This document shows, in pieces, positions 1 through 64,000 of a stretch of DNA of 64,000 nt. A model generated the notes under the pieces. That model saw only the letters and a list, made by a program, of their open reading frames with translations, searched no databases and was not told the origin of the DNA. This stretch comes from Solirhodobacter olei (GTDB taxonomy: Bacteria > Pseudomonadota > Alphaproteobacteria > Rhodobacterales > Rhodobacteraceae): assembly GCF_004010155.1 (NCBI RefSeq), contig NZ_RRYH01000028.1, positions 1 to 64,000 on the forward strand. Direction: 5' to 3'. A program made the translations under genes and the position numbers. Position 1 is the first letter of the stretch; every line of letters begins with the position of its first letter.

Positions 1-140
1 CGCTAGACTGCACGCCAACACCCGTCAACTTGACGATGCCCCCCATGCCACGGCTGCGAAATGCCGCGCCTGCGTCATGCGGTAGAAGGGCTCGTCGCTG
101 CCCTTCGCTGCGCCCTGCCCGAAGGGCGGCTGAGCGCCCC

Positions 141-224
141 CATCCCGGACGTTCAGGAGCGGGGATGGACATCCTGTAAGCGGATCGGGCGCTTCCTCAT
201 CCCTGCCGTTCAATGGCGGGGAAG
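141..224. repeat. Imperfect 27-bp direct repeat, period 57 bp
   Basis: Copy 1 lies at 141-167 and copy 2 at 198-224; about 21 of 27 bases agree by eye. Both start with CATCCC and keep a central CGTTCA. Copy 1 is also bounded by CATCCC and GGGATG, so it could fold. No function is apparent. Confidence 0.5.
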
Positions 225-330
225 GGCACCCCGAGAGCGGTCGTTCAACGTGGCGCCCGCCAAAGCTGACACTGGGCAGGGGGTGGCGGGAATCTTTCAT
301 CGAGACCGTCTGGGCCCGCGCGGGTAGGCG

Positions 331-354
331 ATGCTTCGGCTCGGGTCGAAGCAT
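331..354. repeat. 8-bp inverted repeat upstream of the flavin-reductase-like gene
   Basis: ATGCTTCG at 331-338 and CGAAGCAT at 347-354 are perfect complements around an 8-nt loop. It sits about 50 bp before the start codon at 404, so it could be an operator or a hairpin in the leader. No T-run follows, which argues against a terminator. Confidence 0.45.
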
Positions 355-403
355 TCCGGTGATGCTACCTGTTAGGAGAGGGCGACCAATAAGGAAGCCC
401 GTA

Positions 404-1024
404 ATGTCCGATCACCTGACCATCACCCCCTCCATCCTCTATTTCGGCACGCCTGTCGTGCTGATCGTCACCCTCAACCCTGACGGCTCCGCCAACATCA
501 CGCCGATGTCCTCGGCCTGGGCGCTCGGTCGCTCGGTGGTCCTCGGCCTGAGTTCGACCGGCCAGGGCACGATCAACCTGTTGCGCGCCGGTGAATGCAC
601 GCTGAATTTCCCCGCAGCCGACCTTTGGCCTCGGGTCGAGCGCATCGCGCCCACCACCGGCGCCAACCCGGTGCCGACTTACAAGGCGGAAGCTGGATTC
701 GCGCATGAGGCGGACAAGTTCGCGCGCGGCGGCTTCACCCGACAAGCGAGCGAGACCGTTGCACCGCCCCGCATCGCCGAGTGTCCGCTGCAATTCGAGG
801 CTCGGCTGCTGGCACAGCATGAAAGCATGCAGGACTGGGCCGGGCAGCCCTCGCGCCCTCTGCTCCTTGAGGTGGGGGTGGACCTCATTCATGCCCACCG
901 CGACATTGTGGTGCCGGGCACCAACCATATCGACACCGAGCGCTGGAACCCGCTTCACTACGTCTTCCGCCATTACTTCGGTAACGCTACCAATCTCGGG
1001 CGTAACTTTCGCGCCGAGAGTTGA
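404..1024 (+). CDS. Flavin reductase-like (FMN-binding split barrel) protein
   Basis: A 206-residue protein that resembles the flavin-reductase-like, FMN-binding split-barrel family. These enzymes bind FMN and reduce it or use it on small substrates in the cytoplasm. The N-terminal part carries the family pattern TPVVLIVTLNPDG followed by NITPMSSAW, and then a strand with VVLGLSS, as expected for the barrel. The GTG at 359 gives a longer frame, but ATG 404 has a good AGGAAG site 7 bases upstream and begins MSDHLT, the usual family beginning. It stands alone: the next gene runs the other way. Substrate unknown. Confidence 0.75.
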   Translation: MSDHLTITPSILYFGTPVVLIVTLNPDGSANITPMSSAWALGRSVVLGLSSTGQGTINLLRAGECTLNFPAADLWPRVERIAPTTGANPVPTYKAEAGFAHEADKFARGGFTRQASETVAPPRIAECPLQFEARLLAQHESMQDWAGQPSRPLLLEVGVDLIHAHRDIVVPGTNHIDTERWNPLHYVFRHYFGNATNLGRNFRAES

Positions 1025-1047
1025 CGCGCGCTCCAGCCGCCCAAGAC

Positions 1048-1344
1048 CTACGCGACACGGAAAGTCTGGAAGGCGTCGTCCTGTGGCGCGTAGCCCAGCA
1101 CCCGGCGGGTCTCTGCGAGGTCGAGGCGCTTGAAGTGGTTGTCGGAAACTCCATAGCCGACGAAGAATCCTTCGACCTCGGACTGGACCGGGCAAGCGAT
1201 CAGCTTCGCCCCGTCGAGCGGGCTGAGCCAGGCCGAGAGATCGCGGGCCGTAGCGATGCTCGGGCTGCGTTCCAACAATGGAACGAAAATGGCGTGCCTT
1301 TCCTCTTCGCCCGGGTCTTCGAGGTAGGTGATGTGAATTGGCAT
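1048..1344 (-). CDS. Small protein matching the C-terminus of an NAD-dependent epimerase/uronate-dehydrogenase-like family
   Basis: A 98-residue ORF. Its last 60 residues (DLSAWLSPLDGAKLI, then FVGYGVSDNHFKRLDL, then LGYAPQDDA) look like the C-terminal third of short-chain NAD-dependent epimerases or uronate dehydrogenases, which normally have about 270 residues. The Rossmann fold with GxxGxxG is absent, so it cannot be a working dehydrogenase. Even so, ATG 1344 has a good GGAGA site 6 bases upstream, so the fragment may still be translated. The N-terminal 35 residues (MPIHITYLEDP onwards) are not recognised and may be a replaced segment. It is either a gene remnant or a domesticated small protein. 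Confidence 0.5.
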   Translation of the reverse strand: MPIHITYLEDPGEEERHAIFVPLLERSPSIATARDLSAWLSPLDGAKLIACPVQSEVEGFFVGYGVSDNHFKRLDLAETRRVLGYAPQDDAFQTFRVA

Positions 1345-1498
1345 AGGAGTCTCCCAGCGCGGCTCGGCGCACCCTCGCAGTAAGGTCAACTTTTTACAAA
1401 TGCCAACTAAGGCCATGGGCTCGGGGTCGCGCGGAACCTAAACGGCAGCAAGGCCCCCGAGACCGGCTCGATCCTGAGCGCTACCGGCTCGTCGGCCA

Positions 1499-2377
1499 TC
1501 ACGGCGGCGTTCGGGCCCCGGCCGGCGCCGGCAGCCGGACCTCGAACCGGCTGAAGGCTAGGTGCATCCCGAGCCGTTCCGCGTTGCGGTGGGTCGCCGT
1601 GCCGAAGGCCGTGTCGGTCACCGCCCAGGTGCATCCTGCCTCGCGCGCCTCCCAAAGCCGGTGCTGCATCAGCGCCTGCTGGCAACCTCTGCGCCTGTCG
1701 GCTTCGCGCGTGTTGGCGTTTCCGAGCCAGGCGATGCCGTGGGCGACGAAACTCGTGGCCATCGCGGCCGGCCGGCCTTCGATCTCGGCGAGATAGATCG
1801 CGAAATCGGCCCGCAGGTGTGCCGGGCGGCGTAGCGCCCGGACCTTCGCGGGTATCGGGCTGTCGGGCGTTTCCCATAAATCGAAGGCGACATCCATATC
1901 CTCGGCACTGGCGCGCCGTACTGCGACCGGCATGGACGGCGTTGCAATCGCGCTCCGATGGATCGCAAAGATCCAGTCGTGGGCTGCGAGTAGGAAGCCC
2001 GCCGATTCCAGACGGCCGATCAGCGCCGGCGTCGCCCGGTTCGGGAGGAGCGTGGCGCGGCATTCGCGTCCGGCGGCATGATACCAGTCGATCGCGGCGC
2101 CGAGCCTGTCGAGCGAGGCTTCGCTCAGTCCGACCAGCCTGTTGTAGTAGGACTCCTCGCGGCCAGGATCGCGCAGGCCGTGGAGCCCCGCCCCGAAGGA
2201 CCGGATTTCGAGCGCGTTCTCGCCGTCCTGCAGGGACCGCTCGGCGTTGTAGGCGGTGTAAGCCAGATCGGCCGCGTCGAAGCTCTCCAGCGCGTCGGCG
2301 CCGAACGGTTGGTATGAGGGAGTCGCGTCCGGCATGAGTGATGAGCTGTCGGGGGGCGCTGGTGTTGTTGGGGGCAT
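1499..2377 (-). CDS. GNAT family N-acetyltransferase
   Basis: About 292 residues. The C-terminal half fits a GNAT acetyl-CoA-dependent acetyltransferase: AIYLAEIEGRPAAMATSF (strands 2-4), then GNANTREADRRRGCQQALM in the place of the acetyl-CoA pyrophosphate loop (R-x-x-G-x-G/A), then TAFGTATHRNAERLGM as the helix before the last strand. The N-terminal half (from YQPFGADALESFDAADLAYTA) is a second, diverged GNAT-like or unknown domain. The start is uncertain: GTG 2401, ATG 2377 and ATG 2335 are possible and none has a strong Shine-Dalgarno. Substrate unknown. Confidence 0.7.
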   Translation of the reverse strand: MPPTTPAPPDSSSLMPDATPSYQPFGADALESFDAADLAYTAYNAERSLQDGENALEIRSFGAGLHGLRDPGREESYYNRLVGLSEASLDRLGAAIDWYHAAGRECRATLLPNRATPALIGRLESAGFLLAAHDWIFAIHRSAIATPSMPVAVRRASAEDMDVAFDLWETPDSPIPAKVRALRRPAHLRADFAIYLAEIEGRPAAMATSFVAHGIAWLGNANTREADRRRGCQQALMQHRLWEAREAGCTWAVTDTAFGTATHRNAERLGMHLAFSRFEVRLPAPAGARTPP

Positions 2378-3401
2378 GCCCGTTTCATAGCGGCAGCGCA
2401 CCGGTTAAGCAACGGGAGGGGCTGCGTTTCGAACCTTGAGCGCGACGGGCCCCCTCGTTCCCGGCCATGCGAGCGGGGTGCTTGACGGCGTCGACCGGTT
2501 GCTGGGGAAAGACGGAACTCTTGAACGGATTCCCGAAGCGCGGGGGCCGTGGTCCCGTGGCGGGCGTTGGATGGGGGCGGCGCTGCAGCTCCTTGAGTGC
2601 TCCGGTTGCGACGTTTCCCGGCCCGGAACAAGGCGCGGAACGCACCACTGGGCCGACGCCCGACCATCACCAAGGGAGGGGGTTTTGCGACGCTGGTGCC
2701 AGGAAAGCCGTCGGAGAGCGTCACCATTAAGCGAAGACCAGGCCGGTCGGCAGCGCCCACCCGCGCTAGGGCACCGGCCCTCCATCGCACCTGGCTTGAA
2801 GGGCCGCTTCGTTCGCGCTGCTGCTGTTCGAGATCCCGAGATGCTGCGCGACATCGTGAAGGGCAACTATCCCGCATCACCCTTTTAGTGTCCGAAAGTC
2901 CGCAACGGGCCGCTCTCTCGGCCTTCGTGCCGCGCCTATGAATGGCCGCTTTCGCCGGGCAGACAGCTTGGAACCAGCCATTGCGCAAACGGCCTCGAAC
3001 TGGCCACTAGTTTGGGCCGAAGCGAAGTCTCGCCCAGCCCACCTTTTTTGTTCGAAATTAACGATCGCAAGGCAAACCGTATTTGGGTGGCCGAAGCGGA
3101 GAACTATCCGGGTGAACGAAGTCAAAGGGCGCTCCACGCACCGGCAAGGGTCCGGCCAGCCCGGTCCGTCCATGTAGGCGCGCCCTCTGCCTATCCCAGA
3201 GCACATTCGACAAAGCGGAGCCGAGTGCCTTGACCTTCCGAAGGTACTGCCCAAGGTTGCAGCATCGTCGCACGACCTGTGGCGGGCATCGTGAAGGCCG
3301 TCGCGTCAGCCGTTTTGACGGCTGCAAGGGCCGGGTCTTCAAAGGCTTCGGTTCGTTGAAGGTCGAGTTTGCTTTATTGCGTTGGACCATGGGCACGCTG
3401 G
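2378..3401. other. About 1 kb without a supported gene
   Basis: Many overlapping open frames occur on both strands because the DNA is GC-rich, but none has a credible start site or protein-like composition. I see no RNA gene or clear terminator. It is probably decayed or intergenic DNA between the acetyltransferase and the amidase. Confidence 0.5.
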
Positions 3402-4775
3402 ATGGAGATCGAATATCACCGCGCGTCTGCCCGCCAGATGTTGGCGGCACTGTCTGAGGGTGCGGTTAGCGCCAGGGAACTCGTTGAGGCCGCAATCGCC
3501 AGGATTGAAGCCGTTGACGGGGCGGTCAATGCCGTTGTTATGCGCGATTTCGAGGGTGCGCGGGCGACGGCTCGGGAAGCGGATGAGGCCTTGCGACGGG
3601 GCGAGCAGCGGCCCTTGCTGGGATTACCCATAACCGTGAAGGAGTCGCACCGTACCGTCGGGCTGCCGACGACCTGGGGGCTCAAACAATTTGCAACTTG
3701 GACGGCGGATGTAGACGGCGCGACGATCGCGAGGCTTAAGGGCGCCGGTGCGGTAATCATCGGTAAGACGAATGTGCCGCCAGGTTTGGCGGGGTGGGAG
3801 AGCAGCAATGCAATCTACGGCCGTACTTCGAACCCGTACAATCTCGCGCACTCTCCAGGGGGGTCGTCGGGGGGAAGCGCGGCGGCTCTCGCGGCGGGTA
3901 TGGTGTCGCTGGAACTCGGTTCCGACCTTGCAGGATCAATAAGAGTGCCTGCGCATTTCTGCGGCGTCTTCGGCCACAAACCGACTGCGAAACTCGTTTC
4001 ATCAACGGATTACGCACCGCCGGGTGCAATGGTGGGTGCCGATCCCGGTCTTGCCGTCGTCGGCCCGATGGCGCGCACCGCCGGCGATCTGACCTTGGCA
4101 CTCAAGGTCCTGGCGGGCCCGGAATTTCCGAAAACGAAGGCATGGCGGTTGCAGCTTCCCGCCCCCCGCGCCAATCGCCTTTTCGAGTTCCGTGTGCTGG
4201 TTCTGGAGCGCCACCCGCTTGTCGACGCGGACGAGGAAGTGGTTGAACCGTTGCGCCGCTTGGCAGACCGTCTCGCCAATGTAGGCGCCAGGGTCGAGCG
4301 CGCCGATGGACGCCTTCCCGATCTTGAACTGACTCACCGCCACTATTGCGCGATGGCCGACGTCGTGACGCGACGAGACACTTCCATGACCACTGGCGCA
4401 TGGATGGAGCTCCTCAATGCGCGGGACCATATTCGCCGCGCTTGGGAGGCTGTGTTCAGGGACTTTGACGTTGTCTTGGCGCCACCTTTCGGGACAGCGG
4501 CATTCCCCCACGATGATAAGCCCGTGCATGAACGTACGCTGATCATCAACGGTGGTCAGACGCCCTATCTTCAGCAACGCGCTTGGGCGGGCATTGCCAG
4601 TTTTCCGGGCCTTCCTTCGACCTGCATGCCGGCGGGCGTGACGTCCGCGGGGTTGCCGGTCGGGGTGCAGATCATCGCGCCGCTCTGGGAGGACCTGACC
4701 GCGCTTCGTCTCGCCGAGCTCATCGAGAGGGAGTTCGGAACCGGTGTCGATGTGCCCGGGGAGACATGGCACTGA
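3402..4775 (+). CDS. Amidase (amidase signature family)
   Basis: A 457-residue member of the amidase signature family, which hydrolyses amide bonds with a Ser-cisSer-Lys triad. All three residues are visible: Lys in LPITVKES (near residue 77), the cis-Ser in the glycine-rich PGGSSGGSAAALAAGM, and the nucleophile in GSDLAGSIRVPA. The C-terminal AGVTSAGLPVGVQIIAP is also typical. The frame is open from TTG 3369, but the family-like N-terminus (MEIEYHRASARQML) points to ATG 3402. There is no signal peptide, so it is cytoplasmic. Substrate cannot be told; GatA is unlikely because gatB and gatC are absent. Confidence 0.88.
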   Translation: MEIEYHRASARQMLAALSEGAVSARELVEAAIARIEAVDGAVNAVVMRDFEGARATAREADEALRRGEQRPLLGLPITVKESHRTVGLPTTWGLKQFATWTADVDGATIARLKGAGAVIIGKTNVPPGLAGWESSNAIYGRTSNPYNLAHSPGGSSGGSAAALAAGMVSLELGSDLAGSIRVPAHFCGVFGHKPTAKLVSSTDYAPPGAMVGADPGLAVVGPMARTAGDLTLALKVLAGPEFPKTKAWRLQLPAPRANRLFEFRVLVLERHPLVDADEEVVEPLRRLADRLANVGARVERADGRLPDLELTHRHYCAMADVVTRRDTSMTTGAWMELLNARDHIRRAWEAVFRDFDVVLAPPFGTAAFPHDDKPVHERTLIINGGQTPYLQQRAWAGIASFPGLPSTCMPAGVTSAGLPVGVQIIAPLWEDLTALRLAELIEREFGTGVDVPGETWH

Positions 4776-4940
4776 GATTGGCAAGGCAGCACTCCGGTGC
4801 AGCCGTCGCGTGGGCAGGCCTCTGGCGAGCTCACGGCCGACGGTCGATGTCGCTGGCACAGGCAACTGCTCTGCAAGGGCGACACACCCGCGCCATCCCG
4901 CCCTTGGCGAGGCGCAGCTGACGAAAACACGTCGCAAGCC

Positions 4941-4985
4941 TTGACCTCCCGGTGGCTCCACCCATCATTATGTACCAATGGTACA
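4941..4985 (+). promoter_or_regulatory. Promoter with palindromic TetR-type operator
   Basis: TTGACC at 4941-4946 and CATTAT at 4966-4971 form a possible promoter with a long 19-bp spacer. A perfect inverted repeat TGTACC-AAT-GGTACA lies at 4971-4985, across the end of the -10 region and 18 bases before ATG 5003. The second gene of the unit is a TetR regulator, so autoregulation through this site is the simple reading. Confidence 0.6.
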
Positions 4986-5002
4986 TTACAGGAGCCACGC
5001 AC

Positions 5003-5503
5003 ATGAGACCGATCGAGATCGCAGCCACCGCACGTTCCTCGGCCGCCCCCGCTGACGTCTTCGCGCTGCTGAAGGACGGCTCGACCTGGCCGCGCTGGAG
5101 CATGTTCTCGGCCTTCGAACTCGAGCGGGCGGGCAAGACCGATCCGCTGGGCGTCGGAGCGATCCGGGTCTTCGTGAGTCCGGGCCGCCGGGCCCGCGAG
5201 GAGGTTGTCGAGATCGCGGACGGGCGTCAGCTGAGCTATGTGCTGCGCTCGGGCATGCCCTTTCGCGACTATCGGGCCGATGTGCGTCTGGAGCCCGGAA
5301 CGGCGGGAGGGACGGATATCTCGTGGCGGGCGCATTTCGAGGTCATGTCGTTCGGGTCTGGATGGTTCTGGAAGCTGGTCATGCGACGGGTGCTGGGCTC
5401 GACGTCGCGGAAGTTGGCAAAGGCCGCTACGGACCCATCAATTCTCGACGCCGCCCGGGCCAATATCGCAATGTCGCCAAAGGCCGTGCCGGGCCGTAAT
5501 TGA
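5003..5503 (+). CDS. SRPBCC family (START-like) protein
   Basis: A 166-residue protein of the SRPBCC/polyketide cyclase-like superfamily, which forms a hydrophobic ligand pocket. Typical parts are the opening IEIAATARSSAAPADVFALLKDGSTWPRWSMF (strand 1 and two helices; quoted in pieces: AAPADVFALLKD and TWPRWSMF), the middle ELERAGKTDPLGVGAIRVF, and a long C-terminal helix. ATG 5003 follows AGGAGCC at a good distance. The TetR gene downstream starts 18 bp after the stop, so the two form an operon behind the palindromic operator at 4971-4985. Ligand unknown; a role in handling a hydrophobic compound sensed by the TetR protein is inference. Confidence 0.8.
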   Translation: MRPIEIAATARSSAAPADVFALLKDGSTWPRWSMFSAFELERAGKTDPLGVGAIRVFVSPGRRAREEVVEIADGRQLSYVLRSGMPFRDYRADVRLEPGTAGGTDISWRAHFEVMSFGSGWFWKLVMRRVLGSTSRKLAKAATDPSILDAARANIAMSPKAVPGRN

Positions 5504-5520
5504 ACGGGGGCGGGAAGCTC

Positions 5521-6153
5521 ATGTCCAGAAAAGCCGGAACCAGCCCGAAGGAGCGCCTGCTGTCGGCGGCGCTGGAACATATCCGAGCCAACGAGGCACC
5601 AGACTTCAGCCTGAGAGAGCTTGCCGCGGCCATCGGAACCAGCCACCGCATGCTGGTCTATCACTTCGGCTCGCGCGAAGGGCTGCTGATCGAGATCGTC
5701 CGCTCCTTCGAAGTGGAGCAAGCCGCCTGGATGCGGGGCCTGCTCGACGACGACGCACGTCCCCTGGTCGCGCGCTTGCGGGAGGTCTGGCGCAGCTTTT
5801 GCGCGCCCGGAATGCGGCCGCGGGAGAAGTTGTTTTTCGAAGTCTACGGCTATGCGCTCGCAGGTCGGGACGACACCCGGGACTTTCTGCACGCGCTTGT
5901 CGATACCTGGCTGGCTCCGCTGGAAATCGTCGCGGAGAAGATCGGCGTCGCTCCCGACGCGCGGCGCGCATCGGCGGGTCTCCTTCTCGCCGTCACCCGG
6001 GGCCTCCTTTTGTCGCTTCTGGCCTCGGGGAACCTGAGGCAGGTCGAGGAGACCATGGAGCATTTTCTGGCGAACTATGTCCCGCTGCGTGACCACGCGG
6101 AGCGCTCGACCCAGAAAAATCCTTCCAGCAATGTCACATTGGCCGGGCCCTGA
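5521..6153 (+). CDS. TetR/AcrR family transcriptional regulator
   Basis: A 210-residue one-component repressor. The N-terminal helix-turn-helix is clear at residues 29-58 (FSLRELAAAIGTSHRMLVYH, then FGSREGLL), followed by an all-helical ligand domain. ATG 5521 has GGCGGGAAG upstream; a TTG at 5500 is less likely. It is the second gene of the SRPBCC operon, and the inverted repeat at 4971-4985 is its probable site. The last 22 bases of this gene hold the -35 element of the ECF41 promoter for the next genes. Confidence 0.88.
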   Translation: MSRKAGTSPKERLLSAALEHIRANEAPDFSLRELAAAIGTSHRMLVYHFGSREGLLIEIVRSFEVEQAAWMRGLLDDDARPLVARLREVWRSFCAPGMRPREKLFFEVYGYALAGRDDTRDFLHALVDTWLAPLEIVAEKIGVAPDARRASAGLLLAVTRGLLLSLLASGNLRQVEETMEHFLANYVPLRDHAERSTQKNPSSNVTLAGP

Positions 6154-6159
6154 CTCGTC
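6132..6159 (+). promoter_or_regulatory. ECF41-type sigma factor promoter
   Basis: TGTCACA at 6132-6138, 17 bases, then CGTC at 6156-6159. This agrees with the consensus known for ECF41 sigma factors (TGTCACA in the -35 and CGTC in the -10 region). It lies 32 bp before the carboxymuconolactone decarboxylase gene, whose partner is an ECF41 sigma gene at 6671. The -35 element overlaps the end of the tetR gene. Confidence 0.85.
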
Positions 6160-6191
6160 ATGGATATGTAACTAACAGAAGGACGCCAGCC

Positions 6192-6671
6192 ATGACTGCC
6201 AGACTCGACTTTTTTGCCGCGGCCCCCACGCTTGCCAAGGAATACCAGCGGGCGATGTATGCACTCACTGCCGCCGCCGCGATGGAGCCGGAGCTCGTCG
6301 AACTCGTGAAGATCCGTGCCTCTCAGATCAACCGGTGCGCCAACTGCCTAAACCTCCATGGCACCGAGGCGCGCGAACTGGGGATGACCGCGCAGCGCAT
6401 CGACCTGCTGCCGGCCTGGCGGGAGGCGCCGTGCTACAATGATCGCGAACGGGCGGCCATCGGCTGGACAGAAGCGCTGACGCGGCTCTCCGAAGGGCCG
6501 GAACTCGACGGCGCCTACGCGGCGCTGGAGACCGAGTTCACGCAGGAGGAACAGGTGAAGCTCACCGTGCTGATCAACATCATCAACGGCTACAACCGCC
6601 TCGCGGTCGGCTTCCGCGCCTTTGCCGACCCGGCGGCGATCAAGGCAGCAGCCAAGGCGGCGGCTGCCTGA
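6192..6671 (+). CDS. Carboxymuconolactone decarboxylase family (AhpD-like) protein, ECF41 partner
   Basis: A 159-residue all-helical protein of the CMD/AhpD family. The redox motif C-x-x-C is present in INRCANCLNLHGTEAREL, with the conserved His three residues further on, as in AhpD-type alkylhydroperoxidase proteins. It is the C member of the COE set (carboxymuconolactone decarboxylase, oxidoreductase, epimerase) known to be adjacent to ECF41 sigma genes. An ECF41 promoter precedes it, and its stop codon overlaps the sigma factor start by one base, so the two are co-transcribed. Its redox partner and substrate are unknown. Confidence 0.88.
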   Translation: MTARLDFFAAAPTLAKEYQRAMYALTAAAAMEPELVELVKIRASQINRCANCLNLHGTEARELGMTAQRIDLLPAWREAPCYNDRERAAIGWTEALTRLSEGPELDGAYAALETEFTQEEQVKLTVLINIINGYNRLAVGFRAFADPAAIKAAAKAAAA

Positions 6672-7516
6672 TGGCGGAGGAGACGTCCGACGACGCAGCG
6701 GCCAGCTTTGCGCCGCTGCGTCCCACGCTGCAGCGGGTCGCGTACCGCATGCTCGGCTCGGTGGCGGATGCCGAGGACGTGGTGCAGGATGCGTTCCTGG
6801 CCTGGATGCAGATCGATCGCGGTCCAATCCGCGAGCCGGTGGCCTTCTTGCGCCGCGTGGTCACGCGGCTGTGCCTCGATGAACTCAAGACGGCGCGCCG
6901 CCGCCGGGAGAGCTATGTCGGTCCCTGGCTTCCCGAGCCGGTCGTCGAGGAGGAGGATGAGGAAGACGTGACGCTTCCGCTGATGCTGGCACTCGAACGT
7001 CTCACGCCGCTGAAGCGGGCGGCCTTCCTGCTGCATGACGTGTTCGGGGTGAAGTTCGACGAGGTCGCGAGCACCATCGGCCGCGACGTGGCTGCGTGCC
7101 GCCAGCTCGCCGCCCGAGCCCGCGGCCACGTTCGCCAGGCGCGAGCCCGGTTCAAGGTGGAGAAGCGACAGGGCCTCGCACTTGCCGAGGCCTTCTTCGC
7201 CGCCTCCCGCAGCGGAGACACGACCGCGCTGAAGGCGCTTCTGGCCGACGATGTAAGCTTGCATACCGATGGCGGCGGCAAGCGTCCCGCAGCGCTGCGG
7301 CCGATCCTCGGGATCGAGGCCTTCTTGCGGCTCTATGAGCGACTTCCACTTGGCGCCTCGAAACCGATCCGCTTTGGATTCGTGAACGGCTTGCCGGGTT
7401 TCGTCACACTCGAACCCGACGGAGAGATGCAGACCACGGCACTCGAAATCGAGGACGGCAAGATCGCGGCGATCTACGTTGTCCGGAACCCCGACAAGCT
7501 TCGGCATCTGCATTAA
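6671..7516 (+). CDS. ECF41-type RNA polymerase sigma factor
   Basis: A 281-residue sigma factor with regions sigma2 (RVAYRMLGSVADAEDVVQDA, residues 19-38) and sigma4 (LTPLKRAAFLLHDVFGVKFD, then EVASTIGR), followed by a C-terminal SnoaL-like extension. Two marks of the ECF41 group are present: DGGGK near residue 200 and NPDKL near the C-terminus. In this group the C-terminal extension replaces an anti-sigma factor and tunes activity. No anti-sigma gene is adjacent, as expected. The gene follows its target, the CMD gene, and the promoter at 6132-6159 makes the operon self-activating. The inducing signal is unknown. Confidence 0.92.
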   Translation: MAEETSDDAAASFAPLRPTLQRVAYRMLGSVADAEDVVQDAFLAWMQIDRGPIREPVAFLRRVVTRLCLDELKTARRRRESYVGPWLPEPVVEEEDEEDVTLPLMLALERLTPLKRAAFLLHDVFGVKFDEVASTIGRDVAACRQLAARARGHVRQARARFKVEKRQGLALAEAFFAASRSGDTTALKALLADDVSLHTDGGGKRPAALRPILGIEAFLRLYERLPLGASKPIRFGFVNGLPGFVTLEPDGEMQTTALEIEDGKIAAIYVVRNPDKLRHLH

Positions 7517-8304
7517 CTGTGCGATCCCTTTGCGGGGCGGCGCGATCCAAGGACAGCCTCGAAATCCGCGCCGAACTCCTTGCGGGCCATTGTGCGGAAG
7601 GCCGGTAGGCTCCGGTAGCCGACACCCGCCGCCGCCCTGGCGAGGGGCGTACCGTCGGCGGATCGCTCCAGGGCCCGCATCAGCCGCAGACGCCGCCGCC
7701 ACGTCCCGAAGGAGATGCCCGTCTGCGCGCGAAAAAGCCTGGTCAGGGTTCGGCGGCTCACGCCGATCTCGTCGGCCCAGCCGTTGATATCCAGTGCTGC
7801 GCCCGGGTCGCGGATCAGCGCCCGTGCAAGCTTGGCCAACCGCTGATCCTCGGGGACCGGCAGGGCGAAGGGCGTCGCCGGTGCGCGGGCGATCTCGTCG
7901 AGGATCAGGGCCGCGAGATGCCCGCCGCGCTTCCGCTCGTCGTAGGCCGGCGGATCGGCGGACAGGGAGACGAGCGCCGCCTGAAGCAGCGCGGACGCGG
8001 CAACGACGCGGATCGCGTCAGGAAGCGATGCGGCCTCCGCGGACCGAACGTAGACTGTGCGCATGGAAACCGAGCCGTGCATCGCCACATCATGCCGGAT
8101 GCCGGGCGGCACCCAGAGCGCGAAGCCAGGCGGGACGACCCAGGTTCCATGATCGGTAGTCGCCACCATCAGGCCCTCGATCGCGTGAATGAGTTGGGCG
8201 CGAACATGGCCATGGCGCCCGGTTCGCGTGTTCGCGGCGAATTCCTTCGCCATCGCGATGACCGGCCGATCCACGTCCGGGTAGTGCGCAGGTTCCGATG
8301 ACAT
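7513..8304 (-). CDS. AraC family transcriptional regulator with cupin sensor domain
   Basis: About 263 residues. The N-terminal half is a cupin-like AraC-binding domain (RHGHVRAQLIHAIEG, then WVVPPGFALWVPPGIRHD). The C-terminal half has two helix-turn-helix motifs (DINGWADEIGVSRRTLTRLF, then PLARAAAGVGYRSLPAFRTM). This layout is that of single-gene AraC regulators beside the operon they control. The start is either ATG 8304 or ATG 8337; neither has a strong ribosome binding site. It is divergent from the nitronate monooxygenase gene and its tail overlaps the sigma factor gene by 4 bases. Ligand unknown. Confidence 0.87.
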   Translation of the reverse strand: MSSEPAHYPDVDRPVIAMAKEFAANTRTGRHGHVRAQLIHAIEGLMVATTDHGTWVVPPGFALWVPPGIRHDVAMHGSVSMRTVYVRSAEAASLPDAIRVVAASALLQAALVSLSADPPAYDERKRGGHLAALILDEIARAPATPFALPVPEDQRLAKLARALIRDPGAALDINGWADEIGVSRRTLTRLFRAQTGISFGTWRRRLRLMRALERSADGTPLARAAAGVGYRSLPAFRTMARKEFGADFEAVLGSRRPAKGSHS

Positions 8305-8344
8305 GTTCGACGTTCGTGGAAAATGGCCCGTTTGCATCGATAAA

Positions 8345-8368
8345 TGACCCCATCCCGCAAGCGGGTCA
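8345..8368. promoter_or_regulatory. Inverted repeat between the araC-type and nitronate monooxygenase genes
   Basis: TGACCC at 8345-8350 and GGGTCA at 8363-8368 are perfect complements 12 bases apart, with a second small repeat CCCGC-AA-GCGGG inside (8354-8365). It lies in the 104-bp divergent gap, 40 bp before the monooxygenase start. It is a candidate operator. Confidence 0.4.
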
Positions 8369-8408
8369 ACCTATGCAGGGGCAACAATGGAAGCAAAGGA
8401 GGACTCAC

Positions 8409-9374
8409 ATGCCCCCCAAAGACATTTTCAGCCTGCTCGGTATCGACACGCCGATCTTCCAGGCGCCGATCGGTTCGGTTGCATCGCCCGAGCTGGCGGC
8501 GGCAGTGTCCGAGGCCGGCGGCGTCGGACACCTGGCCTGCACCTGGCGTAGCCCCGAGCAACTCGACCGGCTGTTCGGTGAGATGCGAAAGCTGACGCGC
8601 CGGCCCTACGGCGCGAATTTCGTGCTGGACTTTCCGATCGAGGACCAGCTTGCCGTTGCGCTTGACCATGGGCTTCAGATCATCTCGTTCTTCTGGGGTG
8701 ATGCCGGTCGCTATGTGAAGCGCGTGCATGAGGCAGGTGCCGCGGCAATCCAGGTGGTCGGCTCCATCGACGAAGCGATGCGCGCCGCCGATGCCGGCTT
8801 CGACCTGATCGTCGCCCAGGGGCGTGACGCCGGCGGCCATGTTCGCGGGGACGTTGGAGCGATGGCGCTGGTTCCGCAGGTGGTCGACGCGGTGTTCCCT
8901 CTTCCGGTTCTGGCAGCCGGTGGTATTGCCGACCGGCGCGGGGTTGCGGCGGCGCTGGCGCTCGGTGCGGCTGGGGTCTGGGTGGGCACGCGGTTTCTCG
9001 CGAGCGCGGAGGCCGATATCCATCCGCGCTACCAGGACCGGGTACTCACCTCGGGCGGTGACGACACGCTCCATTCGGAGCTGTTCAATCTTGGCTGGTC
9101 CGGCGCGCCGCTCCGGACGTTGAGGAACGCCACCACGAGGCTCTGGGAAGAGGCAGGTCGCCCTCTCGTCGGGCAACGGCCGAACGAGGGTGAGGGGATC
9201 GGCACGCGCGCGGATGGATCGGTTATCCCGCGCTATCATTTCGGCGCACCGACGCGCGGCGTGGCCGGAGACGTCGACGCGATGGCGCTCTACGCGGGCG
9301 CGGCGGTGGGGATGGTTCGCGCCAGCCTCCCGGCAGCAGAGATCGTCGGGGAGCTCGCCGGCGGCCTTTGCTGA
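8409..9374 (+). CDS. Nitronate monooxygenase family (FMN-dependent 2-nitropropane dioxygenase-like)
   Basis: A 321-residue TIM-barrel flavoprotein. Family marks are TPIFQAPIGSVASPELAAAV at the N-terminus, IVAQGRDAGGH in the middle (with the His used in catalysis in this family) and LAAGGIADRRGVAAALALGA with GVWVGTRFLAS for the FMN phosphate site. ATG 8409 has a strong AAGGAGG site. Members oxidise alkyl nitronates with oxygen, and many are only distantly related oxidoreductases, so the real substrate is open. It lies divergent from an AraC gene and ahead of a TetR and two FAD monooxygenase genes. Confidence 0.87.
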   Translation: MPPKDIFSLLGIDTPIFQAPIGSVASPELAAAVSEAGGVGHLACTWRSPEQLDRLFGEMRKLTRRPYGANFVLDFPIEDQLAVALDHGLQIISFFWGDAGRYVKRVHEAGAAAIQVVGSIDEAMRAADAGFDLIVAQGRDAGGHVRGDVGAMALVPQVVDAVFPLPVLAAGGIADRRGVAAALALGAAGVWVGTRFLASAEADIHPRYQDRVLTSGGDDTLHSELFNLGWSGAPLRTLRNATTRLWEEAGRPLVGQRPNEGEGIGTRADGSVIPRYHFGAPTRGVAGDVDAMALYAGAAVGMVRASLPAAEIVGELAGGLC

Positions 9375-9426
9375 CGGAGGATGTCCTGCAACGTGGGCGA
9401 AATTCCGCGCGGCGAAACCATTTCTG

Positions 9427-9454
9427 GTTGCCGACCGACCGATCGGTCGGCAAC
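9427..9454. promoter_or_regulatory. TetR-type operator, 12-bp perfect arms
   Basis: GTTGCCGACCGA at 9427-9438 and TCGGTCGGCAAC at 9443-9454 are perfect complements around CCGA. It resembles the GACCGATCGGTC core seen in operators of many TetR proteins. It lies 40 bp before the TetR gene start at 9495, which suggests autoregulation of the TetR-monooxygenase unit. Confidence 0.75.
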
Positions 9455-9494
9455 ATTTGGTGAATTCGATGCGAATGCGAAGGAAACAGCGACG

Positions 9495-10082
9495 ATGGTG
9501 CGCTCGAGCAAACGTCAAGCCATCCTTGATGCCGCGCTACGCGTGCTCAAGGAGCGTGGATTGGAGGGGTTTTCGGCCTCGCGCCTTGCCGAAGCGGCCG
9601 GGGTAGGGAAGGCCACGCTCTTCCACCATTTCGCGACCCTCGACGACGTAGTGTTCGAGTCGTTCGATCAGTTCTCGCGCGGCATGGATATCATTGCCCC
9701 GCCCAAGGGCATGACGCTACGCAGCTGGCTGGAAGGCATCGGCAACGCCTCGTTCGGCCTCGACGAGACCGGCCACGAGGTCGCCAGGGCCTATTTCGTC
9801 TTTATCGGCAGGGCGCTGTTCGACGAACGGCTGCGAACGCGGGTGCTCGGAACGGTCAACGCAGCCGCGGATGCATTTTGCGGCATCGTCGCGCAGCTCT
9901 GCCCCGGCCCGCTCGCCCCCGACGAGGCGCGGGCGCTGGGAACCCTGATCTTCGTGACCGCCGACGGAATGGCGATCCACCTGCAGGCGTTCCCGGAGCG
10001 ACGGACGGAGATTCAACGCGCCTGGAAGCTCTTCGTGAACCAGGTTGCACCAAGCGAAGACGGGAAGGAGACAGGCGAATGA
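9495..10082 (+). CDS. TetR/AcrR family transcriptional regulator
   Basis: A 195-residue repressor. The helix-turn-helix is at residues 25-52 (FSASRLAEAAGVGKATLFHH, then FATLDDVV) after the typical opening KRQAILDAALRVLKERG. ATG 9495 follows GAAGGAAAC; the longer frame from 9381 has no good site and would read through the operator. The stop overlaps the next start (ATGA), so it is translationally coupled to the FAD monooxygenase. The 28-bp palindrome at 9427-9454 is its likely site. The ligand is probably a substrate of the monooxygenase; this is inference. Confidence 0.88.
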   Translation: MVRSSKRQAILDAALRVLKERGLEGFSASRLAEAAGVGKATLFHHFATLDDVVFESFDQFSRGMDIIAPPKGMTLRSWLEGIGNASFGLDETGHEVARAYFVFIGRALFDERLRTRVLGTVNAAADAFCGIVAQLCPGPLAPDEARALGTLIFVTADGMAIHLQAFPERRTEIQRAWKLFVNQVAPSEDGKETGE

Positions 10083-11266
10083 AGGCTATCATCGCGGGCG
10101 CCGGCATTGCTGGCCTGACCGCCGCCTATGAGCTTGGCCGGATGGGCTGGGATGTGACCGTGTTGGAGCGCGCCAAAGAGCTGCGCTCCGGCGGCTACAT
10201 GATCGACTTCTTCGGACCCGGCTATGACGCGGCCGAGGAAAACGGGCTTCTGGACGGCCTCGCGTGCCGCGCCCACGCCATCGACGGGGTGGAGCTTGTG
10301 AATGGCGACGGCAGCCACCAGGCCTACATGTCCTATGCGGCGCTGCGGGCCTCGCTCGGCGGTCGGCTATTCTCGCTGATGCGGGGGGATATCGAGCAGG
10401 TCCTGTTTGAGGCCCTGCCGGGGAGCGTGGCGCTCCGGTTCGGAAGCGAGGTTATCGCGGTCGAAGATCGTGACACGGGTGTTGCTGTCGTACTTGACGA
10501 CGGCACGGGTGCGGAAGCCGATCTTCTGATTGGGGCGGACGGCCTGCATTCCGGGCTTCGGCGGCAGATGTTCTGCGGGGAAGCCGAAGCGCTGAAATTC
10601 TTGGGCTATCACACCGCCGCCTACATCTTCCGGTCTCAGGCCGTCGCCGAGGCGGCAAAGGGGAACTTCACGATGCTGTCGCTGCCCGGTCGACAGGCTG
10701 GCATCTTCCGGATGCAGGGCGATCAGGTGGCTGTCTATTTCCTGTGGCGTGATGCCCGGCCCGAGCGTGCGGCCGACACCCGGCAGGCGATTGCCGAACA
10801 ATTCGGCGACCTCGGCTGGTTGATCCCGGAAATCCTCGCCGGCGCCCCCGAGAATGCCGATATCTACTATGATGTCGTGGCCCAGATCGAGGCTGAACAC
10901 TGGCACGGAAAGCGCACCGTGTTGATCGGCGACGCCGCCTATGCGGTGTCCCTGCTGGCCGGGCAGGGGGCCTCGCTGGCGATCGGGGGCGCCCATCTCC
11001 TGGCCCGGATGCTGGCGGAGCACGATGACATTGGCGCCGCGCTGGTCGCCTTCGAGCGCGTCATGCGCCCCGAGGCCGAGAAGAAGCAGGCCGCGGGCCG
11101 GCGAACGGCAGAATGGATCGTGCCGAGTTCGCGGTTCCGGGTCTGGCTGCGCGCCATCGTCTTCAACTTCTCGTCGCTGCCCATCGTCTCGCGGCTCATC
11201 GGCGGCCTCGTGCCGCCGAGTCCCAAGGGCATCTTTGCGGGCGCGACAAAGGGCCAGCACACATAG
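10079..11266 (+). CDS. FAD-dependent monooxygenase (single-component, TetX/PHBH-like)
   Basis: A 395-residue class A flavoprotein hydroxylase. The FAD fold opens with AGAGIAGLTAAYELG (GxGxxG) and VTVLERA; the family motif DG appears as IGADGLHSGLR, and the second FAD motif as LIGDAAYAVSLLAGQGASLA. These enzymes hydroxylate organic substrates with NAD(P)H and oxygen. ATG 10079 overlaps the TetR stop by 4 bases, so this gene is directly controlled by that regulator. Antibiotic inactivation (TetX-like) and xenobiotic hydroxylation are both possible; the sequence does not decide. Confidence 0.88.
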   Translation: MKAIIAGAGIAGLTAAYELGRMGWDVTVLERAKELRSGGYMIDFFGPGYDAAEENGLLDGLACRAHAIDGVELVNGDGSHQAYMSYAALRASLGGRLFSLMRGDIEQVLFEALPGSVALRFGSEVIAVEDRDTGVAVVLDDGTGAEADLLIGADGLHSGLRRQMFCGEAEALKFLGYHTAAYIFRSQAVAEAAKGNFTMLSLPGRQAGIFRMQGDQVAVYFLWRDARPERAADTRQAIAEQFGDLGWLIPEILAGAPENADIYYDVVAQIEAEHWHGKRTVLIGDAAYAVSLLAGQGASLAIGGAHLLARMLAEHDDIGAALVAFERVMRPEAEKKQAAGRRTAEWIVPSSRFRVWLRAIVFNFSSLPIVSRLIGGLVPPSPKGIFAGATKGQHT

Positions 11267-11398
11267 GCGGCCCCCACCGGTATCGGAAGCCCGAGCCGAA
11301 TTCGGCTTGCCCGCAGGCCCGACGGAACTGCCGCCATCACTCACCAGCACGACCCCAGAACCGGGCCCGGCGCGGCCCGCAGACAGAAGGAGCTTTCC

Positions 11399-12961
11399 AT
11401 GCCGAATCCCGTCCTGATCGTCGGCGCCGGCCCAACGGGCCTGATGGCGGCGCTGGAACTGGCCCGCAGGGGCATCGCCGTCCGCCTGATCGAGAAAGCC
11501 ACAGGGCCCGCGACGACCTCGCGCGCCATCGGCGTGCAGGCGCGGACGCTCGAGCTTCTCGACCAGCGCGGCCTGGCCGAGCCGCTGATCGAACGCGGCC
11601 TGCCAACGCGCTACGGCAACTTCTATGGCGAGGGCAAACCGCTGTTCCGGCTTGACTTCGCCCACGTGCAAAGCCGCTTTCCCTACATCCTCTTCGTTAC
11701 CCAGGTCGAAACCGAGAACCTGCTGCGTGAGGTCATCGCGGCGCATGGTGCCGCTGTCGAATGGGGCACCGAAATGATCGCGCTGGCGCAGGGCTCGCCG
11801 ACCCGTGCCGGCGACCTGCCGACCGCTGTGCTGCGCCATGCCGACGGAAGCCTCGAGGAGCTGCGTCCCCCGTGGATCATCTCCGCCGAGGGCGCGCACA
11901 GCCTGGTCCGCCGCACGCTCGATTTGCCGTTCGAAGGCAAGCCGATCGCGAAGCAGTTCGCCCTTGGCGACGTGCAGGTGGACGGCGGGCTGGAGCCGGG
12001 CGAGCTCTACATCTTCTCTTCCGGTGCGGGATTCCTGGGCATGTTCCCGCTCGGCGGCGGCCGGTTCCGGCTGATCGCCTCGGATGTGCCGCGGACGGGC
12101 GTGGCACCGACCCTGCCGGAACTGCAGGAGGTTTTCGACCGCCGCGCCCATCTGCCGGGACGGATGCACGATCTGGTCTGGAGTTCGTGGTTCCGGATCA
12201 ACAGCCGCATGGTCTCGCGGCTCAGGGTCGGCCGGCTGCTACTCGGCGGGGATTCCGCGCACATCCATTCGCCGGCCGGAGCGCAGGGGATGAACACTGG
12301 CCTGCAGGACATGATCAACCTCGGCTGGAAACTCGCCCGGGTGATCCATGGTGCGGCACCCGAGAGCCTCATCGACAGCTACGAGGCCGAACGGCTGCCG
12401 GTGATCCGGGAGGTGCTCTTCGGCACGGAGAAGCTCACCGACGGGATGGCCTCCACCAACCCGGTGCGGCGCGGGCTCATTGACCATGTCAGCCCCTGGC
12501 TCGGATCGCGTGACTTCGTGCAGGAGCGAGCCACGGCGCGGATGAGCCAGGTGGCCATTGGCTATCGCGAGAGCCCGCTCACGGAAGGAGGCACAAATCA
12601 CGGCTCGTTGAGGGCGGGTGATCGGTTGCCGGATGTGGCGCTGGAACATCGCGCCGGGGATGGTTGGCGGCCGGCTCGAGCGCAGGATCTGCTCGATCCG
12701 TCGGCGTTCACCGTGCTCTTCACTTCGCAGGACGAGGCGAGCGAGGCCGGGCCCTTCCATCGAGCGGCCGCGGTTCGGCCCGCGGCGGAATACCAAGCGG
12801 CGTTCCGGCAACTGTTCGGCGCGACGCCGCAGGCCGTCCTCGTGCGCCCCGATGGCTACGTCGCTTTGATCTGCCCGGCCGAGGCGGCGGGCGCGCGCCT
12901 TAAGGCCTATGCCGAGGCGCATCTGGGTGCCGCCCCGACGGGAGCCGCTCAGCTTGCGTGA
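11399..12961 (+). CDS. FAD-dependent monooxygenase, PheA/TfdB family
   Basis: A 520-residue aromatic hydroxylase type. Motifs in order: GAGPTGLMAALELARRG (GxGxxG, residues 8-24), a DG motif replaced by ISAEGAHSLVRR, and GDSAHIHSPAGAQGMNTGLQ (FAD ribityl site). Residues after about 380 form the thioredoxin-like C-terminal domain of phenol and chlorophenol hydroxylases and rifampicin monooxygenases. ATG 11399 has AAGGAG 6 bases upstream. It lies 132 bp behind the first monooxygenase and may be in the same unit. It converges on the hydrolase gene, with a hairpin between. Note E instead of D in the DG motif (SAEGAHS), which is seen in many relatives. Confidence 0.87.
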   Translation: MPNPVLIVGAGPTGLMAALELARRGIAVRLIEKATGPATTSRAIGVQARTLELLDQRGLAEPLIERGLPTRYGNFYGEGKPLFRLDFAHVQSRFPYILFVTQVETENLLREVIAAHGAAVEWGTEMIALAQGSPTRAGDLPTAVLRHADGSLEELRPPWIISAEGAHSLVRRTLDLPFEGKPIAKQFALGDVQVDGGLEPGELYIFSSGAGFLGMFPLGGGRFRLIASDVPRTGVAPTLPELQEVFDRRAHLPGRMHDLVWSSWFRINSRMVSRLRVGRLLLGGDSAHIHSPAGAQGMNTGLQDMINLGWKLARVIHGAAPESLIDSYEAERLPVIREVLFGTEKLTDGMASTNPVRRGLIDHVSPWLGSRDFVQERATARMSQVAIGYRESPLTEGGTNHGSLRAGDRLPDVALEHRAGDGWRPARAQDLLDPSAFTVLFTSQDEASEAGPFHRAAAVRPAAEYQAAFRQLFGATPQAVLVRPDGYVALICPAEAAGARLKAYAEAHLGAAPTGAAQLA

Positions 12962-12977
12962 CTGGTGGGCGCAGGCA

Positions 12978-13004
12978 GCCTCGGCCACAGTTCAGGCCCG
13001 AGGC
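12978..13004. terminator. Possible bidirectional terminator hairpin
   Basis: GCCTCGG at 12978-12984 and CCGAGGC at 12998-13004 are complementary. It sits in the 61-bp gap between two converging genes. There is no T-run, so this is a weak call. Confidence 0.35.
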
Positions 13005-13022
13005 CGGGGGCGCGGCTGGGAG

Positions 13023-13859
13023 CTAGGCATCCTCGATGGCGTAACGGGAGCCCATTCGTGTGATCTGCGCAAAGCCCGCTTCGCCCAGATGCATGCCGGC
13101 GACCGGCAGCGCCTCGGTGCTGACCATGTCGAGGATCTTGGCGCGTGTCTGGGCTGCAAGGTTCGGTTCCTGATCGAACGCGACGGACACCTCGGGGCGG
13201 GCGATCTGGACATGGGGGAAATGGACGATGTCGGCCCAGATCAGCAGGCGTTCGCCTCTGGATTCAACCAGATAACCGGTGTGACCGGCGGTATGGCCGG
13301 GAAGAGCCATCGCGGTTATGCCGGTCATCACCTCGCCGCCGTTAAAGGTCCACAGCCGGTCGCGATAGCCATCGAACACTCGCCGCGCCGCCGCGAAATT
13401 GCCCTGGCGCCGCGCGTCGGCCCTGGCCAGATGCCCGTCGTCCTGCCAGAAGGCGATTTCGCGTTCGCTTGCTGCGAGTTCTGCATTTTGGAAAGTCACC
13501 GCGCCGTCGGTTCCGAGCAGTCCGCCGACGTGATCGGGATGGGCATGGGTAAGCAGGATCGTATCGACATCCGCGGGTGCGACCCCCGCCCGCGTCAGGA
13601 CGGCAGGCAGCTTGCCGCCCATCTGCCGAACCCCGCCGCCGCCGCCATCGACGACGATCGTGCCGCCGTTTCCGCGGATCAGGTAGCAGTTGATATGCAC
13701 CTGCGCAGGCTCGGCGACGCCGGCAGCTACCATCATCCCACGCGCCTCGGCCTGGTCGATGCCGGAAAGGGTTCCGGGAGGGGTCGTCAGGTAGCCATCG
13801 CTGAGCGCCGTGACTGTGAAATCGCCGACGCACCGACTTGGAAGTTCGAAGTCGAACAT
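13023..13859 (-). CDS. MBL-fold metallo-hydrolase, methyl-parathion-hydrolase-like
   Basis: A 278-residue metallo-beta-lactamase-fold hydrolase. The zinc motif HAHPDHVGG is intact, followed by the third-ligand region LPGHTAGHTGYLVES and the metal Asp in LIWADIVHFPHVQ; the last His is in VAGMHLGEAGF. The VQ-ARPEVSVAFD stretch is typical of the methyl parathion hydrolase and quorum-quenching lactonase branch. No signal peptide. It is the last gene of a three-gene unit (dimeric barrel protein, tautomerase, hydrolase) read divergently from the LysR gene at 14896. A ring-opening or ester/lactone hydrolysis step fits; substrate unknown. Confidence 0.85.
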   Translation of the reverse strand: MFDFELPSRCVGDFTVTALSDGYLTTPPGTLSGIDQAEARGMMVAAGVAEPAQVHINCYLIRGNGGTIVVDGGGGGVRQMGGKLPAVLTRAGVAPADVDTILLTHAHPDHVGGLLGTDGAVTFQNAELAASEREIAFWQDDGHLARADARRQGNFAAARRVFDGYRDRLWTFNGGEVMTGITAMALPGHTAGHTGYLVESRGERLLIWADIVHFPHVQIARPEVSVAFDQEPNLAAQTRAKILDMVSTEALPVAGMHLGEAGFAQITRMGSRYAIEDA

Positions 13860-13874
13860 GAATCTCTCTCCTAT

Positions 13875-14201
13875 TCAGTTGCGTGCGTAGATTTGCGCGG
13901 GCCCGTAGCCGAAACAGCGGACTCGGGCAGTGAGCCCGGTGGTGTCGCGGATTGCGGCGTCCAGCGCCTCCATAAACTCCGCCATGACACAGGGCGTGCG
14001 ATGAGGCTGTTGCCGATAGCGGATCTCGGCGAAGACAGGATGGCCACGGCCGTGCTTTACCCCGACGAACAACACATGGACATTGTTGAGCGCGGCCTTC
14101 AGCGGGTCGATGCAGAGCGCAGTGCAGGCGTCGGTGAGACGGGCGCGGGCATCATCGGGCGGCATGTCGCTGATTGGAAAGTAGAACGTGACGTTGGGCA
14201 T
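13875..14201 (-). CDS. Tautomerase/MIF-superfamily-like protein
   Basis: A 108-residue protein that opens with MPNVTFYFPISDMPPDDARA, continues with a helix and then LNNVHVLFVGVKHGRGHPVFAEI. Pro at position 2 after Met and the beta-alpha-beta pattern fit the tautomerase superfamily, where Pro1 is the catalytic base. It lies 15 bp before the hydrolase gene and 12 bp after the barrel protein gene, so the three are co-transcribed. Tautomerases often act on hydroxymuconate or on products of ring cleavage; that role here is inference from the neighbours. Confidence 0.65.
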   Translation of the reverse strand: MPNVTFYFPISDMPPDDARARLTDACTALCIDPLKAALNNVHVLFVGVKHGRGHPVFAEIRYRQQPHRTPCVMAEFMEALDAAIRDTTGLTARVRCFGYGPAQIYARN

Positions 14202-14213
14202 CGGACGCCGTCC

Positions 14214-14753
14214 TTACTTCGAGGCCGCAGCGGCACGCCTGCTCGTCAGTTGTTCGGTCATCGGAGCGTAGAGCTGGAGGCCGCCGGCCAAGCCCGCCGT
14301 AAGCTCGGCGGCTTCCCGCGGCAGCTTCGCCAGCCATCGCCGGGCCGGATGCCGTTCCAGAGCAACGGCCTGAAGGGTGAGTGGGCCGAGACCCATGTCG
14401 ACAAGCGCGTCGGGGCCATGGTGGCTGACCGCCAGTACCTCGCCCCTCCCGACCCCCGGGGCAGAACCGGCTGCATCATAGAGATTGCGGTGCCAATCGG
14501 TGATGTGCTGCTGCCAGCGCGCAAAATTGCCACCGCCTTTCTCACGGTACTCCAGCCCCTCCAGCACATCGAGCCCGTCGACCGTGTGCAGCGCCAGATA
14601 GGTCGGGAAGCCCGGTCCAAGCGCCTTCAGCCGTTGCGAGCTGTGAAACCCTGTGACGGAGATCAGGGCCGGCAGTTTCTCCAAGCTATAGAAATCGTTC
14701 CACTCCGCCTCGCTGGCAGGATCGGTATAACTGCATTCAACGGTATAGATCAT
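14214..14753 (-). CDS. Dimeric alpha-beta-barrel (EthD/DUF-like) protein
   Basis: A 179-residue protein with MIYTVECSYTDPASEAEWND followed by FYSLEKLPALISVTGFHSSQ, the pattern of small dimeric alpha-beta-barrel proteins whose barrel holds a hydrophobic substrate. It has a C-terminal part that I do not recognise. ATG 14753 has AAGGACAG upstream; the longer frame to 15089 reads through the divergent LysR gene and is rejected. First gene of the barrel-tautomerase-hydrolase unit. Function unknown. Confidence 0.65.
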   Translation of the reverse strand: MIYTVECSYTDPASEAEWNDFYSLEKLPALISVTGFHSSQRLKALGPGFPTYLALHTVDGLDVLEGLEYREKGGGNFARWQQHITDWHRNLYDAAGSAPGVGRGEVLAVSHHGPDALVDMGLGPLTLQAVALERHPARRWLAKLPREAAELTAGLAGGLQLYAPMTEQLTSRRAAAASK

Positions 14754-14841
14754 GTTAGCTGTCCTTCCGGGAGGAGCGTGGCAGGCTCCCGATTGCTCCG
14801 TGAAGCTATGGTTCCATTCCCCCGATGAAAAACGATACTTT

Positions 14842-14870
14842 CTCAAGCTTCGATGACCATCGCTCAAGCT
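14842..14870. promoter_or_regulatory. Candidate LysR binding region with direct and inverted repeats
   Basis: CTCAAGCT occurs twice, at 14842-14849 and 14863-14870, 21 bp apart (two helical turns). Between them lies CGATG-AC-CATCG (14851-14862). The place is the gap between the LysR gene and the unit running left, where such regulators bind. Confidence 0.5.
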
Positions 14871-14895
14871 GAAACCCGTGCTCGCGGAGGCTCCG

Positions 14896-15801
14896 ATGCG
14901 GCGCAAGATTCCAAGTAATTCCGCCCTCATGGCCTTCGAGGCCGCAGCGCGGCACAACAGCTTTGCCCGCGCCGCCGAGGAACTCGCGCTGACCGAGGGG
15001 GCAATCAGTCGACAGATTGCGCGGCTCGAGGAGTTCCTCGGCGCGACGCTGTTTACCCGCGTCGGGAACCGGGTGCAGCTCGCGCCCAATGGAGTGCGTT
15101 ACGCAGCACAAGTACGTGAAATTCTCGATCGGCTCGAACGCGACAGCCAACTGGCGATGGGACGGCCGGCCGAGAGCGGAACCCTCAGCGTCGCCGTCTC
15201 TCCAACCTTCGCCAGCCGATGGATGATCCCGCGGATGAAGCGGTTCCAGGACCTCTGCCCGGACATCACCGTTCATGTCTCAGATCGGGTAGAGCCGTTC
15301 TATCTCCCGGGTAGTGGGGTCGACGCCGCTGTTCACTTCGAGCACCCTGCATGGGCCGGCATGCACATTTACCCGCTGCTTCACGAGGTCTTGGTGCCGG
15401 TTTGCCACCCCGCTTTGCTCGCGAACGTGTCACCGGAAGCCGCGCTGCTCGAGTTGCCACGTCTTCACAAGCGCCAGGTCCCCGATGCCTGGCCACGCTA
15501 TGCCGCGGAAACCGGTGTCGCACTGGCCAATATTGCGGTCGGAGCGCGTTACGATCTCTATTCGATGCTGATCGAAGCAGCCCTCACGGGCCTTGGTATC
15601 GCTTTGGTCCCGCGACTCTACGTCGAAGCGGAAATCGGACAGGGCCGTCTTGTCGCCCCGTGGCCGACAGGCTCGAGCATCGCCAAGACATTCTGCCTCG
15701 TCCTACCGGAGCCGGTCGAGGCCACAAGCGGTCCCTTGCGAGCCTTCACGCGCTGGCTTCTCGCTGAGGCTAGGGCTGACGTGCGGCCGAATGGGGGATG
15801 A
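14896..15801 (+). CDS. LysR family transcriptional regulator (GcvA-like)
   Basis: A 301-residue LysR protein. The winged helix-turn-helix occupies residues 6-65 (SNSALMAFEAAARHNSFARA, EELALTEGAISRQIARLEEF, LGATLFTRVGNRVQLAPNG). The rest is the two-lobed effector domain. ATG 14896 has GGAGG upstream; GTG 14878 is an alternative. It is divergent from the barrel-tautomerase-hydrolase unit and probably controls it. Effector unknown. Confidence 0.9.
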   Translation: MRRKIPSNSALMAFEAAARHNSFARAAEELALTEGAISRQIARLEEFLGATLFTRVGNRVQLAPNGVRYAAQVREILDRLERDSQLAMGRPAESGTLSVAVSPTFASRWMIPRMKRFQDLCPDITVHVSDRVEPFYLPGSGVDAAVHFEHPAWAGMHIYPLLHEVLVPVCHPALLANVSPEAALLELPRLHKRQVPDAWPRYAAETGVALANIAVGARYDLYSMLIEAALTGLGIALVPRLYVEAEIGQGRLVAPWPTGSSIAKTFCLVLPEPVEATSGPLRAFTRWLLAEARADVRPNGG

Positions 15802-15869
15802 CGCTGCCCGCCGGGTGAAGTTCTGGCGTCGGCATTCTGCAGAGGACAGATGAGGGAGGTACCCGAGGT

Positions 15870-16334
15870 ATGGTCTCATACGAGATTCTGCCAATTGGTT
15901 ATGTCCGCGGAGGCAGGTTAGATCCGAGAGACGACGATTGGGGAGCCACCCGCGCTGTCATTGAACTCGATGCGGCAATCTTCACAGCCGACGCGCTGGT
16001 CGGTCTGGAGGCGTTTAGCCATGCCGAGGTGATATTCGTCTTCGACAGGGTCCCGCGCGACAAGGTCGAGACCGGCGCCCGGCACCCAAGGAACCGTGCG
16101 GAATGGCCACTTACAGGAATATTCGCTCAGCGCGGCAAGAACCGACCGAACAGGCTTGGGGCGACGATCTGCCGGATCATTTCTGTCGATGGGACACGAC
16201 TGACAGTTGCTGGACTCGATGCGATTGATGGGACACCCGTGGTCGACATCAAACCGGTGATGCACGAGTTCCTCCCTCGGGAAGACGTCTTCCAGCCTAA
16301 TTGGGTTGCGGAGATGATGGCGCAATATTGGTAG
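15870..16334 (+). CDS. TrmO-like tRNA methyltransferase family (TsaA/YaeB) protein
   Basis: A 154-residue protein of the TrmO/TsaA family, SAM-dependent enzymes that N6-methylate the threonylcarbamoyl-adenosine at tRNA position 37. Marks: ILPIGYVRGG at the start, then the family core GIFAQRGKNRPNRLGATICR (residues 85-104) and LDAIDGTPVVDIKP. Standard TrmO proteins are often longer, with a C-terminal domain; this short form is common in alphaproteobacteria and may act on another substrate. ATG 15870 is preceded by GGGAGG at a longer than usual distance. No clear operon partner. Confidence 0.8.
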   Translation: MVSYEILPIGYVRGGRLDPRDDDWGATRAVIELDAAIFTADALVGLEAFSHAEVIFVFDRVPRDKVETGARHPRNRAEWPLTGIFAQRGKNRPNRLGATICRIISVDGTRLTVAGLDAIDGTPVVDIKPVMHEFLPREDVFQPNWVAEMMAQYW

Positions 16335-16380
16335 GCGCCACTCATTCTTCTTCGCGCGACATGTCGATCCTGACAAGCGC

Positions 16381-16412
16381 TTGCTATTCCAGAATGTGAT
16401 GCATATACATCA
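16381..16412 (+). promoter_or_regulatory. Promoter with overlapping MarR-type palindrome
   Basis: TTGCTA at 16381-16386 and TATACA at 16404-16409 are 17 bp apart. A near-perfect palindrome TGATGCATATACATCA (14 of 16 positions symmetric) covers 16397-16412, so a bound repressor would hide the -10. A MarR gene lies downstream in the same unit. The transcript would start about 1-2 bases before ATG 16418. Confidence 0.6.
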
Positions 16413-16417
16413 TTACC

Positions 16418-17374
16418 ATGTCGATGCGTGCCGCAGCCCTCTTGTCCGTCCTCGGCTTCTTCTGGGGCGCAAACTTCCTTTTCATGAAACTGGCGGTGGT
16501 CCGTATCCCGGCCCTCGATGTCGCGATGTGGCGGACGGCCTGCGGAGCAGTGCCGATCGTCGCCCTGGCGTTCTGGCGCAGGCGGATTTTGTGGCGGGAT
16601 CTGAGCCACTGGCCCCATTTTCTTGCGATGGCATTGCTGGCCAGCCTCGGCCCCTATGTTCTGTTCGTCATGGGGACCGAGCATCTCCCGTCGGGTGTGG
16701 CGGGCGCGATTGCCGGATCGGTTCCATGCATTACGGCGGCGATCGCGGCGGTCACACTTCCGTCAGAGCGTCCCACCAGAGCAACGGTATTGGGCCTTGT
16801 TCTGGGGCTCGCTGGCATCCTCTTGCTATCGCCGCTCGGAGGGGACCAGTCCGCTGGGAGGCTCGAATGGGCAGGCGTGCTGTCGATGCTGGGCGGCGCG
16901 CTAAGCTACGCACTGGCGCTGGTTTATGCGCGCCGGTTCGTGCAACCCCTCGGGCTCGGCTCCAATCGGCTTGCCGCCTGGCAGATGATCTTCGCGCTGG
17001 CGCTCTTGCTACCACTCTCCCGGCCCGGTTCGATCGATACCCTAGCGCAGTTCCCGAGCGCACTGGCCGGGTTGGTTCTCGGGCTGGGGTTCCTCGGCAC
17101 GGGCGCGGCCTTCGTCATCTACTACGAGCTAATCTCGGAGCTCGGCGCACTACGTGCCGGGACGGTCTATTACATACCCCCTGCTGTCGCACTCCTCCTG
17201 GGAGCGGCGTTCCTCGGCGAGCCTCTGGATCTGCGTGAGGGTCTGGGGACCTGCCTCATCCTGATTGGAGTCTTCTATGCCAGCGGAAAACGAAGCAAAG
17301 TCGGACATCGATCCGATCGTCTGCGCCTGCACCAATCTGAAGATGGCGGCGCGCGCGACCGGGCGGCTTTATGA
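16418..17374 (+). CDS. EamA/DMT family transporter
   Basis: A 318-residue inner-membrane protein with about ten hydrophobic segments in two five-helix EamA repeats; the first begins LLSVLGFFWGANFLFMKLAV and the second after residue 145. Such proteins export metabolites or drugs. The family region ends at LILIGVFYASGKR. The last 28 residues are encoded out of frame inside the next gene, an unusual 98-base overlap. The start codon is almost at the predicted transcription start, so it may be translated from a leaderless message, or from ATG 16424. Substrate unknown; regulation by the MarR protein downstream is likely. Confidence 0.83.
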   Translation: MSMRAAALLSVLGFFWGANFLFMKLAVVRIPALDVAMWRTACGAVPIVALAFWRRRILWRDLSHWPHFLAMALLASLGPYVLFVMGTEHLPSGVAGAIAGSVPCITAAIAAVTLPSERPTRATVLGLVLGLAGILLLSPLGGDQSAGRLEWAGVLSMLGGALSYALALVYARRFVQPLGLGSNRLAAWQMIFALALLLPLSRPGSIDTLAQFPSALAGLVLGLGFLGTGAAFVIYYELISELGALRAGTVYYIPPAVALLLGAAFLGEPLDLREGLGTCLILIGVFYASGKRSKVGHRSDRLRLHQSEDGGARDRAAL

Positions 17375-17729
17375 TCGCGCGCTCGCGCCCTTCGATCTCA
17401 ACGCCATGCAGTTCGCCATTCTCAACAATATCGGCAGGCGCGGCGCAGTCCCAACGATGGATCTTGCGGAGATGTTGTCGCTCGAACGGACCACGCTCTA
17501 CCGAGCGCTTTCCGTTCTTCAACGCCGCAATCTAATAGCAACCGAGCCGGGCCATGGGCGGGAGCAGATTCTGTCTCTGACCGATAGCGGCCAATCATTG
17601 CGCAAGGACGCCGGCGCGGCCTGGGAAGAAGTCCAGGAGAATTTCGTGTCCGCCTTTGGTTCGGAGTGGGAAATCCTTCTCGGCCATCTTCGACGGGCTC
17701 GGGTGATTGCCGAAGAAAATGCAGATTGA
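17277..17729 (+). CDS. MarR family transcriptional regulator
   Basis: A 150-residue winged-helix regulator. The recognition helix region is TMDLAEMLSLERTTLYRALS (residues 63-82), the wing VLQRRNLIATEPGHGREQIL. ATG 17277 has TTGGAG 6 bases upstream and lies within the end of the exporter gene. The N-terminus contains the pattern DPIVCACTNLKMAARA; the two cysteines there could be redox-active, as in some MarR/OhrR proteins, which is only inference. The palindrome over the promoter at 16397-16412 is its probable target. Confidence 0.87.
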   Translation: MPAENEAKSDIDPIVCACTNLKMAARATGRLYDRALAPFDLNAMQFAILNNIGRRGAVPTMDLAEMLSLERTTLYRALSVLQRRNLIATEPGHGREQILSLTDSGQSLRKDAGAAWEEVQENFVSAFGSEWEILLGHLRRARVIAEENAD

Positions 17730-17764
17730 ACGACAACGCGACACTAATAGGCAGGAGCCCAACC

Positions 17765-18079
17765 ATGATCAAGATGAGTGTCTACTATCCGGCCGACGGC
17801 GGCTCGAAGTTCGATCACGACTACTACCGCACTCGCCACATGCCGCTGATCCAGGAACGGCTAGGCGATGCCTGCCTTCGCTATGAGATCGATAAGGGGT
17901 TCTCGGGTCGCGAACCAGGAAGCGCGCCGGAGTTCGTCGCGGCGTGCCACATCTACTCGCCGTCTCCGGAGATATTCCAGGAGGCGTTCGGTCCCCACTC
18001 ACCGGAGATCCGCGCGGATGTCGTCAACTATACGGACATCGCACCCATTGTGCAGTTCAGCGAAGTCGTTGGAGCGTAG
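17765..18079 (+). CDS. EthD family protein
   Basis: A 104-residue dimeric alpha-beta-barrel protein: MIKMSVYYPADGGSKFDHDY, then RTRHMPLIQERLGDA and a C-terminal strand. The pattern Y-P-x-x-x-x-x-F-D-x-x-Y-Y-x-x-x-H is characteristic of EthD. AGGAG lies 8 bases before ATG 17765. EthD proteins accompany ether and polyketide oxidation systems, but their exact function is mostly unknown. It follows the MarR gene by 35 bp and is probably in that unit. Confidence 0.85.
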   Translation: MIKMSVYYPADGGSKFDHDYYRTRHMPLIQERLGDACLRYEIDKGFSGREPGSAPEFVAACHIYSPSPEIFQEAFGPHSPEIRADVVNYTDIAPIVQFSEVVGA

Positions 18080-18174
18080 GTGACTTCGTCGCTTCAGGCA
18101 TACACAAACGGCCAGAATCCGCCTCTCGATGGCGGACGCTGCCGAGCGATCTAATCCCAACTAGCGAGATTTGC

Positions 18175-19086
18175 ATGTTGAACTCTGGCCTTTACGCCCT
18201 TGTCGTCCTGATCTGGGGATCAACCTGGCTTGCCATCAAGTTCCAAGTAGGCGTGGTGCCCCCGATCGAGTCCGTCCTGTATCGCTTTGCCATCGCGGCG
18301 GCCCTGCTGCAGGGCTATCTCCTGCTCGCCAGACCGCGAACCCGTTTCGATCGCGGCACGCATCTTCGTTTCCTCGCCCTCGGCCTGTGCCTCTTCTCGC
18401 TGAACTACCTTCTGTTCTACACCGCGACGGCGTTCGGCCTCACCACCGGGCTCGAGGCGGTGATCTTTTCCTTCCTGATCTTTATGAACATTGCCAACGC
18501 CCGGCTGATGTTCGGCGAGCGTCCGCAGCCCGGAATCCGGCCCGGCGCGCTAATCGGGCTGGCCGGAAGCGCGCTGCTCTTCCGCGACGAGATCGGCGCC
18601 GTCTTCGCCGGGAATGCTACCGGCCTGGCGATCCTTCTATCAATCGGCGGCACATTCCTGGCCTCGCTCGGCAACATGGCCTCGCGCGGCCTGCAGGCGC
18701 GCAAGGTCGACGTGCTGAGCGCCAATGCCTGGGGCATGACATATGGTGCGGGGCTGCTCTTCATGGGCGCGCTCGCGACGCAGGGGCGGTTCGCCTTCGA
18801 CCCCCGCCCCGGCTATGTTCTCAGTCTGCTCGCCCTCGCGATCTTCGGCTCAATCGTCGCCTTTGGCGCCTACCTCACGCTCCTGGGGCGCATCGGCTCG
18901 GCCCGCGCCGCGTATGCGACGATCCTGTTCCCCATCATCGCTCTCCTGCTCTCTTCGATCTTCGAGGACTATCAGTGGACGGCGGCGAAACTCGCAGGCG
19001 TCGGTCTCATTGTGCTCGGCAACTTCGTCGTGCTGCGGCGCAGACCTTTGGTCGGACGTGAGGGACGTCCGGTGAAAGCGGCTTAG
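18175..19086 (+). CDS. EamA/DMT family transporter
   Basis: A 303-residue membrane protein with about ten hydrophobic segments in two EamA halves; it opens LYALVVLIWGSTWLAIKFQV, where the GSTW motif is typical. A second EamA exporter within 2 kb, but of a clearly different branch from the one at 16418. The last residues are charged (RRRPLVGREGRPVKAA). No ribosome binding site stands out at ATG 18175. Substrate unknown. Confidence 0.83.
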   Translation: MLNSGLYALVVLIWGSTWLAIKFQVGVVPPIESVLYRFAIAAALLQGYLLLARPRTRFDRGTHLRFLALGLCLFSLNYLLFYTATAFGLTTGLEAVIFSFLIFMNIANARLMFGERPQPGIRPGALIGLAGSALLFRDEIGAVFAGNATGLAILLSIGGTFLASLGNMASRGLQARKVDVLSANAWGMTYGAGLLFMGALATQGRFAFDPRPGYVLSLLALAIFGSIVAFGAYLTLLGRIGSARAAYATILFPIIALLLSSIFEDYQWTAAKLAGVGLIVLGNFVVLRRRPLVGREGRPVKAA

Positions 19087-19228
19087 CTAGGGAACCGTTC
19101 AGGTTTCCAGCGTGACTGGAACAACTCCTGCAGACCTGCAAAGACCCGATGAACTTCGGGGCGCTTGAGCCCCACGCGACTTGCGAGCAGCCAGATCTCG
19201 CGCGCCGGCGGACGGGATGTGGAGTTTA
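19083..19228 (-). pseudogene. C-terminal remnant of a LysR-type regulator
   Basis: The minus strand reads PPAREIWLLASRVGLKRPEV, then HRVFAGLQELF and a stop at 19083-19085. REIWLL followed by a helix like this is the C-terminal end of many LysR effector domains. There is no start codon and no N-terminal part. It abuts the nitrilase remnant on the other strand, so a rearrangement removed the rest of both genes. Confidence 0.6.
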
Positions 19229-19471
19229 CGCACCGGCAATGCAATGATCATTGATCCTTATGGACGAATCCTTCGGGAAACCTGGGCCGCAGCGGATCGT
19301 ATGGTCGTGGCCGATCTTGACTTTGACCTCTTGCCGACCTGCACGGGCCGTCGTTGGCTTCGTGGTCGCCGCCCAGGGCTCTACGGCCTTTTGACCAAAC
19401 AACAAGAATATACCGTCAGTCCGCGCGAGGCGCGGTTCTCCGATCGGCCGGTCAAAATAGAGTTGAGATGA
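19229..19471 (+). pseudogene. C-terminal remnant of a carbon-nitrogen hydrolase (nitrilase family)
   Basis: About 80 residues from RTGNAMIIDPYGRILRETW, through AADRMVVADLDFDLLPTCTG, to RRWLRGRRPGLYGLL and a stop at 19471. This is the last third of nitrilase-family amidohydrolases; the Glu-Lys-Cys catalytic centre is missing. The open frame extends back to 19181, but those bases belong to the opposing LysR remnant. It cannot be active. Confidence 0.7.
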
Positions 19472-19745
19472 CGCAACCTGCCATTCCGCAGTCGGCCCCG
19501 GAGCTGGCGGGCTCCTTACTAGCGCAAGCCGCCGGGCAGCTACGCGCCCCGTAGTCGGCCGTTCACGGTCAAGCTCGAGCAACTTGGAAGCGGTCTTTCA
19601 CAGCGAACCAGCCGAAAGTCCAGGAGGGGCAGACTCTGCGCCAACATCGATGAAGCCTTCGCCTGGACCACGGGCAGGTGCTTGCCCCCCGGGCGCTCCG
19701 CTCTTGAATGCCGGACCGGGTCGGAGAACGGCCCTGCGCTCAGTT

Positions 19746-22700
19746 TCAAGACGACGGCCGCTGAACCAGCCGCAGGTCGGCCAGGATGGCGAAGACGGCG
19801 GGCGTCACGAAGAGCGCCAGCAGCGTCGCCCCGGTGAGCCCAAAGGCGAGGCTGGCTACGATCGGCCGCAGGAACTGCGCTTGGGTCGACTGCTCAAACA
19901 GCAGGGGGCCGAGCCCGACGACGGTGGTCAGCGAGGTGAGGAAGATCGCGCGGAAGCGGTCGCGCACCGCGGCCACCCCGGCCTCGACCATGTCCTCGCC
20001 CTTCCCGAAATGCTCCTTGATGAATTCGATGAGCAGGATCGAGTCGTTCACCACCACGCCGGCCAGCGTGGCGAGGCCGACGACGCTCGGCAGCGAGAGC
20101 TGCAGCCCGAGCGCCAGGTGGCCCCAGACCACGCCGACGACGCCGAGCGGGATCGCGGCCAGCACTGCGACGGGCTGCAGGAAGCTGCGGAACTGGAAGG
20201 CGAGGATCAGGTAGACGCCGATCAGCCCGATGGCGAGGTTCTTGACCAGCGAGGAGCCGGTGGTGGCCGCGTCCTTCTCCTCGCCGGCGACGGTGAGCCG
20301 CACCTCGGGGCGTTTCTCGGCGAGCTTCGGCAGGTAGTCGGCCTTCATCGCCGCGATCAGCTCGCGGGCGTTGGCGACGGCGGGGTTGATCGAGCCGGTG
20401 ACGGTGACGGTGCGCTCGCCGTTGGTGCGGGTGATGCCGGCGTAGCCGCGGGTCTCGGCGATGTCGGCCACGGTGGAGAGCGGGATCAGCGCGCCGTTCG
20501 GCCCGGCGATGCGCAAGGCGGCGATGTCGGCGGCGCCGGAGCGGTCGGGTGCCGCGAGCCGGGCCACGATGTCGAGCGGGCCGAGCGGGTCCTGGACGGT
20601 CAGCCCGGTGTCGCCCTTGAAGGCGGCGCGCAGCGCGGCGGCCACCCCCTGGGCGGTGACGCCGAGCGCGGTGGCGGCGGTGGGTTTCAGGGTGACGACG
20701 TATTCCGGCTTGCCGGGCCACAGGTCGTAGGTGACGTCGCGCACCCCGGCGAAGCCGCGGAAGAAGCCGCGCAGCTCGCGCGCGGTGGCCTCCAGCGCGG
20801 CGAGGTCGGGGCCGGCGAGGCGGATGTCGATCGGCTTGCCGCCGACCCCGCGCTCCTTGTCGGTGAAGCGCAGTGCCGCCATGTCGGGCATCGGGCCGGT
20901 CAGTTGCTTCCAGCGGTCGAGGATGGCGGTGACGGAGGTGGTGCGGGTGCCGGCGGGCAGCAGCGCGGCCGAGACGGTGGCCATGTGCGGGCCGCTTTCG
21001 GCGACGTCGGCGTTCACCCCGTAGGAGATCGTCAGCTTCTGCACTATGGGCTGGCCGCCGGGCTGCTTCGGGCTTTCCTCGGCGTTCAGCGCCTCGAGCG
21101 CCGCGGCGACCTTCTGCACCCGCGCCTCGGTCAGCGCGAGCGGCGTGCCCTGGGCGAGCAGCAGCCGCGCCTCGACGGTGTCGCTTTCGAGCGTCGGGAA
21201 GCTCTGGAACTTCAGGAAGCCGCCCTTGATCGGGGCGACGGAGATCAGGATCAGGAACAGCGCGAGGCCCAGCGTCAGGTAGCGGAAGCGCAGCGCGAGG
21301 CGGGCGAGCGGCACCACCACGCGGTCGCGCAGCCGGTCGAAGGCGCCGTTCACCGCGCGGCTGACGGCGCCCGGCCTGAGCTCGCCGCTGAGCGCGTGGA
21401 GCAGGTGGTGGGGCAGGATGAAGAAGGCCTCGATGAGGCTGACCACGAGGGTGATGACCAGCACGATCGGCAGGAATTTCAGCACCGCGCCGATGGCGCC
21501 CGCCATCAGCCCGAGCGGGCCGACGATCATCACCGTGGTCAGGAAGGAGGCGACCACCCCGGGCGCCACCTGCACGGCACCGTTCACCGCCGCCTCGACC
21601 GCGGTTTCGCCCTGCTGGCGGCGGCGCACGATGTTTTCCGAGATGACGATGGAATCGTCCATCAGGAGGCCGATGGCGACCAGGAGCGCCACCATCGTGA
21701 TCATGTTGATGGTCAGCCCCATCAGCTGCATCGCGAAGACGGTGCCGAGGAACGAGACCGGCAGCCCCATCGCCACCCAGAAGGAGAAGCGGAAGCCGAA
21801 GAAGAGCCACATGGTGACCAGCACGAGGATGAGGCCCTGCAGCCCGTTGGTGCCGATGATCCGGAGCCGCTCGACGATGTTGGTGGTGCTGTCCTGCGAG
21901 ATGTCGAGGGTGATGCCGGCCGGCGCCTCGGCCCGCGCCTTAGCGAGTTCGGACTGCAGCGCGGCCATCACCTTCAGGGTGTCCTGGTTCGCGGTCTTGG
22001 TCACGTTGACGATGGCGGCGCGCTTGCCGTTGAACCAGGTGGCGACCGAGGGGTCGGCGAAGCCCTGGGTGATGGTGGCGATCTCGCCCAGCAGGACCTC
22101 GCCGCCGGCGGCGGAGCCGACCACCGGGACGGTGGCGAGCTCGGCCGGGGTGCGGCGCTCGCCGGCGAAGCGGATCAGCGCGTCGCCGCGGGGGCCTTCC
22201 ACCGTGCCGGCCGGCAGGTCGAGGCTGCTGCGGGCGAGGGCCGCCTGCACGTCGGCGATCGAGAGCCCATGCGCGAGGAGCGCCGCGGTGGAGACCTCCA
22301 CCGAAATCTCGCGGCCCGAGAAGCCGGCGACATCGACCTGCGAGATCGCCGGGTTGCGCTTCAGCCGTTCGGCCAGCTGGTCGGCGTAGGCGTAGAGCAC
22401 CGCCGGGTCGGCGGGGCCGGTCACCGCCACCGAGGCGACGGCGGCGACCCGCTCGACCACCCGAGTCACCGGTGCCTCGGCCTTGTCGGGGAGCGTCGTC
22501 ACTCCCTCCACCGCGGCCTTCACGTCCTGCGCGAAGCGGGTCATGTCGGCGCCCTCGACGATCTCGGCGTCGATCACGGCGAGGTTGTCGCGGGCCTGGC
22601 AGGTGAGCTCGGAGAGGTTCTCGACCGCGCGGACCGGGTCTTCCACCGCCAGGCAGATGCCGCGCTCGACCTCGGCCGGGGAGGCGCCGGGATAGGCGAT

Positions 22701-22838
22701 GCGGACCTCGACGATGGTCGGCGGGACCACTGGGAAGGTGTCGCGCTGCAGGGTGGGCAGGGCGAAGAGGCCGAGCCCGATGAAGGCAAGCATGAGGATG
22801 TTGGCGGCGGTGCGGTGCCGCGCGAAGAGGGCGATCAC
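19746..22838 (-). CDS. RND efflux transporter permease (AcrB/MexF-like)
   Basis: A 1030-residue inner-membrane proton antiporter of the RND superfamily, full length. The N-terminal helix (AANILMLAFIGLGLFALP), the proton-relay aspartates in GLLMDDSIVISEN (as in AcrB D407/D408) and the matching VVVNDSILLIEF in the second half are present, with two large periplasmic loops. The partner adaptor gene lies directly upstream (3-bp gap). An outer-membrane channel gene is not in the window, so a shared TolC-like protein is probably used. Substrates cannot be told. Confidence 0.92.
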   Translation of the reverse strand: MIALFARHRTAANILMLAFIGLGLFALPTLQRDTFPVVPPTIVEVRIAYPGASPAEVERGICLAVEDPVRAVENLSELTCQARDNLAVIDAEIVEGADMTRFAQDVKAAVEGVTTLPDKAEAPVTRVVERVAAVASVAVTGPADPAVLYAYADQLAERLKRNPAISQVDVAGFSGREISVEVSTAALLAHGLSIADVQAALARSSLDLPAGTVEGPRGDALIRFAGERRTPAELATVPVVGSAAGGEVLLGEIATITQGFADPSVATWFNGKRAAIVNVTKTANQDTLKVMAALQSELAKARAEAPAGITLDISQDSTTNIVERLRIIGTNGLQGLILVLVTMWLFFGFRFSFWVAMGLPVSFLGTVFAMQLMGLTINMITMVALLVAIGLLMDDSIVISENIVRRRQQGETAVEAAVNGAVQVAPGVVASFLTTVMIVGPLGLMAGAIGAVLKFLPIVLVITLVVSLIEAFFILPHHLLHALSGELRPGAVSRAVNGAFDRLRDRVVVPLARLALRFRYLTLGLALFLILISVAPIKGGFLKFQSFPTLESDTVEARLLLAQGTPLALTEARVQKVAAALEALNAEESPKQPGGQPIVQKLTISYGVNADVAESGPHMATVSAALLPAGTRTTSVTAILDRWKQLTGPMPDMAALRFTDKERGVGGKPIDIRLAGPDLAALEATARELRGFFRGFAGVRDVTYDLWPGKPEYVVTLKPTAATALGVTAQGVAAALRAAFKGDTGLTVQDPLGPLDIVARLAAPDRSGAADIAALRIAGPNGALIPLSTVADIAETRGYAGITRTNGERTVTVTGSINPAVANARELIAAMKADYLPKLAEKRPEVRLTVAGEEKDAATTGSSLVKNLAIGLIGVYLILAFQFRSFLQPVAVLAAIPLGVVGVVWGHLALGLQLSLPSVVGLATLAGVVVNDSILLIEFIKEHFGKGEDMVEAGVAAVRDRFRAIFLTSLTTVVGLGPLLFEQSTQAQFLRPIVASLAFGLTGATLLALFVTPAVFAILADLRLVQRPSS

Positions 22839-22841
22839 GGC

Positions 22842-24125
22842 TCAGTTCCCCTTCGCGGCGGCGGCGATCTCGGCCTTCAGCGCCTTGTCCTCGACGGGTT
22901 TCACCGCCATCCCGGGCAGCGCGATGGAGGGATCTGTGACCACCAGCCGGTCGCCGGGCTTCAGGCCATCGGCGATGATCGCAACGCCGTCTATCATATA
23001 GGCCGGCCGCACCGCGCGCTGCTCCAGCCGGTCGTCGGCGGTCACCACCAGGGCCTGGCCGCCCTGGATCGCCGCGGCCGGCACCGCCAGCGCCTTTCGC
23101 GGCGGCGCGGAGAGCTCGACCACCACGAACATGCCGCGGCGAAGCTCGGGGCGCACCCCGGGCTGGGCGAGGTCGAGCGGATCGGCGACCCGGACGACGA
23201 TCCCTGCGCTCTGGGTGCGGGGGTCGATGGTCTCGCCGACCCGGTCCACCATAGCGTGCCAGCTGACCTCGTGGCCGGGGGCGGAGAGCCTCACCACAGC
23301 CCTCAGTCCGGTTACTGCGGCATCGGGGCCGAGGCCGCGCACCACCGGGCCGATGCGGCCGATCGGGAATTGCGCCGTCACCTCGGCCGCCTCGGTGCCT
23401 TCGGCGGCGACCAGGGTGGCGCCGCGGGTTACCACCTGGCCGAGCTCGGCGCTGACCGTGTCGATGCGCAGGTCGTAGGGCGCGGCGATGGTGGCGAAGT
23501 CGAGATTGCGCGCGGCGATGGCGCGCTGAGCGGCGAGCACCTCGCGCTCGGCCTTGTTCAGCGCGAGCTGGTTCTCGATCTCGGTCACCTTTGACTGCGC
23601 GGAGAGCGTCACGCGTCCCGCCTGGTCGAGCTGCGCCTGGGTCGCCACGCCCTGGCCCTGAAGCCGCTTCTGGCGGTCGAGCTCGGCCTGGCTGAGCGCG
23701 AGGTCGGAGCGGCTAAGCGAGAGGCTTGCCATCAGCGTCTCGTCCTTCACGACGAGCGCGGCCGCCTGCGCGTCGATCTGGGCGAGCGCCAGCTTCAGGT
23801 CGGTGTCATCGATGCGCAGGAGCACGGTGCCCTTGGGCGCGAGCTGGCCGTTGGCGAGCAACGGCGAGGTTTCGATCACCTCGCCCTCGACCCGCGCCAC
23901 CGCCCGCCAGTCACGCGCCGGCGCTACCATGCCGTAGCCTGTCACCCGCGGGGTGACCTCGACGGGCGCTAGCGTCAGAATGCGCACGGGCACCGGCGGC
24001 TGGGACTTTTCCTTGGTTTGGGGGGCCTGAGCAAAGGTGCCAGAGAAGAGAATCGAGAGGACCCCGGCGCCGGCCGGAACGATGACGGCAAGGCCGCGAA
24101 GCAGGACTGTTGCGATCTTCGACAT
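22842..24125 (-). CDS. RND efflux periplasmic adaptor (membrane fusion protein)
   Basis: A 427-residue adaptor of the HlyD/AcrA type. The N-terminus has one hydrophobic segment (IATVLLRGLAVIVPAGAGVL) that anchors or exports it. The lipoyl half-motifs (RVEGEVIETSPLLANGQLAP and APYDLRIDTVSAELGQVVTR) flank a coiled-coil hairpin with SQAELDRQKRLQGQGVATQA. ATG 24125 has GGGGAG upstream; the longer frame to 24164 is less likely. It forms a two-gene operon with the permease. Confidence 0.9.
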   Translation of the reverse strand: MSKIATVLLRGLAVIVPAGAGVLSILFSGTFAQAPQTKEKSQPPVPVRILTLAPVEVTPRVTGYGMVAPARDWRAVARVEGEVIETSPLLANGQLAPKGTVLLRIDDTDLKLALAQIDAQAAALVVKDETLMASLSLSRSDLALSQAELDRQKRLQGQGVATQAQLDQAGRVTLSAQSKVTEIENQLALNKAEREVLAAQRAIAARNLDFATIAAPYDLRIDTVSAELGQVVTRGATLVAAEGTEAAEVTAQFPIGRIGPVVRGLGPDAAVTGLRAVVRLSAPGHEVSWHAMVDRVGETIDPRTQSAGIVVRVADPLDLAQPGVRPELRRGMFVVVELSAPPRKALAVPAAAIQGGQALVVTADDRLEQRAVRPAYMIDGVAIIADGLKPGDRLVVTDPSIALPGMAVKPVEDKALKAEIAAAAKGN

Positions 24126-24526
24126 CTGTCTCCCCGGGGTCGCGGGCCGAAAGCCACCGACCAAAGTTCACGGGGACGTTACTGTGCAATCGCCAGATGC
24201 GCAAACCTGCATGTGTCTAGCGAGCTGTTTCTTGTCACGGGTTAACCAATCTTGGCGTTTCGCAAGAGCGCGACGAAGGTCCGCTGCTTTTCGCGATCGC
24301 AGCAAGGTGCAAGTCTGCAACCGGTCCCGCGTTTGCGGGCTGCTTCAGCGCCGGAGCTGTCCGACGGCAACGCGCCGCCAAGTAGGTCGTTCCGGGTTCT
24401 GCACCTCAATCCCGAAACCGGTCATTCCTTGGGGCCCCGCAGGATCGGCCCCGCAGCGGGCGCGAGGCGGTGATTGGGTTAGCCGCGCCCGCAAGGACGA
24501 AGAGAAATGCGGGCAGCTTCCCCGGG
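24126..24526. other. Intergenic region between the RND operon and tctA
   Basis: About 400 bp upstream of the efflux adaptor gene and downstream of the transporter operon, both on the minus strand. It must hold the efflux promoter and the end of the tct transcript, but I find no convincing operator, hairpin with T-run or small gene. Confidence 0.5.
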
Positions 24527-26065
24527 TCAGTCCGGGCCGCCCTTCTCCGGCGCCAGCTTCATCAGGCCAATGGCCCGGCCCCGGATCGTGGACTTGAGCC
24601 CGCGCGGCAGAGCAATCCACAGGATGAGGGCGATATCGATGATGAGGATGGCCGCCGAGATCGGACGGTTGAAGAATATGTCGACGTTGTTGCCGGACAA
24701 GATCAGCGATCGGCGCAGGGAGCTTTCGCAGATCGGCCCGAGCACCGCCCCGATCACAATCGGGGCGAGCGGGTAGTCAAACCGACGCAGGATGTAGCCG
24801 ACGACGCCGAAGCCCAGCATGACCCAAAGGTCGAAGGCAGATCCCTGAATGGCATAGGTGCCGATGCAAGAGAGCAGAAGCACGATTGGAATGAGATAAG
24901 ATTTCCGGATCTTGATGACCGAGACGAAGAACGGCGTCAGCAGAATGCCCAGCACCAGCAGAAAGACGTTCGCCGCGATATAGGCCAGGAATATGCCACC
25001 GACGACGTCGGCATGCTTGCTGAAGAGATCGGGGCCCGGGAAGAAACCCAGAAGGATGAGTGCCCCCATCAGCACGGCGGTGGAGGCATCCCCCGGAATC
25101 GCCAGGGCAAGGGTTGGGATCATGGCGCCGCCGCAACAGGCATTGTTCGCCGCCTCGGAGGCGATGACCCCGTCTTCCACGCCGGTACCGAAGAGCTCAG
25201 GATGTTTGGAATTGGCGCGCGCGACCGCGTAGGAGGTGAAGGCGCTGATCACGCCGCCAGCCCCGGGCAAGATGCCGAAGAAGGTTCCAATCAGGCTTGA
25301 GCGCAGCAGATTGACCCAGCGAGACAGCGCCGCGCCGATCGAGTCGAACGAGGTCTTAACCCAGGGCACCTGGGGCTTTTCGGTCAGATGGCCGCTGGTG
25401 ATCTGGATGAACATCTCGGAGAGGGCGAAGAGGCCGACTACAATGGCGACGATGTTGAAGCCGCCGAGCAGCGGATTGTAGCCAAAGGTGAAGCGGTAGG
25501 TGCTCGAGAACGGATCAGCGCCGACGGTGGCGACGAGCAGCCCCATCAGGCCCGCCATCAGCCCCTTGGTGGTCTCCTCCCCAGAAACCACGGCGATGCT
25601 GATCAGGCCCAGAAGAGTGAGGGCGAAATACTCCGGCGGGCCGAAGCGCAGGGCCACGGCCGCCAAAAGTGGGGCCAGAAAGACCAGGAACAATCCGCCG
25701 ATGAGTCCGCCCATGGCCGAGGCTGAGATGGCCAGCCCGACAGCCTCTCGCGACTTGCCCTTAAGATGCATTGGATGGCCGTCGAGGAGGGTCGCAGCGG
25801 CCAGCGGCGTGCCGGGAATACGCACCAGGATGGCGGAGATCGCTCCGCCGCAGGACCCACCGACATAGACCGCGATGAGCAGGCCCATCGCCTCGACCGG
25901 CGGCAGATGAAAGGCAAGAGGGGTCAGCAGAATGATGCCCATGAGCGGGCCGAGTCCGGGCAGCACGCCGATGACGATGCCCAGCAGACAGCCGAGCGCC
26001 GTCATCAGCACCGTCATCGGCGTGAAAAACAGCCCCGCCCCGGCGATGAAAGCTCCCGTCATCAT
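24527..26065 (-). CDS. tctA: Tripartite tricarboxylate transporter, large permease TctA family
   Basis: A 512-residue integral membrane protein with about twelve hydrophobic segments. Family motifs: GVLPGLGPLMGIILLTPLAF near residue 38 and ILPGAGGVISAFTSYAVAR near residue 265, the two inverted-repeat signatures of TctA. It imports an organic anion with a sodium or proton gradient, together with TctB and the periplasmic TctC. Last gene of the operon sulfatase-tctC-tctB-tctA (24 bp after tctB). The substrate is not necessarily a tricarboxylate; the sulfatase suggests an organic sulfate. Confidence 0.92.
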   Translation of the reverse strand: MMTGAFIAGAGLFFTPMTVLMTALGCLLGIVIGVLPGLGPLMGIILLTPLAFHLPPVEAMGLLIAVYVGGSCGGAISAILVRIPGTPLAAATLLDGHPMHLKGKSREAVGLAISASAMGGLIGGLFLVFLAPLLAAVALRFGPPEYFALTLLGLISIAVVSGEETTKGLMAGLMGLLVATVGADPFSSTYRFTFGYNPLLGGFNIVAIVVGLFALSEMFIQITSGHLTEKPQVPWVKTSFDSIGAALSRWVNLLRSSLIGTFFGILPGAGGVISAFTSYAVARANSKHPELFGTGVEDGVIASEAANNACCGGAMIPTLALAIPGDASTAVLMGALILLGFFPGPDLFSKHADVVGGIFLAYIAANVFLLVLGILLTPFFVSVIKIRKSYLIPIVLLLSCIGTYAIQGSAFDLWVMLGFGVVGYILRRFDYPLAPIVIGAVLGPICESSLRRSLILSGNNVDIFFNRPISAAILIIDIALILWIALPRGLKSTIRGRAIGLMKLAPEKGGPD

Positions 26066-26089
26066 TGTCTCGCTGCTCCCCTGAAATGC

Positions 26090-26608
26090 CTAGTAGCCGA
26101 TGCCGAAGCGGCCGACCGGCAGAATGACGTCCAATAGCCGCTCGAAGACGAACGAGGCCGCAAGCGAGGTCGCGATGGCGAAAAAGGCGACCTTGAAGAG
26201 GCTTGTTTCCCCCAGCGACCGGTAGAGGATGAACATCAGCACCGGCGTCGCCAGCTGGTAGCCGATGGGCGGAAGTGCAATCAGATAGCAGACGAAGGCC
26301 GCAGTGCAGATGAAGGCACGTATCCACTCGGCGTCCTCCGGCGCGACCCGGCCGTTGTCCTGATCGGGCTCGATCTTCGGTGCCCGCCGTGCTGTCAGGG
26401 TCTTTCCGATCTGGACCAGAGTGAGCGCCGCCAATGCGCCGGCCAGGAGCCCGGGATAGAGCGCGGCATTCTGCAGCGCCCCCCCGGAGGCTGCCCCCTC
26501 CGGCGCAAAGACCACGACGATCTGCTCGAAGACCAACAGCGACAGGGCGAGGAAGCCGGCCGAGACGACCAGCTCCCCAATGAGCCGACGCTCACGCAAG
26601 CGGGCCAT
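26090..26608 (-). CDS. tctB: Tripartite tricarboxylate transporter, small permease TctB family
   Basis: A 172-residue protein with four hydrophobic segments (LIGELVVSAGFLALSLLVFE, YPGLLAGALAALTLVQIG, then two after residue 95) and a charged middle part, the usual TctB form. It lies 3 bp after tctC and 24 bp before tctA. TctB proteins are poorly conserved in sequence, so the call rests on topology and position. Confidence 0.85.
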   Translation of the reverse strand: MARLRERRLIGELVVSAGFLALSLLVFEQIVVVFAPEGAASGGALQNAALYPGLLAGALAALTLVQIGKTLTARRAPKIEPDQDNGRVAPEDAEWIRAFICTAAFVCYLIALPPIGYQLATPVLMFILYRSLGETSLFKVAFFAIATSLAASFVFERLLDVILPVGRFGIGY

Positions 26609-26611
26609 GGC

Positions 26612-27628
26612 TCAGTGGTACTTCTTGAGTTCGTTGGTCTCCCAGGTGATGGCGCCCATCGCCGCCTGCAGCTGCTGGCGGACGCTGGTGCAGACCTTGG
26701 AATACTGGTCGGGCTTATAGCTCGTGGGTACGAAGCCGATCTGCAGGATCTTGTTATGCACCGCCGGCTCGGCAAGCGCCTTGCCCATCGCCGCGCGCAG
26801 CTTGGCGACGACCGGAGCCGGGGTGCCCTTCTTGACGAGCCACCAGTCCCATCCCATCGGAGCAAGGCTGTGCAGACCGATGTCGACGCCATAGTCCTGC
26901 GCCCGCTTGGCGCCATCATAGATCTTGCTCACCTCCTTCAGGCCGCTAAGGACGGCGAGCACGCGAAACTCCTTCTTGTTCGCGCGGTAGATCCCGGGAT
27001 TGACGACCATCCAGTCGAGCAGCCCGCTCCGCAGATCCTTGGTGCCGTCCGCAAGGTCGTTGTAGGGCACGTTGCGCGCCACTGCGCCGACGGTCTTCAA
27101 CACCTTAGCCATGACCATATGTGGCAGCGACAGCTGCGCGCTGGCCGTGTAGCGGGTCTTGCCGGGATGCGCTTTCAGATACTTGATGAAGGACGGAAAG
27201 TCGGTCCAGCGCTTTTCATCCGCGCGCGAGACGACCGCGAAGGCGTTCGAGGTGGCGGAATAGAGCGGGACGAAGTCGCCGCAATTCCAGTTCGCTTTCT
27301 TGAAAAGCGGCGAGATGACCAGCGGCGCGACATAACCATCGATGACCGAATAGCCGTCCGCCGGCTGGGCCAGCGCCTGGTCGAAGGCGTTCACCCCGCT
27401 GGCGCCGGTCTTCGCGACCACGGGCATGTTGACGCCGAGGTTATTGCCCATGGCATTGGCAATGATCTGGCTGACGGCATAGGTAGGCGTTCCCGGAGTC
27501 CAGGGATAGATCACCTCAATGCGCCGCGTCGGGAAGCTCGACTGCGCGATTGCCGGCCCGGCCAAGAGCCCCGCTCCGCCGAGTGCGAGCGCCGAGGCAG
27601 CCACTATCTTCGAAAACCCTCTCAACAT
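26612..27628 (-). CDS. tctC: TctC/Bug family periplasmic substrate-binding protein
   Basis: A 338-residue periplasmic binding protein with a Sec signal (SKIVAASALALGGAGLLA, cleavage near GPAIA-QSSFP). After it comes the family opening FPTRRIEVIYPWTPGTPTYA. In most Bug proteins this loop reads PAGGxxD-x-x-AR and the Asp side chain and glycines hold the carboxylate ligand; here it reads PGTPTYAVSQ without the Asp. The middle GYSVIDGYVAPLVISPLF and the C-terminal half are otherwise typical. ATG 27628 has GGGAGGAG upstream. It is 19 bp after the sulfatase gene. Confidence 0.88.
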   Translation of the reverse strand: MLRGFSKIVAASALALGGAGLLAGPAIAQSSFPTRRIEVIYPWTPGTPTYAVSQIIANAMGNNLGVNMPVVAKTGASGVNAFDQALAQPADGYSVIDGYVAPLVISPLFKKANWNCGDFVPLYSATSNAFAVVSRADEKRWTDFPSFIKYLKAHPGKTRYTASAQLSLPHMVMAKVLKTVGAVARNVPYNDLADGTKDLRSGLLDWMVVNPGIYRANKKEFRVLAVLSGLKEVSKIYDGAKRAQDYGVDIGLHSLAPMGWDWWLVKKGTPAPVVAKLRAAMGKALAEPAVHNKILQIGFVPTSYKPDQYSKVCTSVRQQLQAAMGAITWETNELKKYH

Positions 27629-27647
27629 CTTCTCCTCCCTTTGCATC

Positions 27648-29183
27648 TTATCCGTTCACGAGGCTCGGCCCCGCCGGTTCCAGTCGATACCAGGCGAACA
27701 CTTCCTCCGGTGTGTCGTGATCCTTCAGAATCCGGTGCATCTGCGCGTAGAGCGCGCGCTCGACCTCGGCGTTCCGCACCGGCTGCTCCTGCCGCGGATC
27801 GGACCGGAGATCATAGAGCGCGGTGTCGTAGTCGGCGAAACGGTGGCCGTCGTTCATTGGAACGCGACGCGCATCCGACAGCGCGTTGATCCTGAGCAGC
27901 GGCGCGCCCTTGGTGAAATCGAAGGGCGGCGCGAGGCTGGACGTGCGCAATTCGTCCGGCCGGAACGGCTCGCTCATATGCGTCGGCATCACGGTATATT
28001 CGTTCAACCCGTCTGCCGCCGTGTCCGGCGGGTAGTGATAGAGCACCCAGCGGCCATCGGTGACGCCGATCGGGCCGCCGAAGATTCCGAAGATCACCGC
28101 ACGATCCGTGGTCTCGGTACCGTTCACCAGGGGCAGCAGCGACCGCCCGCGGCTCTCCGCCGGCGCCGGCAGCCCATGAAGGTCGAGGAAGGTCGGCATT
28201 AGGTCGGTGGTCTGGGTCAGCGTCCGGCACCTGGCGCCCGGGCGGCCGAGCTCGGGGTGGTGCATCATCAGTGGGATGTGCGAGATTTCCTCGTAATACG
28301 GCATGCGCGACTTCGCCCACCAGTCATGCTCGGCCAGCAGATAACCGTGATCGGTGGTCAGGATCAGCGCCGTGTCCTGCCACATCTCATGCACGTCGAA
28401 GAAATCCAGCAAGCGGCCGAAGTTCTCGTCGCACATGGCCACGAGTGCCGCGTAATTCGCACGGATGGCGGCGATTTCCTCGGCCGATTCCGTGACCCGC
28501 TCATAGGCCGGCCAGTCGAGTACGGGCCCGTTGTAGCCGGTGCTGCACATCGCCCGGAACCGTTCGGGGGCATCGAAGGGCTCGTGTGGATCAAAGCATT
28601 CCAGATGCAGCAGCCAGTCGTCGGCCCGGCGGTTCCGCTCCAGATAGGAGAGCGCGGCGTCAAAGCATTTCACGCCGGGAAAATCAGCCTCGGTGCGCAT
28701 CTCTTCGCGGTTGACTGCGCTTTGCAGCTTCCGCGGGCTTTGGGAGAAGTCATAGTGCTTGGGTGAGTATTTCTCCCGGAAGCGCTGCAGCGGTGGCTCG
28801 ACCATTGCGATCCAAGGGTCATATTCCTGCCCCCGGATAAACTCCCAGGTGTCATAGCGGGTATGGTAGGTGGCACCGCCGTCCTCGAAATAATGCAGAT
28901 GGTCGCTGATCATGTGCGTCTTGACGCCGGCCTTCGACAGGATCTCGGCAAAGGAATTGTCGAAGGGCTCCAGCGGCCCCCAGCTGCGATGCATGAAGTT
29001 CAGCCGGCCCGTATGCATGTCACGTCGCGCCGGCATGCAGGGCAGCGAGCCGGCGTAGTGGGTGTCGAAGGTGACGGCTCTTGCCGCGAAGCGATCGAAA
29101 TTCGGGGTGGGCACTGCGGTGCCGCCGTACGCCGCCAGCGCGAGTCGATTGAGCGAGTCAAATAGTACGAACACGCTTCTCAT
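27648..29183 (-). CDS. Sulfatase (formylglycine-dependent, cytoplasmic)
   Basis: A 511-residue sulfatase of the alkaline-phosphatase fold. Cys49 in SLPCMPARRDMHTGR fits the C-x-P-x-R motif whose Cys is oxidised to formylglycine. Metal ligands appear in FDSLNR (Asp9) and LTTDHGYLLAEHDWW. The protein has no signal peptide, so it works in the cytoplasm on an imported sulfate ester, as choline sulfatase does. It is the first gene of the operon with the TctCBA transporter. A divergent LysR gene lies 106 bp away and probably controls it. The substrate is unknown, and no formylglycine-generating enzyme gene is in the window. Confidence 0.88.
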   Translation of the reverse strand: MRSVFVLFDSLNRLALAAYGGTAVPTPNFDRFAARAVTFDTHYAGSLPCMPARRDMHTGRLNFMHRSWGPLEPFDNSFAEILSKAGVKTHMISDHLHYFEDGGATYHTRYDTWEFIRGQEYDPWIAMVEPPLQRFREKYSPKHYDFSQSPRKLQSAVNREEMRTEADFPGVKCFDAALSYLERNRRADDWLLHLECFDPHEPFDAPERFRAMCSTGYNGPVLDWPAYERVTESAEEIAAIRANYAALVAMCDENFGRLLDFFDVHEMWQDTALILTTDHGYLLAEHDWWAKSRMPYYEEISHIPLMMHHPELGRPGARCRTLTQTTDLMPTFLDLHGLPAPAESRGRSLLPLVNGTETTDRAVIFGIFGGPIGVTDGRWVLYHYPPDTAADGLNEYTVMPTHMSEPFRPDELRTSSLAPPFDFTKGAPLLRINALSDARRVPMNDGHRFADYDTALYDLRSDPRQEQPVRNAEVERALYAQMHRILKDHDTPEEVFAWYRLEPAGPSLVNG

Positions 29184-29289
29184 GCGTGGCCTCCCCTCCC
29201 TCGCATTCGGTTCGGATGACGTTAGGAAGCAGACATGATAAAGTCTAATTGCTTTTTTTCAGAATATGAAAACTAAAGGTTATCGCAAA

Positions 29290-30267
29290 ATGCGCCCCGC
29301 CTTCGCCCTGAGCCCGCGACAACTGGAACACTTCATCACCGTGATGAACCATCGGAGCCTGAGGGCCGCGGCCGAGGCGGCCGGGCTCACCCAGCCGGCC
29401 CTGTCGAAGAGCCTGGCGAAGCTGGAAGACCAGCTTGGCGTCAGCCTGTTTCAGCGCACCAGCAAGGGTGTCGTGCCGACCGTGGCCGCCCGGACGCTCG
29501 AACGCCATGTCAAGGTGATGCTCGCCGATGCCCGCTACGCGGCGATGGAGATCGAGGCCCTGCGCAAGGGCACCAGTGGAACCCTGCGCATCGGCGCGGG
29601 TCTGATCTGGAGCCTCGGGCCCCTGCCGCGCATTCTTTCAAGGCTGCACGGCAGCTATCCGCAGCTTCAGGTCGAGGTGCGCACCGGAATCGCCAAGCCC
29701 CTGCTGCCGCTGATCACCTCGGGCGACATTGACGTGTTTCTCGGCACCGTCCGCAACATCGACGAGATCCTCGAGGCGAGCGGCAAGCGCGACGACCTGG
29801 TCATCGAGCCCATTCTAAAGGTGCAGATGCTCGCCTTCGTCCGCGCCGGACATCCGCTGCTCGAAAGGGGGGCCGTCAGCGCCGAGGATCTGGCCTCATA
29901 CCCCTGGGCCGGATTTTCAGGCGACGACCAGCAGGATGCGGAGGTGCTAGAGGATTTCGGCAATCCCTCGCATTCGTTCCCGCGCTGCACCCTTCGCACG
30001 AACTCCGTCGCCGCGCTGCTGTCGATCGTGAGCCAGAGCAACCACATCATCCTGCTGGCCGACGTCCTTGAGCGCGAGGCGCTGAGCCACGGGCTCAAGC
30101 GCGTCAGACACAATGCGCCCACCCGGACATTGGAGACCTGGCTGGTGACGCGCCAGCACCTGATGGCGCTGCAACCCGTCAACGATCTCTGCGCCGCCAT
30201 TCGCGGCGCGGCAGAACGCCAGTCGCACATGCGCCCGGTGGAGCCGGCAGAGGCGACCGCCCCGTAA
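29290..30267 (+). CDS. LysR family transcriptional regulator of the sulfatase-tct operon
   Basis: About 325 residues. The winged helix is clear: LSPRQLEHFITVMNHRSLRA, then EAAGLTQPALSKSLAKLEDQ and LGVSLFQRTSKGVVPTVA. ATG 29290 has AAAGG upstream; ATG 29266 is an alternative start. It is divergent from the sulfatase gene; the 106-bp gap is AT-rich near this gene (ATAAAGTCTAATTGC, then a T-run) and holds T-N11-A-like sequence, but I cannot fix one site. Probable activator of the operon, responding to the imported compound; this is inference from position. Confidence 0.88.
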   Translation: MRPAFALSPRQLEHFITVMNHRSLRAAAEAAGLTQPALSKSLAKLEDQLGVSLFQRTSKGVVPTVAARTLERHVKVMLADARYAAMEIEALRKGTSGTLRIGAGLIWSLGPLPRILSRLHGSYPQLQVEVRTGIAKPLLPLITSGDIDVFLGTVRNIDEILEASGKRDDLVIEPILKVQMLAFVRAGHPLLERGAVSAEDLASYPWAGFSGDDQQDAEVLEDFGNPSHSFPRCTLRTNSVAALLSIVSQSNHIILLADVLEREALSHGLKRVRHNAPTRTLETWLVTRQHLMALQPVNDLCAAIRGAAERQSHMRPVEPAEATAP

Positions 30268-30312
30268 GGCCGACCCCGCTGGCCTCCAATGCCACCTCCC
30301 AGACGTGTTGGC

Positions 30313-30576
30313 GGCGCGGCTCAGCAGGATGACACCAGCATGGTCGGCGGTGTTGTAGTAGGTGAAGCCGGTCCGATTGGCGCGGCGGCCCGTCATCTTA
30401 ACCGGCGTGCCCGAGGCGGCTTCCGCCGCGTCGGCATCGGAAACCTCGAAGCCCCTATGGAATACGCCTTCGCCCTTGGTCTCCAAATGCAGGTGCTGGG
30501 GAGAGGGGCTGTGGTTGGGCTGGCAGAGTTGCAGTTGGATGATGGGCAGGTTGCAGGCGCGGAATTGCATGCCCAT
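30313..30576 (-). pseudogene. Remnant of a VOC (glyoxalase/dioxygenase superfamily) protein
   Basis: The minus strand reads LPIIQLQLCQPNHSPSPQHL, then HLETKGEGVFHRGFEVSDAD, then GFTYYNTADHAGVILLSRA. HLETKGEGVFHxGF and FTYxxTADxAGVxLxxR are the second half of VOC-family metal proteins. The frame has no stop of its own and runs on into the antisense of the LysR gene, and no N-terminal module is in frame; an upstream segment in another frame (PLYEYIRKTWTSEPHRF) may be its broken start. It is a decayed gene. Confidence 0.6.
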
Positions 30577-31016
30577 GAAACCCTCTCCGTCCGTCCGGGA
30601 CTGTTCAATCCCGGCATCTGGCGGATCGAGTCGATGATGAATCTGTGCGGCTCTGAAGTCCAGGTTTTGCGGATGTATTCGTAGAGCGGCACAGCCGGAC
30701 CGGGCAGACTATCGCTAGCCTGGTGCTAAGTTACTGCCATAGCAGGTGTGTTCGGCACTGGCGGTAAGGATCGCCTACGACAAATTGATACCTGTTCCAT
30801 GTTCGCTTCCCCGGGAATGGCAGCAATGGCGGCCGTCCTCGCCACAATCGGCCAGTCCGCAAGCGGCCCCGAACTTGTCTTTCCAACGGCCTGACGAGCT
30901 TGGCCTCTCGGCCATTCGCACTGAAGAGTTGCCGGCACACGGCCCATGGCGGCCTTTTCAATGACCTCCGCGCCCCCATGTTAGGGACATGGGCCAACAG
31001 AGGGGGAGAAAGCCTG
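30577..31016. other. About 440 bp without a supported gene
   Basis: Open frames occur on both strands, but none is convincing. The only clear structure is the inverted repeat at 30975-30993 just before the small gene at 31017. Confidence 0.45.
30975..30993. repeat. 7-bp inverted repeat before a small gene
   Basis: CCCATGT at 30975-30981 and ACATGGG at 30987-30993 are perfect complements with a 5-nt loop. It ends 23 bases before ATG 31017, so it may be an operator or a hairpin near the ribosome binding site. Confidence 0.45.
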
Positions 31017-31223
31017 ATGGAACCGGAGAGCTTGCGGCAGGCGATCCTTGCGGAACTGGCGCGCCAGGACGCCACAGACCCGGAGCAGGCTGTCGATGTG
31101 ATAGCTGTGAGGCAAACCGTCGGCGCCCTGCAGACCGACTTTGAACGGGCGCTTGCCGAGCTCACGGACAAGGAGCGGGTGGGGCTTGTCGTTGGGAAGC
31201 TCTATGTGCGTCGCAACCTATGA
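31017..31223 (+). CDS. Small protein of unknown function (68 aa)
   Basis: The ORF starts at ATG 31017 with GGGGGAGAAAG upstream. It begins MEPESLRQAILAELARQDAT and has an amphipathic helical look with a basic C-terminus (GKLYVRRNL). No family was recognised. The good ribosome binding site and the inverted repeat just upstream favour a real gene. Confidence 0.5.
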   Translation: MEPESLRQAILAELARQDATDPEQAVDVIAVRQTVGALQTDFERALAELTDKERVGLVVGKLYVRRNL

Positions 31224-31241
31224 ATGCGAGCAGGTCCAGAG

Positions 31242-31463
31242 TCACTCTGACTGTCGGATCAACGCGAGCACTGATTGACCGAGAAGGGAGACCCGAACCC
31301 GCATCGGCATCCCTGCGTCAATGACTGGTTCGGCTAGTCGGAGGTCGAGGAGCCGCTCCAAGGCCGGGGTCCGATCGGAGATCGCGGCTTGCGCAAGCCC
31401 GACGAGCGCGGCGGCTTCCCAATCCGCCAAGCTCTCGGCCAGGATCTTTGCAATGTGGTCCAC
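31242..31463 (-). CDS. Possible small helical protein (73 aa)
   Basis: A GTG-started frame that reads LADWEAAALVGLAQAAISDR and ALERLLDLRLAEPVIDAG, so it is helical and protein-like. No Shine-Dalgarno is visible before GTG 31463. It converges on the small gene at 31017. No family recognised; it may be a remnant. Confidence 0.3.
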   Translation of the reverse strand: MDHIAKILAESLADWEAAALVGLAQAAISDRTPALERLLDLRLAEPVIDAGMPMRVRVSLLGQSVLALIRQSE

Positions 31464-31693
31464 GAGAGAATGCTGCCCAGACGTGACGGAAACCGAGTCT
31501 CAGGTCAGCCAGATGCTGCGACGGCTCTAACGCTGATGCAAGGATGGAGGGGCCGGGGCTACTGCTGTGTGTCCCGTGGCCTGATCGATCGTTGGTGCCG
31601 CCTTGGCGGCCATTTAATCGCGACAGCACAGCGGTTCCCGGCGATCGGCGCGCCGTCCGGAGGGGTGCGCGCCACGCTGGAACTCACACACTC

Positions 31694-32005
31694 GTGAGCA
31701 ATATCCGCGTTGTCTTAGGCCGCAACACCGATAGGGCCTTGCGGCCCGATACGGAGGATAGGTTGACCTGCACCAAAGCCTTGCGCAGCGCCAAAGCCGC
31801 GCTCGTGCCCGATGCGGGCGACTGCGACATCATCCTGGAAGCTTTGCGCCTCTTGGGGAACGACGTCTATAAGGAGGAACCGGGCCGCAGGATCGCCGAA
31901 TACGTCCGAACCGCCGTCATCATCGACGGCCCGGAGGCCTTCCTGCGGTGGCACGTCCTCACGGCAGCAGAAACACCGGACGGCCGCGCCCGCTTCCACT
32001 TCTGA
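31694..32005 (+). CDS. Small protein of unknown function (103 aa)
   Basis: A frame from GTG 31694 to the stop at 32005. It contains AKAALVPDAGDCDIILEALR and GRRIAEYVRTAVIIDGPEAF, a protein-like composition with likely helices. The start is weak; the frame is open back to ATG 31544. No family recognised. Confidence 0.4.
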   Translation: MSNIRVVLGRNTDRALRPDTEDRLTCTKALRSAKAALVPDAGDCDIILEALRLLGNDVYKEEPGRRIAEYVRTAVIIDGPEAFLRWHVLTAAETPDGRARFHF

Positions 32006-32096
32006 GGGTTCAATCGTCAGATGTGCTGTAAGCTTGCGACGGTTAATAGAATTTATGATGTGCCAACTTTCGGCCTGAGGATGGGCAGACTTGATT

Positions 32097-32396
32097 TCAT
32101 CCGTTTGGAAACAGAATAGCCTCGACGTTCATGGTGCCGTTGAGAATGTGCAGGATTGTGACCCGATCGCTCGCGACGCGGGAGAAAATCAGATAACGCC
32201 CGTGCACCCGACGGCGAATGCCGTATCGCTCGTAGCGTGGAACGACCGGCCAGGCGTCGGGCATATCCGCGATGTCAGTGCAGGCGCGATAGAGCTCCCG
32301 GATGAAGCTGGCAGCCCGCGCGGGATTATCGCGGGCGATGTAGTCTCCGATTGCCTCCAGATCCGCCGCGGCCGCCGCCGTCAGTTCGACGATCAT
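32097..32396 (-). CDS. parE: ParE/RelE family toxin
   Basis: A 99-residue toxin of the ParE/RelE superfamily: AAADLEAIGDYIARDNPARA, then FIRELYRACTDIADMP and YGIRRRVHGRYLIFSRV followed by VTILHILNGTMN. This is the standard ParE fold; such toxins poison DNA gyrase. Its start overlaps the antitoxin stop by 4 bases. The palindrome upstream of parD supports an intact, autoregulated pair. Confidence 0.88.
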   Translation of the reverse strand: MIVELTAAAAADLEAIGDYIARDNPARAASFIRELYRACTDIADMPDAWPVVPRYERYGIRRRVHGRYLIFSRVASDRVTILHILNGTMNVEAILFPNG

Positions 32397-32650
32397 TCGG
32401 GGGCGCGACCCTGGGCCTGATACTTGGCCTCGAGCCGCCTGACGACATCGTCGAGGGGGGCCACGCGGCCGGCGTCGGCATCGGCGAGCCCACGCCCAAT
32501 CGCCTGGTCAAGCGCCTGAAGCCGCGCCTCGCGCTCTTGGATCAGACGGATCCCCTCCCGCAGGACTTCGCTCTTCGAATTGTACCGCCCGGTCTCGACA
32601 AGGGAGGAGACGAAGTGTTCGAGCTGCGCTCCAAGGTCTGCGCTGATCAT
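32393..32650 (-). CDS. parD: ParD family antitoxin
   Basis: An 85-residue type II antitoxin: MISADLGAQLEHFVSSLVET, then GRYNSKSEVLREGIRLIQER, the ribbon-helix-helix part with which it binds its own operator, then a helical tail that neutralises ParE. ATG 32650 has GGAGG 7 bases upstream; the frame from 32662 is less likely. The operator palindrome lies 34 bp upstream. Confidence 0.88.
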   Translation of the reverse strand: MISADLGAQLEHFVSSLVETGRYNSKSEVLREGIRLIQEREARLQALDQAIGRGLADADAGRVAPLDDVVRRLEAKYQAQGRAPE

Positions 32651-32683
32651 CCTGACCTCCACGTGCTTGGCCCCTCAATATGG

Positions 32684-32710
32684 CCGCCTTGATAACAGTT
32701 ATCAAGGCGG
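32684..32710 (-). promoter_or_regulatory. ParD operator: 27-bp palindrome with promoter
   Basis: CCGCCTTGATAAC at 32684-32696 and GTTATCAAGGCGG at 32698-32710 are perfect 13-bp complements around one base. On the minus strand a -35 TTGATA and a -10 CATATT, 18 bp apart, lie in and just after it. Binding of ParD here would block the promoter. Confidence 0.8.
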
Positions 32711-32779
32711 GTTGGGGTAAGTCTGCTCCAAGGTGCGAGTGGCGGCCGACCGTCTAAACGCGTGAGCTCCGGGATTGCT

Positions 32780-32990
32780 TCAATTCCTGCGCGGCTTCGG
32801 CTGGTCTCTCGGTCGGCGGGCGTTGGCACGTAGGGTGTTACGCAAGTCCTTGTTTATCCGCTCCAGGTCGAACCACTCCGGATCGAAGTAACCGCCGCTC
32901 CAGCGGAGCGTTTCGGAATGTTCCTGGTCGTCCGGGTCGGCAAGGATGTTCAGAAAATAGGCATAGCCGGAGACGCCACCGACATCCTCT
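32780..32990 (-). pseudogene. C-terminal remnant of a plasmid pRiA4b ORF-3-like protein
   Basis: The minus strand reads PEDVGGVSGYAYFLNILADP, then DDQEHSETLRWSGGYFDPEW and FDLERINKDLR, ending at 32780. This is the conserved C-terminus of the pRiA4b ORF-3-like family, which begins its core with PPEDxGG. The homology stops exactly where the IS110 transposase homology on the other strand begins, near 32990. The upstream two-thirds of the gene is gone. Confidence 0.7.
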
Positions 32991-33610
32991 GGCTGTTGAT
33001 CGAGCAGGGGATCGCGGTCCGCAGCGGGCTCCGGGCGCTGAGAAACTCCTTCGAGACGATCCTCGAACAGCGGCGCGACGAGATCTCTCCTCGCACTCGG
33101 TCTATTCTGGTCGGGCTCTATGGTGACTGGCTCTGGCTCGATGACCGGATCGCGGCGGTATCGAAGGAGATCGAGAAGATCAGCCGCACCGAGGAGAACT
33201 GCGCGAACATCACGTCGATCCCGGGCATCGGGCCGATGATTTCGACGGCCATGGTCGCGGCGATCGGCCAAGGCGAGGCCTTCGACCGAGGCCGTGACTT
33301 CGCCGCCTGGGTCGGGCTGGTGCCCCGGCAGTTCAGCACGGGCGGTCGCACGATCCTGGGACGGATCACCAAGCGGGGAAGCCGATACCTGCGGATGCTG
33401 TTCGTTCAGGCCGCGAAGGTGATCATGATGCGTCCCCACCGCTGGCAAGCCTTCAGCTTAGGCGCGTGGCTCGAGCGGGCCGTCTCCCGCATGCCGAGGA
33501 ACAAGGCCGCGGTCGCCCTGGCCAACAAGCTGGCCCGCACCGCGTGGACCATCCTGCGCCACGGCACACGCTTCGACGCCCCAAGAGATGAGACCATGGA
33601 AGCGATCTGA
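32991..33610 (+). mobile_element. IS110 family (IS1111-like) transposase fragment
   Basis: About 205 residues that match the C-terminal part of an IS110 transposase (Transposase_20): RALRNSFETILEQRRDEISP, ITSIPGIGPMISTAMVAAIG, and WVGLVPRQFSTGGRTILGRI with RGSRYLRMLF, which contains the conserved serine. The N-terminal DEDD RuvC-like domain is missing, so the element is dead. The frame is open from 32918, but those first residues belong to the disrupted pRiA4b-like gene. Bases 33611-33760 may be the rest of the right end, where IS1111-type elements carry their non-coding RNA. Confidence 0.8.
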
Positions 33611-33761
33611 CAGCTTCCCGGTCACCACGAAGTTCGCGAAAGAGGACAGCATGGAACGGAGAGACTAGCCCCCCAGAGTCTGACGGCCCATTAGGTCATG
33701 GTCTGCGACCTGGTAAGTGTTTGCCCTGACCACTCCCGCGCCCGGTAGGGCCGTCGGGTAC

Positions 33762-33783
33762 GCCGGCCAGTGCGCTGGCCGGC
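33762..33783. terminator. Strong hairpin, possible terminator
   Basis: GCCGGCCAG at 33762-33770 and CTGGCCGGC at 33775-33783 form a perfect 9-bp stem with a TGCG loop. A short pyrimidine stretch (GTCTTAT) follows on the plus strand. It lies between the IS110 remnant and the end of the small secreted gene. Confidence 0.5.
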
Positions 33784-33841
33784 GTCTTATCGAGCGCCTC
33801 GGACTCGAAGGCTCGGGCCGAAAAGGAACTTCAAAGATGGA

Positions 33842-34228
33842 TTATTGCAGCGTCCAGGCGGTCTCGAGCGGTTTCCCGCCCTGATAAGCCTGCAGCGTGT
33901 TGGCGTTCACCTGCTGCACTTGGTAGCAGGCATGGTCAAAACCATCTTCTTCGCACCATGAGTTGCCCTGGACGTACCAACCCTCGGTGCTGAATGTGCC
34001 GGTGCCCTTATTGGTCACCTTTCCCATTTCCTGGCCGGGTCCGAAGCTCCGGGCGAACTTGGCACCGCCGGAGCTGTTGCCCATCACAATGTGGCCCGGC
34101 AGCATCGATAAGAGCTGCTGTTGGGTCAGGTAGGAGTTCGCGAGCCCAGGTGTCGCGAGGGATGCGACAGCGAGAGCAACGCCGATTGGAAGGGCGAATT
34201 TCGCTTTAAAGATTACCGGACGTTTCAT
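33842..34228 (-). CDS. Small secreted protein, paralogue A (DUF995-like)
   Basis: A 128-residue exported protein. The signal peptide runs to about residue 30 (FALPIGVALAVASLATPGLA), then the mature part begins NSYLTQQQLLSMLPGHIVMG. Later comes GWYVQGNSWCEEDGFDHACY, with two cysteines that may bond, and QVQQVNANTLQAYQGGKPLE. A close relative lies at 35889 and a more distant one at 36665. The pattern (Leu-Leu-x-Met-Leu-x-Gly, W-x-x-x-G-N-x-W/L-C, C-Y-x-V) is like small periplasmic DUF995-type proteins. ATG 34228 has GGGAGA upstream. Function unknown. Confidence 0.75.
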   Translation of the reverse strand: MKRPVIFKAKFALPIGVALAVASLATPGLANSYLTQQQLLSMLPGHIVMGNSSGGAKFARSFGPGQEMGKVTNKGTGTFSTEGWYVQGNSWCEEDGFDHACYQVQQVNANTLQAYQGGKPLETAWTLQ

Positions 34229-34585
34229 GTTTATCTCCCGTTGAAGGGCGTTTCCGAGACGAATGGGCATTTGCACGGCTCGCCCCCCAGAAATACCGGG
34301 CGGAGGCCGAACTTTAGCCGTGCCTGGAAGCGCATTTATCCAGATTGAAGGTCAGATATTTCCCGGAATCGGTATCCGGATAGCTCCGTGAACCGTTTCC
34401 GATATTCCAGCTTAGTCTCGGCTTCTTTGGCCAGGACCGATTTCAATGATGCGCCTGATTCGGGGAAATTTCATGATCCATTTTGGCTATTGGATTAAAT
34501 GGCTAAAGGAGAATAGGCCGCGCCTCCAGCTCGAAGCAACCTCGCCGGACTTGGATGGCGATACTGCTGGGTCCGACATCGAGAT
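34229..34585. other. Promoter region and end of the luxR gene side, no gene supported
   Basis: About 350 bp with visibly lower GC than the flanks. It must hold the promoter of the small secreted gene at 34228 and the end of the luxR transcript. An open frame from 34446 overlaps the luxR gene on the other strand and is not supported. Confidence 0.4.
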
Positions 34586-35695
34586 CTATAAGTCGACGAT
34601 ACCCGGCGGCGCTTCCTCCGTGGCACTCTTCACCGCGAGAACGAGATCGACTTGGCGATGGGTCTCGGTCTTCGACATGGCCGATTTGATCTGGTTGCGG
34701 ACTGTGTTGACACTGGTTGCCCGCTCATCCGCGATCTCTTGAGGTGTCTTGCCGTTTCCAAGCGCCATCACCACCGCATATTCACTTCCGCTCAACCCAA
34801 GGTCTTGGACGGATGGAATGTGATGTCTCGCTTCAGAGACGATGATGAGCTTGGAGCGCCGGTCCACGTTCAGCAATGTGCCGAACGGAGAAAACCCCAG
34901 CACGGAGGGGGTGAAGTCGACGCAGCGCATAATCCACTGGTGATTGCCTGCGCGGATGCGCGTTGCACGGTCGGGCTTTCCCTCGATATGACACCCGTCG
35001 CGCAACCGGACCTGGCCCGCGTTATTCTCGCAAAAGAGTAATCCTTGGGTCAAAATCAACCGGGCCGCCCGGTTTGCAAAGAGCAAACGGCGATCGTCGC
35101 TGACCGCGAAGACGGCAGCTCCGGAGTTGAACTCGTCATCCGTGAGCATCCGCTCGATGCGAAGTCCGTCCAGGCTTCGGCTGATTTCCAACGCTTGCTG
35201 AAGGGAGCCAATGAGTGGTGTAAGAAGACCTTCCCATGCCGGATCGAGATCATCACCCTGCTTGTCCGGAACATCCGCCCCAAGAAAGATGAGCCTCTCC
35301 GGATCGTTGAAGAGAACGACCCCTCCGCCCCGGTGCGACAGTTTCTGTGGTCGCATCCAGTCGTTGTAAAACTCGCTCGCGAAAAGCTCATCGAGTTGAA
35401 AAACCTGTCTCGAAAAGACAAACCTTCCGGGTGTCAGGGCCTTAATCCAGTTGATCCTCGGATTTATCTGAGCATAGTATTCCTGATAGGATGCCATTCT
35501 CTCTGGATCGTAGAGCGACGTAACAGCTTGAATGCCCTTATTCGTTCGGGTGTCATGTCCGATAATGTGCGCATGGGCGCCGCCGGATTCGGACGCAAAG
35601 GCTTCGGCGACATCCAACCACAGCTCCGGATTGAGAGCGGCGGCAAAGATAAGAGCCGACAGTCGGCTATATGTGCCCAGACACAATGACCCCAT
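34586..35695 (-). CDS. LuxR-type (helix-turn-helix) transcriptional regulator
   Basis: A 369-residue regulator. Residues 300-355 form a LuxR/GerE helix-turn-helix (LGLSGSEYAVVMALGNGKTP, then QEIADERATSVNTVRNQIKS). The N-terminal 300 residues are a sensor region with a PAS-like part near residues 190-260 (DDEFNSGAAVFAVSDDRRLL); it does not look like an autoinducer-binding LuxR domain. ATG 35695 has AGGGGG upstream. It lies between two paralogous secreted-protein genes on the same strand and may regulate them. A hairpin-forming repeat sits 59 bp upstream. Signal unknown. Confidence 0.8.
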   Translation of the reverse strand: MGSLCLGTYSRLSALIFAAALNPELWLDVAEAFASESGGAHAHIIGHDTRTNKGIQAVTSLYDPERMASYQEYYAQINPRINWIKALTPGRFVFSRQVFQLDELFASEFYNDWMRPQKLSHRGGGVVLFNDPERLIFLGADVPDKQGDDLDPAWEGLLTPLIGSLQQALEISRSLDGLRIERMLTDDEFNSGAAVFAVSDDRRLLFANRAARLILTQGLLFCENNAGQVRLRDGCHIEGKPDRATRIRAGNHQWIMRCVDFTPSVLGFSPFGTLLNVDRRSKLIIVSEARHHIPSVQDLGLSGSEYAVVMALGNGKTPQEIADERATSVNTVRNQIKSAMSKTETHRQVDLVLAVKSATEEAPPGIVDL

Positions 35696-35753
35696 GGCAG
35701 ATGCCCCCTGCCAACTCGCTCATCGTCTCACGAGAAGGGAAATCGGTCAACCT

Positions 35754-35788
35754 CCGGGGTAGCACCGCCGATTGCGGTACCACCCCGG
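35754..35788. promoter_or_regulatory. Nested inverted repeat upstream of the luxR gene
   Basis: Outer arms CCGGGGT (35754-35760) and ACCCCGG (35782-35788), inner arms ACCGC (35764-35768) and GCGGT (35774-35778), all perfectly complementary and symmetric. It lies 59 bp before the luxR start and 100 bp after the secreted gene's stop. It may be a LuxR-type operator or a terminator; no T-run follows. Confidence 0.5.
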
Positions 35789-35888
35789 CGGTTCGCCGCC
35801 CTTCGCTGGTGGGGACAGGGAAGGCGACGGGTCGGTGAATGACGAAGACGTTGCGCACGAGGAGCGCCATGTGCCCGGGGCCGCCGGG

Positions 35889-36260
35889 TTATTTCAGCGA
35901 CCAGGTGTGCTTCAACGCCTTCCCGTTGTAATAGAGTTGCAGGGTGCTGGCGTCGACCTGCTGCACCTTGTAGCAGACGTGGCCCCAGCCGCCGTTCTCG
36001 CACCACAAATTGCCCTGAACATACCAGGCTTCCTCGAAGGGATGGTTGTGATAGGTTCCGGCAGCCTTGCCCATGCGTCCGCCAGGGCCGTAGTTTGTCA
36101 CGAACTTGGTTCCATCCTCGGCGAGACCGCTGACGGTATGGCCGGGCAACATCGACAAGAGCTGGGCCTGACTGAGATAGCTTGCGGCGAAGCCGGGCGT
36201 CGCCAGGTTGAGTCCAATGACCAGAACAGACAATGAATGAGCGGCTTTGGGAATTGACAT
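35889..36260 (-). CDS. Small secreted protein, paralogue B (DUF995-like)
   Basis: A 123-residue exported protein: signal peptide with LSVLVIGLNLATPGFA, mature start ASYLSQAQLLSMLPGHTVSG, and AWYVQGNLWCENGGWGHVCY, then KVQQVDASTLQLYYNGKALK. It matches paralogue A over nearly its whole mature length, including both cysteines, and even the 5' leaders share CTCCCGTT (minus-strand reading AACGGGAG), so the two arose by gene duplication. ATG 36260 has GGGAGG upstream. Function unknown; an exported binding or defence protein is possible. Confidence 0.75.
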   Translation of the reverse strand: MSIPKAAHSLSVLVIGLNLATPGFAASYLSQAQLLSMLPGHTVSGLAEDGTKFVTNYGPGGRMGKAAGTYHNHPFEEAWYVQGNLWCENGGWGHVCYKVQQVDASTLQLYYNGKALKHTWSLK

Positions 36261-36664
36261 GTTTGACCTCCCGTTTAACGCGATCCCAATAAAACAGGGA
36301 GCAGAAAAGGGCATCTAATTTGGTCTTTTGCAGGCCCATATCGCAGCCGGATAACTCTGATGCACGCACCAACAACATCCATCGGGGAATACCAAAATAG
36401 CACCGACCAAAGAGGGAGTTAAATTTCTGTCTTGAACTGTCTTCGAATATTCTACCACCGACACCTTTCCGCGATGACCGACCGTGATAGGGCCATGTTT
36501 CACGATTATCACGGGCCTGCCTGAACGTCATGATCCATATGGACTATGTGAGCAAGAGCGGCCAGCGTGGGTCTTGCATCCGTGTGAGCATTCCAGATCA
36601 ATCATGCATGAATGGCTTGCGGCCAAGCCTGCTGCTCGAGCGGAATGAAAATATCGGTCGAGTC
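36261..36664. other. Intergenic region between paralogues B and C
   Basis: About 400 bp, visibly AT-richer than most of the window. It should hold the promoter of paralogue B. Open frames are short and unconvincing, and I see no clear operator or terminator. Confidence 0.4.
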
Positions 36665-37048
36665 CTACCAGGAATTCATCCCAAGATCCTTGCTGCCTTG
36701 GAACGCCTCGACGGATGTCGGCGAAAGCATGCACCAGGTTTCGCAGACCTGCTTATGCGCGCTGCGCCCACCTTCCCAGGTTCGGCAGAACTTGTTGTCG
36801 GCAACATGCCATTTACCCGAGATGCCATAGTTATGACCACCTATGGTTATGTAGCCCGAGGCCGTTCCGTTCCCGCGGATACTGAGACGGCCCAGGACCC
36901 CGGTATCCGGCTTCCCAAGGTGGAGGGTGACGCCATTGGAAGTCAGGCGCTTCAACTGTGCCGTCGTCATCTGTCGGCAGGGGGTTGCCGATGCTTCCAC
37001 CGCGAAAATCATCATTATCGATGCGGCAGCCGCTTTGAAAAGGACCAT
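36665..37048 (-). CDS. Small secreted protein, paralogue C (DUF995-like)
   Basis: A 127-residue exported protein with signal MVLFKAAAASIMMIFAVEA, mature start near SATPCRQMTTAQLKRLTSNG. It keeps the family skeleton: a helix with QLKRL near the start, a Gly-rich middle, GKWHVADNKFCRTWEGG, VCETW and a C-terminal LSPTSVEAFQGSKD. It is more distant from A and B than they are from each other. ATG 37048 has AGAGGAAA upstream. Function unknown. Confidence 0.7.
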   Translation of the reverse strand: MVLFKAAAASIMMIFAVEASATPCRQMTTAQLKRLTSNGVTLHLGKPDTGVLGRLSIRGNGTASGYITIGGHNYGISGKWHVADNKFCRTWEGGRSAHKQVCETWCMLSPTSVEAFQGSKDLGMNSW

Positions 37049-37600
37049 GATGGTTTCCTCTTGTCAGAGGGTAACTCGTCGATCTCGCCAGCCGAACTCA
37101 ATGCGTTCCCATGCAGGCTCAATGTCGTCCTCTGAAGCATACGTCATCTCGTTGATCGTGGCATGACCAATTTGGGCTATGCGACAGACTATCGATCTAC
37201 ATCGAGGCCATCGAAATTAATGATCTGAATCTTCAACACGGAAAGATCGATCGAACTCAAAATTTCAATATCCAACGGTCCGAGGCGTTGTTATGACCCG
37301 CTTAAACGGCAGCGGCGATTTCGCCCTTTTTGTGCCTTGCTATGGGGGTAGCGCGGTTAGCCTTCGCGCCAAGCGTGGTGGGCAGCTCTTGGAGCTCTGC
37401 AATGCAGCGTCAAATCCTCGGTTGTAGGTCCGCAACAGGTCGGGGAGCGGCCACGTCTTCTATGCGTTGGCCGGGTCATAAGCCGTGCTGAGGTTCTTCT
37501 GGGCGACGTGATTTGCTATAATCCCAAACGAGTCTCGCACAGGCGGCGGGCGCCGGATCGTGACAGCCATCACGTTGGGCCTCGATATCCGGGAGGGGGC
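37049..37600. other. About 550 bp without a supported gene
   Basis: The left 250 bp is AT-rich for this genome and holds the promoter of paralogue C. Near 37330-37430 the minus strand shows a short protein-like stretch (IAELQELPTTLGAKANRATP) with a stop but no start; it could be the end of a lost gene. No structure RNA or terminator was recognised. Confidence 0.4.
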
Positions 37601-38212
37601 ATGCAAGACCTGAATTTCATGTATTTCTTCGGAAGTGGTTATGCCTACTTGTCGGTGATGCGGATCGATGCCTTGGCAAAGGCATCAGGGGTGACCGTCC
37701 ATTGGCGACCATTCAGCGTCCGCACCCTTATGATCGAGCAGAAAAACCCTCTCCGGAGCCAGAAGGAGAAACTGCGCTACATCTGGCGCGATATTGAGCG
37801 CCGGGCGGCTCAGCACGGAGTGCCATTCGTTGCGCCGCCGGTGTGGCCAACCGATCCTGAGGAACTTGCGAACCGGGTTGGTGTGGTCGCGATGATTGAA
37901 GGCTGGTGCTCCGAATACACCCGTGCAAGCTTCTCCTCCTGGTATCTCGAAGGCAAGCCTCTGGGAGATCCCGATGCGCTCACGCATATCCTTGTTGGCC
38001 TTGATAAGGATCCCGAGATGGTCTTGCGCAAGGCCGGAAGTGACGAGGTTTGCGAGCGCTATGCGTCGGAAACAGATTTTGTCCGTGGCCTCGGTGGATT
38101 TGGCTCGCCGACTTTCGTCGTCGGCGAAGAAGTGTTCTGGGGCGACGACCGCCTCGAAGAGGCAATTGCTTGGGCAGCCGGGCAGCATCCAGCTCAGCTG
38201 GTGAAGGAGTGA
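37601..38212 (+). CDS. DsbA-family 2-hydroxychromene-2-carboxylate isomerase-like protein
   Basis: A 203-residue member of the thioredoxin-fold HCCA isomerase family, which uses glutathione in the breakdown of polycyclic aromatic compounds. Family marks: FMYFFGSGYAYLSVMRIDAL at the N-terminus (strand then the Ser/Gly-Tyr motif), VHWRPFSVRTLMIEQ, and the cis-Pro region GGFGSPTFVVGEEVFWGDDR followed by LEEAI. ATG 37601 has GGGAGGG upstream. It stands alone, upstream of the nitrate cluster and with no clear link to it. The natural substrate is unknown. Confidence 0.83.
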   Translation: MQDLNFMYFFGSGYAYLSVMRIDALAKASGVTVHWRPFSVRTLMIEQKNPLRSQKEKLRYIWRDIERRAAQHGVPFVAPPVWPTDPEELANRVGVVAMIEGWCSEYTRASFSSWYLEGKPLGDPDALTHILVGLDKDPEMVLRKAGSDEVCERYASETDFVRGLGGFGSPTFVVGEEVFWGDDRLEEAIAWAAGQHPAQLVKE

Positions 38213-38776
38213 AGGGAACCGCTCCTGTCGCGGAGGCCTCCAGCACTGCCATCGGCATGCTGCAGGCCGCACATATGGCCGCTGCGGAGATCTTGAGAGG
38301 TGGCTTTGCCCCGTTCCCCGGTGACCGCAAAGGGCCGCCCATGTCGTGCGGCCCGGTCGATCAGATATCTACCGCCTCGGCAGGGGCCAGCGCATCCTCA
38401 AGTTCCTCGCCGAGGTGCTGCCAATAGCAGCGCTGCGCAGGATCTCTCAAGGCACTGCTCGTGGGAATGGCCGGGGGGCGCCCCGGCCCAGTCGAGCGGA
38501 GAGACCTTGGCAGCGGCGCGGAAGGCCTACGGTCTCTCGGGGCAATTCCAACTGGTGCCATAAAATACGGCGGTTCGCTCGACATCTGGTCAGGGGCCCT
38601 CGCTCGAGTCAGCGCGTCTCAGATCGCCAATAAACCGAGCGCTCGACGTAAGGACCAAGCGCCGATTTGGTTGCCTAAAATATGTGCAGAGTGATGGTGG
38701 ATGGCTCGATCGACGCGTTACGGCTTGCACGGAACGAAGTCGCCCGAAACCAAAGGACGAACCGAGAGGTTGGGAA
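38213..38776. other. Region upstream of nasT, no gene supported
   Basis: About 560 bp. Several frames are open, but none has a start site and recognisable pattern. The part near 38640-38776 should carry the nasT promoter; a TAAAAT-like -10 occurs near 38674, but I cannot fix a -35. Confidence 0.4.
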
Positions 38777-39361
38777 GTGGACCAAGGCCTTTCCATCGTA
38801 GTGGTCGAGAAAGACCGTGAGAGGGCGATGTTGATCGTTGACAGCCTGCGTGAAGCGGGCGGCCACGATATCTATGTTATTTCCGAGGAATCACGCCTTG
38901 CTCGCCGCATCTCCGAGCGCCGGCCCGACCTCGTTCTGATCGACCTCACCAGCCCCTCGCGCGACGTGCTGGAGGAACTGACCCTTGCCTCCGGTCCGAT
39001 GGACCGGCCCGTGGCCATGTTCGTCGACCGCTCAGACGAGGGCCTTGCCCAGGCCGCGATCGAGGCCGGGGTCTCCGCCTATGTCGTCGACGGGCTCCGC
39101 GCCGACCGGATCAAGCCGATCCTCGATGCCGCGATCACCCGCTTCCACATGTTCCACCGCATGCGATCGGAGCTCGCCGCCACCAAGGCTGCGCTGGAGG
39201 AACGCAAGATCATTGACCGCGCCAAAGGCCTTTTGATGCGCGCCCGCGGTATCGACGAGGACGCGGCCTACGCACTCCTGCGCAAGACCGCGATGGATCA
39301 GGGCCGCAAGATCGCCGATGTCGCAAATGCCCTTGTCACCGCCGCGGCACTGTTGAAATGA
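38777..39361 (+). CDS. nasT: NasT, ANTAR-domain nitrate/nitrite response regulator
   Basis: A 194-residue antiterminator. The N-terminal 125 residues are a receiver-like domain (LSIVVVEKDRERAMLIVDSL, then LVLIDLTSPSRDVLEEL). The C-terminal ANTAR domain (LEERKIIDRAKGLLMRARGI, then DEDAAYALLRKTAMDQGRKI) binds RNA hairpins and prevents termination. The start is GTG 38777. It is 4-base-overlapped with nasS, and a terminator lies in the leader ahead of nrtA, the expected target. In the known NasTS system NasS holds NasT inactive until nitrate or nitrite binds. Confidence 0.92.
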   Translation: MDQGLSIVVVEKDRERAMLIVDSLREAGGHDIYVISEESRLARRISERRPDLVLIDLTSPSRDVLEELTLASGPMDRPVAMFVDRSDEGLAQAAIEAGVSAYVVDGLRADRIKPILDAAITRFHMFHRMRSELAATKAALEERKIIDRAKGLLMRARGIDEDAAYALLRKTAMDQGRKIADVANALVTAAALLK

Positions 39362-40536
39362 GCGGGGTGGTGCTTCCCCTCGGGTTCATCCCGCTGGTCG
39401 ATGCCGCGCCGCTCATCGTTGCGCAGGAGCTGGGTTTCGCCGAGGAGGAACGTCTCACCTTCGAGCTCCGTCGCGCCGCCTCCTGGTCGATGCTGCGCGA
39501 CATGCTGAGCTTCGGGCAGGTCGCGGCGGCGCATATGCTTGCGCCCGTGCCGGTGGCGACGGCGCTTGGCCTCGGCGGCGGGGCAGGGCAGCTCGACGCG
39601 CTGCAGGTCCTCTCGGTCAACGGCAATGTCATCGGCGTCTCCCGCGCGCTTGCCGCGCGGATGCGGGAGGCGGGCCATGGCTTCGACTTCGCCGATGCCG
39701 CGGCAGCCGGCCGCGCGCTCATCGCCGCGGCGGGGGAGGGGCTCCGGATCGGCGTGCCCTTCCCGTTTTCGATGCATGCCGAGCTTCTCTACTACTGGCT
39801 CGGCGCGCTCGGCTTCCGTGTCCCGCAGGACCTTGCCGTGCGCACCGTGCCGCCACCGCAGATGGCCGCGGCGCTGGCCACCGACGAGATCGACGCCTTC
39901 TGCGTTGGCGAGCCCTGGGGCTCCATCGCAGTGGCAACCGGGGCGGGGGACCTGCTGCTCCCGGGCTCGGCGATCTGGTCCTTCGCGCCGGAAAAGGTCC
40001 TCGCCACCCGGCACGACTGGGCCGAGCGCGAGCCCGAGGTCGCCGGCCGCCTGATGCGGGCGATCTGGCGGGCGGGGCGCTGGCTCGGCGATCCAGCCAA
40101 CCGCATCACCGCCTCCGAAATCCTCGCACGCCCGCAGTACCTGGACCTGCCCGCCGAGGTGCCGGAGCGCGGGCTTGCCGGCGATCTGGTGATCTCTCCC
40201 GAGGGGGCGGAGGCGCAGGTGCCGGGGTTCCTCGAGTTCCACGCCGGCCTCGCGGCCTTCCCCTGGAGGAGCCAGGCCGCCTGGATCGGCGCGCGCATGG
40301 CCGCCCGCCTCGGCCTCGACCGGAACGAGGCGCTGGAGGCCGCCCGCGCCGTCTTTCGTTCCGACCTCTACCGCCGCAACCTCGCCGGCGCGGGGGCGGA
40401 GATGCCCGCGACATCGGACAAGGTGGAGGGCGGGGCGGAGGCGCCCATCCTCGCCGCAGGCGGCGCCTCGGGCGTGATTCTGCCGCGCAACCGATTCTTC
40501 GATGGCGGAATATTCGACCCGGCTCCCGGAAGTTGA
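39358..40536 (+). CDS. nasS: NasS, cytoplasmic nitrate sensor (NrtA-like)
   Basis: A 392-residue protein of the CmpA/NrtA family without signal peptide, so it stays in the cytoplasm. Shared patterns with NrtA below: LGFIPLVDAAPLIVAQELGF, QVAAAHMLAPVPVATALGLG, VPFPFSMHAELLYYWLGALG and TVPPPQMAAALATDEIDAFC followed by VGEPWGS. It binds nitrate or nitrite and releases NasT. Start ATG 39358 overlaps the nasT stop. The C-terminal 40 residues (after DLYRRNLAG) are extra and low in complexity. Confidence 0.9.
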   Translation: MSGVVLPLGFIPLVDAAPLIVAQELGFAEEERLTFELRRAASWSMLRDMLSFGQVAAAHMLAPVPVATALGLGGGAGQLDALQVLSVNGNVIGVSRALAARMREAGHGFDFADAAAAGRALIAAAGEGLRIGVPFPFSMHAELLYYWLGALGFRVPQDLAVRTVPPPQMAAALATDEIDAFCVGEPWGSIAVATGAGDLLLPGSAIWSFAPEKVLATRHDWAEREPEVAGRLMRAIWRAGRWLGDPANRITASEILARPQYLDLPAEVPERGLAGDLVISPEGAEAQVPGFLEFHAGLAAFPWRSQAAWIGARMAARLGLDRNEALEAARAVFRSDLYRRNLAGAGAEMPATSDKVEGGAEAPILAAGGASGVILPRNRFFDGGIFDPAPGS

Positions 40537-40767
40537 TGCTTTTTCGGGCAGCCGCGCTGCGGCGCAGCGAAAATCACACGCCTCACCGCTGCAGCGTTTG
40601 ACCGGCACGCCCCGCCGGGCGATGGAAAGACACCGGGGCAGCGCCGCTCCGCCAAATTCCCAAATCCGCAGGGACCAGAGCAAAGCCGCTCGACCCGCCG
40701 CATCCGCGGCGTGTGTCGTCGGCTTTTTCGTATTTGCGGCCGCCGCCGCCTCGACAGGGAACCGGAC
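40537..40767 (+). promoter_or_regulatory. nas operon leader, likely NasT antitermination target
   Basis: The 231-bp gap between nasS and nrtA is rich in short GC stems (for example GCAGC-CGC-GCTGC at its start) and ends with an intrinsic terminator at 40682-40729, 38 bp before the nrtA start. This is the arrangement of leaders controlled by ANTAR proteins. I could not fix the two hexaloop hairpins that ANTAR domains bind; that needs folding. Confidence 0.7.
40682..40729 (+). terminator. Intrinsic terminator in the nas leader
   Basis: AAAGCCG (40682-40688) pairs with CGGCTTT (40120-based outer arm at 40720-40726), and inside it CGCCGC (40696-40701) pairs with GCGGCG (40706-40711) around ATCC. 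The stem ends in a run of T at 40724-40728. It stands between nasS and nrtA, so it must be read through for the operon to be expressed. Confidence 0.75.
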
Positions 40768-42129
40768 ATGAAACTGTTCACCGCCGCCCTCGCCGCCTCC
40801 TTGGCCTTCGCCACCACGACCCGGGCCGACATGCTCGATGTCGAGAAGGACACGCTGAAGATCGGCTTCATCAAGCTCACCGACATGGCGCCGCTGGCCA
40901 TCGCCAAGGAGAAGCACTTCTTCGAGGACGAGGGCCTCTACGTCACCCTGGTGCCGCAGGCGAACTGGAAGGTGCTTCTGGACGGCGTGATTTCCGGCCA
41001 GCTCGACGGGGCGCATATGCTGGCAGGCCAGCCGCTCGCCGCGACCATTGGCTACGGCACCAAGGCGCATATCATCACGCCCTTTTCGATGGACCTGAAC
41101 GGCAACGCAATCACGGTCTCGAACGACATCTGGAAGCAGATGCTGCCGAACATCCCGAAAGGGGCGGACGGCAAGCCGGTCCACCCGATCTCGGCCGAGG
41201 CGCTGAAGCCGATCGTCGCCAAGTACCGGGCTGAGGGCAAACCCTTCAACATGGGCATGGTCTTCCCAGTCTCCTCGCACAATTACCAGCTCCGCTACTG
41301 GCTCGCCGCCTCCGGCATCCAGCCCGGCTTCTACAGCCCCGACGACGCGACAGGCACGATCGACGCGCAGGTCCTCCTTTCCGTCACGCCCCCACCGCAG
41401 ATGCCCTCCACGCTCGAGGCCGGCACGATCTACGGCTATTGCGTGGGCGAGCCCTGGAACGAGGCAGCGGTGGCCAAGGGCATCGGCGTGCCGGTCGTGA
41501 CCTCCTACGAGATTTGGAAGAACAACCCCGAGAAGGTCTTCGGCGTCACCGCGGAATTTGCCAAGAAATACCCCAACACCACGCTGGCGCTGACCAAGGC
41601 GCTGATCCGCGCCGCGATCTGGCTCGACGAGGACAACGGCAAGAACCGCGCCGCCGCGGTCAAGATCCTGTCGGAGCCGCAATATGTCGGCGCCGACGCC
41701 TCGGTGATCGCCAATTCGATGACAGGCACCTTCGAATACGAGAAGGGCGACAAGCGGAAGATGCCGGATTTCAACGTCTTCTTCCGACATGACGCGACCT
41801 ATCCCTATTACTCGGACGCGATCTGGTACCTCACCCAGATGCGCCGCTGGGGCCAGATCCCCGTCGGCCATCCCGACAGCTGGTACAAGGATGTCGCGAA
41901 AGAGGTCTACCGGCCCGACATCTACCTCAAGGCCGCGAAGATGCTGGTCGACGAGGGCGAGGCCAAGGCCTCCGACTTCCCCTGGATGACCGATGGCTAC
42001 AAGCCCCCAACCTCCGACTTCATAGACCACGTCACCTACGACGGCACTCACCCCAACGCCTATATCGACAGCCTCAAGATCGGGCTCAAAGACAACCAGA
42101 CCGTCACCGACGGCAAGGTTACCAACTGA
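40768..42129 (+). CDS. nrtA: Nitrate ABC transporter substrate-binding protein NrtA
   Basis: A 453-residue periplasmic protein of the CmpA/NrtA family. A signal peptide ([20 protein letters not shown]) exports it. Then come [40 protein letters not shown], the nitrate-site region [20 protein letters not shown] and [20 protein letters not shown] followed by CVGEPWNE. The C-terminal half is longer than in NasS. ATG 40768 has AGGGAA upstream. First gene after the leader terminator; it feeds nitrate to NrtB and the double ATPase. Confidence 0.92.
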
Positions 42130-42151
42130 CCACGGCATCGGAGGCCCAGAG

Positions 42152-43234
42152 ATGACCGCATTCGACCAGACAATCGACACGGCCGCCCTGAAGGAGGATC
42201 GCCGCGCGCGCCTCTTCACCCGGATCAGCGCGCTCGACGGCTGGTTCAAGCTTCTGGGCCTCGCCTGGATGACGCCGATCCTGCGCGCTCTCTCCGGCGA
42301 CAACCCGAGGGCGCAGGGGCGCGAGATCTTCCGCCTCCTCGGCGTGCCGCTTCTGGCGATCGGGGCGTTCCTCCTGCTCTGGGGCGTCCTCGCGCCCCAG
42401 GTGAAGACCTCGCTCGGCACCATCCCGGGGCCGGTCGCGGTTTGGGAGCAGGCGGTACAACTCAACGCCGAGGCCAATGCAGAGCACCTGAAGGCCAAGG
42501 CCTTCTACGCCCGCGAGGCGAAGCGCAACGCCCTGCTTGTTGCCGAAGGCAAGGCCGATCGGGTGCGCCACCACGTCTATGTCGGCACGCCCACCTATTA
42601 TGACCAGATCTTCACCTCGATCCGCACTGTCTTCTTCGGTTTCCTGCTGGCGACGCTGGTGGCGGTGCCGCTCGGCATCCTCTGTGGGCTGTCGGCCACG
42701 GCGAATGCCGCCTTCAATCCCCTGGTTCAGCTCTTCAAGCCGGTTTCACCGCTCGCGTGGCTGCCGATAGTGACCATGGTCGTCTCGGCGCTCTACACGA
42801 CGAACAACGGCTTTTTCCCCAAGTCTTTCCTGGTCTCGGCGATCACCGTCACGCTCTGCTCGCTCTGGCCGACACTGGTCAACACCGCGCTCGGCGTCGC
42901 CTCGATCGACCGTGACCTGGTGAACGTCGGCCGCGTCCTCAAGCTCTCCACCTGGCGGAGGATCACCAAGCTGGTGCTGCCCTCGGCGCTGCCCCTGATC
43001 TTCACGGGCATGCGCTTGTCGCTCGGGGTCGGCTGGATGGTCCTGATAGCGGCCGAGATGCTGGCGCAAAACCCCGGCCTGGGCAAATTCATCTGGGACG
43101 AGTTCCAGAACGGATCTTCGGACAGCCTTGCTCGGATCATGGTGGCGGTCCTGACCATCGGCCTGATCGGCTTCCTCCTCGACCGGCTGATGCTCGCGCT
43201 GCAATCGCTTTTCACCTTCTCCACACATCGGTGA
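42152..43234 (+). CDS. nrtB: Nitrate ABC transporter permease NrtB
   Basis: A 360-residue inner-membrane permease of the BPD_transp_1 type. A long N-terminal part (about 150 residues) with one hydrophobic segment (LLAIGAFLLLWGVLAPQV) precedes the transporter core. The ATPase-contact loop is GVASIDRDLVNVGRVLKLST, then WRRITKLVLPSALPLIFTGM. It follows nrtA by 22 bp; its stop is joined to the next gene. Works with NrtA and the fused ATPase to import nitrate. Confidence 0.9.
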   Translation: MTAFDQTIDTAALKEDRRARLFTRISALDGWFKLLGLAWMTPILRALSGDNPRAQGREIFRLLGVPLLAIGAFLLLWGVLAPQVKTSLGTIPGPVAVWEQAVQLNAEANAEHLKAKAFYAREAKRNALLVAEGKADRVRHHVYVGTPTYYDQIFTSIRTVFFGFLLATLVAVPLGILCGLSATANAAFNPLVQLFKPVSPLAWLPIVTMVVSALYTTNNGFFPKSFLVSAITVTLCSLWPTLVNTALGVASIDRDLVNVGRVLKLSTWRRITKLVLPSALPLIFTGMRLSLGVGWMVLIAAEMLAQNPGLGKFIWDEFQNGSSDSLARIMVAVLTIGLIGFLLDRLMLALQSLFTFSTHR

Positions 43235-43239
43235 GCGCC

Positions 43240-44907
43240 ATGACTATCCTCGAATTCGACCATGTTTCCAAAGGCTTCGGCGAGGGGTCCGCTCGGCGCG
43301 AGGTGCTCCGCGACGTGAGCCTCCGGGTGGAGGAGGGGGAGTTCCTCGCCATCCTCGGCTTCTCCGGCACCGGAAAGACGACGCTGATCAACCTGCTGGC
43401 TGGCCTTGAGCGGCCGGATCGCGGCATGGTCCGCTTCCGCGGCGCCGAGGTTGACGGGCCGGGCCCCGAGCGCGGCCTCGTCTTCCAGTCCTATTCGCTG
43501 ATGCCCTGGCTCACCGTCGCCGGCAACGTGGCGCTCGCCGTCGATGCCGTCCATCGCGGCAAATCGAAGGCAGAGCGCCAGGCGCTGGTCGCGAAGTACA
43601 TCGCAATGGTCGGCCTCTCCCATGCCGCCGAGCGCCGCCCCGCGGAGCTGTCCGGCGGCATGCGCCAGCGCGTCTCCGTCGCTCGTGCCCTGGCGATCAC
43701 GCCAGAGGTGCTGTTGCTTGATGAGCCGCTCTCCGCCCTCGACGCGCTGACCCGCGCCAACCTGCAAGACGAAATCGAGTCGATCTGGGAGGCGGACCGC
43801 CGCACTGTCGTCCTGATCACCAACGATGTGGACGAGGCGATCCTGCTGGCCGACCGGATCCTGCCCTTGAACCCAGACGGGACACTCGGCCAGGCCTTCC
43901 CCGTCGCTCTGCCGCGCCCGCGGGACCGGGCCGGCGTGAATACCGACCCCGCTTTCAAGCGCCTGCGCGCCGAGGTCGCACAATACCTGATGGAAGTGGG
44001 CATCGCCGCCAAGGTGGAGGAGACCCGGAAGCTACCGGACGTCACCCCCCTCCACGCCATGCCGCGCGCCTATGCCACGGCCGCCACAAGTCCGCTTGAT
44101 GACCGCTACCTGCAATACTCCCAACTCCACAAGATCTACCCCACTCCGAAGGGTCCGCTGACCGTGGTGGAGAATTTCGATCTTTCGCTGAAGAAAGGTG
44201 AGTTCGTCAGCCTGATCGGCCATTCCGGCTGCGGCAAGTCGACTGTGTTGACCATGACCGCCGGTCTGAACCCGATCTCCAAAGGCGCGATCAAGCTCGA
44301 CGGGGTTCATGTCGAGGGCGCCGACCCGGAGCGCGCCGTGGTCTTCCAGTCGCCCTCGCTCTTCCCCTGGCTGACCGCGAAGGAAAACGTGGCGATCGGC
44401 GTCGACCGCGTCTACCCGGCGGCGAGCCGGGCCGAGCGGCAGGATGTGGTGGAATATTACCTCGAGCGGGTCGGTCTCGGCGATGCTATGGACCGCCCCG
44501 CCTCCACGCTCTCCAACGGCATGCGTCAGCGCGTCGGCATCGCCCGCGCGTTCGCGCTGTCGCCGAAGCTCCTCCTGCTCGACGAGCCCTTCGGCATGCT
44601 CGACAGCCTTACCCGCTGGGAGCTGCAGGAGGTGCTGATGGAGGTTTGGTCCCGCACCAAGGTCACCGCCGTCTGCGTCACCCATGACGTGGATGAGGCG
44701 ATCCTTCTGGCCGACCGCGTGGTGATGATGACGAATGGCCCCCGCGCCCGCATCGGAAAGGTCCTCGACATCGACCTGCCGCGCCCGCGGACCCGCAAGG
44801 CGCTGCTCTCGCACCCCTCCTATTACGGCTACCGCGCCGAGGTGCTCGGCTTTCTCGCCGAGTACGAGCACGGCGCCCATCCGAACCGCAAAGAGGAGGC
44901 TGCATGA
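43240..44907 (+). CDS. nrtCD: Nitrate ABC transporter double ATPase (fused NrtC/NrtD-type domains)
   Basis: A 555-residue protein with two complete ABC domains. Domain 1 (to about residue 250): Walker A GFSGTGKTT, signature LSGGMRQRVSVA, Walker B LLLDEPLSALD. Its H-loop reads ITNDVDEAILLADR, with Asn in place of the usual His. Domain 2 (from about 288): GHSGCGKST, LSNGMRQRVGIA, LLLDEPFGMLD and CVTHDVDEAILLADR with the His. So the two sites are not equal. Instead of the NrtA-like tail of cyanobacterial NrtC, a second ATPase domain is fused. GTG 43231 (overlapping the nrtB stop) is an alternative start. Confidence 0.9.
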   Translation: MTILEFDHVSKGFGEGSARREVLRDVSLRVEEGEFLAILGFSGTGKTTLINLLAGLERPDRGMVRFRGAEVDGPGPERGLVFQSYSLMPWLTVAGNVALAVDAVHRGKSKAERQALVAKYIAMVGLSHAAERRPAELSGGMRQRVSVARALAITPEVLLLDEPLSALDALTRANLQDEIESIWEADRRTVVLITNDVDEAILLADRILPLNPDGTLGQAFPVALPRPRDRAGVNTDPAFKRLRAEVAQYLMEVGIAAKVEETRKLPDVTPLHAMPRAYATAATSPLDDRYLQYSQLHKIYPTPKGPLTVVENFDLSLKKGEFVSLIGHSGCGKSTVLTMTAGLNPISKGAIKLDGVHVEGADPERAVVFQSPSLFPWLTAKENVAIGVDRVYPAASRAERQDVVEYYLERVGLGDAMDRPASTLSNGMRQRVGIARAFALSPKLLLLDEPFGMLDSLTRWELQEVLMEVWSRTKVTAVCVTHDVDEAILLADRVVMMTNGPRARIGKVLDIDLPRPRTRKALLSHPSYYGYRAEVLGFLAEYEHGAHPNRKEEAA

Positions 44908-47348
44908 TGGCCCTGAAACTCGTGGTGATCGGCGCCGGAATGGCCTCCGGCCGGATGCTGGAACATCTCTTCGAGGACACGCCCGGCGCCTATGACGTTA
45001 CCCTCTTCGGCGCCGAGCCGCGTGGAAACTACAACCGCATCATGCTCTCCCCCGTCCTCTCCGGCGAGAAGACGTGGGAGGAGATCGTGACCCATGACGC
45101 GGACTGGTACGCCGCCCACGGTGTGGCCTGTCGCTTCGGCGAGACCGTCACCGCCATCGACCGCGCCCGCAAGGTTGTCGTCTCCAAGGGCCGCGAGACG
45201 CCCTATGACAAGCTCGTCATCGCCACCGGCTCGGCGCCCTTCATGATCCCCGTCGCGGGGCGGGAGCTTCCGGGCGTTCTCGCCTACCGCGACCTCGACG
45301 ATACCAACGCAATGATCGCGGCCGCGGCGAAGCCCGGCGCGAAGGCGGTGGTTATCGGCGGCGGGCTTCTGGGGCTCGAGGCCGCCGCAGGCCTGCGGCT
45401 CCGCGGCATGGAGGTGACGGTTCTCCACCTCATGGGTCACCTGATGGAGCGTCAGCTGGACCCCGCTGCAGGCTACCTTCTGCAGAAGGATCTCGAGCGC
45501 CGCGGCATCAAGGTTCATTGCCGCGCCCAAACCAAGGCGATCCTCGGCCACGAGCGGGTGGAGGCGGTGCTGCTGGAAGACGGCACGGTCTACGGTGCCG
45601 ATCTCGTCGTCATGGCCGTCGGTATCCGCCCTGAGACCCGCATCGCCACCGACGCGCATCTCGAGGTCGAGCGCGGCATCACGGTCTCCGACCAGATGGA
45701 GACATCGGACCCGGACATCCTGGCGCTGGGCGAATGCGTAGAGCATCAGGGCCAACTCTTCGGGCTCGTCGCCCCGCTCTACGACATGGCGAAGGTGGCA
45801 GCGAAGACGCTCGCCGCCGAGCCCGCCGCTTTCCGCCCACGCCAGACCTCGACCAAGCTGAAAGTCACCGGGGTGGACCTTTTCTCCGCCGGCGATTTCG
45901 CAGAGGGCGAGGGTCGGGAGGAGATCGTCTTCCGCGACCCAACCCGCGGCGTCTACAAGCGCCTCGTCCTGTGCGAGGACCGGATCATCGGCGCCGTCCT
46001 CTACGGCGAGACCACCGACGGCAACTGGTTCTTCGGCCTGATGCAGGAGGGCGCCGACATCTCCGCCATGCGCGAGACGCTGATCTTCGGCCCGGCCTAC
46101 CAGGGAGGCGCGCCCGCGGACCCTATGGCGGCCGTTGCAGCATTGCCGCCTGAGGCGGAAATCTGCGGCTGCAACGGCATCTGCAAGGGCAAGATCACCG
46201 AGGCCATCGCCGGCGGCTGCACCACGCTCGAGGCAGTGCGGGCGAAGACCAAGGCCTCAAGCTCCTGCGGCACCTGCTCCGGGCTTGTCGAGCAGATCCT
46301 TGCCGTGACGCTCGGTGGGGATTACGCCGCCCCGACAGTGAAGCCGGTCTGTGCCTGCACGGATCTGACGCATGAGGACCTGCGCCGCCTGATCCGTGCC
46401 AAGGCGCTGAAGTCCATGCCCGCCGTGATGCAGGAGCTTGGCTGGAAAACTTCCTGCGGCTGCCATGTCTGCCGCCCCGCGCTGAACTACTACCTGCTCG
46501 CCGACTGGCCGCTGGAGTACCAAGACGACCGCCAGTCCCGCTTCGTGAACGAGCGCAACCACGCTAACATCCAGAAGGACGGCACGTATTCCGTTGTCCC
46601 CCGGATGTGGGGCGGGGTGACGACCCCGGCCGAGCTGCGCGCCATCGCCGATGCGGCGGAGAAATTCGCGGTGCCGATGGTAAAGGTGACCGGCGGCCAG
46701 CGGATTGACCTCCTCGGTGTCCGGAAGGAGGACCTGCCGGCAATCTGGGCCGATCTAAACCAGGCCGGCCTCGTCTCCGGCCACGCCTATTCCAAGGGCC
46801 TCCGTACCGTGAAGACCTGCGTCGGGACGGATTTCTGCCGCTTTGGCACCCAGGATTCGACGGGCCTCGGGATCCGTCTGGAAAAACTCCTCTGGGGTTC
46901 CTGGACGCCGCACAAGGTGAAGCTCGGGGTCTCCGGCTGCCCGCGGAACTGCGCCGAGGCGACCTGCAAGGACGTCGGCATCGTCTGCGTCGACAGCGGT
47001 TTCGAGATCGGCGTTGCCGGTGCGGCCGGGATGGAGGTGAAGGCGACCGAGCTTCTCGCCAAGGTCTCGACGGAGGACGAAGCGGTGGAAATCGTCACCG
47101 CCTTCATCCAGCTCTACCGCGAGAGCGCCCGCTACCTCGACCGGCCCTACAAATGGGTCGCGAAGGTCGGGCTCGACTGGGTCAAGGCGCAGGTCGTCGA
47201 GGATCCGCAGAGCAGAAGAGCGCTTCAGGAGCGGTTCGACATATCTCAAACGGTATACCGCAAGGACCCCTGGGCCGAGCATGCCCGGGCCGAGACCCGC
47301 GCCCGCTGGGCTCCGCTCGCCGACCTGACGCTGGAGGCCGCGGAATGA
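44904..47348 (+). CDS. nirB: Nitrite reductase large subunit NirB
   Basis: An 814-residue NAD(P)H-dependent assimilatory nitrite reductase. Order of parts: FAD/NAD domains (LVVIGAGMASGRMLEH, then AVVIGGGLLGLEAAAGL), two BFD-like [2Fe-2S] segments (CGCNGICKGKITEAI with CGTC, then CACTDL with CGCHVC), and the siroheme domain with the cluster motif C-x5-C (CVGTDFC) and C-x3-C (CPRNC). It reduces nitrite to ammonium. Start ATG 44904 overlaps the transporter stop (ATGA). The siroheme is supplied by CysG at the end of the operon. Confidence 0.95.
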   Translation: MMALKLVVIGAGMASGRMLEHLFEDTPGAYDVTLFGAEPRGNYNRIMLSPVLSGEKTWEEIVTHDADWYAAHGVACRFGETVTAIDRARKVVVSKGRETPYDKLVIATGSAPFMIPVAGRELPGVLAYRDLDDTNAMIAAAAKPGAKAVVIGGGLLGLEAAAGLRLRGMEVTVLHLMGHLMERQLDPAAGYLLQKDLERRGIKVHCRAQTKAILGHERVEAVLLEDGTVYGADLVVMAVGIRPETRIATDAHLEVERGITVSDQMETSDPDILALGECVEHQGQLFGLVAPLYDMAKVAAKTLAAEPAAFRPRQTSTKLKVTGVDLFSAGDFAEGEGREEIVFRDPTRGVYKRLVLCEDRIIGAVLYGETTDGNWFFGLMQEGADISAMRETLIFGPAYQGGAPADPMAAVAALPPEAEICGCNGICKGKITEAIAGGCTTLEAVRAKTKASSSCGTCSGLVEQILAVTLGGDYAAPTVKPVCACTDLTHEDLRRLIRAKALKSMPAVMQELGWKTSCGCHVCRPALNYYLLADWPLEYQDDRQSRFVNERNHANIQKDGTYSVVPRMWGGVTTPAELRAIADAAEKFAVPMVKVTGGQRIDLLGVRKEDLPAIWADLNQAGLVSGHAYSKGLRTVKTCVGTDFCRFGTQDSTGLGIRLEKLLWGSWTPHKVKLGVSGCPRNCAEATCKDVGIVCVDSGFEIGVAGAAGMEVKATELLAKVSTEDEAVEIVTAFIQLYRESARYLDRPYKWVAKVGLDWVKAQVVEDPQSRRALQERFDISQTVYRKDPWAEHARAETRARWAPLADLTLEAAE

Positions 47349-47680
47349 CCGGTTGGATCGACATCGGCGCTCTCGACGACATTCCCCGCCGCGGCGCCCG
47401 GGTGGTGAAGGCCGCCCGCGGCTGCGTCGCCCTCTTCCGCACGCAGGACGACCGCGTCTTTGCCCTGGACGACCGCTGCCCGCACAAGGGCGGCCCGCTA
47501 TCCGAGGGGATCGTCCATGGTGCCCGGGTGACCTGCCCGCTCCATAACCTTGTGCTCGATCTCGAGACCGGTCTCGCCGAGGGCTTGGACGAGGGCCGGG
47601 TCGCCACCCATCCGGCAAGGGTTGAAGGGGGGCGCATTCTTGTCGACGCTGGCCTCCTCGCGAAACGGCCGGCGGCATGA
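47345..47680 (+). CDS. nirD: Nitrite reductase small subunit NirD (Rieske-type)
   Basis: A 111-residue Rieske-like protein: RCPHKGGPLSEGIVHGARVT, then CPLHNLVLDLETG. The two C-x-H motifs (CPH and CPLH) of Rieske clusters are present. Start ATG 47345 overlaps the nirB stop by 4 bases, and its stop overlaps the nasA start by 4. It forms the enzyme with NirB. Confidence 0.93.
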   Translation: MTGWIDIGALDDIPRRGARVVKAARGCVALFRTQDDRVFALDDRCPHKGGPLSEGIVHGARVTCPLHNLVLDLETGLAEGLDEGRVATHPARVEGGRILVDAGLLAKRPAA

Positions 47681-50310
47681 GCAAGGCCGTCAGCTTCCGC
47701 ACCACTTGCCCCTATTGCGGGGTTGGCTGCGGCGTTCTGGCCCGGCCGGACGGGCGCGGCGGGCTCACGGTCGAGGGCGACCCGGAGCACCCCGCCAACC
47801 ACGGGCGGCTCTGCTCAAAGGGCCTCGCGCTGGGCGAGACGATGGGGCTCGAGGGCCGGCTCCTCGCCCCCCGGATCGGCGGGCGGGAGGCTGGCTGGGA
47901 GGTGGCCCTCGATCTCGTGGCGCAGCGCTTCTCCGAGACGATAACGAAGCACGGGCCCGACAGCGTGGCCTTCTACGTCTCCGGCCAGATGCTGACGGAG
48001 GATTACTACGTCGCTAACAAGCTGATGAAGGGCTTCATCGGCTCGGCAAATATCGATACGAATTCAAGGCTTTGCATGGCCTCCTCCGTTGCTGGCCACC
48101 GCCGTGCCTTCGGCTCGGACACGGTGCCCGGGGTCTACGAGGATCTGGAGCTGGCCGATCTGGTTGTGCTGACCGGTTCCAACCTCGCTTGGTGCCACCC
48201 GGTCCTCTACCAGCGGCTGCAGGCGGCCAAGACGGCGCGGCCGGGAATGAAAGTCGTCGTAATCGACCCGCGCCGCACCGCAACTTGTGATATCGCCGAC
48301 CTGCACCTCGCCCTCGCCCCCGGCGGGGACGTGGCGCTCTTCAACGGTCTTCTGGCGGAGATCGCGGCGCAGGGCGCGGTTGATGCCGCCTATGTTGCGA
48401 CGCATGTCTCGGGCTTTCCAGCGGCACTCAAGGCCGCCCGCGCAAGCGACCCGCGTGCCGCCGGCCTGAGGGCGGACGACCGGCAAGCCTTCTACGACCT
48501 TTGGATCCGCTCGGAGCGGGTGGTGACGGTCTATTCGCAAGGTGTGAACCAGTCAGCCTCTGGAACCGACAAGGTGAACGCGATCCTGAACTGCCACCTT
48601 GCCACCGGGCGCATCGGCAGGCTCGGGATGGGGCCGTTCTCTGTCACTGGCCAGCCCAACGCGATGGGCGGGCGCGAGGTGGGGGGGATGGCAAACATGC
48701 TTGCCTGCCACCTCGACATTGAGGAGCCCGCGCATCGCGAAGCCGTGCGCAGCTTCTGGGCCGCCCCGAGAATGCCCGAGACGCCCGGCCTGAAGGCAGT
48801 GGAGATGTTCCACGCCGTGGCCGATGGGCGGATCAAGGCGCTCTGGATCATCGCGACCAATCCCGCAGCGACCCTGCCAGAGGCCGATGTTGTCCGGGCT
48901 GCCATCGCCGCCTGTCCCTTCACCGTGGTCAGCGATCTAACCGCCGAGACCGATACCGCCCGCCTCGCCGACGTGTTGCTGCCCGCAACCGGCTGGGGCG
49001 AGAAATCCGGCACGGTCACGAATTCCGAGCGCATGATCAGCCGCCAGCGCCCAGTCCTGCCGCCGCCGGGCGGGGCGCGTCACGACTGGGCAATCATTTG
49101 TGACCTGGCCTGTCGCATGGGCTGGGCGGAGGCCTTCGCCTACGCCGGCCCAGCCGATATCTTCCGCGAATACGCCGCACTCTCGGGCGTTGCGGCGCGC
49201 CTTGGGAGGGACTTCGACCTAACGGGGCTCGCGGATCTTTCGGACGAGGATTACGACAAGCTGGAGCCGGTGCGCTGGCCGGTGACGGCCACGAGAACCG
49301 GCGGGCGGTTCTTCGGCGCGGGCGGTTTCTTCACCGCCGACGGCCGCGCCCGAATGCTGCCGCTTCGAGCCCGCCCCCCGCGCGCGGCGCTGACGGCGGA
49401 GCATCCGCTTCGCCTCAACACGGGCCGGGTACGCGACCACTGGCACACCATGACCCGGACAGGCCGCGCGCCGCGGCTCTCCCAGCACATCGCTGAGCCT
49501 TATATGGAGATCCACCCTGAGGACGCATCCCGCCTCGGCATCGCGCCTGCCATGCTGGCGGAAGTGAGAAGCCCCTCCGGCCGCGCTGTCCTGCGCGCGC
49601 TTGTGACGGATCGGGTGCGGCCGGGTGAGCTTTTCGCGCCGATGCACTGGACCGGAGAGACGGCGCCGACCGGCCGCGTCGACGCCCTGATTGCGGCCGA
49701 GACCGATGCCGTCTCCGGCCAGCCCGAGAGCAAGGCCGCTGCGGTCCGCGTCGCGCCGTTCCGCGCTGCCTGGTACGGTTTCGCCGTCTCCCGCGCGCCG
49801 ATCCGCCCCGATCTCGCCTACTGGGCCACCGCCCGCACCGCGAGCGGCTGGCGGGCCGAGCTGGCGGGGGAGGAAGTGCCCGAGGACTGGGAAGCCACCG
49901 CCCGCGCGCTCTTCGATCTGCCGGGGGCCGAGGTCGTGACGGTCACCGACCCCACCCGCGGCGTCGCGCGCGTCGCGCTGATGGAGGCGGGCCATCTCGC
50001 CGCCGCCCTCTTCGCCGGGCCGGAGCCGGTTGCACTGTCGCGGACCCACGCGGCGGGGCTCGTCTCGGGCCGGGCCGGGCCGGGCCTTCTCGCCGGGCGG
50101 CCGGCGGCCGACATGCCGGACCCGGGCGCAATCCTCTGCGCCTGTTTCGAGGTGGGCGTGAACACCATCCTCGCCGCCATCGCCGAAGAGGGCCTCGCCA
50201 GCGTCGAGGAGATCGGCCGCACGCTCCGCGCCGGAACCAATTGCGGCTCCTGCCGGCCGGAGCTCCGCCGGCTGATCGGCGCCTCGGCCCTGCGGGAGGC
50301 GGCAGAATGA
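47677..50310 (+). CDS. nasA: Assimilatory nitrate reductase catalytic subunit NasA
   Basis: An 877-residue molybdopterin enzyme that reduces nitrate to nitrite in the cytoplasm. N-terminal [4Fe-4S] motif TTCPYCGVGCGV (Cys 11, 14, 18) and LCSKG. The Cys in SRLCMASSVAGHRRAFG is the likely molybdenum ligand. QGVNQSASGTDKVNAILNCH and GREVGGMANMLACH are cofactor-site stretches of the family. The C-terminal 60 residues form a BFD-like [2Fe-2S] domain (ILCACFEVGVNTILAAIAEE, then GTNCGSC), as in NasA/NasC of Klebsiella type. Start overlaps the nirD stop. Confidence 0.95.
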   Translation: MSKAVSFRTTCPYCGVGCGVLARPDGRGGLTVEGDPEHPANHGRLCSKGLALGETMGLEGRLLAPRIGGREAGWEVALDLVAQRFSETITKHGPDSVAFYVSGQMLTEDYYVANKLMKGFIGSANIDTNSRLCMASSVAGHRRAFGSDTVPGVYEDLELADLVVLTGSNLAWCHPVLYQRLQAAKTARPGMKVVVIDPRRTATCDIADLHLALAPGGDVALFNGLLAEIAAQGAVDAAYVATHVSGFPAALKAARASDPRAAGLRADDRQAFYDLWIRSERVVTVYSQGVNQSASGTDKVNAILNCHLATGRIGRLGMGPFSVTGQPNAMGGREVGGMANMLACHLDIEEPAHREAVRSFWAAPRMPETPGLKAVEMFHAVADGRIKALWIIATNPAATLPEADVVRAAIAACPFTVVSDLTAETDTARLADVLLPATGWGEKSGTVTNSERMISRQRPVLPPPGGARHDWAIICDLACRMGWAEAFAYAGPADIFREYAALSGVAARLGRDFDLTGLADLSDEDYDKLEPVRWPVTATRTGGRFFGAGGFFTADGRARMLPLRARPPRAALTAEHPLRLNTGRVRDHWHTMTRTGRAPRLSQHIAEPYMEIHPEDASRLGIAPAMLAEVRSPSGRAVLRALVTDRVRPGELFAPMHWTGETAPTGRVDALIAAETDAVSGQPESKAAAVRVAPFRAAWYGFAVSRAPIRPDLAYWATARTASGWRAELAGEEVPEDWEATARALFDLPGAEVVTVTDPTRGVARVALMEAGHLAAALFAGPEPVALSRTHAAGLVSGRAGPGLLAGRPAADMPDPGAILCACFEVGVNTILAAIAEEGLASVEEIGRTLRAGTNCGSCRPELRRLIGASALREAAE

Positions 50311-50332
50311 GCACCCAGAACGGAGGTTCGCG

Positions 50333-51736
50333 ATGATGACCTTTCCGATGTTCCTGACCCTCTCGGGCCGCCGCGTCGTCATCGCCGGCGGCGGCAAGGG
50401 CGCGGCGCAGAAGGCCCGCCTGATGGCGCGAACCGAGGCGCGGCTGGTGATCCTCGCCCCGCGGCTGGAGGATGAGCTCGCCGGCCTCGTCGCCTGCGGC
50501 CGGGCCGAGCACGACGCGTGCCCGGCCTCGACCGAGAGCTTCCGCGATGCGGCGCTGGTCTTCATCGTGACAGGGGACGCGGCCGAGGACCTCCGCCTCC
50601 ACGCCCTCGCCAAGGCAGCCGGGACGCTTGTCAACGTGGTCGACCGGCCCGAGCTTTGCGACGCCTTCACCCCCTCGATCGTCGACCGTGACCCGGTGGT
50701 GATCGCCATCGGGACCGAGGGCACCGCGCCGGTCCTGGCCCGCCAGATCCGCACCGCGCTCGAGACCATGTTGGAGCCGCGGCTTGGGGCCTTCGCGGCG
50801 CTGGCCGGGCGACTCCGGGGGGTCGTTTCGCGCCAGGTCCCGGCGGCGGAGCGGCGGGCGTTCTGGGCCTGGGCCTTCTCCGACACGCCCCGCCGCCTCC
50901 ATGCGGCGGGGCGGGAGCGGGAGGCGGCGCAGCTGCTCAAACGCGCGATCTCGGAGGGCGGGCGCGGGGCGGCGGAAGGGCTGATCAGCCTCGTTGGTGC
51001 AGGCCCTGGTGCAAGGGATCTCCTGACCCTGCGCGCAGTGCAGCGGCTACAGGAGGCCGACGTCATCTTTTATGACCGGCTTGTCGAGCCGGAAGTGCTC
51101 GACCTCGCGCGGCGAGATGCCGAACGGATCTATGTCGGGAAGGAGGTTGGTCTACACTCTTGGCCCCAAAATAGGATCAACGGCGTCGTGTTGGCCGCTG
51201 CTCGGCAGGGCCGCCGTGTCGTGCGGCTGAAGAGTGGCGATCCAGGAATCTTCGGGCGTGCCGCAGAGGAGATCGCGGCGGCGAAGGCAGCCGGTGTCGC
51301 CGTCGAGATTATTCCGGGCATCACGGCGGCCGCGGCCGCGGCTGCGAGCGTTGGGCGTCCGCTTACCGAACGTGGGCGCACGGACCGATTGGTGCTGGCA
51401 ACCGGCACGCTTGAGGCGAAGGGAGTGGTGCCAGAGTTCGCTGAGGTGTTGACGCCAGGCACGACGCTCGCCCTCTACATGTCGATGCATCGCATTGCAG
51501 AGCTTGGAAACAGGCTACTCGCCGCAGGTCAGCCGTCGGAGCTTGAGGTCGAGATAGTAAGTCGGGCCACATGCGTAGATGAGTGCCGAAAGTTAACGAC
51601 TCTCGCAGATATTGCTTCTTCTGAGCCCGACGAAAGTCTTCGAAGTCCTGCCATCGTATTCATTCGTAGGCCGAAGTTGTCTTTGGCTGACGGGATCGAA
51701 ACAGGTCACAGCGAGAAATTAGTCGCGATATCTTAA
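50333..51736 (+). CDS. cysG: CysG-type siroheme synthase (uroporphyrinogen methyltransferase fused)
   Basis: A 467-residue fused enzyme. Residues 1-215: dehydrogenase/ferrochelatase (VVIAGGGKGAAQKARLM, then TLVNVVDRPELCDAFTPSIV). From about 218: SAM-dependent uroporphyrinogen-III methyltransferase (LISLVGAGPGARDLLTLRAV, IPGITAAAAAAASVGRPLTE and ALYMSMHRI). It makes siroheme for NirB. ATG 50333 has GGAGG upstream; 22 bp after nasA. The last 600 bases have visibly lower GC and different codon choice, so the 3' part may come from another lineage. Confidence 0.92.
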   Translation: MMTFPMFLTLSGRRVVIAGGGKGAAQKARLMARTEARLVILAPRLEDELAGLVACGRAEHDACPASTESFRDAALVFIVTGDAAEDLRLHALAKAAGTLVNVVDRPELCDAFTPSIVDRDPVVIAIGTEGTAPVLARQIRTALETMLEPRLGAFAALAGRLRGVVSRQVPAAERRAFWAWAFSDTPRRLHAAGREREAAQLLKRAISEGGRGAAEGLISLVGAGPGARDLLTLRAVQRLQEADVIFYDRLVEPEVLDLARRDAERIYVGKEVGLHSWPQNRINGVVLAAARQGRRVVRLKSGDPGIFGRAAEEIAAAKAAGVAVEIIPGITAAAAAAASVGRPLTERGRTDRLVLATGTLEAKGVVPEFAEVLTPGTTLALYMSMHRIAELGNRLLAAGQPSELEVEIVSRATCVDECRKLTTLADIASSEPDESLRSPAIVFIRRPKLSLADGIETGHSEKLVAIS

Positions 51737-52009
51737 GAGGTGAGTCTTTGGTGTTTCATTTGACCCGCAAGTACCCATGTTTGGAATGAAAGGATAAATG
51801 TCCTTCGGGCAGATCAGGCCAAGAAATGTCCCGGCAATTTGGCCCGGAACGTTCCTTCTCTTTGCCTCTGGTCAAGGTCTGCATTGGGCGGGCCTCGGGT
51901 GCGGTCAGGCTCAATGCTCGGCCAGAGGATGACGTGGTGAGCCACCGGAAGTAGAGTGACTGGATGGGCAACTCATTTGCCTTTTCAGTTGCCAATGGAG
52001 GCGCCGCAG

Positions 52010-52866
52010 ATGGCCGCAATGTCGAACGAGGCCGAGGCCGCTGCTTGGAATGGTCCCCGCGGTGAGCATTGGGTGAGCATCCAGGGCACCCTTGACGCCA
52101 TGATGGCCGAGGTGCTGGACCTCGTCCTTTCGGGCGCTGATCTCCAGCCAAGCGAGGCTGTCCTTGATATCGGATGCGGTGCAGGAGCCACCACAATCGC
52201 CGCCGCTCGCCGCATTGGCGCAGAAGGCTCGGTCCTCGGCTTGGACATATCAGAGCCGCTCCTGCGCCATGCCAAGCTGCGGGCTCAGGCCGAGGGCTTG
52301 AGCAACGTCACATTTCAATTGGATGATGCTCAAACCTACCCGCTCAAGTCCGGCAACTTCAATGTTCTCATTTCGCGGTTCGGGTGATGTTCTTCGACGA
52401 CCCTACGGCCGCCTTCCGCAATATGGGGACCGCGTTGCGTCCAGGAGGTCGCGTGTTTTTCGCCGCCTGGGCCGCGCCGGAGCAAAACCCCTGGTTCACT
52501 ATCCCCGCCAAGGCCGCCATGGCGCGCCTCGGTAAGGTCGAAGCAGGTGACCCAACAGCACCTGGCCCCATGGCCTTTCGAGACATCAACCGCGTGGTCA
52601 AGATATTGCAGTCAGCGGGAATGGAGGATTGTTCCGGGGTCGAAACCAAGCTCTTCCTGCATCCACCGGGCACGCTTGAAGAGGTTGTTGACCTCGCGGT
52701 CTCGAACGGACCGGCTACCCGCATCATGACCGCGCTGGGTGGAACCGAGCTCGACCGGGCTGCCATTGAGGAGACTTGCCGAGCTGAGCTGGCGCCCTTC
52801 GATGTTGAAGGCCAGGTTCGCGTTCCTGCGAGTGTCAACCTATTCCGGGCGCGAATACCGAGCTAA
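52010..52866 (+). pseudogene. Class I SAM methyltransferase (UbiE-like), frameshifted
   Basis: Two frames make up one methyltransferase of about 285 residues. The first (52010-52387) carries motif I, LQPSEAVLDIGCGAGATTIA, and ends NVLISRFG-stop. The second (from 52384) continues MFFDDPTAAFRNMGTALRPG, the family's next motif. Related proteins read SRFGVMFFDDP here, so one G is missing in the GGG at 52382-52384. Either the gene is dead, or the base was lost in sequencing. ATG 52010 has GGAGG upstream. Substrate unknown. Confidence 0.75.
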
Positions 52867-52876
52867 GGTTGGGCCG

Positions 52877-53479
52877 TTAGACCGGAGGCACGGTGCCGCC
52901 GAGGCCTACGATGACAAACTTCGCGATGACCGTCCCCGACGCATCTTGCGTGCCCCGGATAGATACGGCGACCCCGGGTTTTAGGTCCGCCGTCGTTGCC
53001 GGAGAAATGGCGACGATCGGGGTTCTTGGCAACACGTCGATTGTCCGCTGACCGCCCTTGTAAACGAGCGTCAGATGGTCGGCCGAGACCGTCTTTACTG
53101 TGCTTCTTACCGTGGCGTTCGTCATGGTACCCTGCGGAGCCATGGCCCAAGGATAACTGCCCTCGCCGGTGCCCGCCATCGCAGGCGGAAAGATCGTCAC
53201 TTCGACCGCATTTTGGCCGCCGGAGCTGTTCGGCACTGAGCCTACGCCGACGAAGCCGCCGATCTTTACATCCGAGAGCTTCGCCGCCTTAACGCCGATG
53301 AGCCTATACCCCGGCGGCAGCGCTATTGTTCCTTCGGTGCCACCATCGGTCCTAAGGGTGAGGCTGGTGGAGGTGGCGGCAACGACATTGCCGCGCAGGT
53401 GAATGGGCGCCCCGGTCTGGGCAACTGCGACGGCCGGAAGGATCAGAGCAGCGACGGCGAGGCTGAGTCGGGCGTTCAT
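52877..53479 (-). CDS. Secreted DUF5666-like domain protein
   Basis: A 200-residue exported protein with signal peptide (LSLAVAALILPAVAVAQTGA). The mature part shows repeated beta motifs, PIHLRGNVVAATSTSLTLRT and TVRSTVKTVSADHLTLVYKG, followed by PATTADLKPGVAVSIRGTQD. This is the style of DUF5666/OB-like periplasmic proteins, where each repeat describes how a property changes with an ion or ligand. No partner gene; it converges on the frameshifted methyltransferase with an 10-bp gap. Function unknown. Confidence 0.7.
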   Translation of the reverse strand: MNARLSLAVAALILPAVAVAQTGAPIHLRGNVVAATSTSLTLRTDGGTEGTIALPPGYRLIGVKAAKLSDVKIGGFVGVGSVPNSSGGQNAVEVTIFPPAMAGTGEGSYPWAMAPQGTMTNATVRSTVKTVSADHLTLVYKGGQRTIDVLPRTPIVAISPATTADLKPGVAVSIRGTQDASGTVIAKFVIVGLGGTVPPV

Positions 53480-54008
53480 TGCTTCCTCCTGACGTTCAGA
53501 CTGCAGGTGAATTAGCGCGGCGTCAGCTGCAGGCCAGTGCCATCGCCTGTCGGATTGCCGTCAGCAGGATGCAAGGCCCCCATGTCCCGGACGGCAATCA
53601 GCGGCCGAGACTGGACGGTCTGACCTGACTGGTCCGGTCTGATTGTTAGTGAGTATGACCTGCGCAATTGCTGCGCTTGGAAACGAATGGCAGATGTGGA
53701 GATGCCGCGTTGTGGCGGGCTCGACTATGGCAAATGTCCGAAGTAGGCCGATCTTGCATCGAGCTGCGTCCAGCAACGAAATCACCGGGATGGGGAGTGG
53801 GTTGACTGACCAATCCACCTGCGCGCCCCATGCTGCGAGGGCACACAGTGCGATCGATGATGGCAGATGAGCTACGGAGTCACCGGCCCGGATTGATTTC
53901 TGGCGTGAGACATAGAACTGGAACGACTGAGGCTGCGAGAGGACGAAATCCCCATTGAGGGATGAATGGTCATTGGCTCTCCGAATGGGATCGTGGCGAT
54001 TGATGGCT
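53480..54008. other. About 530 bp without a supported gene
   Basis: Contains the promoter side of the secreted protein gene. The open frames on both strands are not protein-like. I see no clear repeat or RNA structure. Probably decayed DNA next to the integrase fragment. Confidence 0.4.
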
Positions 54009-54356
54009 CTATTTCGGAGGGTGCTGCCGCTCAAGGGCGGCACCGCCAACAATCCCGCAATTCTTTTTGCGCTGGACGAAAGGTGCAGCATCATGTGACG
54101 AGCGCCAGCTTTCGCCCGCTGTCGTGGCCGCAAGAGACTGAAGTTGCACAAGAAACCCTCTGAATTCGCTAGCGCGAACCATGTTCTCGATCTTCGGGTG
54201 GCCCAGCAGAACCTGCACTGCGCGCAGGTTTCTCGTGGCGTTGTAGTTGATGGAGGCTTTGGTCCTTCGCCGCGAATGCGTGCCATAATCTTCCTTGCGC
54301 AGGCCGGTCCCGGTGACCCATTCATCCACCGAATGCTTGTTTTCCGACTTCGACAT
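54009..54356 (-). pseudogene. C-terminal fragment of a tyrosine recombinase (phage-type integrase)
   Basis: The minus strand reads WVTGTGLRKEDYGTHSRRRT, then KASINYNATRNLRAVQVLLG and HPKIENMVR. THSRRRT holds the His-x-x-Arg and LLGHPKIENMVR the following His of the integrase catalytic domain. The expected Tyr region does not follow; after about residue 65 the protein pattern is lost, so a frameshift or deletion ended it. The N-terminal half is absent. Confidence 0.75.
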
Positions 54357-54494
54357 GGAACTCGACAGACTGGTCGCGGTCTTCTGAGCCGCGCCACGCT
54401 TACACTGGTGATAAGCTCACTGAAATCCGGAGCCGAAGGCGGGAGCGTGCCGGCGGGCTGTACGGGAAAGTTGCCCGGTGTTGCTTGCTACAGC

Positions 54495-54902
54495 TCAGGC
54501 TGGCAGCGGCAGCACGGCCTTCAACGGCTGCATTTCTGCAACCAGAGCGTCGCGCAGGATCTGCGGGTCAGGAAGTTCGACCCAATAATTGCCCCGCTTG
54601 CACCGCGACAGCAACGTGTCCCTGAACATCAAGTAGGGCTGCAGAAGGTCAGGATTACCGAAGAACGGATGCGAGAGCGCGAGCAGGGTCTCGTAGTTCG
54701 GCACGAGCCCCGGGCGGTAATCCTCGTCGCGAAGGTCGGCGATCACATCGAGCCGGACGTGGCGTTTGTCGCCTCGGACAAGTGGCCCCGCGACCATGAA
54801 ATACCGGCCGAGGACATGCCGACGGAGCGTGGTCAGGATGGCGTTGAGTCGATCGTTGACCGACGGCTCGTCACCGACGGTCGCAACACTGCTATGGAGC
54901 AT
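54495..54902 (-). CDS. Protein of unknown function (135 aa)
   Basis: A protein-like frame: DRLNAILTTLRRHVLGRYFM, GPLVRGDKRHVRLDVIADLR, GLVPNYETLLALSHPFFGNP and LMFRDTLLSRCKRGNYWVEL. ATG 54902 has AGGAAAG upstream. It looks soluble and compact. No family was recognised and the neighbours are mobile-element debris, so it may have arrived with them. Confidence 0.5.
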   Translation of the reverse strand: MLHSSVATVGDEPSVNDRLNAILTTLRRHVLGRYFMVAGPLVRGDKRHVRLDVIADLRDEDYRPGLVPNYETLLALSHPFFGNPDLLQPYLMFRDTLLSRCKRGNYWVELPDPQILRDALVAEMQPLKAVLPLPA

Positions 54903-55476
54903 CGGATAGTCTTTCCTGGACTGAAGGTCGACGGCTAGGACTTTTGCAGATCATCGAACTCGGAAAGTCTGACCACTTGATAACGGACCGGTAACGATCC
55001 GGACAACGAAAAATCACTATGATGAATGTGCCGGTTCTGCTTTCGGCAGTGATTGGCCAACCACCACCTATAGGGCTCGGCAACAATGCGCCCACGAGGC
55101 TTGGCGGCGAAGGCACATTCGGGCCGCCGAACTTGGCCGCATCTCGACACCCGGCCATGGGCCAGGGGCGCAGCCGTTCCTGGCGGAGGTTCGGGACGCC
55201 CCGATAAGCAGGAGACCGCAATCAGGAGCCGCGGCTTCTCCTCCACTCAGCTATTTCCCGGCACCCAAGTTCGTTGCAGCCGAGCCACTCTGCTCGGCAT
55301 CCGGCGGTATCAGTTTGGCGACGATCACCCATCAGAGCGGCTCATTCGCCGTGCAACCCAGTTCCGTCGTGGCGCCCGCGCCCGTTCGCGAGTGCCGGCG
55401 GCAGCCGCGAAAGCGCCCGGTGCAGCGGTTAAGCGGACACCAACAACCGCATCGCGGGGCCGGTCGGACGAAGATC
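54903..55476. other. About 570 bp without a supported gene
   Basis: Several overlapping open frames, none with both start site and protein-like composition. No clear structure seen. Confidence 0.4.
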
Positions 55477-55809
55477 CTATGCGGCGAACTCTGAACGCGC
55501 TGCGAAGAATGCCGCGTGCAACTCCTGCATTTCCGGCCCGGGCAGCACCAGCCCGATGCTGGTCAAGCGTCCAAAGATGGCACTCAGCTGAGCATACTCC
55601 AGGGTCTCGGCGGTTTCCGTGCTCGCAAGCCGCCCGAGTTCTTCGGCCAACTTCAAGGCGGCGGCCTGACGGGTATCCTTCTGCAATCTCGTAAGTGGTG
55701 CTGAACCTCCGCTTACGAACAACCGGAGTTCAGCGTTGCGGACGATGCGTGCCCGCGCACTCTGCACGGCGCCACACAGGCGTCCGATCCCGACAGGGTT
55801 CGTTTCCAT
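55477..55809 (-). CDS. Small helical protein of unknown function (110 aa)
   Basis: ATG 55809 has a strong GGGAGGAAAG site. The protein is mostly helical: METNPVGIGRLCGAVQSARA, then LQKDTRQAAALKLAEELGRL and LEYAQLSAIFGRLTSIGLVL. It has the look of a short coiled-coil or helix bundle. No family recognised. Confidence 0.5.
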   Translation of the reverse strand: METNPVGIGRLCGAVQSARARIVRNAELRLFVSGGSAPLTRLQKDTRQAAALKLAEELGRLASTETAETLEYAQLSAIFGRLTSIGLVLPGPEMQELHAAFFAARSEFAA

Positions 55810-55923
55810 GGCTGCTTTCCTCCCTGCTGCATGATGCGCTCGCCCAGGACGTGTGTCCAACTCTGAGATCGAACTGTGTCTGGCGCATGTCGACTGACGG
55901 CGGCCCATCGCCGAGGCTACCCG

Positions 55924-56040
55924 TCAGGTTGGGCACCGCTTGGCCGAGGCGGGCGGCGCGCTGACTTCCGTGTCGCCGATCCCCTCGGGGCGCTCAACGC
56001 CCTTCAGCAGTTCATCCCGAAGTTCCTTGGAGATCGTCAT
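55924..56040 (-). mobile_element. IS256-family transposase N-terminal fragment
   Basis: A 38-codon frame, MTISKELRDELLKGVERPEG then IGDTEVSAPP and a stop. The first 20 residues are the typical opening of IS256-type (mutator) transposases; the rest does not fit. GGAAG precedes ATG 56040. Only the left end of the element remains. Confidence 0.65.
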
Positions 56041-56186
56041 GCATGCTTCCTTTCGATGAAGCATTGACCGGATCACTCATACACAGGGCACAGAATCCGG
56101 CCGCAAGCTTCGCCTTGCGTTCGGCGAGGTTGGGCATGTTCGGCGGTGATAAGAACCAGAGCGCGACCGCCTTGCCTGAACATCAG

Positions 56187-57779
56187 TTATTCCGCCGTCC
56201 GCATCCCCAGCCGCCGCAAGACCCTGCGCTCTGCCAGCACGACGATCTGATAGCAAGCCGCAGACACCAGCACCGCGACGGCGGCCACAGTCCAGATCAT
56301 CCCGTAGTCAAGATAACCCCGCGACTGGTTCAGAAGGTTGCCGAGCCCGGTGCCGGTCGCGAGCCACTCTGCGATCATCACCCCGAGGAGCGCGCGTGGC
56401 ACCGTGAGGCGGGTCGCGGCGAAGAGATAGGGAAGCGAGGCCGGGATTGTCACCATCCGCATCTCGCGCCAGACGCCCGCCCCGTAGGCCCGCGGAAGTT
56501 CCACGGCCGAGCGGGGAACGAGTGCAAGGCCCTGTGCCAGCGTCACGAAGGCCGGGAAGAAGGTGACAGAGATCGTGACCCACAGTGTAAGCGAGGTGCC
56601 CCGGCCCAGGATCAGGACGAGAAGAGGCGTCAACGCGACGAGCGGCATCGTCTGAGTGACAAGTGCCACCGGCATGAAGGCCCGCACCGCCTCCGGGAAA
56701 AGGCGGGAGGAGATGGCAAGCAGGAAGGCAAAGGCCAGGCCGACAAGCATGCCGATCCCGGTCACCGGCAGCGTCTGGCCAAGTGCATGCAGAAGTCGCG
56801 CTTGGGCGCTCGCTGAGGCTGGGGAGAAGAACAGGTAGTCAGCCACCCCGAGCGGCGTCTTGGCAATCAGCCAGGGTGCTCCTGTCCCCCAGATGAAGAG
56901 CCACCAGAAGCAGAATGGTAGCGCCAGCGACCCTGCCGCGAACAAGAGCCGCGACGCGAGCGGCTCATCCGTCGCGTCTCCGCCCGGCACGGCGGCATTC
57001 AGCGTCACTGCACGTGTCGCGCCGACGAAGCGGCGGGCGATCAAAGCGAAGGCAAGATAGCTCAGCCCGGCGATCGCTGTGGCGACGAGGCCGATGCCCC
57101 AGAGCCGCGTTGGCATCCCCTGACCTAGCGAGCCCAGAAGGTAGACCCCGAGCCCCCAGCGGTCTCCCCCGCCGCCGAATTCGGCAAGGATCGCTCCCAG
57201 AACGGCGTTTGGCGCTGCGATCCGGAACCCCGAGAGGATAGAGGGGAGCGCACCGCGAAGCTGCACCATGGTCAGAACTTTGACCCGCCCACCGCCATAG
57301 GCGCGCACCATGTCTGTCGCCCGGCTGTCGGCCTGGCTTATGCCGACGACCGTTGCCGTCATCGTGACGAAATAGACCCCGAGCGTGGCCAGGACCACCC
57401 GCGGTTCCATGCCGGTAAGCGTCAGCGTCAGTATCGGCGCTATGGCGATCGCCGGCAGCGAGAAGATGGCGACATTCACGCCCCGGAACAGCCGCAGCAT
57501 CCGCGGTGACAGCGCGAAGACGATCCCCGCGCCAACGCCGATGAGATTGCCGAACAGGAAGCCCAGGCTGGAGCCGATCAGCGTCGCCTCGATATGCCTG
57601 GGATAGTCCGCCCGATCGATCCAGAGCCGCTCGAGGATCGCTGTCGGCGAGGGCAACGCACCCTGAGCGACGAGGCCGAAGTGGCCCACGACCTCCCACA
57701 GCAGGAGGAGGATGACCAAATTGCGGAGCCCCGGCGGGATCCGCCCCGCGCTCGCCCGTTCTCCTGGCAGCGCCGCCAT
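56187..57779 (-). CDS. ABC transporter permease with two fused transmembrane domains
   Basis: A 530-residue permease with about twelve hydrophobic segments: two SsuC/TauC-type BPD_transp_1 units in one chain. Unit 1 begins NLVILLLLWEVVGHFGLVAQ; unit 2 begins after residue 270 (LLFAAGSLALPFCFWWLFIW). Each has its ATPase-contact loop (AYGGGRVKVLTMVQLRGALP and AYGAGVWREMRMVTIPASLP). Single permeases of this family pair as dimers, so here the dimer is fused. ATG 57779 has GAGGGGG upstream; ATG 57794 would overlap the ATPase gene. Last gene of the operon. Confidence 0.88.
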   Translation of the reverse strand: MAALPGERASAGRIPPGLRNLVILLLLWEVVGHFGLVAQGALPSPTAILERLWIDRADYPRHIEATLIGSSLGFLFGNLIGVGAGIVFALSPRMLRLFRGVNVAIFSLPAIAIAPILTLTLTGMEPRVVLATLGVYFVTMTATVVGISQADSRATDMVRAYGGGRVKVLTMVQLRGALPSILSGFRIAAPNAVLGAILAEFGGGGDRWGLGVYLLGSLGQGMPTRLWGIGLVATAIAGLSYLAFALIARRFVGATRAVTLNAAVPGGDATDEPLASRLLFAAGSLALPFCFWWLFIWGTGAPWLIAKTPLGVADYLFFSPASASAQARLLHALGQTLPVTGIGMLVGLAFAFLLAISSRLFPEAVRAFMPVALVTQTMPLVALTPLLVLILGRGTSLTLWVTISVTFFPAFVTLAQGLALVPRSAVELPRAYGAGVWREMRMVTIPASLPYLFAATRLTVPRALLGVMIAEWLATGTGLGNLLNQSRGYLDYGMIWTVAAVAVLVSAACYQIVVLAERRVLRRLGMRTAE

Positions 57780-57786
57780 GACCCCC

Positions 57787-58566
57787 TCAGGCATCGACTG
57801 CCCCGCCCGTCAGAGCCTCGGCGATCCGGTCACAAAGGGCATGGAACGCCGGATCGGACCATAGGCTGGGTGCGCGGGGGCGCGCGAAAGGCACCTCGAT
57901 CGCCTCGACGATACGGCCCGGGTTCGCCTGCATGACCAGCACCCGGTCGGCGAGAAACACCGCTTCATCGATCCCGTGAGTGACGAGGAGGGCGGTCGAG
58001 CCCGTCTCGGCCCAGACTCGCTGCAACTCGACGTTCATCTGCCGGCGCAAGATCTGATCGAGCGCCCCGAAGGGCTCATCCATGAACAGGACCTGCGGCT
58101 CTGTCACCAGCGCGCGCGCAATGGCGACGCGCTGGCGCATGCCGCCTGAGAGTTCTCCCGGCAGCGAGTTCTCGTAGCCGGTGAGCCCGACTAGATCGAT
58201 CAGCGCACGCACCCGTGCGGTGTGGGCGTCGCGCTTGCGCCCAAGCACTTCGAGCGGCGCCTCTACGTTTCGCATCACGCTCCGCCAGGGAAGGAGAGCA
58301 GCGTCCTGGAAGGCGACGCCGGTCAGCCCTGACCGGGCCGCCTCCGCTGGCGCCATGCCAGCGATGCGGGCTGTTCCCGTGTCCGGAGCCTCAAGCCCAA
58401 GCGCGATCCTCATCACGGTGGACTTGCCGCACCCGGACGGCCCGATCAGTGCCGTGAAGGAGCCGGCCGGGCAGGTGAGCGAAACCTCTCTCAGAGCCTC
58501 GACCGTCCGGCCGCGGCCGCGGAAGGTCTTTCCTATCCCCGCCAGCGACAGGCCCTCTGCCGCCAT
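57787..58566 (-). CDS. ABC transporter ATP-binding protein (nitrate/sulfonate/thiamine-precursor class)
   Basis: A 259-residue ATPase of the SsuB/TauB/NrtD class: Walker A IGPSGCGKST, signature LSGGMRQRVAIARAL, Walker B VLFMDEPFGALD and H-loop LLVTHGIDEAVFLADRV. Start ATG 58566 overlaps the stop of the binding-protein gene. It energises the fused permease; the substrate follows from the binding protein (see there). Confidence 0.9.
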   Translation of the reverse strand: MAAEGLSLAGIGKTFRGRGRTVEALREVSLTCPAGSFTALIGPSGCGKSTVMRIALGLEAPDTGTARIAGMAPAEAARSGLTGVAFQDAALLPWRSVMRNVEAPLEVLGRKRDAHTARVRALIDLVGLTGYENSLPGELSGGMRQRVAIARALVTEPQVLFMDEPFGALDQILRRQMNVELQRVWAETGSTALLVTHGIDEAVFLADRVLVMQANPGRIVEAIEVPFARPRAPSLWSDPAFHALCDRIAEALTGGAVDA

Positions 58567-59540
58567 CAGATTTCCTCGAGGAGCGTGGTATCGAACATCT
58601 TCCGGGTTCCCTTGATCCCCACGTCGGCAAGTGCCTTGAGGTTCGCATCGATCCCTTCTTCCGTCATCGAGAAGATGCCCTTCGGCGTCTCGATCAGGGG
58701 CTTCTGCGCCTCGTTCAGGAAGACCTCGTTGCCGACGGTGCGGCCAGAGCCCTTGAACCAGGTATCCTTGAACTTCGGCGGCCATGCCTTCGGATCGGCG
58801 AAATTGTCGTTCCAGCCCTTCCGGCTGGCCCTGAGCCAGGCCACCAGTTCCTTGCGCTTCGACTTCAGCACATCCTCGGTCACCACGACAGTATCGTTGT
58901 AGATGGTAAAGCCATAATCATAGAGCAGGAAGGAGACCACTTTCACGCCCTGCTGCTCGATCGTGTAGGGCACATCCGTGACGAAATCGAGCGTCGCGTC
59001 GACCTCGCCCTTGATCAGAGGCGTCGGGTCGTAGGCGTAGGGAACGATCTTCACCTTTGACGGATCGACGTGGTTGAGCTTCAACATCGCGTCGACTGAG
59101 ATCACATTGACCGGCGGCACCGCCAGCGTCTTGCCCACAAGATCGGCCGGCGTTCTGATCGGCTTCGACGCCAGAGAGATCACGCCCAGCGGGTTCTTCT
59201 GATATTCTGTGCCAATGATCTTGAACGGCGCGCCCTGTTCGGCAATCGCCTTGATCGTCGTATCCGGCGTCGTAAGCGTCAGGTCGGCATGACCGGCGAT
59301 AATCGTTGATTCCGGGATCACGTCCGGCCCGCCGGGCAGATAGGTGAGGTCCAGACCCTCGGCCTTGTAGTAGCCCTTATCGATGGCGACGAAATAGCCC
59401 ATGAATTCGCCATCGTTGATCCAGGAAGCCTGCATCCTGAGAGGCGAGCTGCCAGCGGCGAAGCTGCGCATCGGCAGGGCGGAGGCAACGAGACCGGCGG
59501 CGGAACTGCCCAGGAAGCGGCGGCGGTTTAGTCGAAGCAT
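58566..59540 (-). CDS. ABC substrate-binding protein, NMT1/THI5-like, Tat-exported
   Basis: A 324-residue periplasmic protein of the NMT1/THI5 family. It carries a twin-arginine signal (LNRRRFLGSSAAGLVASALP), so it is folded before export. Mature part: QASWINDGEFMGYFVAIDKG, then YYKAEGLDLTYLPGGPDVIP, the typical opening of ThiY-like pyrimidine-binding proteins, and GHADLTLTTPDTTIKAIAEQ. Its partner genes are the ATPase, the fused permease and the cyclo-ligase-like gene 24 bp upstream. Uptake of a thiamine-precursor-like pyrimidine is a reasonable guess; sulfonate or nitrate uptake is less likely. Confidence 0.87.
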   Translation of the reverse strand: MLRLNRRRFLGSSAAGLVASALPMRSFAAGSSPLRMQASWINDGEFMGYFVAIDKGYYKAEGLDLTYLPGGPDVIPESTIIAGHADLTLTTPDTTIKAIAEQGAPFKIIGTEYQKNPLGVISLASKPIRTPADLVGKTLAVPPVNVISVDAMLKLNHVDPSKVKIVPYAYDPTPLIKGEVDATLDFVTDVPYTIEQQGVKVVSFLLYDYGFTIYNDTVVVTEDVLKSKRKELVAWLRASRKGWNDNFADPKAWPPKFKDTWFKGSGRTVGNEVFLNEAQKPLIETPKGIFSMTEEGIDANLKALADVGIKGTRKMFDTTLLEEI

Positions 59541-59564
59541 GTCTTCTCTCCTGTTGTTTGTGGT

Positions 59565-60302
59565 TCAGGCGAGTCCCTGAATTCTCTGAAGTTCTTGAAG
59601 GGGCGGAGTGTCTGCGATCTGGCGCGGCTCCAGCAGCGGCCATTTCACCCCGCGCGGCCGCTTGGCCCGCCGCGAGATGCGGTGCATCTCTCCGGGCGTC
59701 GCGATCATGTCGACGAGGATGTCCGTTTCCGAGGGCTGCAGGTTCTCCTGCACGACCTGGCAATCATGGGTCACGGCAATCACGGGCGTCGTTTCGTCCA
59801 CGAGCCCGAGATCGGTGAACATTCCCCATTCAAGGTCGAAGAACCCGTGGCCCTTGCCGAAGCGCACCCCGTTCAGGGACACCGCCGAGGCGCCGGTGAC
59901 AAGTAGGTCGAACCTTCCACGCTCGGCGATCTCGGTCAGCGTGATCGGGCGGCCGAAATGCTCCATGCCGTCAAGCCAGGCGGCGTAGAGCTCAGCGCCC
60001 TCCGGCACCATGCCGGGTTCCATCAGCAGGAAGCCGCGGTAAATGCCATAGGTGGACATCACGAAGGGCTTCTTCTCGGCAATCAGCCGGCGGCGGAGAT
60101 CGACCAGGCAGTTGTCCGGTGTGATGAAGGCGAAGCGCGTGTCGCGGTAGGCCGGCTCGGCCACGACCCGCTCGGTCGCAAGCTCGGAGCCTTGGAAATC
60201 CGGGATCACTTCGGCGAAATTGGTGTGAAAGCGCGTATCGGGTCTGGCCACGTCCTTCAGCTTCGCCCAGATTTTCTCGCGCATCACTCTTGAGGTTGAC
60301 AT
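59565..60302 (-). CDS. 5-formyltetrahydrofolate cyclo-ligase-like protein (COG0212 paralogue)
   Basis: A 245-residue member of the 5-FCL superfamily. It keeps MREKIWAKLKD, a DLRRRLIAEKKPFVMSTYGI region and the site VRFGKGHGFFDLEWGMF, which stands for the GKGGGYYD motif of true cyclo-ligases. Length and variant motif point to the paralogous branch that has been tied by gene clustering to thiamine metabolism, not to the housekeeping enzyme. ATG 60302 follows GGGATGG. First gene of the operon with the NMT1/THI5-type ABC importer. The reaction is unknown; repair or salvage of a damaged precursor is possible. Confidence 0.82.
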   Translation of the reverse strand: MSTSRVMREKIWAKLKDVARPDTRFHTNFAEVIPDFQGSELATERVVAEPAYRDTRFAFITPDNCLVDLRRRLIAEKKPFVMSTYGIYRGFLLMEPGMVPEGAELYAAWLDGMEHFGRPITLTEIAERGRFDLLVTGASAVSLNGVRFGKGHGFFDLEWGMFTDLGLVDETTPVIAVTHDCQVVQENLQPSETDILVDMIATPGEMHRISRRAKRPRGVKWPLLEPRQIADTPPLQELQRIQGLA

Positions 60303-60325
60303 GGTTCCATCCCGGCCGTTTCTTT

Positions 60326-60354
60326 GTTTCATAACGATGAAACATGAGTTTCAT
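60326..60354. promoter_or_regulatory. RpiR-type operator with an extra half-site
   Basis: GTTTCAT (60326-60332) and ATGAAAC (60337-60343) are perfect complements around AACG. A further GTTTCAT follows at 60348-60354. It lies in the 85-bp gap between the divergent operon and the RpiR gene, so one protein can control both sides. Confidence 0.75.
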
Positions 60355-60387
60355 AGGTCAAGCGGAATCTGAGAGGACGGGACGAAA

Positions 60388-61236
60388 ATGGCGTCGAGAC
60401 TGGTCCTCCTGATTCAGGAAAAAATGGCCCGCCTGACCGTAAGCGAGCGCAAGATCGCCGAAGTTATTTTGAACAATCAGGGGATTATCGAGACCCACAC
60501 GGCGACCGAACTGGCCGCGATGGCTGGCGTCTCAAAAGCCACCTGTGCCCGTTTTTTCCGCACTTTGGGATACGCTGATTTCGAGGAAGTGCGACTTCAG
60601 GCCCGCGATGAACGCAATCGGACCCAGCCATACCGCCCCGCGGAGGACGGGGCCGAGCGTGTGATTCTCGGCCGAGCGATCTCCGACCATCTGGAGCTTG
60701 AGTTGCGCAACATCACCCGCAGTTTCGAGGAGCTGCGGTCCGACGTCCTTCAGGAGGTGGTGCAGATGGTCGAGGAGGCGCCACGGGTCTGGTTCCTTGG
60801 TTTTGGTGCCGAGGATGGTGTCGCGAGGCTTGGCCGTGCCATCTTCAGCCGGGTTCGTCACGACGTGCACTATTTCTCGGGCATCGGAGAGGACTGGTCT
60901 TCCGATCTCGCCATGACCGGCCCGCGCGATGTGCTGATGCTGCTGACACTCGAACCTCGCCCCAAGATCCTGCGCTCCATTCTGAGTTCTGCACGCACCT
61001 CGCGGATGCGGATCGTCACCCTGACGGATCATGCCTACCGCGGCCAGGCAGAGCGCTATTCTGATGCCGTCCTGCCCTGTCACGTTGCCAATTACGGCAT
61101 TGTGCCGACCCACGCGACGATGCTGACCCTCCTCAGGCTGATAACGATCACCTACGCGAGTCAGAACGCCGACGCGGTGCGGCGGAGGGCGGAGATGCTC
61201 GACAGCATCCAGGAGGAGCTGGACATGATGGAGTAG
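60388..61236 (+). CDS. RpiR/MurR family transcriptional regulator (HTH-SIS)
   Basis: A 282-residue regulator. N-terminal helix-turn-helix: TATELAAMAGVSKATCARFF, then RTLGYADFEEVRLQA. Residues 120-255 form a SIS domain (VWFLGFGAEDGVARLGRAIF), a sugar-phosphate or small phosphorylated-ligand sensor in other family members. It is divergent from the cyclo-ligase/ABC operon and the GTTTCAT repeats lie between. SIS regulators usually sense phosphosugars, so its link to this operon is unusual. Ligand unknown. Confidence 0.88.
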   Translation: MASRLVLLIQEKMARLTVSERKIAEVILNNQGIIETHTATELAAMAGVSKATCARFFRTLGYADFEEVRLQARDERNRTQPYRPAEDGAERVILGRAISDHLELELRNITRSFEELRSDVLQEVVQMVEEAPRVWFLGFGAEDGVARLGRAIFSRVRHDVHYFSGIGEDWSSDLAMTGPRDVLMLLTLEPRPKILRSILSSARTSRMRIVTLTDHAYRGQAERYSDAVLPCHVANYGIVPTHATMLTLLRLITITYASQNADAVRRRAEMLDSIQEELDMME

Positions 61237-61594
61237 GCGGCAACAGGGGCGACAAATCGCGACGGGACACCTTCGGACGGTTTTGCTGATATCCTTCGTT
61301 TGCAGCCTAGAGCCGGCCCCGACGTCCCCCATCCTTTCCGTGACATCCGTACAGTTCGGCCGAAATGGGTTCCGCGAAGCTCTGATCGCTGCAATCTCCA
61401 AGCCATGTTCTGCACTTGCAGCACTGCGGCATCCGGGCTAAGGGCCTCCGTGATTTCACCGGACCCGGCTTACCCGGGTGGCTCGGCCCGGCGCCTATCC
61501 CCGGGACAACCCACCATCACCTCGCCATTCGCGACCCGCGCCAAGCGCTGCCGGACGCGATGCGGGTGGTGCTCGTCGAAGACTGAACAACGCC
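61237..61594. other. Region upstream of the SulP gene, no gene supported
   Basis: About 360 bp. Just before the SulP gene one frame reads [20 protein letters not shown] and ends in LVED-stop at 61587, which looks like the end of a lost protein, but nothing upstream is protein-like. The SulP promoter should be here; I could not fix it. Confidence 0.4.
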
Positions 61595-63079
<1,485 letters not shown>

Positions 63080-63091
63080 GGGAGAGAGACC

Positions 63092-63940
63092 ATGGAGACC
63101 ATTCTCGCCGCGATCGATGCCTCCGGCTATGCCGCCAGCGTCTGCGATCTTGCCGCCTGGGCCGCCGCGCGGCTGGAGCGCCCGGTCGAACTTCTCCACG
63201 TCGTCCAACGGAAGGATGCCGTCGCCGAGCGGCATGACCTGTCGGGCGCGATCGGGCTCGGCGTCAAGTCGACTCTCCTGGAGGAGCTTACCCGGCTCGA
63301 CGAAGCGGATGCCCGGCTGCAAGTCGAACGGGGCCGCGTGCTGCTTGCCGCGAGCGCAGAGCGGCTTCGCACGGCGGGCGTCAAGGATGTGCGCCCCCTC
63401 CACCGCCATGGCGGGATCGTCGAGACGATCCTAGAGCGCGAGGCCGACGCCCGCCTAGTGGTGATCGGCAAGCGCGGTGCCAGTCACGAATTCGCCGCAG
63501 ACCATATCGGCTCGAAGATCGAGCGCGTCGTACGGGCGAGTGCCAAGCCGATCCTGATCGCCTCACGCGCCGGCGCGACGCCGAAGGTCGCGGTACTCGC
63601 CTACGACGGCAGCCCCGCCGCGAACCGCGCCCTCGAACGCTGCGCGAACTCGCCGCTCTTCGCCGGAATGCGGGTGCATGTCGTGGTTGCCGGTGGAGAA
63701 GATGCGCGCCACCGGGCGCTGGTCGCTCAGGCCATGGCAGCGCTCGCCGGGCGCGACGTCGCGACCACGCTCGACGCCGGCCGGCCGGAGGCGGTGGTTT
63801 CCGACGTCGTCGCAGCCACCCCCGGTGCGATCCTCGTGATGGGCGCATATGGCCATTCGCCGCTCCGGACGTTGATCGTTGGTAGCACCACGACCACCCT
63901 TATCCGTACCGTGCGCGTTCCGGTGCTGCTCATGCGCTGA
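63092..63940 (+). CDS. Universal stress protein with tandem UspA domains
   Basis: A 282-residue cytoplasmic protein with two UspA domains. Domain 1: TILAAIDASGYAASVCDLAA to about residue 150, with the site VVIGKRGASHEFAADHIGSK. Domain 2: KVAVLAYDGSPAANRALERC, ending with the nucleotide motif MGAYGHSPLRTLIVGSTTTT, the G-x2-G-x9-G-(S/T) pattern. SulP-UspA pairs are common; the stress protein may regulate the transporter. After it the window ends with about 60 unassigned bases. Confidence 0.92.
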   Translation: METILAAIDASGYAASVCDLAAWAAARLERPVELLHVVQRKDAVAERHDLSGAIGLGVKSTLLEELTRLDEADARLQVERGRVLLAASAERLRTAGVKDVRPLHRHGGIVETILEREADARLVVIGKRGASHEFAADHIGSKIERVVRASAKPILIASRAGATPKVAVLAYDGSPAANRALERCANSPLFAGMRVHVVVAGGEDARHRALVAQAMAALAGRDVATTLDAGRPEAVVSDVVAATPGAILVMGAYGHSPLRTLIVGSTTTTLIRTVRVPVLLMR

Positions 63941-64000
63941 TGGGGCGTGGTCACGGGTCAGGGCTGACTTGATGGAAAGATCATGTGATGGCCAGGCTAC

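Follow-up and report, generated by a model that had tools for sequence, protein, structure and literature searches.

Results

Organization of the locus

The locus lies in the window, the whole 64-kb stretch of Solirhodobacter olei DNA that was analysed, and comprises four genes on the minus strand, transcribed in the order C, B, R, A, whose open reading frames were all found where the earlier note had placed them. Genes C (36665-37048), B (35889-36260) and A (33842-34228) encode small, predicted secreted proteins and R (34586-35695) a LuxR-type regulator of 369 amino acids. The frames of B and A are open to 36314 and 34276, respectively, with the likely starts at the inner ATG codons at 36260 and 34228.

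The GC content between 34 and 38 kb is 55-58%, compared with about 65% in the rest of the window; the genes of the block have 56-58% GC and a GC3 of 65-74%, and GC3 is 73-89% in the other flanking genes tested. The left border of this low-GC block is formed by the C-terminal Transposase_20 half of an IS110-family transposase (32918-33610, plus strand). At the opposite end, the gene at 37508-38212, coding for a DsbA-fold protein similar to 2-hydroxychromene-2-carboxylate isomerase, has a GC3 of only 44%, and the low-GC region therefore probably reaches to about 38.2 kb. Neither A/B nor C was found in six genomes of the same genus. The low GC and the IS110 remnant, from which the earlier note had proposed a foreign origin, were thus confirmed, and the C-B-R-A block was probably acquired; the searches, PHROGs among them, gave no support for a phage origin. 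A ParDE toxin-antitoxin pair is located beside the remnant, at 32097-32662.

The secreted proteins A, B and C

A and B are duplicates, as had been proposed, with 48% identity (E=2e-43). The third supposed paralogue is a different case: A and C share 26% identity in a weak alignment along the whole length of C (E=1e-4), and the comparison of the A/B profile with the C profile is collinear and full-length (E=2.4e-4) with a probability of only 44%, so that C is graded as a probable remote relative by sequence and not as a clear paralogue. In all three proteins a signal peptide was recognized by eye (basic start, hydrophobic stretch, A-x-A-like end), which upholds the secreted character claimed earlier. 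The pair of conserved cysteines noted earlier is invariant in the A/B-family alignment of 11 sequences, from which a frameshifted homologue was left out, and it probably forms a disulfide. A and B carry the core that defines this family, W-x-V-x-G-x-x-W-C-E followed by a second C and a C-terminal W, with W54, V56, W61, C62, E63, C71 and W95 invariant.

At most about 5% of the genomes sampled from the family have relatives of A/B; those identified by name belong to Ruegeria, Yoonia, Tateyamaria, Fuscibacter and Pseudorhodobacter. A first contig scan with A and B alone as queries had given no matches. In Ruegeria and its relatives (L046-L048, L095, L097, L103) the homologues reside in the his locus, between hisF and hisA as these genes were assigned here by sequence, with DUF302- and DUF2147-like neighbours and with neither a LuxR gene nor a box (see below). 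The homologue left out of the alignment, that of Pseudorhodobacter wandonensis (L101 6938-7325), consists of two overlapping frames and looks frameshifted. A search of plasmids yielded a real relative for C only, a Rhizobium plasmid protein with 40% identity that stands there beside a Crp/Fnr regulator.

No named family in Pfam, NCBIfam, PADLOC or PHROGs covers A, B or C, which agrees with the view that the locus matches no described system. The anti-phage models of PADLOC gave only short, weak matches (E>=0.0018), and nothing typical of toxins or effectors was found in the window proteins. The earlier suggestion of DUF995 (PF06191) had to be abandoned: both groups are small and secreted, with W-x-V and paired cysteines, but neither A, B, C nor any of the 11 A/B-family members matches the Pfam model, and the A/B profile comparison is not significant (E=0.035, probability 1.5%).

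The AlphaFold2 model built on the 11-sequence alignment (pLDDT 95, pTM 0.85) consists of an N-terminal helix and an eight-stranded barrel. Its best Foldseek match in the PDB, a loose one, is Treponema TP0435 (TM 0.71, E 0.03), followed at non-significant E values by avidin-, FABP-, lipocalin-, NHBA- and Omp19-type barrels. These calycin-like proteins (the last from Brucella) share with the A/B model the small eight-stranded antiparallel barrel, but they have no sequence similarity to A/B, their Foldseek E values are never below 0.03, and they lack the extra N-terminal helix and the cysteine pair. These results suggest that A and B may be binding proteins rather than enzymes.

The regulator R

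Taken alone, R has a GerE match at residues 301-353 that stays below threshold (20.5 bits versus the Pfam cut-off of 23.5). Its helix-turn-helix aligns, with E values down to 2e-16, with relatives that exceed the cut-off (32.6 bits in G150, 28.8 bits in G348), and by its sequence R can be classed as a LuxR/GerE-type regulator; the LuxR-type gene reported between A and B is accordingly retained. Two other classes could be discarded. R is not a quorum-sensing LuxR of the AHL type, as a Pfam search down to E<=5 did not detect the autoinducer-binding domain PF03472, nor a NarL-type response regulator, as Response_reg was not matched either. A PAS-like stretch was noticed by eye near residues 190-210, and the fold predicted from the single sequence was unusable (pLDDT 35). 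The closest homologue of R outside the window, in genome G040 of another genus, is 33% identical.

Several other LuxR-type genes were encountered during this survey. The genome that carries R has a second LuxR helix-turn-helix in a 136-aa ORF (G000:C36:318000-318173; L125 4833-5243), whose recognition helix TVRNQIRS nearly equals that of R and which might possibly cross-talk on the boxes of A, B and C. Three regulators of the R kind stand in tandem in G061 (L120 6193-9669), and the R-like genes of G377 and G216 (L164 4298-4726, L195 6724-7194) adjoin genes with H-type lectin domains next to the ATP synthase operon.

A 20-bp box upstream of A, B and C

A repeat search revealed a 20-bp dyad, CATRRYCCAWWTGGRYYATG, upstream of each of the three secreted-protein genes, all on the minus strand. 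Read in gene direction, box A (34472-34491) is AATAGCCAAAATGGATCATG, 95 bp past the R stop codon and 243 bp ahead of A; box B (36529-36548) is CATAGTCCATATGGATCATG, 268 bp before B; and box C (37162-37181) is CATAGCCCAAATTGGTCATG, 113 bp before C. R itself has no box upstream. The three-way match scores 48, which was reached in none of 4273 rounds of dinucleotide shuffling of these upstream regions (mean 39.1, maximum 46). The upstream DNA of A and B is otherwise diverged, leaving the box as a conserved island, and elsewhere in the 4.78-Mb genome every match to the three-site pattern has at least two mismatches. Dyad operators are expected for dimeric LuxR-type proteins.

A loose -10-like hexamer, TGATAAT in the case of B, follows the boxes at about 17-21 bp, a spacing that in sequence terms is suggestive, and only suggestive, of activation from a site near -42. 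The distances of boxes A and B from the start codons imply long leaders, which, like the absence of a box before R, counts against the regulon proposed below. For these leaders an Rfam search found no family and one chance match below the cut-off.

Boxes and R-like regulators in other genomes

The locus of the closest R homologue was fetched by protein similarity and then scanned with the window boxes: the sole box without mismatch in the G040 genome, which equals the window boxes in strength, lies 226 bp past the stop codon of that homologue. In the reverse direction, when the 64-kb window was scanned with a matrix made from this single box, the three best sites were box C, box B and box A, in that order, and a matrix built on four R-linked boxes found in other genomes likewise places the three on top.

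In the family-wide survey the loci were chosen by R homology only and the scanning matrix came from the window sites only. Boxes of 20.6-26.3 bits were found beside R-like genes in G040, G367, G216 and G377, and one of 21.0 bits beside a LuxR-hydrolase gene in G438; the maxima in the shuffled loci were mostly 9-13 bits, the highest 19.1. When loci were chosen by the box only, this LuxR helix-turn-helix was present in 6 of 29, versus 0 of 29 with weaker boxes and 0 of 33 controls, a count in which three of the six are one orthologous locus and hence not independent, and whose profile included a spurious fragment of one member. Nearly all box-linked regulators have the recognition-helix motif T-x-[RK]NQ in common. 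Further observations count against a regulon: the close R homologues of G366, G266 and G247 have no box within 1.5 kb, and the boxes of G040, G367, G216 and G377 are flanked by convergent genes, so that none has an obvious target. In G348, G044, G258 and G037 it stands just upstream of the regulator gene.

The helix-turn-helix of R is related to that of the LuxR-alpha/beta hydrolase fusions of Rhodobacteraceae (GerE plus Abhydrolase_1, next to HIT or recN), beside whose genes the palindrome of the R locus, or a variant of it, is likewise present. R differs from them in having no hydrolase domain, and A/B-like genes were not found at their loci. In many genera of the family these fusion genes are mostly convergent with recN and have a near-perfect CATACCCCAWWTGGGGTATG close to the stop codon (at L009 497, L010 495, L011 2700, L017 2702, L021 2653 and L192 2988); the recN-adjacent regulators combine this variant palindrome with an RAQ recognition helix. 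A second group (L138, L152, L154, L158) has the CATRRYCCAWWTGGRYYATG box just upstream of the start, and in L138, L152 and L154 adjoins HIT-family genes.

Secreted proteins beside R-like genes

The reading of the earlier note depended on LuxR-type and secreted genes occurring together elsewhere, and such neighbours were found in G313, G353, G318 and G150. In G313 the gene after the R-like one, in the same orientation, is a true member of DUF995 (PF06191, E=4e-16), and a weak site resembling the box (13.0 bits) lies some 120 bp ahead of its likely start; DUF995 is rare among the relatives (1/61). In G353 an R-like gene, a box and a Cys-rich protein with a signal-like start succeed each other on one strand. 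G318 has two convergent LuxR genes, a Slam gene, and 98 bp before a TbpB-like lipoprotein a box of 18.1 bits, a score that does not surpass all shuffles. Additionally, boxes precede RTX repeat proteins in G037 and G102. G150 has a LuxR gene directly upstream of an A/B homologue, with a further small secreted protein in the row; this regulator and R share an overall identity of only about 22%, the adjacency could be due to chance, and no box was found there, which counts against the regulon.

Discussion

The box statistics, together with the association between R homologues and the box, lead us to consider it likely, as far as sequence can tell, that the block is a compact, probably acquired local regulon in which R would bind the boxes and drive the exported proteins A, B and C. 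The 20-bp operator, which the earlier note did not contain, gives more weight to its idea of a single unit and is the main reason why the four genes are treated here as one system. We infer that a signal would be bound by the N-terminal region of R, whose C-terminal helix-turn-helix, as a dimer, would recognize the 20-bp dyad before each gene. R would most likely act as an activator rather than as a repressor, on three separate transcription units. The products would be exported by Sec, and the small barrels A and B would most likely bind a ligand or a partner protein, either in the periplasm or extracellularly.

In such an arrangement R would resemble LuxR solos and other local LuxR-type regulons, with a C-terminal GerE-type helix-turn-helix, predicted binding to dyads of about 20 bp and a regulator beside its targets. 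It differs from them in an N-terminal region that matches neither the autoinducer-binding domain nor the response-regulator receiver, in its box and in its putative targets, small secreted proteins. No description of the operator or of a DUF995 function was found in the literature consulted, which was mostly outside subscription journals.

The best surviving alternative, although an unlikely one, is that the boxes are operators of another LuxR-type regulator of the same genome, R being a bystander or a co-regulator. The 136-aa ORF with nearly the same recognition helix would be a candidate, and near-identical boxes do occur at LuxR-hydrolase genes in other genomes; but the three strong boxes of this genome all flank R, close homologues of R have the box next to their own genes, and no box of at least 9 bits is present near the candidate. 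It is still less probable that the palindromes serve as transcription terminators or belong to a dispersed repeat. Several do stand just past stop codons between convergent genes, and the perfect copies can form a hairpin with a 4-nt loop. Nevertheless no T-run follows them where this was checked, the copies in the window would make only imperfect hairpins, no gene on the same strand lies upstream of box C, other copies lie just upstream of regulator genes, and a dispersed repeat would not be nearly unique genome-wide. Equally improbable, A, B and C would be unrelated passengers of an IS-borne island with a common location and no common function, a view to which the low GC, the IS110 remnant, the nearby ParDE pair and the his-locus homologues lend something, and with which the box common to all three upstream regions and the repeated occurrence of R-like regulators beside genes for secreted proteins do not agree.

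Beyond the local regulon of R, it is quite possible, though somewhat less likely than not, that a new class of sense-and-secrete units exists in Rhodobacteraceae, in which LuxR-type regulators that combine a novel kind of sensor region with a recognition helix of the RNQ type would use one operator, CATRRYCCAWWTGGRYYATG, in front of interchangeable small secreted barrel-type proteins (A/B, DUF995, TbpB-like and others). Tying proteins without a family to one particular group of regulators and to a defined operator sequence makes the conditions of their expression, and then their function, testable. Furthermore, the pairing of helix and box, RNQ with RRYCC and RAQ with ACCCC, would allow the specificity of many LuxR-type regulators to be read from their sequence.
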